From an uncultured Puniceicoccaceae bacterium (lineage in GTDB: Bacteria > Verrucomicrobiota > Verrucomicrobiia > Opitutales > Coraliomargaritaceae): 33,242 nucleotides of DNA. The notes below the pieces were generated by a model. That model saw nothing but the letters and a program-made list of their open reading frames with translations. It did not search any database and was not told the DNA's origin. The stretch covers positions 1 through 33,242 of the forward strand of contig CAJQOS010000002.1 of assembly GCA_905479975.1 (NCBI GenBank), given 5' to 3'. Position numbers and translations under genes: made by a program. Shown here one piece after another: positions 1 through 33,242 of the stretch (positions are counted from its first letter, which is position 1; every line of letters begins with the position of its first letter).

Positions 1-592
1 TACGCATTTTACCCTAAAATCGCGGCTGAGGCGTAGAATCGCGTCAGGAACAACGAGGTAATGTCAAAATGAACGGGGTGTATGTTTTTTCAAAAAACAC
101 CGCCGTCAGAAACGCCCCCTGGTGGGACAAGCTCTACGTAGGAACAATCCCGACAAACGACTCAGCTTCATACAGATGCGCAACACACACGGAACTCGTT
201 AAATGCAGCCTGCGATACTGGTGCGCATCAAGATTTGTGAAAATACAGGTTCCGCAAATGGGAGCAGGATGCTCCCTCTACTCTCGATGAACAGCACGAC
301 GCATTTCTCACACCGCGTAAAACGCTACGCGCACGCGGCTTTGCTCGGCGCGGAGACACGGAGGCTTTTCCAACGCACAGCCCCCCCCCCCGTCTCACGA
401 CGGAGGCCACGCTTTCACAAAGTCGGATCTCCATAGCGCAGAACCCTAGCTTCGTGGCTCCGTGTGAAAATCTGCATTGCCATAGCCATTCCACACAGAG
501 AAACAGCACGACACGACACTGAGCCTTATCAGGCTAAACTAAATGACCTTTAAACTTGAAATACTGCAACACGAATGCAGATTATCTAGTTT
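1..592. other. Repeat-bearing non-coding stretch
   Basis: No open frame here resembles a protein I recognise; frames at 69-290 (+), 203-436 (+) and 228-509 (-) overlap one another and show no domain. Visible structure: a short hairpin at 260-276 (GGGAGC / GCTCCC around AGGAT), a 26-base palindrome at 313-338, and a run of 11 C at 381-391. The palindrome belongs to the same family as those in the integrase remnant near 31700-32750. This is best read as a decayed or repeat-colonised spacer. A short gene cannot be fully excluded. Confidence 0.5.
313..338 (+). repeat. 26-base palindromic element, single copy
   Basis: It begins CCGCGTAAAA and ends CACGCGG, with an inner CGC-TA-CGCG core, and can fold on itself. 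Its reverse complement is identical over all 26 bases to 31747-31772, which lies inside the integrase reading frame 31 kb away. It is the only copy of this family seen outside the right end of the window. Confidence 0.85.
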
Positions 593-1714
593 ATGTTGAA
601 TCGAGAGCATTACAAAGCGCAACTCGTCGAAGCACTCCACCACAATCCTGTCGTGGCATTAATCGGAGCGCGTCAGATCGGAAAAACCACTCTCGCCCGC
701 GAGCTGTTGAGCGAACATGCAGCGACCTATTTCGATTTGGAGGATCCAACTGTCGCCGCCTTAATGGAGAACCCAATGACTGCGCTCAGCAGCCTGAAAG
801 GTCTGGTCGTGATCGACGAAGCGCAGCGAGCGCCGGAGATTTTCCCCACACTACGCGTGCTGGCCGACCGTAGCGGTGCAGACACGCGCTTCCTCATCCT
901 CGGCAGCGCATCTCCGTCGCTCACACGCCAAGCCTCCGAGTCCTTGGCCGGACGCATCGCCATCATCGAGATGCATGGCCTATCAATCAAAGAGGCCAAC
1001 ACTGACTCGCCCGACAAGCTTTGGCTGCGCGGCGGCTTCCCCCGCGCCTTTCTGGCGGAGAGCGATCTCGCCAGCTTTCGTTGGCGGACTGACTTTATAC
1101 GCACTTTCCTAGAACAAGACCTCTCCAACCTCGGCTTCGGCATGGCACCTGCCAAGATGCGTCGCTTCTGGACGATGCTGGCACACTACAACGGCCAAGT
1201 CTGGAATGCCAGCGAAGTGGCGGCATCCATGGGGATCGCCCCCAATTCATCGAAAAACTACCTCGATGCACTCGAACAAACCTTTATGGTGCGCCAACTC
1301 CTACCATGGCACGCCAACGTCAAAAAGCGCCTCGTCAAGACGCCCAAGCTCTACTTCCGCGACAGCGGCCTCTACCATGCCTTGCTGCATATCGAGAACC
1401 AACAGCAACTCTTCACCCACCCAAAGCTTGGATCCTCTTGGGAAGCCTTTGCTTTAGAGCAAGTATTGACCGCGCTACAGACTCGCGACGCCTATTTCTA
1501 CGCCGCCCACAGCGGAATGGAACTCGATCTCTATTTACCGAACCGAGGCAACCTTGGCATTGAATTCAAGCGCCAAGACGCTCCGAAAATCACCCGCTCG
1601 ATGCGCGAGGCAATCAAAGACCTAAGCCTAAAAGAACTCTGGATCATTTATCCCGGCAACCGCGAATACGAGTTGGAAAAAGGGATTTGGGCGAAGCCGT
1701 TAAGCACTATTTAA
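593..1714 (+). CDS. AAA-family ATPase with DUF4143 domain
   Basis: This 373-residue protein has the architecture of the widespread prokaryotic AAA_14/DUF4143 ATPases. The N-terminal P-loop is at about residues 25-33 (GARQIGKTT), the Walker B motif LVVIDE at 71-76, and a sensor-like LILGSAS at 101-107. The C-terminal half matches DUF4143 and carries D312 and E324-x-K326 in a nuclease-like (PD-(D/E)XK-type) arrangement. Such proteins are predicted NTP hydrolases, often on mobile or accessory DNA; their substrate is generally unknown. The ATG at 593 starts shortly before the P-loop, as usual for the family. The next gene begins 6 bases after the stop, so the two may be co-transcribed. No toxin, antitoxin or other partner was recognised. 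Family assignment is confident; the role is not. Confidence 0.87.
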   Translation: MLNREHYKAQLVEALHHNPVVALIGARQIGKTTLARELLSEHAATYFDLEDPTVAALMENPMTALSSLKGLVVIDEAQRAPEIFPTLRVLADRSGADTRFLILGSASPSLTRQASESLAGRIAIIEMHGLSIKEANTDSPDKLWLRGGFPRAFLAESDLASFRWRTDFIRTFLEQDLSNLGFGMAPAKMRRFWTMLAHYNGQVWNASEVAASMGIAPNSSKNYLDALEQTFMVRQLLPWHANVKKRLVKTPKLYFRDSGLYHALLHIENQQQLFTHPKLGSSWEAFALEQVLTALQTRDAYFYAAHSGMELDLYLPNRGNLGIEFKRQDAPKITRSMREAIKDLSLKELWIIYPGNREYELEKGIWAKPLSTI

Positions 1715-1719
1715 GAGCG

Positions 1720-2583
1720 ATGAGATCTCCTTACACCAACACCACACGCAAAGGCGGCAAGCCCACCAAGCTCCAGAAGCTAGTTAAGCTGACGGTCTAT
1801 TTGGGCGCTATCAGCATATCACTCGCCGCTATCGCGACCATCGTGTCCTTCATTCGCTCGGAGGATGATACCGCGACCAAAATCACACTCCCCCACGGCC
1901 CCCTCAGCGAGCTCACCCACATTGAAGCATTTACGCAGGCCTACCTGTCGGTGAACTGCAACGCGGCACTACTCGCAAACACGCAGACCATCCGCGTGAC
2001 AGGGCACATGGTCAACGGCGACAATCGCCAAGCCTTTTCTCTGATCAAAAAGCGCCCCGACCGGATGCTATTCACCATCGACCGCGGCTCGCATGACATG
2101 ACCTTCGGCGTGAGCGGCGGCACCGTTTGGCGGCGTATCCGCGCACCGCAACACGAGGATCTCTTCGCGCTGATCGAGGGGAAAGAAGCCGAGGCATGGT
2201 TGGGGCAGCGACGCTTCTTCGACCGGATCATCAGCGCCACTCAAGGCGAGGGCAGTCTCACCGCAATCGAGATCGCAGACTGGAAAAGTGCCGACTGCCT
2301 GAAGATCAGGACACTGGACACCGAAGGTGCAGCCGTCGATATACTGGTCGATCCACAAACGATGTATCCCATCGCTGAATTAGAGACAATGACGGACGGA
2401 ACCCTCAAGCAGACCGTGTTTAGTGATTACCGCGATGTCGGTGGCATGCCGCTCCCCTTTAAAATGGAATCCTCCCAAAACGGCGAAGCGAAAAGCCGCA
2501 TTATTTTGGACGCAGCCGCACTCAATACCGGCGTGCTCTCGAAACTCTTTGATGTGCCAGAGTCGCTGCTAGACAACGAATGA
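1720..2583 (+). CDS. Membrane-anchored LolA-like protein, unknown function
   Basis: This protein has 287 residues from the ATG at 1720. A TTG 33 bases upstream is in frame but overlaps the previous gene, so I prefer the ATG. The N-terminus is basic and followed by one membrane segment at about residues 19-42 (LVKLTVYLGAISISLAAIA region), so the rest should lie outside the cytoplasm. The remainder looks like beta-rich LolA/outer-membrane-lipoprotein-sorting folds (DUF2092-like), with a late segment on conversion of a measured quantity (PQTMYPIAELE, then VGGMPLPFKM). That similarity is from pattern memory and is moderate. It may be co-transcribed with the upstream ATPase. No specific function can be assigned. 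Confidence 0.72.
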   Translation: MRSPYTNTTRKGGKPTKLQKLVKLTVYLGAISISLAAIATIVSFIRSEDDTATKITLPHGPLSELTHIEAFTQAYLSVNCNAALLANTQTIRVTGHMVNGDNRQAFSLIKKRPDRMLFTIDRGSHDMTFGVSGGTVWRRIRAPQHEDLFALIEGKEAEAWLGQRRFFDRIISATQGEGSLTAIEIADWKSADCLKIRTLDTEGAAVDILVDPQTMYPIAELETMTDGTLKQTVFSDYRDVGGMPLPFKMESSQNGEAKSRIILDAAALNTGVLSKLFDVPESLLDNE

Positions 2584-2722
2584 GGCCCAGACAAGCCCCT
2601 CACAAACGCTTCAACTGATACCACAAGACGCCACCTACTACGCTCTTCGAGCGACGCAAGACGCAACGGGCAATCCGAAGATCGCACATCCCAGCATTAG
2701 AAATTCTTATCGATGGTCCTGT

Positions 2723-2737
2723 TTAGAATAATTCCAA
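2723..2737. promoter_or_regulatory. PerR-box-like site 1
   Basis: TTAGAATAATTCCAA matches the Bacillus PerR box (TTATAATNATTATAA) at 11 of 14 defined positions. It lies 115 bases before the preferred start of the Fur/PerR-type gene. On its own it would be weak, but it shares its TTAGAAT half with a better site downstream. Confidence 0.45.
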
Positions 2738-2798
2738 TTAGACTTGCCATCGGCACTTTTCCGACTTTCTTGCTACTCAGTCTCATTACTATTGCGAT

Positions 2799-2813
2799 TT
2801 AGAATCATTATCA
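2799..2813. promoter_or_regulatory. PerR/Fur-box-like site 2
   Basis: TTAGAATCATTATCA matches the PerR box consensus at 12 of 14 defined positions. It is followed by ATAATGAG, giving an extended AT-rich imperfect repeat like Fur-family operators. It lies 39-53 bases upstream of the ATG at 2852, a position suited to autoregulation. That function is inferred, not shown. Confidence 0.6.
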
Positions 2814-2851
2814 ATAATGAGACCACACTTTCGACGATCTACCCACTATAC

Positions 2852-3295
2852 ATGCAACTTTCACCACAATATAAAGAGCTTCTCGACGATGCTCTGGAGC
2901 GCAGCGGCCAGCGCTCGACCAAGCAGCGCGAGCATGTCTTCGCCCTACTGCTGGAGAAGCGTGATCACCCGACCGCAGACGAAGTCTATGCCCGCGCCCG
3001 CGCAGGCATGCCCTCGATCTCGCTGGCCACGGTGTATAACTGCCTCGAAACGCTCACCGAAACCAGCCTCATCCGGCAGGTCAACTTCGAACGCGAGCCG
3101 ACCCGCTACTGCCCAAATCTGACGCAACACGCCCACTTCTATTGCCGTGAAAGCGGTGAGATCATCGATGTCGAACTATCCGACCAACTCGTCGGACAGC
3201 TCATGGCCGCACTTCCCGAAGGATTCTCTGCCGAGCATATCGACATCGCCTACGACGGTAGCTGTGGCAAGTGCCACGACGAATTGAAAAGCTGA
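2852..3295 (+). CDS. Fur/PerR-family transcriptional regulator
   Basis: This is a metal-responsive winged-helix repressor of 147 residues from the ATG at 2852. An upstream in-frame start would add 36 residues that run through the operator-like sites, so I rejected it. The helix-turn-helix region is at about 20-75 ([10 protein letters not shown], then HPTADEVY, then [12 protein letters not shown]). Dimer and metal region: H93, H95, C98, D106, and C138-x2-C141 near the C-terminus. Oddities: the first zinc CxxC is C98-x2-S101, so one of the four usual structural zinc cysteines is missing. C87 sits where PerR/Fur proteins usually carry an acidic metal ligand (TRYC versus SRFD). It precedes the suf genes by 91 bases in the same orientation, suggesting it senses iron or peroxide and controls Fe-S assembly. 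Fur, PerR or another subclass cannot be settled by eye. Confidence 0.9.
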
Positions 3296-3330
3296 CGAAA
3301 GTCTGCCGCAGATGGCGAAGCAAATACTGA

Positions 3331-3386
3331 AAATCAGAAACACTGAAACTTTTAACCAACCACTTAAACTCGAAAATTAAAACACC
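3331..3386 (+). repeat. Heptad-periodic array before sufC
   Basis: Eight consecutive 7-base units fill the space up to the sufC ATG. The loose consensus is AAANNNN (for example AAATCAG, AAACTCG, AAACACC); two middle units deviate. No Shine-Dalgarno sequence is present. Similar arrays with other heptamers precede the next three genes. Confidence 0.7.
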
Positions 3387-4148
3387 ATGAACACGCTCGA
3401 AATCAAAAATCTTAATGTCTCCATCGATGGTCAAGCCATCCTCAAAGACTTCAACCTCACCATCCCGAAGGGCGAAGTGCACGCACTCATGGGTCCCAAC
3501 GGCACCGGTAAAAGCACGCTAGCAAAGGTCATGGCCGGCCACGAAGACTACACTGTCGAAGGCGGCGAAATCCTCCTCGACGGCGTCAACATTCTCGGCG
3601 AAGCACCCGACGAAATCGCAAAAGCAGGCCTGTTCCTCGCATTCCAATACCCACTCGAAATTCCTGGCGTCAGCATCGCCAACTTCATCCGCGCCGCTCG
3701 CCAAGCACGTCTCCCCGAAGGCGAAGACATCAACGCTGTTGAGTATTACAAAGAGCTCTACGCCAAGATGGATGCGCTCAAAATGGATCGTAAGTTCACT
3801 GCACGTTCCCTCAACGAAGGTTTCTCAGGCGGCGAAAAGAAGCGCTGCGAAATCCTGCAAATGTCGATGCTCGATCCGAAGTATTGCGTAATGGATGAGA
3901 CCGACTCTGGCCTCGATATCGATGCCCTCAAGGTCGTGTCCGAAGGTGTCAACCTGATGCGCGCCGAAGACCGCTCCTTCCTCGTGATCACTCACTACCA
4001 ACGCCTGCTCGACTACATCGTGCCAGACGTCGTGCACGTCATGTATGACGGCCGTATCGTCCACAGCGGCGACGCCGAACTTGCCAAAGAGCTCGAATCC
4101 AAGGGCTACGACTGGGTCAAAGAAGCATTCGTCACTGCAACTGCGTAA
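3387..4148 (+). CDS. sufC: Fe-S cluster assembly ATPase SufC
   Basis: This cytoplasmic ABC-type ATPase (253 residues, normal length) works with SufB and SufD to assemble iron-sulfur clusters. The Walker A motif is at 36-44 (GPNGTGKST), the Q-loop Q87 (FQYP), and the ABC signature FSGGEKKR at 147-154. The SufC-type Walker B is [12 protein letters not shown] at 168-179 with catalytic E171, and the H-loop histidine lies in VITHYQ. The DSGLD motif and the KKRCEILQM stretch are typical of SufC rather than transport ABC proteins. It begins the sufC-sufB-sufD-sufT run, probably one operon with the Fur-type gene upstream. No sufS or sufE/sufU appears in the window, so the cysteine desulfurase must be elsewhere. 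Confidence 0.97.
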
Positions 4149-4153
4149 TCGCG

Positions 4154-4195
4154 AGCCCTTCGCCATTACCAATTAGCTATTAACCATTAATTTAT
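4154..4195 (+). repeat. Heptad-periodic array before sufB
   Basis: Six 7-base units of the type NNCYATT (for example CGCCATT, AGCTATT, AACCATT) run directly into the sufB ATG. A similar CCAATTAG-type stretch precedes the nnrS-like gene near 28878. Confidence 0.7.
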
Positions 4196-5620
4196 ATGTC
4201 TGATACAGATACAGAAATTCAAGACGAAGCCATCAACGTCGATACCGAGAAAGGGAACTTCAAGTATCCTGAAAACTACGAGTTCGATGCGGGCGTAGGC
4301 CTCACCGAGGACACCGTCAAATACATCTCCAACGTCAAAGACGAAGATCAATGGATCCTCGACTTCCGCCTCAAAGCACTCGAAATCTTCAAGAAGAAGC
4401 CGATGCCAACCAAGTGGGCAGACAAGGACCTCGAGAACATCCACTTTGACGAAATTCGCTACTATCTGTCCAAAGGTCAGCAGCCTGCTCGCACATGGGA
4501 CGAAGTGCCCGACGACGTGAAGGAAACCTTCGAGCGCCTCGGCATCCCCGAGCAAGAGCGTAAGTTCCTTGCTGGTGTCGAAGCACAGTTCGACTCCGAG
4601 GCGTCCTACTCCCGCATGAAGGAAGACCTTGAAAAAGAAGGTGTCATCTTCGTCGGTTCGACTGAAGGCCTCATGAAATATCCGGAAATTTTCAAGCCCT
4701 ACTTCGGTAAGGTCATCCCGACTTCGGACAACAAATTCTCTGCTCTGAACAGCGCGACCTTCTCCGGCGGTAGTTTCATCTACGTGCCGAAGGGTGTGAA
4801 GCTCAAGCAGCCGCTCCAAGCTTACTTCCGTATCAACGCGGAAAACTTCGGCCAATTCGAGCGCACGCTCATCATCGCCGACGAAGGCGCTGAGATCACA
4901 TACATGGAGGGCTGCACCGCGCCGAAGTTTGAAACCACGACACTGCACAGCGCCGTGGTGGAGCTGGTCGCCCTCAAGGGTGCCAAGATTCAATACATCA
5001 CCGTGCAGAACTGGTCTTCCAACGTCTTCAACCTCGTCACCAAGCGTGGCATGGCCGACGAAGGTGCCGAAGTGAAATGGATCGATTGCAACATCGGCTC
5101 ACGCCTCACAATGAAGTATCCGGGCGTCGTCCTAAAGGGCAAAGGCGCCCGTGGCGAAGTGCTCTCCATCGCACTTGCCAACGACGGCCAACACCAAGAC
5201 ACCGGCGCAAAAATGATGCACCTCGCGGACAACACCACGAGTAACATCATCTCCAAGTCGATCTCGATCGGCAAAGGACGCTCCACTTACCGCGGTCAGG
5301 TGCACATGCCAAAGCACCTCAAGAATTGTAAGAACAATACCGAGTGTGACGCATTGCTGATCAATACCAACAGCCGCACCGACACGTATCCTGCGATCAC
5401 CACGCGTGGCGAGAACAACACCGTGCAGCACGAAGCCAGCGTCTCCAAAGTCAGCGCCGAGCAGATCTTCTACATGATGCAACGCGGCCTCAACGAAGGC
5501 GAAGCCATGAGCCTCGCAGTCAATGGATTCGTCAATGAACTGATGAAAGCCTTCCCGATGGAATACTCCGTCGAGCTCAAGCGCCTCATCGATATGGAAA
5601 TGGAAGGCAGCGTCGGGTAA
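4196..5620 (+). CDS. sufB: Fe-S cluster scaffold protein SufB
   Basis: SufB is the scaffold subunit of the SufBC2D complex, on which the nascent cluster is built. At 474 residues it has normal length. The C-terminal SufBD beta-helix shows family stretches such as [35 protein letters not shown]-type sequence, and [13 protein letters not shown] with C384 in the position of the conserved scaffold cysteine. It ends with the amphipathic [16 protein letters not shown] helix shared with SufD. The ATG at 4196 follows sufC by 47 bases occupied by a heptad array. The N-terminal acidic segment is longer than the catalytic core requires but is common in this family. Assignment is secure. Confidence 0.97.
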
Positions 5621-5621
5621 A

Positions 5622-5663
5622 CCGACGAACGTCCAACATTGAACGCTCAACTTTGAACATCAA
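5622..5663 (+). repeat. Heptad-periodic array before sufD
   Basis: Six 7-base units fill the whole spacer up to the sufD ATG, with consensus ACNTYSA or, in another phase, GAACNTY (for example ACATTGA, ACGCTCA, ACTTTGA). The same GAACRTY word family recurs before tgt and ribH, 9 kb away. Confidence 0.75.
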
Positions 5664-6965
5664 ATGAATACCACTTTGGAACAACCAACAGATACCATTT
5701 CTGCCAACGAACCTGCATGGCTCACCACCCTTCGCAACGAAGGCAAGGCCCAGTTCGACATCCTTCCGGCTCCCACCGCGCGCGACGAACGCTGGCGCTT
5801 TGCCTCAGTCGGCAAGCTCAGCATCGACGGCTTTGCTCCGGCGGCTGCTCCTAGCGCTGACAAGCTCGCAGCGTTCGTCAAACGCTCAAACCTGGTCAGC
5901 GACCGCGCCGGGCAACTCGTCTATGCAGACGATGCGCAGGCACAGTTCGAAGGCATTAGCGAAGAACTCGCAGCAAAGGGCGTCATCTACCTGCCCGTGC
6001 TCGACGCCGTCGCACAGCACCCGGAATTGATGGAGAAATATTTCCTCAAGGAATCCACAGAGTTGGGTTCAGAGAAATACTTCGGCCTGCACGCGCAACT
6101 GGTCAAAGCAGGTTCGATCCTGTTCGTCCCCAAGGGCGTCGAGATCGAGAAGCCGTTTGTCAATTACTACTGGACCAGCGGTGAAAAGGCTGCCGTGTTC
6201 CCGCACACATTGATCATCGCCGAGGCAAATGCCAAAGCATCCGTGGTGGATATCTTCTTCTCTGAGACAGAAGAGAACGAAGCAATGAACATCTCGGTCT
6301 CCAACATCCATGCAGCCAGCGGCGCGAATATCTTCCGCAAAGTCGTGCAGGACTGGAACGAGAAGACCGTCTCCTTCCAGCTCGACACCACCGTTGCCGA
6401 CCGCGACACACGCGTGAAAAACCTTGCCGTCAACATCGGCGCTCAGCGTGCTCGCTTTGAGAATCAAACACGCATCGATGGCCCCGGCGCAGACGTGAAG
6501 ATGTATTCACTCACCGTCGCCGAAGAGTCTCAAGAGTTTGACCAACGCACCTTCCAGACGCACAACGCCGGCAACGCCGTGTCCGACCTGCTCTACAAGA
6601 ATGCACTGCTCGACAATGCACGCACCATCTTCTCCGGCTTGATCAAGGTCGCAGAAAATGCGCAGCAAACCGACGCGTATCAAACCAACCGCAACTTGCT
6701 CCTCGACCCAACCGCCGAGGCCAACGCACTTCCCGGCCTAGAGATCCTAGCCAACGATGTGAAGTGCTCGCACGGTGCGACCACAGGTAACGTCGATTCG
6801 GAAGAGCTCTTCTACATGATGCAGCGCGGTATCGCCAAACGCGACGCCATGAAGCTCATGGTCTTCGGCTTCTTCGAAGAAGTCATCGAGAAGGTCGACA
6901 GCGACGAGCTCGCCGACAACCTCCGCGAACTCATCCGCAACAAATTCGAATCTAAAATTCACTAA
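5664..6965 (+). CDS. sufD: Fe-S cluster assembly protein SufD
   Basis: SufD is the non-scaffold partner of SufB in the SufBC2D complex and is linked to iron acquisition during assembly. It has 433 residues. A helical N-terminal domain (about 1-120) is followed by the SufBD beta-helix, with the family stretch [20 protein letters not shown]. The C-terminal part contains C368 and H370 in KCSHGATTG, matching the conserved Cys/His pair at the SufB-SufD interface, then [17 protein letters not shown]. It follows sufB by 43 bases of heptad array. Assignment is secure. Confidence 0.96.
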
Positions 6966-6971
6966 AATGAG

Positions 6972-7041
6972 TTAGCCGGTTTTCAGTTAGCCAGTTTTCG
7001 GTTATCTCCTAATTCGTAATTCGTAATTCCTAATTCTCAAA
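6972..7041 (+). repeat. Heptad-periodic array before sufT
   Basis: About ten 7-base units lie between sufD and sufT. The distal half alternates GTTAGCC-like and GTTTTCA-like units (a 15-base near-repeat). The proximal half is a clear run of TCGTAAT/TCCTAAT units, two of them identical. It ends at the sufT ATG. Confidence 0.8.
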
Positions 7042-7587
7042 ATGGACGATCAAGTAACACTCACTCGCGAAGTTGAAGTCACACTCATCCCGCAAGGCAC
7101 ACCGATGTCCTTGCCCGAGGGCGAGACAGTCACCATCACGCACCGCCTCGGCGGCAACTTCACCGTCATGACGCACAACGGCATGTTCCGCATCACAGGC
7201 GCCAATGCCGATGCCCTCGGCGAAGAAGTGGCGCAAGCGGCTCCAGACGCTGCCACCGAAGCGCATGAAGGCCCGCTCGGCCAAGCACCTCTATGGGAAG
7301 CCCTCAAGTCCGTGTTCGACCCCGAGATCCCGGTCAACATCGTCGATCTCGGCCTGGTTTACTCGCTGGAGATACACGAGCGCGAAGAAGGCGGCAATAA
7401 GATCACCATGGACATGACGCTCACCGCCCCCGGTTGCGGCATGGGGCCAGCGATTGCGGAAGATGCCAAAATGCGCCTCGAGACGGTCGCAGGCGTCAAC
7501 GAAGCCGAAGTCGAGATCGTCTGGGATCCACCTTGGAACCAAGATATGATCACCGAAGAAGGCAAAATGGTGCTCGGATTGATCTAG
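7042..7587 (+). CDS. sufT: SufT-like Fe-S maturation protein (DUF59/MIP18)
   Basis: This 181-residue protein has a C-terminal MIP18/DUF59 domain (about 82-175). The domain shows [20 protein letters not shown] with D93-P-E95, and [11 protein letters not shown] with C132, a conserved cysteine of the family. The N-terminal 80 residues form the extension typical of SufT, found at the end of suf operons, rather than of the minimal PaaD-like proteins. SufT homologues aid maturation or carriage of Fe-S clusters, especially when demand is high. It is the last gene of the suf block and is followed 27 bases later by a strong terminator hairpin. Gene symbol assigned from architecture and position. Confidence 0.9.
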
Positions 7588-7610
7588 ACAAGAATTAGTC
7601 GAACTTTCAA

Positions 7611-7641
7611 AAAGCGGAACGTGCAAGCGTTCCGTTTTTTT
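7611..7641 (+). terminator. Rho-independent terminator after the suf operon
   Basis: A perfect 7-base stem (CGGAACG at 7615-7621, CGTTCCG at 7628-7634) with a 6-base loop is followed by seven T. It lies 24 bases after the sufT stop and likely ends the suf transcript. Confidence 0.92.
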
Positions 7642-7665
7642 GTAGAATCTCGCCGCTTCGCTCTG

Positions 7666-7824
7666 CCTGACCTGAGCTTGCCCGTGGTGAGCTTTGTCGA
7701 ACTGTCGAAGGTGCCGACGCGTTTCCTCTGAACAGATGTTGAACCGTCAATGGACGGTTATAAACGTTAATATGATCTCAGAGAGCACATGAAACAGCAG
7801 CACTTTCGACAAGCTCAGGTCAGG
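7666..7824. repeat. Inverted REP-like pair
   Basis: CCTGACCTGAGCTTG at 7666-7680 is repeated exactly, inverted, at 7810-7824. Flanking GTCGAA pieces belong to the common CTTCGACAAGCTCAGG-type bacterial palindrome. Between the arms there is a small hairpin at 7742-7759 (AACCGTC / GACGGTT). No gene lies here. The rest of 7642-8066 holds only this element and the AT-rich region before the PEP-CTERM gene. Confidence 0.75.
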
Positions 7825-7942
7825 CGAGCGCCGTTACTACAACACTAGGATTTGTAAGCCAGGAGAAACCTCACGGGCAACAGCCCTGCAACCGCCCGCT
7901 ATTCATCCTCAAATCTCAAAAACGTCACGGAATCGTAACCCA

Positions 7943-7970
7943 TTGACAGTCAGATAGAGATATTTAAAAT
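7943..7970 (+). promoter_or_regulatory. Candidate sigma-70-type promoter
   Basis: TTGACA at 7943-7948 is separated by 16 bases from TAAAAT at 7965-7970, upstream of the PEP-CTERM gene. The long AT-rich leader (about 90 bases) contains a direct repeat. The consensus match is good, but promoter rules for this phylum are not certain. Confidence 0.5.
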
Positions 7971-8034
7971 ATAAAATTCAACTATTGCTAACGTACAATA
8001 TTTCTTCATGTTTGTTTAAAAATATAAAATTCAA
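7966..8034 (+). repeat. 16-base direct repeat in the PEP-CTERM gene leader
   Basis: AAAATATAAAATTCAA occurs at 7966-7981 and again at 8019-8034, with a period of 53 bases. The first copy overlaps the candidate -10 element and the second ends 32 bases before the ATG. It could be a pair of regulator sites or a small duplication. Confidence 0.7.
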
Positions 8035-8066
8035 ACGATAACTCACCTATAAAAGCAAAAATAACT

Positions 8067-8729
8067 ATGAAAATCAAAGAAACACTGTTTGTTATATGCG
8101 CATGCATTGGAACCTCCAGCGCATCTTATGGACAGCTTATTATAACTAGCTTTGTCGATTCGGATCAGACTGGTACACCCAGAGTTTTTGAATTTTTTGT
8201 AACTCAAACGTTTTCAAGTGGTGATCTATCGAATTGGTCACTTCGTAAATCTACAGATAATTTTGCGAGTAACGACGAGTCGGCAGCGACAACTCCCTTC
8301 GATACCATGTTTGGTACAGTAGGAGACTTCATCTACCTCGAGGGTGACGTTGGTGATCTCAACACTATGACTGGTGGTTCGATCACAACCGCGTTTGCTT
8401 CGGCGAGCGGAATTGCGAATGCTCCTAGCGACCGCCACTTTATTTTGCGCGACGGCACGGGCACGACGGTGGATGCCGTGGACAGGGTAAATGGAGCTGG
8501 GTTAGACTTCGGAATATACAGAACCTCGGATAGTTCCGGACCAGACGGATCTACTTTTGTGTCAGGGAACTGGACATCATTTGATACAGATGGCTTAGAA
8601 GGCTCAGCTATTGTCTCATTAGTCAACTCGAACTTTGGCTCTTACGCTGTCCCCGAGCCCAACACCTACGCACTACTATCAGGTATTTGCGCACTCGGCT
8701 TTGTAATGCTTCGTCGCCGTAATCAGTAG
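8067..8729 (+). CDS. PEP-CTERM sorting domain protein
   Basis: This 220-residue exported protein has an N-terminal signal peptide (MKIKETLFVICACIGTSSAS, cleavage near SYG-Q). The C-terminal sorting signal has VPEPNTYALL at about 194-203, a hydrophobic helix, and a terminal basic LRRRNQ. PEP-CTERM proteins are processed by an exosortase and are linked to the envelope or extracellular polysaccharide. The middle region is Ser/Thr/Asp/Gly-rich, beta-type and acidic; it resembles lamin-tail-like or hypothetical PEP-CTERM domains, but I cannot assign a fold. No exosortase is in the window. The gene stands alone between repeats, has its own candidate promoter and terminator, and is less GC-rich than its neighbours. 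Confidence 0.9.
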   Translation: MKIKETLFVICACIGTSSASYGQLIITSFVDSDQTGTPRVFEFFVTQTFSSGDLSNWSLRKSTDNFASNDESAATTPFDTMFGTVGDFIYLEGDVGDLNTMTGGSITTAFASASGIANAPSDRHFILRDGTGTTVDAVDRVNGAGLDFGIYRTSDSSGPDGSTFVSGNWTSFDTDGLEGSAIVSLVNSNFGSYAVPEPNTYALLSGICALGFVMLRRRNQ

Positions 8730-8757
8730 TCGTAGCGAGCACATACTTTTAAGCAAC

Positions 8758-8786
8758 AGGCCGTCGAAATTCCCGATGGCCTTTTT
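8758..8786 (+). terminator. Rho-independent terminator after the PEP-CTERM gene
   Basis: A 9-base stem (8758-8766 with 8774-8782, one G-U pair) around a 7-base loop is followed by a T run. It lies 28 bases after the stop codon. Confidence 0.82.
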
Positions 8787-8906
8787 CATGTCGTGATACA
8801 AAGGAGCCCCCCCCCCTCAGAGCCATATCCTTCTACATAAGTCGGAGGGGCGTGAAGTTCGCACGAATCAGCTCCTTCCCTTACCAAGGGAAGGTGGTCG
8901 CGAAGC

Positions 8907-9043
8907 GAGACGGAAGGGTTCTCCGCAGAGCCTGAGCGATATTTGCCTACTTGATACAAATGATCGCGAAAACCCCTCCGTCTCGGCCCTTCGACAGGCT
9001 CAGGGTGGTGAGCTTGTTTTCGAATCCTGAGCCTGCCGAAGGG
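8907..9043. repeat. Nested REP-like inverted repeats
   Basis: Two inverted repeats follow one another. GAGACGGAAGGGTT (8907-8920) pairs with 8971-8984 with one mismatch. CCCTTCGACAGGCTCAGG (8987-9004) pairs with 9026-9043 with one mismatch. Both resemble common bacterial REP palindromes found in many phyla. Confidence 0.8.
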
Positions 9044-9063
9044 TCGAACCACAGACCGAGACA

Positions 9064-9093
9064 CCTCCCCTTCGCAGCATATCCTTATACATA
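9064..9093 (-). repeat. Inverted copy of the GGATATGC repeat
   Basis: This near-complete copy is reverse-oriented relative to 9482-9586, reading CGCAGCATATCCTTATACAT on the plus strand. A shorter, diverged inverted copy is at 8825-8840. With the direct copies at 9482, 9557 and 9632 it brackets the composite palindromic element. Confidence 0.8.
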
Positions 9094-9251
9094 TCTTTAG
9101 ATCGTCAAATCCGCGTAACCCTGATCAATTAAAGGCATTCTTAATGCGATTCTCCAATTCAGAGGATCGGCCGCTTCTTCCCCTGTAGCAGGAAAACGCT
9201 CAGGCACAGACCCAGCAAAGCTGAGCTCAATGCCATTGCATATTAATTGTA

Positions 9252-9451
9252 GCACCAAAGGTGCGGCCGATGTCAGCCTAGGGCAAGGCCCTAGGGTTTG
9301 AATGAACCATCCAGCCAAAGCCCTGAAAGGGCGACCTAATCGAGCAAGTGCTTGGCCCATCGAATAAAACGCCCTTTCAGGACTCGCTGTGTTTTGGGGA
9401 TTGAATTCCCGGGGCCTTGCCCCGGGCTGACATAGATTGCCCCGTTGGGGC
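9252..9451. repeat. Composite REPIN-like palindromic element
   Basis: A large imperfect inverted repeat in which each arm carries small hairpins. Left arm: GCACC/GGTGC (9252-9264), CCTAGGGC/GCCCTAGG (9277-9295), GCCC/GGGC (9320-9332). Right arm: a CCTGAAAGGGC complement near 9370-9381, CCCGGGGC/GCCCCGGG (9408-9426), GCCCC/GGGGC (9439-9451). TGTCAGCC and its complement GGCTGACA sit at matching places in the two arms. This mirrors REP doublets mobilised by RAYT transposases. No such transposase is in the window. Confidence 0.8.
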
Positions 9452-9481
9452 GAGAGTCATGCGAATACGCACCACAGACTT

Positions 9482-9655
9482 ATGTATAAGGATATGCTTC
9501 GCAGGGGAGGAGTTTTAAGAAGAGCATCAATAACGCCAACTTGACGAGACCAAGACATGTATAAGGATATGCTTCGCAGGGGAGGAACTTTTAGCAGTAC
9601 ATTAATGACGTTAATTTGAAGATACAAACTTATGTAGAAGGATATGCTCAGAGCA
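9482..9655 (+). repeat. 75-base tandem repeat, two and a partial units
   Basis: The units start at 9482, 9557 and 9632, exactly 75 bases apart. The first 30 bases of units 1 and 2 are identical (ATGTATAAGGATATGC through GGGGAGGA), and the rest is diverged but alignable. The third, partial unit contains the stop codon of the HAD gene (complement of 9648-9650), so the array has reached the 3' end of that gene. Confidence 0.85.
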
Positions 9656-10226
9656 GCGTATGGATATCGACCACCACCATACCAGCATTCTTCGCCGCTT
9701 CGACCCCCAGCTTGGTATCCTCAAAAGCATGGCAGCGCTCCGGAGCCACGCCGATCAGCTCGGCAGCGCGTAAATACGTATCGGGCGCAGGCTTTGAGTG
9801 GCTGACACACTCCGCACCAACCACGGCGTCAAACCAGTCGCGAATCCCCAGCGCCTTCAAGATCTTCTCTGCCACCCACTTCGGACTGCCCGTCGCAATC
9901 GCCATCGGGATGTGTTCACGATGAAATTCCGCAATCGCTTTAACCGGCACCACGGGTTGCACATCAACTAGTAGCTCCAGAAATAAATCTTCCTTCGCAT
10001 CTGCAATCGCCACTGCATCAACCTGCTTACCCTGCTCTTTTGCCAGCAATTCGATAATCTCCGATGCAGGCACGCCTCCGAGCGCATAGAAACGCTCCTC
10101 CGAAAGCACCAGCCCATGTTCCGCCATCGAGCGCGACCATGCCTCGAAGTGCGTCGGCATCGTATCGGCAAGCGTGCCATCCATATCAAAGATCAGGCCA
10201 TCGTAATCGTGGTGCAAATTTTCCAT
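9648..10226 (-). CDS. HAD-superfamily phosphatase (beta-phosphoglucomutase-like)
   Basis: This 192-residue protein starts from the ATG at 10226. A longer in-frame start at 10508 would overlap the divergent DUF502 gene and adds basic non-conserved sequence. HAD motif I is FDMDGTLAD (D14 nucleophile, D16 acid/base); motif II is IATGSPKW; motif III is the lysine in SHSKPAPDTY; motif IV is EDTKLGVEAAKNAGM. The cap domain of about 20-90 residues after motif I (ending near EFHREHIPMAIATG) fits subclass IA, as in phosphoglycolate phosphatase or beta-phosphoglucomutase, including yqaB/gmhB-like sugar phosphatases. The substrate cannot be told from sequence. Its stop codon lies in the last partial unit of a tandem repeat. 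The transcription start must share the 121-base divergent spacer with the DUF502 gene. Confidence 0.9.
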   Translation of the reverse strand: MENLHHDYDGLIFDMDGTLADTMPTHFEAWSRSMAEHGLVLSEERFYALGGVPASEIIELLAKEQGKQVDAVAIADAKEDLFLELLVDVQPVVPVKAIAEFHREHIPMAIATGSPKWVAEKILKALGIRDWFDAVVGAECVSHSKPAPDTYLRAAELIGVAPERCHAFEDTKLGVEAAKNAGMVVVDIHTLL

Positions 10227-10347
10227 ATCGCCCACTAGAAAGCGCTCAAGCTCCGTGGCAAGGGAAACCAATCCGGACGGTGCACTCAAGAAGGCTCGCC
10301 ACTGCCGAATTTTCCGCTTTCTGTTTTGAGACTCTCCTTTCTTCACT

Positions 10348-11019
10348 ATGCTACGCTCTCTACGAAACGCATTCATCACAGGCATCGTCGTCATTCTGCC
10401 ACTCGGCGTGACGATGATCGTCATCCGAGTCCTTCTCGATACGATCGGCACGCCTACCAGTAAATATTTCTTCTGGTTCCTCGACCCCGAACTGCGAGAC
10501 ATGCCCATCGTTCAGCTCGGGCTAGAGTTACTTTCAGTGCTGGTCGTCCTACTACTGATCACCCTGCTCGGCTATAGCTCACGCATCTTCATCGGCCGCT
10601 TCATCCTCAATAGCATGGAGCGACTGCTCGACCGCGTGCCCTTCATCAGCACGGTCTATCGCTCGGTTAAACAAATCGTCCAAACCTTCAGCCAACAAAA
10701 GAAGGCCGTCTTCCAAGAAGTCGTCCTCATCGAATATCCCCGTAAACATTGCTACGTGCTCGGTTTTCTGACCAGCACCGCAAAAGGCGAGACGCAAGAC
10801 GTCACCGGCGAGCACATCGTCAACGTCTTCGTGCCCACCACCCCGAACCCGACCAGCGGCTTCCTGCTCATGCTTCCCGAGGACGACATCAAACGCCTCA
10901 ACATGAGCATCGCCGACGGCATGAAGCTCATCATCTCCGGCGGCGCAGTCGTCCCCAACGGTGAAAGCGGCGAGGCCGTCATCATCAACAATCCGGCCGA
11001 AGCCAGCGCCACTGCATGA
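10348..11019 (+). CDS. DUF502 family membrane protein
   Basis: This 223-residue protein matches the DUF502 family. The N-terminal MLRSLRNAFITGIVVILPLGVTMIV gives the first membrane segment (about 8-32), and a second lies at about 53-77 (VQLGLELLSVLVVLLLITLLGY). Then come the family signature stretch LLDRVPFISTVYRSVKQIVQTF, and the sequence around VNVFVPTTPNPTSGFLLMLPEDD. The function of DUF502 is unknown in bacteria; plant members (COV) affect vascular patterning. The stop overlaps the next start (ATGA at 11016-11019), implying translational coupling with the RecO-like gene. Confidence 0.9.
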   Translation: MLRSLRNAFITGIVVILPLGVTMIVIRVLLDTIGTPTSKYFFWFLDPELRDMPIVQLGLELLSVLVVLLLITLLGYSSRIFIGRFILNSMERLLDRVPFISTVYRSVKQIVQTFSQQKKAVFQEVVLIEYPRKHCYVLGFLTSTAKGETQDVTGEHIVNVFVPTTPNPTSGFLLMLPEDDIKRLNMSIADGMKLIISGGAVVPNGESGEAVIINNPAEASATA

Positions 11020-11651
11020 GCAAACCCGCCGTAACCGAGCGCGCCCTCGTGCTGCGCATCGCACCCAACGGAGAGTCTTTTCTCAAAATCGACATCCTCA
11101 CTCCGGAGAGCGGTACCTTTCTCTGCCTCAAGCGCATTTCAAAGGCAAAGCTTCAAACCGCAGCACCCGATCTCTTCGATACGGCCGACATACACTTGGA
11201 AACCTCCAAGCAAGGCACCGCCCGCTTCGTCAACGACTACCGACTCGTTCACCGCCGCAGCAGCATCGGCCAGTCCTACCGCAAGCTGCAACACGCCTCC
11301 GACTTTTGCGCACTCATCGCGCACAACGGCCCACACATGGCCGACCCCGCCGCGCTCTACCACATCACCGAGCGCACACTCAACGCCTTCGCCGAGCGCG
11401 ACGTGCCAAGCATCGTGTTCCTCAAGGCAATCTACATACTCCTCAAAGACGAAGGTTACCCCGTGCGCGAATCCTGGTGGCCGCAGCTTCCCGACCAACT
11501 ACGCGAAGCCGGCAAACAACTGATCAACCAGCCGACCCCCGACAGCGTAGAACCAGAACGACTCGAAGCGTGCTCCCAGATTAGCCGCCACCTCTGCCAC
11601 TGGCTACGCCGCGAGACCGACCTCATGCTGCCAAGCAGCCTCAACATCTAA
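11016..11651 (+). CDS. RecO-like protein (putative)
   Basis: This 211-residue protein starts at an ATG overlapping the DUF502 stop. The opening TERALVLRIAPNGESFLKIDILTPESGTFLCLKRISK resembles the OB-fold N-terminus of RecO (TEGIVLR...E.D.I..L.TPE.G). The rest is helical, as in RecO C-terminal domains. RecO helps load RecA on gapped DNA. The typical RecO zinc cysteine cluster is not evident, so the assignment is tentative. It could be an Opitutae-specific divergent RecO or an OB-fold protein of other use. Confidence 0.55.
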   Translation: MSKPAVTERALVLRIAPNGESFLKIDILTPESGTFLCLKRISKAKLQTAAPDLFDTADIHLETSKQGTARFVNDYRLVHRRSSIGQSYRKLQHASDFCALIAHNGPHMADPAALYHITERTLNAFAERDVPSIVFLKAIYILLKDEGYPVRESWWPQLPDQLREAGKQLINQPTPDSVEPERLEACSQISRHLCHWLRRETDLMLPSSLNI

Positions 11652-11666
11652 CACCTCAAAGCCGCC

Positions 11667-12437
11667 ATGCACCCACCACTACGATTTCTATTTAACACGT
11701 CCTGCCTGATCATCTCGCTGATACCCAGTGGCTCATTAACGGCGGCACAAAACTCCGAACAGCGCATTCTATTTATCGGCAACAGCTACACCGCAGGCGT
11801 CAGCGCAGCGCTCCAACAAACGCTGAGCGGCCCCGATCACCCGGCCACGGAATTACAATTCATCACCAAGGGCGGAGCGACTCTCGAAAAGCACCTAAAC
11901 TATCCGGCAACGACCCAGGCGATCAAAGACGGGCAATGGACTTACGTCGTGCTACAGGAGCAAAGCCAAACACCCGCCCTCGGCGGCCATTATACACAAT
12001 CCTTTCATCAATCGGTCGATCAGCTCTCACGAATCATCAAAGACGCAGGCGCCACTCCAGTGCTCTATGCCACGTGGGGACGACGCGACGGCGACTCTAA
12101 AAACAAAGCCATCTTTCCTGATTTCGAGACGATGAACGCAAAACTGACGACGGCCTACCAGCAAGCCGCAGCAAGAAACGGAGCCCTGATCGCGCCCGTC
12201 GGCCAAGCATGGGCAGCCGTCAAGAAACAGGACCAAGCACTGTGGCACACACTGTACCGAAAAGACGGTTCGCACCCCTCCGCCAACGGCGCGTATCTGA
12301 CAGCGTGCGTCTTTTCGCAGCGACTCTTTCCACAGGCCGCCACCGAAAAGATCACCGCGCCAGGCACGCTCAAAGCAAACGAGCAGGCAACCATCCGTCA
12401 GGCTGCCCGCGCCACCGCACTGAATCTGAATCAATAA
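11667..12437 (+). CDS. Secreted SGNH/GDSL-type hydrolase
   Basis: This 256-residue protein has an N-terminal hydrophobic export segment (about 12-28). Block I is ILFIGNSYTAG with nucleophile S40, a conserved glycine/asparagine pair follows around YVVLQEQSQTP, and block V is KDGSHPSANGAYL with D200 and H203 as the catalytic pair. GNS replaces the usual GDS, as in many SGNH members (DUF4886-like). It is probably a carbohydrate or acyl esterase outside the cytoplasm; the substrate is unknown. It begins 15 bases after the RecO-like gene, so it may share its transcript. Confidence 0.85.
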   Translation: MHPPLRFLFNTSCLIISLIPSGSLTAAQNSEQRILFIGNSYTAGVSAALQQTLSGPDHPATELQFITKGGATLEKHLNYPATTQAIKDGQWTYVVLQEQSQTPALGGHYTQSFHQSVDQLSRIIKDAGATPVLYATWGRRDGDSKNKAIFPDFETMNAKLTTAYQQAAARNGALIAPVGQAWAAVKKQDQALWHTLYRKDGSHPSANGAYLTACVFSQRLFPQAATEKITAPGTLKANEQATIRQAARATALNLNQ

Positions 12438-12477
12438 AAGGTTGGAAAACCACAATCAAAGGCATAACGATTAAGAG

Positions 12478-13239
12478 ATGAAACACTGGCATTACGCAGA
12501 ATCCGACCAACAAAAAGGCCCCATCTCCGAAGCTGAGCTCATTCAGCTACTAGAATCAGGGCAGCTCCCGAAAAGCTCTCTCGTCTGGACAGAAGGCCAA
12601 GCGGACTGGCAACCCGCATCAGAAATCGACGGACTCATCCCAAAGGCCAGTGCACCGACACACAGCACACGCCTAGCTCCCAGAACAAAAATCCGAGAAT
12701 CAAGCGACCACTTCATTCCCAATGGAGAGCAACTCCGCCCATGGATACGCAATTGGGCACGAGGAATTGATTTTATATTATTCAGCGTCGTTGCGGGATT
12801 CGTCATCGGCATCTTATATGCGCCCGCACTCTATCAAATCCCCGACATGATATTCAGCATCATACTGTTGGTCGCTTATCTTTTCGTAGAACCGATGATG
12901 CTCATGAGTTGGGGCACGACACCAGGGAAATTTCTACTGAGTGTTCACCTACGAAATGAAGACGGTAGCAAACTGTCCTACAGCGAAGGCCTAAAACGCA
13001 GCTTCAAAGTCCTCACACTCGGGCAAGGCTTGGGTATCCCTCTCATTTCACTCGTCACCCATATCCTCGCCTACAACCGTTTAACCAACCAAGGAATCAC
13101 AACATGGGATGAATCGGGAAATCACACGGTCGCACACCGAGAGGTCAGTGTCTGGCGAGCGTTCGTCATCATCGGAATTTTCATCGGATTCATCGCACTC
13201 ACGGTTTGGGATACGCAAAGCAGCCTACAAGGCTACTAA
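12478..13239 (+). CDS. GYF_2 and RDD domain membrane protein
   Basis: This 253-residue protein has an N-terminal GYF_2 (DUF4339) domain at about 1-55 (WHYAESDQQKGPISEAELIQLLESGQL, then LVWTEGQADWQPASEI). After a basic linker there is an RDD-type membrane domain (ARGIDFILFSVVAGFVIGILYA, then VEPMMLMSWGTTPGKFLLSVHL) with about four membrane segments and a further one at the C-terminus. The pairing is common in Verrucomicrobiota and Planctomycetota. GYF_2 probably mediates protein interactions; the role of RDD is not established. It ends 16 bases before the convergent tgt gene. Confidence 0.88.
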   Translation: MKHWHYAESDQQKGPISEAELIQLLESGQLPKSSLVWTEGQADWQPASEIDGLIPKASAPTHSTRLAPRTKIRESSDHFIPNGEQLRPWIRNWARGIDFILFSVVAGFVIGILYAPALYQIPDMIFSIILLVAYLFVEPMMLMSWGTTPGKFLLSVHLRNEDGSKLSYSEGLKRSFKVLTLGQGLGIPLISLVTHILAYNRLTNQGITTWDESGNHTVAHREVSVWRAFVIIGIFIGFIALTVWDTQSSLQGY

Positions 13240-13255
13240 GCCTCTCGACAAACGA

Positions 13256-14371
13256 CTACTTCCCGCCCGCGTTGTAGCGCTCGATCCACGCTGCGCTCCA
13301 CTCCGCGTAATCGTCCGCCTCGATGTGAGCGCGTGCTTGCTCCATCAGATCCAAGAAGAAATGCGTGTTGTGAATCGAGAGCAACGTGTGCGCCAGCAGC
13401 TCCTTCGCCATGACGAGGTGGCGCAGATACGCGCGGCTGAAGTGCTTACAGGTGTAGTTATCCGCCTCCATGATCGGCTTCGGATCGTGCTTAAAACGCT
13501 CATTCTTAAGGTTCAACACACCGTCCGGCGTAAACACCGAGGCATGGCGCGCGAGCCGCGTCGGCATCACACAATCGAACATGTCCATGCCGAGGCCGAC
13601 CATCTTCAGGAGCTGCGGCGGTGTGCCAACTCCCATCACATAGCGTGGTTTCTCCTTGGGCATGACCGGTGCAGTCGCTGCCACCTGACGGATCATTTCT
13701 TCTTCAGGCTCACCGACGCTCACGCCGCCGATGGCATAGCCCGGAAAATCTAGTTTCGCCAATTCGCGCCCGCAATGCTGACGCAGGTCATCGTAAATCG
13801 AGCCCTGAATGATTCCAAACACATGATGCCCGGACTCAAGAAATCCGTCTTCCGTCGCATGCTCTAAAAACTCACCGGCCCAACGAATGGTGCGAGCCAC
13901 TGCCGCTTCGCAGTCCTCCCGATCACACGGATACGGCGGGCACTCATCGAGCACCATCGCAATGTCCGTATCGAGATCCCGCTGAATTTCATAGCAGTTC
14001 TTCGGCCCGAGGAACAACTTACGCCCGTCCAAATGCGAGCGAAACTCGATGCCCTTCTCAGTGATCTTGCGCAGCTTGGAGAGACTAAACACCTGAAAGC
14101 CGCCGCTATCGGTCAAGATCGGCCCCTTCCAATTCATGAACTTGTGCAGACCGCCCATCTCCTTCACCAGATCCGAACCAGGTCGGATATTTAGATGATA
14201 GGTATTGCCCAAGATGATCTGCGAGCCGACCTCTTCGATCTGCGCAGGCGTCATCCCTTTGACAGTGGCTTGAGTGCCAACTGGCATAAAAATCGGAGTC
14301 TGAATATCGCCATGACGTGTTTTAAGGACACCACGACGGGCCGAGCCGGATTCTTTGAGCAATGTGAACAT
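13256..14371 (-). CDS. tgt: Queuine/preQ1 tRNA-ribosyltransferase, zinc site incomplete
   Basis: TGT exchanges guanine-34 of certain tRNAs for a queuosine precursor. It has 371 residues, normal for bacteria. Substrate motif LTDSGGFQVFSL has D88, and GMDMFDCVMPTR has the nucleophile D266. GGVSVGE and YVMGVGTP are also conserved. In the C-terminal zinc motif, the usual E-C-D-C-Y-T-C is E-A-D-N-Y-T-C: A303 and N305 replace two cysteines. C308 and H334 (SIHN) remain, so only two of four zinc ligands are present. It may lack zinc or bind it differently. The rest is intact, so it looks functional. No queuosine biosynthesis genes are in the window. The heptad array at 14379-14420 lies upstream. Confidence 0.95.
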   Translation of the reverse strand: MFTLLKESGSARRGVLKTRHGDIQTPIFMPVGTQATVKGMTPAQIEEVGSQIILGNTYHLNIRPGSDLVKEMGGLHKFMNWKGPILTDSGGFQVFSLSKLRKITEKGIEFRSHLDGRKLFLGPKNCYEIQRDLDTDIAMVLDECPPYPCDREDCEAAVARTIRWAGEFLEHATEDGFLESGHHVFGIIQGSIYDDLRQHCGRELAKLDFPGYAIGGVSVGEPEEEMIRQVAATAPVMPKEKPRYVMGVGTPPQLLKMVGLGMDMFDCVMPTRLARHASVFTPDGVLNLKNERFKHDPKPIMEADNYTCKHFSRAYLRHLVMAKELLAHTLLSIHNTHFFLDLMEQARAHIEADDYAEWSAAWIERYNAGGK

Positions 14372-14378
14372 GTCGTCG

Positions 14379-14420
14379 AACGTTGAACATCGAACGTCGA
14401 ACGTCCAACATCGAATTATT
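14379..14420 (-). repeat. Heptad-periodic array before tgt
   Basis: Six 7-base units lie upstream of the tgt start. On the plus strand they read AACRTYG, for example AACGTTG, AACATCG and AACGTCG. This is the same word family as before sufD and ribH. Confidence 0.78.
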
Positions 14421-14455
14421 GATTTTTGCAGGTAAATCCCCCTCTGAGGTATTCG

Positions 14456-14490
14456 AAGTTCGGCGTTGAATGTTCAACGTTCGGCGTTCT
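14456..14490 (+). repeat. Heptad-periodic array before ribH
   Basis: Five 7-base units of the type RYGTTCR (for example GCGTTGA, ATGTTCA, ACGTTCG) end 14 bases before the ribH ATG. Read on the minus strand they match the GAACRTY words before tgt and sufD. The tgt and ribH arrays face each other across a T-rich spacer that should contain the divergent promoters. Confidence 0.72.
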
Positions 14491-14504
14491 TAGTGATCCC
14501 CCTT

Positions 14505-14981
14505 ATGAGTCTCGACATTCCAAGCATCCAAGAAATTGACGGCAGCGGCCTGCGCTTTGCCGTGATTGCCTCGCGCTATAATGAAGCGCTGGTCGACTCG
14601 CTCGTGCACCATGCCACAGCCACATTGACCGCTGCAGGTGCCGACGCACCGGTTCTCGAGCGCGTCCCCGGTGCCGCCGAACTCCCCTTTGCCGCCTCGA
14701 CGCTGGCACACCACTCTGAATTCGACGCGATCATCGTGATCGGCGTCGTCATCGCAGGTGATACCAATCACCACGAAATCATCGGCGATAGCACCGCCAC
14801 CGCTTTACTAAACATCAGCATCGATCAAAAGGTGCCCATCATGAACGGCATCCTCGTCGTCAATAACCTCGCACAAGCCGAGGCACGCGCCGGAGACACC
14901 ATCAACCGTGGCAAAGAATTTGCTCAAGCAGCCCTCGAAATGGCTCAATTTACAAAAAAATGGAAGACAACGAACCAGTAA
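14505..14981 (+). CDS. ribH: 6,7-dimethyl-8-ribityllumazine synthase
   Basis: This is the penultimate enzyme of riboflavin synthesis. From the ATG at 14505 it has 158 residues. A start 39 bases upstream would add sequence translated from the heptad repeat, so I rejected it. Typical motifs: FAVIASRYNEALVDSL, VPGAAELPFAA, and GVVIAGDTNHHEIIGDSTATAL with the catalytic histidine, then PIMNGILVVNNLAQAEARAG. It overlaps nusB by 22 bases, a pairing (ribH-nusB) common in bacteria. No other rib gene is present, and no FMN riboswitch is seen in the leader. Confidence 0.95.
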   Translation: MSLDIPSIQEIDGSGLRFAVIASRYNEALVDSLVHHATATLTAAGADAPVLERVPGAAELPFAASTLAHHSEFDAIIVIGVVIAGDTNHHEIIGDSTATALLNISIDQKVPIMNGILVVNNLAQAEARAGDTINRGKEFAQAALEMAQFTKKWKTTNQ

Positions 14982-15418
14982 CCCGCCGCTCACAACGCCG
15001 TGAAAACCGCATGAGCACCGTGCAGTTCCTCTACCAATGGGAGTCGAACAAGCCGGAAGTCCTCGCGGACGACATCTGCCAGTTTTTTGAAAACCAGGAA
15101 GAAGACCGCGCCTACTACGCATTTGCCGAAGAGCTCTCTCTCGGAACCATCGAGAATATTGAAGCAATCGACAAGCACATCGTCGAGCATGCCAATAACT
15201 GGACATTCGACCGCATCGCGAAGGTCGATCTTGCGATCCTGCGTCTCGCCATTTACGAGCTGCTCTACCGCACCGACATTCCGCCGATCGTCAGCATTAA
15301 TGAAGCGATCGACTTGACTAAGGTCTTTTCAAATCCCGATTCCAAGCGTTTCGTCAACGGCATTTTGGATAAGATGAAGAGCAAGATCACACGACCACTG
15401 CGTCAAGCAGCAGACTAA
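14960..15418 (+). CDS. nusB: Transcription antitermination factor NusB
   Basis: This 152-residue, all-helical RNA-binding factor acts with NusE (S10) at boxA sites in rRNA antitermination. Family stretches: RRSQRRENRMSTVQFLYQWE at the N-terminus, then FDRIAKVDLAILRLAIYELLYRTDIPPIVSINEAIDLTKVFSNPDSKRFVNGILDK-type sequence. It starts within the end of ribH (22-base overlap), so its translation is likely coupled, and is followed by ftsY after 11 bases. Length is normal. Confidence 0.96.
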   Translation: MEDNEPVTRRSQRRENRMSTVQFLYQWESNKPEVLADDICQFFENQEEDRAYYAFAEELSLGTIENIEAIDKHIVEHANNWTFDRIAKVDLAILRLAIYELLYRTDIPPIVSINEAIDLTKVFSNPDSKRFVNGILDKMKSKITRPLRQAAD

Positions 15419-15424
15419 GGAAGC
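15418..15424 (+). promoter_or_regulatory. Shine-Dalgarno sequence for ftsY
   Basis: AAGGAAG lies five bases before the ftsY ATG at 15430. It is one of the few clear purine-rich ribosome binding sites in the window. Most other genes, including all heptad-array genes, have none. Confidence 0.65.
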
Positions 15425-15429
15425 GACCG

Positions 15430-16350
<921 letters not shown>

Positions 16351-16433
16351 GTTGTTTGTTGATGGTTGCTGGTTGCTCGCTAACTGAAGCAACGAACAAC
16401 TGACAACAATCAGCATCCAACAAACAACGAACA
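16351..16433 (+). repeat. Heptad array with strand-switched halves before aroB
   Basis: About eleven 7-base units fill the spacer. The distal half uses NGTTGNT units (TGTTGAT, GGTTGCT twice). The proximal half uses ACNANCA units (ACGAACA twice, ACAAACA, ACAATCA). The halves are roughly complementary, so the leader can fold with TTGTTTGTTG pairing to CAACAAACAA. It runs directly to the aroB ATG. Confidence 0.8.
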
Positions 16434-17522
16434 ATGCCACAACCACTCACCGTCGAACTCGCCGAACGGGCGTATCCCATTCATTTCAGTGACAGCCTGG
16501 CTGCACTGAAAAACGACGTCGCTGCTCTGCGCGCCGCTGGCCGCACGGTTCGTGTGTTGAGCGATGCCAAAGTGCTAGCGGCTCAGCCCGAGGTGCTGGC
16601 ACAAGCAGGTTTCCAAGAAGACGAAATCCTCAAACTCCCTGCTGGCGAGCAAACCAAATCGGTCGAGTTCCTGAGCCAATCACTCAGTTTTCTAGCCGCG
16701 CAATCCATGAACCGCGACTGCGCGCTGTTCGCCTTCGGCGGTGGCGTGATTGGCGACCTCACCGGCTACGTCGCAGCCAGCTATTTGCGCGGCATCGATT
16801 TTTATCAAATCCCGACCACCCTACTTTCGATGGTCGATAGCTCGGTTGGCGGTAAGACCGGGATCAACTTGCCCGAAGGCAAAAACCTCGTCGGCGCATT
16901 CTGGCAGCCCAAGGCAGTCTATATCGAAACCACATTGCTCGAAACGCTGCCAGCACGTGAATTCGCGGCAGGCATGGCCGAAGTCATCAAATACGGCATG
17001 CTCTACGACTTCGACTTTTTCAAAGAGCTGGAGGAGGTCAATACGCTCACAGCAACTTCGCCCGAGCTCGCGGGCATCGTTCGCCGTTGCTGCGCGATCA
17101 AAGCAGAGATCGTTGCCGACGACGAAAAGGAAACCGCCGCAACTGGTGGCCGCGCGCTGCTGAACCTCGGACACACCTTTGCCCATGCGGTTGAAAACGT
17201 CGCTGGCTATGGTCAATATTTACACGGGGAAGCCGTGGCAATCGGCCTAAATTTGGCCACACAACTTTCCGTGCAACTCGGTCAGATCGACGCAAGCGAC
17301 ATCGCCCGCGCCAATGCGCTGATCGAGCGTTGCGCCCTGCCGACTGGCCTCAAGGCACCACTACCGATCACCGACCTGATGGCAGCCATGCAAAAAGACA
17401 AGAAGAACCGCGGCGGCAAGCTGCGCTTCGTCAGCATGGACGCACTCGGCAAAGCAGTGACCACGGACGGCGTCGACGCTGCGATGGTCGAAGCGCTTTG
17501 GAAGACAGTCGGCGCGGAATAA
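16434..17522 (+). CDS. aroB: 3-dehydroquinate synthase
   Basis: This second enzyme of the shikimate pathway converts DAHP to 3-dehydroquinate using NAD and a metal ion. It has 362 residues, normal length. Motifs: FAFGGGVIGDLTGYVAASYLRGI (NAD region), TTLLSMVDSSVGGKTGIN (substrate and metal region), AAGMAEVIKYGM, NLGHTFAHAVE and HGEAVAIGL with the metal-binding histidines. It follows ftsY by 83 bases filled with the strand-switched heptad array, with no Shine-Dalgarno sequence. No other aro gene is in the window. Confidence 0.96.
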   Translation: MPQPLTVELAERAYPIHFSDSLAALKNDVAALRAAGRTVRVLSDAKVLAAQPEVLAQAGFQEDEILKLPAGEQTKSVEFLSQSLSFLAAQSMNRDCALFAFGGGVIGDLTGYVAASYLRGIDFYQIPTTLLSMVDSSVGGKTGINLPEGKNLVGAFWQPKAVYIETTLLETLPAREFAAGMAEVIKYGMLYDFDFFKELEEVNTLTATSPELAGIVRRCCAIKAEIVADDEKETAATGGRALLNLGHTFAHAVENVAGYGQYLHGEAVAIGLNLATQLSVQLGQIDASDIARANALIERCALPTGLKAPLPITDLMAAMQKDKKNRGGKLRFVSMDALGKAVTTDGVDAAMVEALWKTVGAE

Positions 17523-17557
17523 TCCGATGCAACCGGCGACCATCCCACCGGCCAGCC

Positions 17558-17758
17558 CTACCGCCGCATCCGCAGCAGTCGCCCCACCCCGAAACCAGCC
17601 ACCGCTGAGATCGCGATTACCAAAAATAATGGCAACTGTACCTGCACGGCCACAAAGCTAAGCGTGACTTCCCTGCTGTTCTGGAAAACCAGAACGATCA
17701 ACAGTGTCAGTAAAACAGAGCCGAGAATGAGACGAGTGTTTCGCTTGGTCAGTTTCAT
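17558..17758 (-). CDS. LapA/DUF1049-like small membrane protein
   Basis: This 66-residue protein has two membrane segments (about 9-26 and 40-60) and the LVFQNSREVTLSFV pattern typical of LapA/DUF1049 (FxxQN...V). It ends in basic LLRMRR. Its ATG overlaps the protease stop codon (17755-17758), so translation is probably coupled. LapA-like proteins are linked to lipopolysaccharide assembly in proteobacteria; the role here is only inferred. Together with the protease it suggests envelope maintenance. Confidence 0.82.
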   Translation of the reverse strand: MKLTKRNTRLILGSVLLTLLIVLVFQNSREVTLSFVAVQVQLPLFLVIAISAVAGFGVGRLLRMRR

Positions 17759-19212
17759 TCTTGAATATAAATTGCAATGAAGTGATTCGTGCCAGAGCTC
17801 CAGATATAGAGACGATTCGCACCGACCTGTAATTGCGCTTCGAGTTCCTCTAAGGTAGACACGGCTTCGCCGTTTACTTCGACAATCACCATTCCGCGAG
17901 CCATCAGCTCAGAGTAAGGCGACTCAGGCAAGACATCCCCAACGCCGACGCCATCGACGTCATCCGGCAATGACCAGCCTTTACGCAAACGGCCGTCAAT
18001 CGACAGTAATTGCACGCCTTCGAGTATATTTTGCTCTGCTTCCGCACTCGCAACGGAGCCCGTCAAGCTGCCTAACACGACAGGCAACGTCAGCGTTTCG
18101 CCCTGACGAATCAGTGTGACATTCACTTTGCGCCCGGGACGCATCTGAGAGACGATCAGTCGAAGCTGCGGAGCCGATTTTATGTCAACATCATCGATTT
18201 TCATAATAATATCGCCATGGCGAATGCCCCCCTGCTCTGCCGGCGAATCCACGATTACTTGATTCACCAACGCGCCACGAGTGGTGCTCAACTCAAAGGC
18301 ATCAGCTAGATCTGGAGTCAAATTGACGGGTATCAAGCCAAGTAATCCACGCGGCACTTCGCCAGTTTCGATCAAATTCGTCACCACGTTGAGCACCATG
18401 CTGGACGGGATCGCAAAACCGATTCCAATACTCCCACCGGAGCGAGAAACAATCGCAGTATTGATCCCGATCAAGCGACCGGCGGCATCGATTAACGCGC
18501 CACCAGAATTGCCCAAATTCACAGCTGCATCGGTCTGAATAAAATTCTCATATGACCCCGGCTCCAGAATGCCCGAAGAATCTCGTCCGAGCGCAGAGAC
18601 AATTCCCTGCGTCGCCGTCAACCCGACATCCAGCGGATTACCAATCGCAAATACAATATCCCCAACACGCAGCTTTGCACTATCGGCAATCGTCACAACC
18701 GGCAAAGCCTCCTCTGGCTCGATTTTTAACACTGCCACATCTGTCTTCTGATCCGAGCCAACCAGCGTCGCGACATACTCGACATCATCACTCAGGCGCA
18801 CACGAATTTCATCTGCTGCTTGGCCACGCGGCACTTGAATCACATGAGAATTCGTCACGATATATCCGTCCTCCGAAATAATGACCCCCGATCCGACTCC
18901 GACCTGCTCCATGCGCTCCTTGGGACTATCTGCCTCAGGCTGCGGCAAGGGCCGACCAAACTGGCGAAATAAATCCTGCAACCCCTGCGGCGCCCGCTGA
19001 TAATACGAGGGCTGAACGATCCGCGAGCTATAAACTGCGACAACCGACGGCGTGGCTTTATCGAGTATATCCGCATAGGACACGACCGGCAACTCACCAA
19101 TCGATGCCACAGCTCTGAAGTCTTCGAGGACCCGGAGCTCCGGATTTTTCTCCGCCGCGAACAGCGACGAGACAATGATACCGCTAATGAATAGAAATGA
19201 GGTAGGTTTCAT
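17755..19212 (-). CDS. Periplasmic DegP/DegQ-type serine protease with two PDZ domains
   Basis: From the ATG at 19212 it has 485 residues. A TTG at 19350 is in frame but adds 46 residues before a clean signal peptide (MKPTSFLFISGIIVSSLFAA), so I rejected it. The trypsin-like domain has H123 (VTNSHVI), D158 (KTDVAVL) and S236 (NLGNSGGAL). The first PDZ is at about 290-385 and the second, more divergent, at about 395-475. The order fits HtrA proteases that degrade or refold misfolded envelope proteins. The family is DegP/DegQ-like; the exact subtype is not settled. It is translationally coupled to the LapA-like gene. Confidence 0.94.
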   Translation of the reverse strand: MKPTSFLFISGIIVSSLFAAEKNPELRVLEDFRAVASIGELPVVSYADILDKATPSVVAVYSSRIVQPSYYQRAPQGLQDLFRQFGRPLPQPEADSPKERMEQVGVGSGVIISEDGYIVTNSHVIQVPRGQAADEIRVRLSDDVEYVATLVGSDQKTDVAVLKIEPEEALPVVTIADSAKLRVGDIVFAIGNPLDVGLTATQGIVSALGRDSSGILEPGSYENFIQTDAAVNLGNSGGALIDAAGRLIGINTAIVSRSGGSIGIGFAIPSSMVLNVVTNLIETGEVPRGLLGLIPVNLTPDLADAFELSTTRGALVNQVIVDSPAEQGGIRHGDIIMKIDDVDIKSAPQLRLIVSQMRPGRKVNVTLIRQGETLTLPVVLGSLTGSVASAEAEQNILEGVQLLSIDGRLRKGWSLPDDVDGVGVGDVLPESPYSELMARGMVIVEVNGEAVSTLEELEAQLQVGANRLYIWSSGTNHFIAIYIQE

Positions 19213-19437
19213 GAGTTCGACAGAAGTCAAACAGCTCGGTTCCGCAAGTTCAACGCTTTGAAAAAAGAAAGCGCAGCCGCACCAGAGCATCGAACGCATC
19301 TTTAGACGTGCATTTAGTAGAAAAGAAATAGTAATGTGGGTGCAATTCAAGGTATTGCCTGTTTTTAGTCACCCATCTCTCCAAAAGGAAGCGCTACTAG
19401 CCTCATTGCCTCAACCAACAGACTTACTGATTTTATT

Positions 19438-19860
19438 ATGCTATCACTCTCGACCACCACTGGCTATGCAATCCGTGCTCTAAGCTGCCTCGGCGGCCCC
19501 GATGGCCCACCAATGCTGGTCAAAGACCTCGCCGTCCAATCCGATGTCTCGAACTTCTACCTCGCGAAGATCATCAGCCGCCTGAGTGAAGCGGGGCTGG
19601 TGAAGAGTAAACGTGGCTACACAGGTGGTGTGCAACTCGCCCGCCCAGCGGAAGAGATCAGCCTCCTGGATGTGAGCCGTGCGATCGATGGCGATGAATG
19701 GACGGAAGGTTGCCTGCTCGGCATGGCACAATGCTCCGACGAGCGCGCCTGCCCGCACCACCACTTTTGGAAGAAGACGCGCTGCGAGATCAAGAAGAAC
19801 CTCGCCGAAACCTCGCTCAAAGACTCCGCCGAGTTTGAAGCCCGCAAGAAGCAGGGCTAA
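19438..19860 (+). CDS. Rrf2-family transcriptional regulator
   Basis: This 140-residue winged-helix regulator has N-terminal MLSLSTTTGYAIRALSCLG and the recognition region VSNFYLAKIISRLSEAGLVKSKRGYTGGVQLARPAEEISLLDV. C92, C99 and C105 lie in the positions used for an iron-sulfur cluster by IscR and NsrR (spacing C-x6-C-x5-C). It could therefore sense Fe-S status, nitric oxide or redox. Which subclass is uncertain. An NnrS-like gene is 9 kb away but linkage is unproven. It is not next to the suf genes. Confidence 0.9.
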   Translation: MLSLSTTTGYAIRALSCLGGPDGPPMLVKDLAVQSDVSNFYLAKIISRLSEAGLVKSKRGYTGGVQLARPAEEISLLDVSRAIDGDEWTEGCLLGMAQCSDERACPHHHFWKKTRCEIKKNLAETSLKDSAEFEARKKQG

Positions 19861-19982
19861 TTCTTCGTCGCCGACGAAAAACCGAACCAAATTGTTCAAA
19901 ATCAATTCTCGTAATCCACCTCCCCCCTCCCTAAAACTAAGGAATACTACCCACATATAACTTTCAGAAAAACACTAAGCGG

Positions 19983-21107
19983 ATGCAACTCAGCCCTCAG
20001 GCAACGGAAGAAGCCAAAATCCTGATTGTGGACGACGAGCCGCAAAACCTGCAATTGGTTGGCGAAATCCTACGACGCGAGGGCATGCGGTTTATCTTCG
20101 CCATCAATGGCGAAGAAGCCCTGGAAGCCGCTAAAGAGCAACAACCGACGCTGATTCTACTCGACGTCATGATGCCCGGCATCGACGGACTTGAAGTCTG
20201 TAAGCAACTCAAGGCCTGTGAGCAAACCGAAACGATTCCCGTCATTTTCTTAACTGCGATCGCAGAAGTCACCGATCTGGTCAGTGCCTTTGCTGCCGGT
20301 GGCGTGGATTACATAAAGAAGCCCTTCATCCGCGAAGAACTGCTCGCACGCGTGCGCACTCACATCAACTTGCACGTCGTCCAGCAGCAACTCAATGCGC
20401 TCTATCAGCAAAAAACAGAGCTGCTAACCACGCTCGCGCACGACATCAAAAACCCCACCAGCGCAATCCAAGGATTGGCACCGATGATGATCGAAGACAT
20501 CCGGAGCGACAGCTGTAGCTCGGATGAGCTCTGCTCCATGCTCGAACTCATAGGTGAAAGCGCCTGCGGCATGACCGAACTGGTCAATGACATCCTGAAT
20601 GAGGAGACACAGCTACAAGGCGAAGTCCCCCTGTTGACCGACGCTCAGACCAACGCGGCCGACGTCGTCTCCCATCTAGTTAAACTCAATGCCACCCAAG
20701 CGAAGGAGAAATCGATTCGACTCAAGCATAAGCCGGAGTTCGACCCCATGGTGCGCATCAGCCGGCGGATCTTAACCGAGATGTTCGACAACATCATCAG
20801 TAATGCCGTGAAATACTCATGCCACGACTCGGAGATCATCATCCGGTTAAGCAAATCGAACACACCGGAAACGGGATTTCGATTCGAAGTGCATGACAAT
20901 GCATCCCCGATCCCCGCAGAAACAAGAGACGCATTGTTCCAAAAATTCCAAAAAGGCCCTCAAGCTCCGCTGGGCAACAGCTCATCGCATGGACTGGGCC
21001 TGGCGATCGTAAAACGCCTGGTCGACCTGTATGAAGGCCGGGTCGGTGCCTACGAGCGAGAAGACACGACAGGTAATGTATTTTACTTGGAAATCCCGAT
21101 CCGGTGA
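19983..21107 (+). CDS. Response regulator-histidine kinase (REC-HisKA-HATPase)
   Basis: This soluble 374-residue protein has a receiver domain first (about 11-128; D61 phosphoacceptor in [12 protein letters not shown]91, K113 in DYIKKPF). A short coiled linker, the H-box [10 protein letters not shown] (H153) and a GHKL ATPase domain follow (N270 in [22 protein letters not shown] at 337-346). The G1 box reads HDNASPI rather than DxGxGI, so ATP binding may be weak. It has no membrane segment and no output domain. It ends 28 bases before the propeller kinase, with which it probably forms one phosphorelay. Confidence 0.9.
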
Positions 21108-21135
21108 TCGCGCCCCACCACTGAGGCTACCCCAC

Positions 21136-24100
21136 ATGCTTGCAAGTCGACGACCCCCCACGCATTTCATCCATAACATCCTCAGGAAGTGCCGTTATGC
21201 ACTTATTGTAACGCTACTATCAATCGTCTCGCCTACACTCTCGATTGCCGTTACTCCCCTGGAAGACTACGTCATTAAGAATCTGACGTCCGACGACGGA
21301 CTGCCGATGAACCAATTGAACTATCTGGCTTGCTCGGAGCGCGGCTTTCTTTGGATCGCCACATTCGAAGGCCTGATCCGCTATGATGGCTTCGAATTCA
21401 ACGCCATCACGCACCAAGACCACTCCGAACTCAAAGGTGGCACCTTTGACGTGCTGGTCGATCGAAACGACGCCGTATGGGCCTTCGACAGCAATCATCG
21501 CTACCTATTCCGCAATCAAAACGGACAAATGAGCTCTTGGCCGACACAGAAGATCACCAGGGTCATCGACTATACCCTGTATAAAGATTGGAACGGGGAT
21601 GCTCTTTTCCTTGGAGGCAACCGGTTCTACAGGATCGTCGATGAGGAGATCGAAGCGTATCCCATCGCCGGCCTGAACGAATTGACGATTTATCACGCAC
21701 TCTTTGCGGATGATGGCAGCCTGTGGATCGCAGGAGAGACAGGAGAGCTCTACCGCATTATAGACGGCGAAGTATCGCACTTCTCGCCGAAAGAACTAGG
21801 AGCCGGATCCAATCGAATCGTCAATATCGAACAAGGTCTCAACGGCTCGATCTGGGCGATATCCAGCAGCAACGACCTACTGCACTACCAAGACGGCACA
21901 TGGCGGATCACCCAAGACGAACGACTCGCCAAAAGCGGACAGATCCGTGACCTTCTGGCAGAAGCGGACGGAACCGTTTGGATCGGCTCTCAAAGCGGCA
22001 TGTTTCGCTATAACGACGGAGCCATTGAAAAACTGATACAATACGGCGCTCAAGACGAAGATCACATCTTCTCGATTACACTGACACGAGAAGGCAGCAT
22101 CGCTTACACCACGTTGAACAATGGATTAAAACTGCTCCAAAAACGTATTTTCAAGACCTACACCGAGCGCAACGGGCTGGGCCGCGGAGTCGCACGCTGC
22201 ATCCTGCCGCATCCCGACGGCGGCTACCTGATCGGCTCGACCAACGGGGTCGATCGGATCAATACAGACTCCGACCGCGTCGAACAACAATTCCCAGAGC
22301 TTCAGGGGGTCGATACCACCGACATTGAGATCATCAGCCCCGAAGAGATCTACTTCTCCAGCTATGGCCAAGGGCTGTTTCACTACAAAGACGGGAAGAT
22401 CCGACACACCACTCAAGAAGACGGCCTCATCTCCGACACCATCTACAGCATGGAGAAGACCGCAGATGGCCGACTCGTCCTAGCCACCTACTATGGTCTA
22501 GATATCTACGACGGTAACAAGCTAACAAGTATCTCGGTCGAGGACGGGCTGCCTTCCAATATCGCATTTTCCCTATTCACCGACTCTCGCCAACGACTCT
22601 GGATCTCGCTCGCATCCGCAGGCCTTTGCTACCTTCAGGATGATCAACCCGTGCATTTCACAAAAGGCACACCGCTGGAAAACGTCACCGTCTTTCACCT
22701 CAGCGAAGACCGTGATGGCACGATCTGGGGAGGCTACAGCGGAGGCGTCCTTCGCATCCGCGATGGGCAGCTCAAAACCTTCAACCTCACCGGCATCTTC
22801 CCACGCGCCAACATTTTCCACGTCTGGAATGATGGCGCAGGCAGTCTCTGGCTCACCTCGAATTCGGGACTTTTCCAACTGAAAAAAGAATTATTCGAGA
22901 AGGATGAACTGCCGAAAGACATCCCCTACCAAAGCTACCACAAGGCCGACGGATTACCATCAAACAACACCACGGCCCTATCCCGTGCCTATATGGACGA
23001 CCATTCATTCTGGGTGCCGTTCAATGGTGGCGTAGTCCAAGTAGATCCCGAAAAGGCCAACGCCCCCCCACTCATCGCACCTGCGGTGATTGACCAAGTC
23101 CGAGCGAACGAACAAATAATAACAGCTCACTTACTCAACGAGACAGCCTCCCTCGTATTCGAACCCGGCCTACAGCGCCTGCGCATCAGCTACACCGCCC
23201 CCATCTTTCAGGCAACCACCCGCACCATCTTTCACACGCGCTTGCTCGGGTTTGAAGACTGGGAGAGCACCTCACGCCGAGAAGCCGTCTACACTAATCT
23301 ACCTCCCGGAGATTACACCTTCGAAGTCGGGATCCGACCACATGACGACAGAAAGGAGCACGCACCCGACGCGGTTCTGCATTTCACAATCAAACCCTAC
23401 TTCCATCAAACGATCACATTCTACATTTTAGCAGCCGGTGGATTCCTGCTGATAGGCTATTTGATCAACTTCCTCAGACTACGTGCATCCAAACGCCACC
23501 ACAGGCACCTCGGCACACTGGTGGACGCACGCACCCGCGAGCTTCGGCATCGTAGCGAAGAACTGGTGATCGCCAAAGAACACGCCGAATCCGCCAACCG
23601 TATCAAGAGCGAATTCACAGCCAACATCAGTCACGAAATCCGCACCCCGATGAACTCGATCATAGGCTTTGCCGACATCCTCAAAGAAGAGGTAAGCGAC
23701 CCCGCTCACAAAAACTATCTGGGTGCGATTCTCAAATCGGGCGACACACTGCTGACCATGATCGGCGACCTGCTCGACCTCTCAAAAATCGAGGCCAACA
23801 AGCTGACACTCTCCCCCCGCCCAACCGATCTGGTCGCCAACTGCCAAGACACCCTACAAATGTTCGAGCCCAGCTTGGCCGAGAAAGATTTGACACTCGA
23901 ATTTTACCCCGAACCGGACATCCCCGCGCAGCTAATCATAGATCCGTCGCGCTTTAGGCAAGTCCTCCTCAATCTCGTCGGCAATGCCATCAAATTCACA
24001 GACGAAGGCACGGTCGCCATACACATCAGACTCTTCAACATCACTGAGAATCATGCACACATTCGCTGTCTAGTCAGCGATACGGGAGAAGGCATCCCCG

Positions 24101-24672
24101 AGGATCAACTCAAACGAATCTTCAATGCTTTCGAACAAGCCAGCCGCGACCACACACGGACCGAAATGGGATCCGGATTGGGATTGGCCATTACCAAACG
24201 CTTGGTTGAAATGATGGATGGCAGTATCTCAGTCCGAAGCAAATTCGGCATAGGCTCCACATTCACCATCGACTTCCCCGAGTTGAAAATCCAACCGACG
24301 GGCACCACGCCGCCGCACCACGAAACAACGCACGACATACCGATTCAAGTCGCTCAGAAAAATGAGGACTTCTCCACCGCAGAACTCGTGGATGCCTTCA
24401 CCAATGGACCATTCTCGGCAGAACACCTTGATCGGCTCATCGAACTGTTTGAAACCACGCTCATTCCCGCCTTAAAAATGATCGACATCGAAGAGCTCAT
24501 TTCCGCCGAAATCAACATCGTCGAAATCAACCAACACTACGATCACCCGATACTGGCAAAGCTCAGTCATTGCATCCACGACTATTGCGAAAACCTATCG
24601 ATCTCAAAAAGCCGCAAGCTCCGACTCCACCTAATCGAGATGATCGTGCAACTGGATAGCGCGCGAAATTAG
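21136..24672 (+). CDS. Two-component propeller sensor histidine kinase
   Basis: It has 1178 residues from the ATG at 21136; an earlier in-frame start overlaps the previous gene. An N-terminal export segment (about 17-38) precedes a large sensor of repeated two-component-regulator propeller blades (for example GFLWIATFEGLIRYDG, GSLWIAGETGELYRI, GTVWIGSQSGMFRYNDG). A Y_Y_Y domain follows (about 665-755), one membrane segment (about 757-783), HisKA with H833 (SHEIRTPMNS), and a HATPase (VGNAIKFTDEG, SDTGEGIPEDQL, GSGLGLAITKRL). The architecture resembles Bacteroidetes hybrid two-component systems for glycan sensing, but there is no receiver or AraC output. Instead the last 120 or so residues are a helical domain I cannot name. 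The receiver may be supplied by the upstream protein. A TonB receptor follows. Confidence 0.93.
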   Translation: MLASRRPPTHFIHNILRKCRYALIVTLLSIVSPTLSIAVTPLEDYVIKNLTSDDGLPMNQLNYLACSERGFLWIATFEGLIRYDGFEFNAITHQDHSELKGGTFDVLVDRNDAVWAFDSNHRYLFRNQNGQMSSWPTQKITRVIDYTLYKDWNGDALFLGGNRFYRIVDEEIEAYPIAGLNELTIYHALFADDGSLWIAGETGELYRIIDGEVSHFSPKELGAGSNRIVNIEQGLNGSIWAISSSNDLLHYQDGTWRITQDERLAKSGQIRDLLAEADGTVWIGSQSGMFRYNDGAIEKLIQYGAQDEDHIFSITLTREGSIAYTTLNNGLKLLQKRIFKTYTERNGLGRGVARCILPHPDGGYLIGSTNGVDRINTDSDRVEQQFPELQGVDTTDIEIISPEEIYFSSYGQGLFHYKDGKIRHTTQEDGLISDTIYSMEKTADGRLVLATYYGLDIYDGNKLTSISVEDGLPSNIAFSLFTDSRQRLWISLASAGLCYLQDDQPVHFTKGTPLENVTVFHLSEDRDGTIWGGYSGGVLRIRDGQLKTFNLTGIFPRANIFHVWNDGAGSLWLTSNSGLFQLKKELFEKDELPKDIPYQSYHKADGLPSNNTTALSRAYMDDHSFWVPFNGGVVQVDPEKANAPPLIAPAVIDQVRANEQIITAHLLNETASLVFEPGLQRLRISYTAPIFQATTRTIFHTRLLGFEDWESTSRREAVYTNLPPGDYTFEVGIRPHDDRKEHAPDAVLHFTIKPYFHQTITFYILAAGGFLLIGYLINFLRLRASKRHHRHLGTLVDARTRELRHRSEELVIAKEHAESANRIKSEFTANISHEIRTPMNSIIGFADILKEEVSDPAHKNYLGAILKSGDTLLTMIGDLLDLSKIEANKLTLSPRPTDLVANCQDTLQMFEPSLAEKDLTLEFYPEPDIPAQLIIDPSRFRQVLLNLVGNAIKFTDEGTVAIHIRLFNITENHAHIRCLVSDTGEGIPEDQLKRIFNAFEQASRDHTRTEMGSGLGLAITKRLVEMMDGSISVRSKFGIGSTFTIDFPELKIQPTGTTPPHHETTHDIPIQVAQKNEDFSTAELVDAFTNGPFSAEHLDRLIELFETTLIPALKMIDIEELISAEINIVEINQHYDHPILAKLSHCIHDYCENLSISKSRKLRLHLIEMIVQLDSARN

Positions 24673-24723
24673 CATCAGACCGCCCCTGCATCACAATTCC
24701 CCATCCGCCCCCAAATAACAGCC

Positions 24724-27234
24724 ATGCCACAACAAGTAAATCCAATCCGCCTGTGTTTCCTTTGCTTACCACTCGCAGCCGTCTTCGCAGAGGAGACTCT
24801 CCCGAACGAACACACGGAAGACGCAGGAATGGCCACCACCGTATTGGACGACTACGTCGTGTATGCCCCCATTCCACTCGAAGAAAGTGTCCTGCCCACC
24901 GCACGCCCCATCAACTCTGTTTACGGCACCGACATGAGCGTGCTGGATACGCCGCGTAACATCACCGTCATCTCTAGAGAACAACTCGATGCCATCAGCA
25001 TCAAAGACCCGCGCGACTTCGCAAAACTCACCACCTCCAGCTATACCGGCTCCAACTTCGGCGCACCCACCACGCCCAGCATTCGCGGGCAAATCGCCGA
25101 CACTCTCGTCAACGGCATGCGCAAGGGCATGTCCAATAACGGCAATGGCATGCCACTGAACTTCAACTCCGTCGAGTCCGTCAACATCCTCAAAGGCCCT
25201 CCCTCCGTCATGGTCGGCGTGTCTCAATATGTCGGCGGCTACGTCGATCTCATCACCAAAAAGCCAACCTTCGACGGCAACTACGGCTACGCGACCGCAA
25301 CCGTCGATAGCGAAGGCATGCAACAACTGGAGATCGATCAAAACATCGCACTCTCCGAAACGCTCGCCATGCGCGTCAGCCTCACCGGCGAAGACAGCAC
25401 CGACTACTATTGGGACGACTACAAACGCCAAACCACAGCCATCTACGCAGCACTCACTTGGATTCCCAACGAGAACTATCAACTCGAAGTCAACGGCGAG
25501 TATTTCAACGCCAACTACACAGAGAACTGGGGCATCAATCGCCCCACCGATGATCTGCTCGATCACGGCATCTACGTCAAAGGCACGGGCACCACCGGCG
25601 GTTTCGGAGATACACTGACGACCGAAGGCACCACAAAGATTGACCGTGACGAACGCCTCCACGGCGATGGCGACGACTCCAACGGCGACTACTTCTCACT
25701 GCAAGCCGTCCAGACGTTCACTGGCGACCCAGATCTCACCATCGTCAACAACAGCCTCTTCCAATACTGTGATCGCGACACCTACAGTTCCTATCAGTAT
25801 AATGAATTGCTACGCGATAATTACAGGTTTGAGAACCGAACCGAATTCAGGACCGAGCAAAATCTCTTCGGTATGCTGCATAAGCTCAACCTCGGGCTCA
25901 GCCTCAGCTATCAAGACGTGTGGGCCGTCAACGATTACTACCACGAGCCCGCCAACGCTTGGGATCTCTCGAGGCCAACCTCAGAGATTGGTGTCACCGA
26001 CTCCGAAGTTTTTGAGCCCATAGTTTTTTTTCCAGGCTACAACTTTTACAATGCATTTCCAGTGCACGGCCAATCGGCTCGCGGCAAACTAAGCGCATTC
26101 CCAGGATCAACTTCAAGTAGCTACGACATCCCCGGAGGAGAAGTGCTCGGCAACAACGATTCCAACGACTCTCAAATCACCACAGCAGGTATCTTCGTTC
26201 AAGACGAGATTCTGCTGACCGAGCAACTCATTCTACTTGTAGGCGGCCGCCTAGACTTCGTGCACGTCGAATCCGAGGATCCGATGTTTGACGACATGAT
26301 CCGTCATCTACAACGCGAGAACCCGGGCGTCGACTACTCCGGCGTAAACAAGGCAGAAGACACCCACGACGACTTCATCCCGAATTTCAACGTCGGCCTC
26401 GTCTACAAATTAACGCCAACGAAAAGCTTGTATGCGAATTACAACTACAGCGAGTCAATGCCCTCCGACCTCGGCGGAGGCATTGCACTCGAGAGCCAAG
26501 GCGACAGAAATGGCAAAATCGACGAAGACAAATTCGACCGTAAAAGCGAGCTCGTCGAAGGCGGCTTCAAAGCTACGTTCTTCGAAAACACACTGTTTTA
26601 CTCTGCCAATGCCTTTTACCAAACACGCACCGACCAACAATCAAGAGGCGAAGACATCAAAATTCAAATCACGGGCTTCGAAACCGAGCTCAGCTATCAA
26701 CCCTCCAGAAAACTCTACCTGGTCGCCGGCTACAGCTACATCGAATCTATCACCAAAAATGGCCAAAGCGCCACCCAAGCCCCGATCAGCTCAGTGGACA
26801 GCGTCGGAGGCACTTACAACTATGATACGTTTTATACCTTCGACGGTTACGATGCACGCACTCCCGGTGTACCGCGCAGTATCATCAACGGTCTAGTCGC
26901 CTACAAACTCACAGACCATCTCACCGCAACCTGCGGCCTACTCATCACCTCGCCGATGGACTTGGGCTATAACGTGCCCTCAGAACACGTCAACAATAGC
27001 GACGGCAGTGAGCCAATTGCACCGATCGGGAATCTCGACGCCATCGAAATCCCTTGGCAGTATTCCGTCGACTTCGGCATCAAATACGAAACCGCCCGCT
27101 GGGCTATTTCGCTAAAAATGCTCAACGCCACCGATGAAGAAAACTGGGGTGCCGTCCACAGCCTCTACGGCAACGACTCCGTCTACGCCGAACTACCACG
27201 TCGCTACGAACTCGCCGCCACGATTAAGTGGTAG
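24724..27234 (+). CDS. TonB-dependent outer-membrane receptor
   Basis: This 836-residue protein has a signal peptide ([17 protein letters not shown]). The plug domain (about 50-180) shows [38 protein letters not shown] and [23 protein letters not shown]. The beta-barrel extends to the C-terminus, which ends in aromatic-rich YELAATIKW. The plug is of the siderophore-receptor-like class, but in this group such receptors also import other ligands. The acidic DDYVVYAP stretch near residue 40 may be the TonB box. It begins 51 bases after the propeller kinase in the same orientation. The ligand is unknown; no TonB/ExbBD genes are in the window. Confidence 0.93.
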
Positions 27235-27244
27235 CGCTCCGCGT

Positions 27245-27326
27245 AGTCAGGTTCCTTTAGGTGCCTGACCGACAAGGCCAATGATGCCATTAATTCCAAT
27301 CGGGTGGCCAGCTAAAGCAAGCCACC
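27245..27326. terminator. Two hairpins between convergent TonB receptor and thrC
   Basis: Hairpin one has stem GTCAGG (27245-27250) with CCTGAC (27263-27268). Hairpin two has stem GGTGGC (27303-27308) with GCCACC (27321-27326). Neither has a good T run on either strand, so a terminator function is possible but weakly supported. Confidence 0.35.
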
Positions 27327-27343
27327 TACTTCACAAAAAAGCC

Positions 27344-28696
27344 TTACACGTGCGCCCGCATGAAGGCCTTAATCGCCTCCGGAGTCGGCTCGACGGCGTG
27401 CTTCACGATTTCGATTTCCTTCAATGCTTCCAGTGACGGATGAGTCGAATCCTGCTGAATGGTATCCACAATCGTCTCTGGGAATTTCGCTGGGTGCGCA
27501 GTCGATAGCACGAGTTGCGGCCCTTCGAAATCACCAGTAAATCCGCACGCGGTGTGCGGATCGGCCACATAGCCATATTGCTCATAGATACGCTTGATGA
27601 TCGCACCGATCTCGGCGTCGTCGGTGCGTGAACTGCTAAAGCCATCGGCCTTCAGATCTTTGAATACATATTTACCCGTATCCTTAAAGGTCTGAATAAT
27701 CTCACGCACCTTCTCCGAATCACAACCCTCCGAATAATAGAGAAAGCGTTCAAAGTTCGAGGCGACCTGAATATCCATTGACGGCGCAAGGCTTGGAGCC
27801 ACGTCATCCAACTGATACGTGCCAGTCTGGAACAGACGGTGTAAAATGTCGTTCTGATTCGTCGCTACGCGAAAGCCCTTGATCGGCACTCCCATGCGCT
27901 GCACCAACCAGCCAGCTAGCACATTACCAAAGTTGCCCGTCGGCACGACGAATGTCGTCTCTTCGCGCACCGCCTCTGGCAAGCGAAAGTAAGCAGATAG
28001 ATAATACACACACTGCGCCAAAATACGCGCAAGGTTGATCGAATTAACAGCAGACAGCCCGACCTCTGCCGCAAAGGCATGATCTTCGAACACAGTCTTC
28101 ATCGCTGCCTGCGCGTCGTCGAAGCTGCCCTTGATCGCGAGTGGAAAGACATTATCCGCCCCCGTGCAAGTCATCTGACGCTCCTGCAACGGTGACACAC
28201 GACCATCTGGATACAGAATAAAAGTCTTTACGCCAGTCTTGCCGAGCAAGCCGTGAATCGCAGCCGCACCAGTATCGCCAGAGGTCGCACCCAGCACAGA
28301 GATCGATTTCCCCGTGCGTGCGATTTGTGCTTCGTAAAGATTACCCAGGAACTGCAGCGCAAAATCCTTAAACGCCAGCGTCGGCCCGTGGAACAACTCC
28401 AGCACAAACAGCTCGTCACTCAGCTTCTGGATCGGCGCGATGTCCGCGTGGTCGAATTTCGTATAGGAACGCTCAACGATCCCCTTCAACTCCACGCGGT
28501 CGATGTCCGTCGCAAAGATCGCAAAAAATGCTTCACACAGTTCAGCATAGCTCAAAGACGACCACTCCTTTAAATAAGGCGTCAAATCGGGCAATGCTTC
28601 TGGCAGATACAAGCCACCATCCGGAGCAAGCCCTTGGGCAACCGCCGTTGAAAAAGAAACAGGAGGCACTTGGCCACGTGTGCTGATATATTTCAT
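27344..28696 (-). CDS. thrC: Threonine synthase
   Basis: This PLP enzyme forms threonine from O-phosphohomoserine. It has 450 residues from the ATG at 28696; an in-frame start 36 bases upstream adds an unconserved 12 residues. The start MKYISTRGQVPPVSFSTAV is typical. K110 in FHGPTLAFKDFALQF is the PLP lysine; SGDTGAAAIHGL and VPTGNFGNVLAGWL bind the phosphate and cofactor. The length and sequence fit the long type of bacterial/fungal threonine synthase. It stands alone, divergent from the NnrS-like gene across a 199-base spacer that includes a heptad array. Confidence 0.96.
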   Translation of the reverse strand: MKYISTRGQVPPVSFSTAVAQGLAPDGGLYLPEALPDLTPYLKEWSSLSYAELCEAFFAIFATDIDRVELKGIVERSYTKFDHADIAPIQKLSDELFVLELFHGPTLAFKDFALQFLGNLYEAQIARTGKSISVLGATSGDTGAAAIHGLLGKTGVKTFILYPDGRVSPLQERQMTCTGADNVFPLAIKGSFDDAQAAMKTVFEDHAFAAEVGLSAVNSINLARILAQCVYYLSAYFRLPEAVREETTFVVPTGNFGNVLAGWLVQRMGVPIKGFRVATNQNDILHRLFQTGTYQLDDVAPSLAPSMDIQVASNFERFLYYSEGCDSEKVREIIQTFKDTGKYVFKDLKADGFSSSRTDDAEIGAIIKRIYEQYGYVADPHTACGFTGDFEGPQLVLSTAHPAKFPETIVDTIQQDSTHPSLEALKEIEIVKHAVEPTPEAIKAFMRAHV

Positions 28697-28755
28697 AGCA
28701 AAAGAAGTCTGAATTCCGAGCAAAAGAGTCAATCCACAAGTGCAGGACGCTCCCC

Positions 28756-28853
28756 CCTAATCGTAATCCTACTCCCGACTAGAGTCATAATCCTACTCTT
28801 ACTCGTAATCCTAATCCCACACAGCCGAGTAAGATTAGGAGTAAGACTTTAAA
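28756..28853. repeat. Heptad-periodic array between thrC and the NnrS-like gene
   Basis: About fourteen 7-base units, mostly TAATCCY/TACTCYN words (GTAATCC appears twice; also TCCTACT and CTTACTC). They switch after 28826 to complementary words (CGAGTAA, GATTAGG, AGTAAGA), so the array can form a hairpin. A weaker heptad stretch with CCAATTAG continues to the ATG at 28896. A run of six C (28752-28757) marks its left edge. Confidence 0.75.
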
Positions 28854-28895
28854 AGATCGCCAACTGCATAATTAAATACCAATTAGTAGTTAATC

Positions 28896-30074
28896 ATGTG
28901 TCAGTCTGATAATACCGCACTCACTCGGCTAAGTGAGCCGTTCCGCCTCTTCTTTCCCGTCGGTGTCCTTTGGGGCATCATCGGTGTCTCACTGTGGCCG
29001 ATGTTCTTTGCCGGTGCGCTCAACTACTATCCATCACTCGCGCACCCGCGCCTGATGATCGATGGCTTTGCGGCCTTCTTCATTTTCGGATTTATGATGA
29101 CTGCTGGCCCACGACTCCTTGGCGCGCCCGCCTTCGGCTCCAAGTGCATTTGCATGATCTTCGGGCTCGCTTGCCTGTCCAATCTAGCCTTCGTCTTCAA
29201 CCAACTCGTGCTCGGCGATACTCTCTTCGCCCTCGCGACGTTCACACTCTTAATCAAGGCGCACCGCGCCTACTGCGCCCGCACCGATATGCCACCGCCA
29301 GGGTTTCCGCTGGCAGCACTGGGCCTGCTCAGCGCCTGCACCGGCAGCATCCTACTCGCACTCACCGCAACGCTCTGGCCCAATGCCACCACCTACGCGC
29401 TGGGTAAGATCCTACTCTTTCAAGGCTTCACCATGCTACCCATCATAGGCGTCGGCGCCTTCTTCTTTCCCAAAATCATCGGCGGCACCAATCGTCACGA
29501 CTTCCCCGAAACCATGACGCCGAATGCCGAATGGAAGCGCCGCGTTCGCCACAGTATCTTCGCCGCCATCGGATTTGCCGCATCGGTCATCATCGAACTC
29601 TCAGGCCACATCACCACCGCCTACATCCTTCGCGTGCTCACGCTAGCGGCCTACATCCTCACACAGCTCCCTTGGATGGAGTTCCGCCGCAAAGAGCGGA
29701 TGCATGGCCTACAACTCATCTTCGCACTCGGCACCATTGCCATCGGCCTCCTCGGCGCGGCCTTCTTCCCCGGCTACAAAATCGCTTGGTTGCACGCCTA
29801 CTTCTTCGTCGGGCTCACGGGCACGATCTTTCTCGTGTCAATCCGTGTGATCTTTGGGCACAGCGGCCGCCCCGATCTGATCCGCAAGAGCGTCAAAATC
29901 TTCGCTTGGGTAACCGGCGCACTGATCCTCGCCGCCGCGACGCGCATCGTCGCCGACTTCCGTCCCGACCTGCGAACCACGCATTACATCTACGCCTCCG
30001 TCCTGTGGCTCATCTGTGCAATCGTCTGGCTCGTCTTCGTCGCCCCGAAGACCAAGCCGCCAAAGCCTCTGTGA
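28896..30074 (+). CDS. NnrS-like polytopic membrane protein
   Basis: This 392-residue protein has about twelve membrane segments. The N-terminal FRLFFPVGVLWGIIGVSLWPMFF and the GFAAFFIFGFMMTAGPRLLG stretch match the NnrS family, which is linked to nitric-oxide stress or denitrification. The usual HAHEMLFG motif reads HPRLMIDG here: one histidine is kept but the HxHE ligand set is not. The gene could therefore be a diverged NnrS or a related protein of unknown use. No nitrite or NO reductase genes are in view. The preceding spacer is shared with thrC. Confidence 0.78.
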   Translation: MCQSDNTALTRLSEPFRLFFPVGVLWGIIGVSLWPMFFAGALNYYPSLAHPRLMIDGFAAFFIFGFMMTAGPRLLGAPAFGSKCICMIFGLACLSNLAFVFNQLVLGDTLFALATFTLLIKAHRAYCARTDMPPPGFPLAALGLLSACTGSILLALTATLWPNATTYALGKILLFQGFTMLPIIGVGAFFFPKIIGGTNRHDFPETMTPNAEWKRRVRHSIFAAIGFAASVIIELSGHITTAYILRVLTLAAYILTQLPWMEFRRKERMHGLQLIFALGTIAIGLLGAAFFPGYKIAWLHAYFFVGLTGTIFLVSIRVIFGHSGRPDLIRKSVKIFAWVTGALILAAATRIVADFRPDLRTTHYIYASVLWLICAIVWLVFVAPKTKPPKPL

Positions 30075-30131
30075 TCGAAAACCTCGTGCGAGTCGTATAC
30101 CAACCTGTGACTTAAGCTGATAATATATTAA

Positions 30132-30177
30132 ACCGCAGATGAACGCAGATTAACGCAGATGAGAGTGCATCTGCGGT
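30132..30177. repeat. Periodic 10-base repeat with hairpin ends
   Basis: GCAGATGAAC-type units recur three times with a 10-base period. The element starts ACCGCAGATG and ends CATCTGCGGT, giving a 10-base stem. It is a common dispersed bacterial repeat of unknown function and could also act as a terminator for the NnrS-like gene. Confidence 0.75.
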
Positions 30178-30233
30178 AAGAAACCAGTCTGATAGTAAAT
30201 CTGTATTCTGCCAGAAATAGTTAAAGCATGCCA

Positions 30234-30614
30234 TCACGCCCCGAACTGCTCGGCATACTCGGCATTCAGTAAATCAAACAGATTCCCGTCGGGATCACGC
30301 ACGGTCACCACACGTCCGCCCCACGGCTCATCACGCACCTCGCCGTTAAACTGCACACCTTGCGCCTTGAGTTCGGCATACAAGGCGTCCACATCTTTGA
30401 CATAGAACTGAAGCCCGGTGTGCGCTCGGTTGAACGACTTCGTCCATTCGTAAACATGTATTCCAAAGCCACCACAATCAAACCGCGCAAAGCGCGAGAA
30501 CGCATCCTCGCCCTGCTTCACCAGCGGCAGCTCCAATAAATCCCGATAGAAGCGCAGCGACGCCTCAAAATTCGACGCGGGAAACGCAATAAAACCAGCC
30601 TTTTCAATTTTCAT
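30234..30614 (-). CDS. VOC/glyoxalase-like domain protein
   Basis: This 126-residue protein starts from the ATG at 30614; an upstream in-frame start would overlap the phosphatase-like gene. It carries the VOC fold pattern: KAGFIAFPASNFEASLRFYRDLLEL, then FDCGGFGIHVYEW, then HTGLQFYVKDVDALYAELKAQG, and VTVRDPDGNLFDLL with the metal-site glutamate replaced by L or D at the end. VOC proteins include glyoxalase I, dioxygenases and antibiotic-binding proteins; nothing decides between them. It lies 14 bases after the EEP gene on the same strand, so the two may be co-transcribed. Confidence 0.88.
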   Translation of the reverse strand: MKIEKAGFIAFPASNFEASLRFYRDLLELPLVKQGEDAFSRFARFDCGGFGIHVYEWTKSFNRAHTGLQFYVKDVDALYAELKAQGVQFNGEVRDEPWGGRVVTVRDPDGNLFDLLNAEYAEQFGA

Positions 30615-30628
30615 AATTTCAATTGGGG

Positions 30629-31468
30629 TTATAAGTCCACAAACGCGAAACGCGCAGTATACAATAAATGATCCGTCTTCGGACTTTTGCGAACGGACGC
30701 ATCGAAACATGACAATGTTCGATTCGTCCAAACTTGATCAATTCTCAGCATCGGAAAATCAACTAAGACCGTATTGCACCAACCGCGGCCACCGGAAACA
30801 AACGAATCTTCAAGTCGATCATTCATCTGGTCAAATATACCATCACGTTGTGGCACATTGAAATCCCCACCGACAATTAATGCCACATCATCGGGCAATA
30901 GACCCACAATCTCCGTCAGCTGCTGAATTTGACGCTGCCGATTATAAACCTGAGCCTTCCAACAATCGGCCTTCCACAGATCCACTCTCGGGTTACTCGT
31001 CAACAGCCGTAACGAAACGATACAGTAATCCTGCCCATCAATGACTGCGGACCCCATCGTATAAAACTGCTTTCGATGTGCCTCCCGTATTCCCCCCCGA
31101 ACCAGAATACTCCTATCCAATCCGAACAGTAGCTGATACTCCGTATGCTCTATCAGAAAACCGGACAGAGCATGCAAAGGTGGGCTCTCTTGAATCAACA
31201 AAACATCAGGCACCTCAATCATTGCATCACGCACGGAGAACATCGAACCAGAGCAATTCACCGAGGTAATTCGTAAGGAACTTTCCACTTCCTCCGTCGG
31301 CAACACGCCACGAAGCACCGAGCGCCACTCTTCCACCTGAACCATCCCAAAGCACAGCCACACAATCGAACACACAACGAACCATCGTGTGCGTAAAGCG
31401 GGTAAGCCCACGAACCACAACGCCAACCAAATCCATGCAGGAAAAATCGTCAGGCACGAGAAAAGGGG
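30629..31468 (-). CDS. Endonuclease/exonuclease/phosphatase (EEP) protein, 5' end unclear
   Basis: The catalytic EEP part is clear. An Asn motif (ITSVNCSGS) is followed by the glutamate in VLLIQESPP, GGDFNVPQRDG, RIDQVW and KTDHLL. An open frame continues upstream through two membrane segments (LALWFVGLPALR, then RWFVVCSIVWLCF) to a TGA at 31469-31471, and has no ATG near its start. The first usable start in the frame is a TTG at 31424-31426. The TGA lies inside the left arm of a palindromic element. The gene may be truncated at its 5' end by that insertion, losing a third membrane segment. Substrate unknown. Confidence 0.8.
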   Translation of the reverse strand, partial: PLFSCLTIFPAWIWLALWFVGLPALRTRWFVVCSIVWLCFGMVQVEEWRSVLRGVLPTEEVESSLRITSVNCSGSMFSVRDAMIEVPDVLLIQESPPLHALSGFLIEHTEYQLLFGLDRSILVRGGIREAHRKQFYTMGSAVIDGQDYCIVSLRLLTSNPRVDLWKADCWKAQVYNRQRQIQQLTEIVGLLPDDVALIVGGDFNVPQRDGIFDQMNDRLEDSFVSGGRGWCNTVLVDFPMLRIDQVWTNRTLSCFDASVRKSPKTDHLLYTARFAFVDL

Positions 31469-31599
31469 TCAAACGTAGAAAATAGAATCCAACATTGATC
31501 TCCTTCTCACACAACGTCTAAGCATGAGCCCCCCCCCACCCAGATCACGAACACCATCAGGCAGGACACTTAAATAATTCTATTTTCTACGTTTGCCCC
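31465..31599. mobile_element. MITE-like element with inverted repeat ends
   Basis: The arms begin GGGG, contain CAAACGTAGAAAATAGAAT (left, 31465-31488), and occur inverted at 31577-31599 with one mismatch. The 135-base element has no gene and includes a run of nine C (31529-31537). Such elements are moved by transposases encoded elsewhere; none is in the window. Confidence 0.75.
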
Positions 31600-31709
31600 C
31601 TTCTGTAATCCCCTCTCGGCACCGCCGAGCCACCGCCGAGTCACAATCCATCCGCAGGACTCTCTGGCTGCTTACTCCCATCGACGTGGAGATAAATGCG
31701 TGTTGTATC

Positions 31710-31772
31710 CCGCGTAAAAGGCTGCGCCTCACGCGGTTCCTTTCAACCGCGTGCGCGTAGCGTTTTACGCGG
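31710..31772 (-). repeat. Palindrome doublet 2 in the integrase frame
   Basis: Two oppositely oriented palindromes, 31710-31736 (27 bases) and 31747-31772 (26 bases), are joined by a 10-base linker. Total length is 63 bases, so the reading frame is kept apart from a TGA in the linker. The inner copy is identical to 313-338. Confidence 0.88.
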
Positions 31773-32117
31773 TCCCAGTAATTCCTGGATTTGGCATAAA
31801 TCAGCCCCATCACGCATCAGGTGCGTGGCAAAACTATGCCGCAACACGTGTGATGTCACACGCTTCGGAATGCCTGCCTTACGCGCGGCATGCGTCACCG
31901 CACTCCCATATGCTTTTGATACTACATGGTGGCGACGAATCGTCCCCAACGCACGCGGATCTTCCGCCAAGCCTTTCGCAGGCCACAGCCAAAACCATTC
32001 CCAACGCTCACCAGCCCCTCGAAACTTACGTGCCAGCGCCTCAGGCAACCACACTCCTGCCACGCGATTAAGACGATCCTCATCGTAGAGTGCACGCGCA
32101 CGGTCGCGTTGCGACTT

Positions 32118-32187
32118 CCGCGTAAAAAGCCTTCGGCTCACGCGGTTCCGACCGTAACAATCGCGTGAGGCGTAGCCTTTTACGCGA
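32118..32187 (-). repeat. Palindrome doublet 1 in the integrase frame
   Basis: Inverted copies at 32118-32145 and 32161-32187 are separated by 15 bases. Each reads CGCGTAAAA, a small variable hairpin core, then CACGCG. The doublet translates without stop as part of the integrase frame. Confidence 0.88.
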
Positions 32188-32402
32188 CCACCGCGAACGA
32201 TGACCTGCTGATTCTCAAAATCCACATACTTGATACGTAAACGAACCAGCTCAGAGATGCGTAAACCAGCACCATACTGCAGCTTAGCCATCAACGCCTG
32301 ACCATCGCTCATCTCACACAAGATACGTCGGATCTCCTCCACCGTAAGCACCACGGGAATACGCTTACGCCCAGTCGCTTTCTTATAGTCACTAAAATCA
32401 CC

Positions 32403-32429
32403 CCGCGTAAAAGGCTACGCCTCACGCGG
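32403..32429 (-). repeat. Single palindrome at the upstream edge of the integrase remnant
   Basis: This 27-base copy (CCGCGTAAAA ... CTCACGCGG) sits between the integrase remnant and the GIY-YIG stop. It marks the point where the integrase N-terminus is lost, and gives TAG in that frame. Confidence 0.85.
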
Positions 32430-32436
32430 TTAAAAT

Positions 32437-32712
32437 TCACAACGTTCTCTGACGCGGATGCTCCTCGAAATAACACCGTAGTTGCTTATCCAGATAACGG
32501 CGCCCACCGCCACTTTTTAGAAAGCGCTCTCTCCCTTCAGCATCTTCCCGTATAATATAGGCTTCGTAGTAAATGAGTTCAAAGGGACGCCTTGAAGATG
32601 TTGATTTCGAATCACCTTCATTGTGCTGCCGAAGCCGCTCCGAGAGGTCACTCGTAAAGCCGATGTAGAGCCCATCATCCCTCTCTGACTGCAATACATA
32701 TACGTAATACAT
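32437..32712 (-). CDS. GIY-YIG domain protein (UPF0213-like)
   Basis: This 91-residue protein starts from the ATG at 32712; the upstream in-frame start adds sequence that runs through a palindrome. YYVYVLQSERDDGLYIGFTSDLSERLRQHN carries the GIY-YIG motif in the form YVYV..LYIGFT, with the conserved Arg in SERLRQHN. The helix with EGRERFLKSGGGRRYLD matches single-domain GIY-YIG proteins (UPF0213). Their cellular role is unclear; they are small putative nucleases found near mobile DNA. Its closeness to the integrase may be coincidental. Confidence 0.85.
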   Translation of the reverse strand: MYYVYVLQSERDDGLYIGFTSDLSERLRQHNEGDSKSTSSRRPFELIYYEAYIIREDAEGRERFLKSGGGRRYLDKQLRCYFEEHPRQRTL

Positions 32713-32725
32713 AACTAATTTGGAA

Positions 32726-32752
32726 TCGCGTGAGACGAAGTCTTTTACGCGA
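32726..32752 (-). repeat. Single palindrome upstream of the GIY-YIG gene
   Basis: The 27-base copy has ends TCGCG ... CGCGA and core GACGAAGTC. It lies 13 bases before the GIY-YIG start codon. Confidence 0.85.
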
Positions 32753-32903
32753 CCAAGACCGAAGACCATTCTGGAAAATTTATAGCAGGCATAATAAACG
32801 TGAACATACTGACACGTGAACAAATATCAACCTAATTGACTAATTTCCCTCAAACCCAAAGTCCCGGCTCTCTGCTCCCTCAATTCTCGCCCCCCCCTTC
32901 AAG

Positions 32904-32954
32904 CCTATTAAAATAGAGGGTTTCAGACGGGCACCCTATTGAAATAGGGGGTTT
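32904..32954 (+). repeat. Two CCTATT...AATAG...GGGTTT units
   Basis: Units CCTATTAAAATAGAGGGTTT and CCTATTGAAATAGGGGGTTT lie 31 bases apart. Each is itself palindromic in its first 13 bases, and their 3' GGGTTT is shared. Confidence 0.7.
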
Positions 32955-33242
32955 GAAGGCGACACAGGAAGCGTAGAGAGCACTTAGCATGAAAATAAAT
33001 AGAATACCCCATCAATCATACCAATTAGACCCTACTCAAAATATCCGTTAGTCAGAGTTTTTAGAATTCAGCCCAAACCTCCTATTTCAAGCGATTCATC
33101 CCACAAAACGTTCAATGCCAGGCGCCAACGCATTCGCCTATCAAAAAGTTCTTAAAATAACTTGCACCAACGAGTTATTCATCATCCTATCCACTATAGA
33201 AAATTCGTAGCAAAAGATTAGCTACGAAGACTTATAATACTG

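Follow-up and report, generated by a model that had tools for sequence, protein, structure and literature searches.

In heterocystous cyanobacteria, the STRR sequences form tandem heptamer arrays that are dispersed through intergenic regions and built from several related words. To our knowledge, no start-codon-oriented polarity has been described for them. The arrays reported here, compared with STRR by description, are likewise dispersed heptamer arrays, but they differ in host (Opitutia rather than cyanobacteria) and in words.

TAACTGA direct repeats occupy intergenic regions of marine Beggiatoaceae, some Cyanobacteria, and Bacteroidetes (MacGregor, 2015; PMC4679880). In Flexibacter litoralis, they lie in forward orientation before start codons, with one set reversed after a stop codon, and the main text of that paper does not mention Verrucomicrobia (PMC4679880). 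Our arrays resemble TAACTGA in being heptamer direct repeats, mostly intergenic and a few nucleotides upstream of starts, in a setting of few Shine-Dalgarno (SD) sites and with a patchy taxonomy (PMC4679880). The tandem 7-nt repeats precede starts in one orientation, but about half of the arrays lie nearer a stop and are reversed; SD sites are rare behind the arrays, and the repeat unit is not TAACTGA. Whereas that system has a single word, with related heptamers rarely repeated (PMC4679880), several degenerate word families coexist per genome here, orthologous genes differ in their words, and one array is conserved across a family. This multi-word make-up, the switching of words at fixed genes, and the frozen array before ribH are new elements.

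REP or GTAG-tagged palindromic repeats are also dispersed, intergenic, and often inverted, but they are single short palindromes, in contrast to the 7-nt tandem units of the present arrays (PMC3733652). REP-like sequences share the same spacers as the arrays. GTAG-tagged palindromes (GGTAGCGCAGGTGCGTCCCGCACC..., GTAGGGGCTTTGCTTGCGAAG...) were seen upstream of tgt at L007 and L008 and in the aroB leader of the sister species (L140), and relatives' arrays occupy the same spacers.

The arrays bear on an open question, namely how genes without SD sites are selected for translation in many uncultured bacteria.

Facing arrays in the tgt-ribH spacer

The window, that is, the whole 33,242-nt stretch of DNA analysed, comes from the genome of a marine verrucomicrobial bacterium, designated G000; the genome of a sister species is designated G010. 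Gene identities in the window (tgt, ribH, sufB, sufD, sufT, ftsY, and aroB) were assigned by NCBIfam. The divergent genes tgt and ribH are separated by a 133-nt spacer that contains two outward-facing tandem arrays with a 7-nt period:

13256..14371, minus strand, tgt (tRNA-guanine transglycosylase)
14374..14415, minus strand, heptad array leading tgt, ending 2 nt before the tgt start codon
14416..14455, no strand assigned, unconserved spacer between the facing arrays
14456..14493, plus strand, heptad array leading ribH, AAGTTCGGCGTTGAATGTTCAACGTTCGGCGTTCTTAG, ending 11 nt before the ribH ATG
14505..14981, plus strand, ribH (6,7-dimethyl-8-ribityllumazine synthase, lumazine synthase), ATG at 14505

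Read in the sense of tgt, the units of its array are TTCGATG, TTGGACG, TTCGACG, TTCGATG, TTCAACG, and TTCGACG; TRF describes this side as six copies of CGTCGAA with an 80% match and also finds a 21-nt period (90%). The ribH units are GTTCGGC, GTTGAAT, GTTCAAC, GTTCGGC, and GTTCTTA. In each gene's sense, the word of both leaders is TTCRAYG, of which GAACRTY is the other strand. The first-pass annotation, made from the sequence, had described two divergent genes each carrying a heptad leader across the shared spacer, and this description is confirmed, the arrays standing far above chance. Against 500 dinucleotide shuffles each, the lag-7 self-match of the tgt array is 19.6 (shuffle maximum 8.0-8.6) and that of the ribH array 9.2 (shuffle maximum 7.0); among lags 4-14, lag 14 alone is raised besides lag 7 in both arrays.

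The same annotation had assigned the sufD leader to the GAACRTY words of tgt and ribH. The word class is common to the three leaders, but the orientation is not, since tgt and ribH carry TTCRAYG in sense and sufD carries GAACRTY in sense, and the sufD array is weaker (lag-7 p = 0.06; lag-14 score 11.4). The other arrays of the window are as follows:

4155..4190, plus strand, array leading sufB, CCATTACCAATTAGCTATTAACCATTAA, kept in five near relatives (L001, L002, L004-L006)
5628..5662, plus strand, array leading sufD, flipped relative to tgt and ribH, occupying most of the sufB-sufD spacer
7007..7036, plus strand, array leading sufT, AATTCNT family
16351..16377, plus strand, left arm of GTTGYTG heptads, immediately 3' of the ftsY stop codon
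16390..16433, plus strand, right arm of CAACRAA heptads, ending at the aroB ATG and pairing with the left arm

Scanning the tgt-ribH spacer for sigma-70 promoters and terminators gave no match. A search of positions 14340-14540 against the curated Rfam families at gathering score was likewise negative, with microRNA-like hairpins scoring below threshold. The predicted folds reach -16.9 kcal/mol for the tgt array (z -1.3) and -12.5 kcal/mol for the ribH array (z -0.8). Because both arrays self-fold moderately, they are not unstructured, and an unstructured leader was rejected as a general principle.

Heptamer words across the genome

Intergenic lag-7 segments number 13 in a 378-kb sample of G000 and 11 in 400 kb of G010. 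Other lags mostly yield 0-3, the exceptions being 14 and 21, which reflect the lag-7 arrays themselves, and a small number of further lags (seven each at lags 6 and 14 in G000, six at lag 13 in G010). No lag-7 peak appears in 56 control loci, mostly clostridial. Clustering of leader heptamers across the genome samples, proposed as a check in the first-pass annotation, resolves the arrays of this Opitutia family (relatives of Coraliomargarita) into a few dispersed word families: TTCRAYG, AATTCNT, CTTCTAA, CAACRAA, GAGACYT, and CATTAGC-like.

Its central claim, that heptamer identity is partly common to distant loci, is confirmed. Among 34 loci from unselected stretches of G010, 28 identical-word pairs were found against a letter-shuffled mean of 2.0 and maximum of 11. 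In G000, where only ten loci were available, there is one identical-word pair against 0.07 expected from shuffles, and five against 0.9 within one mismatch. A second G000 set (L171-L190) was picked by pattern matches; the word-sharing statistics therefore use the unbiased samples only. The strict TTCRAYG pattern (TTCRAYGTTCRAYGTTC, 2.5 units long) matches 16 times in the window's own genome, at about 13 places including the tgt-ribH locus, and 74 times in G010, whereas the backwards pattern matches nowhere, so that sharing lies far above chance. The strict AATTCNT pattern (2.7 units) has 29 matches in the own genome, 71 in G010, and 77 in another family of the same order; reversed-pattern controls gave 0-6 matches in the genomes counted. 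Because words are shared beyond chance, the idea that each spacer drifted independently is rejected.

Strict arrays are missing from many genomes of the same genus, which implies that most arrays are dispensable. AATTCST is scattered across the phylum (15 of 289 genomes) and, taken together with the congeners lacking arrays, this makes word load a property of the strain. In genus g61 of the same class, AATTCST occurs in G189, G095, and G154 (40, 8, and 1 matches, respectively) and in none of the other sampled members.

Leaders of the same genes in relatives

The best matches to tgt come from Opitutia MAGs (94-97%) and Coraliomargarita sp. SDUM461004 (89%), a genus placed in Puniceicoccales/Coraliomargaritaceae. 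Upstream of ribH, 25 distinct family sequences retain a 38-nt block (AAGTTCGRCGTTGAATGTTCRACGTTCGRCGTTCTTAG); the middle of the block is variable, the spacer outside it is unconserved, and 23 of 54 columns are invariant in an alignment of 19 family sequences. One relative (L006/L090) has lost the block. Covariation in the ribH leader is slight (seven pairs at -4.7 kcal/mol, of which one shows a double change). In G010, tgt lies 34 kb from ribH, which keeps the block, and tgt has a CTTCTAA leader of its own; the G010 array adjoining ribH was therefore rejected as a tgt leader.

The tgt leaders alternate between two word families. TTCRAYG leads tgt in the window species, in the majority of its genus, and in L010/L011; CTTCTAA does so in the sister species, in L006, and in most other genera. 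A protein tree with the leaders, read by eye, gives at least four switches of word family, including one between the window species and its sister; some of these may be exchanges of entire leaders through recombination among strains. A lag of 7 scores best in 11 of the 13 orthologs examined, across both families. The sufT leader is built of TAATTCG in the window species, CAGCCAT/CATTCAT in L001-L004, and CACYACT in L009, each with period 7; in the sufT leaders of L005 and L006, period 7 is not significant. At tgt and sufT, the word seems less important than the period and the low G content. On whether heptamer identity follows the gene or the strain, which the first-pass annotation had posed as a test, the answer depends on the locus: it follows the gene at ribH, near-identical family-wide, and the strain at tgt, sufT, and aroB. 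The pattern that would have spoken against the annotation, with words conserved at each locus and none shared between loci, is present by half, as ribH is conserved throughout the family but sharing exceeds chance.

Polarity and translation initiation

Many arrays lie 0-20 nt upstream of start codons and have a G-poor sense strand, the distances being approximate because gene calls and starts come from a simple codon-usage caller. In the sense strand, C exceeds G by 31 arrays to 9 within 20 nt of a start, and G exceeds C by 27 to 8 near a stop (Fisher p = 2.6e-6); the G000 counts derive partly from loci picked by pattern matches, and those of G010, which are unaffected, are 12:3 at starts and 3:10 at stops by themselves. 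Family-assigned arrays point outward from the spacer in 59 cases and inward in 12, and about half of the inward exceptions fill a short spacer, reading toward the start. A universal polarity rule was rejected, as AATTCGT arrays in other Verrucomicrobiota have no constant polarity.

SD-like motifs precede 0 of 26 and 1 of 16 genes with a start-adjacent array, compared with about 8% of other spacer-led genes; over all genes, the frequency is 11-12% against 7-9% in shuffles. Leader G content is low (0.16). Arrays also follow stop codons or lie between convergent genes, positions in which they cannot act in translation initiation.

Origin and function of the arrays

Judged from sequence comparison, and with a probability of about one in two, the arrays would constitute a lineage-specific class of intergenic heptanucleotide repeats that are tolerated or used as SD-free leaders. 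Beyond the observed period, word sharing, polarity, conservation at ribH, and switching at tgt and sufT, this reading supposes that a small set of words spread through the genome and that arrays lengthen and shorten by slippage in 7-nt units. Words at the spacer edges, pointing outward, would give the mRNA a G-poor heptad leader before the start codon. In a lineage mostly without SD sites, such a leader may plausibly serve, or at least be tolerated, as a ribosome landing region, and at ribH purifying selection would by now have fixed one array as a regulatory or initiation element.

Word families differ in how they spread. In the sister genome, an element whose arms are CTTCTAA heptads and whose ends are constant (CTAACTACT/CTTTTAAGG and CTGAATCTAGGATC) is dispersed in over a dozen copies in 800 kb (L133, L134, L140, L148, L152, L153, L155, L156, L166, and L168); the strict CTTCTAA pattern has no match in the window genome. 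MITE-like constant flanks thus accompany CTTCTAA in G010, and none are shared between loci around the TTCRAYG and AATTC arrays of G000. A shared order of variant units, which would prove copying, is not significant among TTCRAYG arrays (p = 0.14). Lacking common flanks and unit order, the TTCRAYG and AATTC arrays could have arisen by short-copy seeding or by convergent selection. The first-pass annotation had preferred dispersal, common selection, or gene conversion to independent drift; beyond the exclusion of drift, dispersal is evident for CTTCTAA in G010 only, selection is indicated by position, polarity, and ribH conservation, and gene conversion gains no direct support from flanks or unit order. 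Dispersal combined with selection for leader function fits best.

Neutral heptanucleotide microsatellites offer a possible but doubtful alternative, in which polymerase slippage is biased towards 7-nt units, repeats that break the frame are excluded from coding regions, and spacers retain the survivors. Patchy abundance by strain, with many congeners having none, and the arrays in convergent spacers agree with this account, and work cited in PMC4679880 ranks 7-nt units as the most frequent class of long repeats in most genomes of bacteria. Neutrality nevertheless does not predict that few words are common to many loci, that the arrays have a polarity, or that the ribH words are conserved throughout the family.

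Alternatively, a protein that binds RNA or DNA (S1, a Csp-like protein, or another) might recognise the heptads as sites of a post-transcriptional regulon, an idea put forward for TAACTGA (PMC4679880). The position of the heptads directly before start codons, the degenerate words in common, and the conserved ribH block are compatible with such sites, but orthologs carry several unrelated words at the same place, which makes recognition of a single word improbable and this explanation unlikely. A more speculative variant, to which we assign very little probability, takes the 7-base register rather than the word as the signal: a ribosome-associated factor or SD-independent machinery would read 7-nt steps, unrelated words would be interchangeable, and the genome would keep a pool of swappable words.

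For the SD-free leaders that we favour, a period kept while words turn over, set against the frozen words of ribH, provides a natural contrast as to whether spacing, composition, or sequence drives initiation. The arrays also make it possible to trace how short repeats spread when no mobile element is visible, and tests look feasible because named, cultured members of the family (Coraliomargarita) exist.

Arms across spacers and further repeats

Inverted arms, a class that includes non-heptad (REP-like) palindromes, occur in 5-7% of co-directional spacers against 0.1-0.4% of cross-paired spacers and are enriched in convergent spacers too. The ftsY-aroB arms fold as an RNA hairpin with z -3.8; the aroB right-arm array is missing from the sister species, whose aroB leader carries a REP-like sequence instead. 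These counts, this hairpin, and the CTTCTAA arrays at the ends of the G010 element suggest a further reading, in which the arrays would in general be arms of inverted repeats, either hairpins or small mobile elements, that function as terminators or attenuators or are remnants of insertions. This reading is highly improbable given that divergent spacers such as tgt-ribH are not enriched, that left and right arms in one spacer often belong to different word families (L120, L172, and L155), and that the TTCRAYG and AATTC arrays share no flanking sequence.

The window holds several other features. Degenerate TAATCCT/TACTC repeats lie between the threonine synthase gene and its neighbour (28760-28815), and a tandem repeat with a 75-bp unit in 2.3 copies, containing TATGTATAAGGATATGCTTCGCAGGGGAGG, lies at 9474-9648. 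An Acido-Lenti-1 sRNA (RF01687) at 9251-9295 on the minus strand exceeds the Rfam gathering score. Intergenic poly-C runs of 9-11 nt, possible slippage sites, are found at 381-391, 8807-8816, and 31529-31537; C or G runs of at least 9 nt number six in the 378-kb G000 sample and two in 800 kb of G010.
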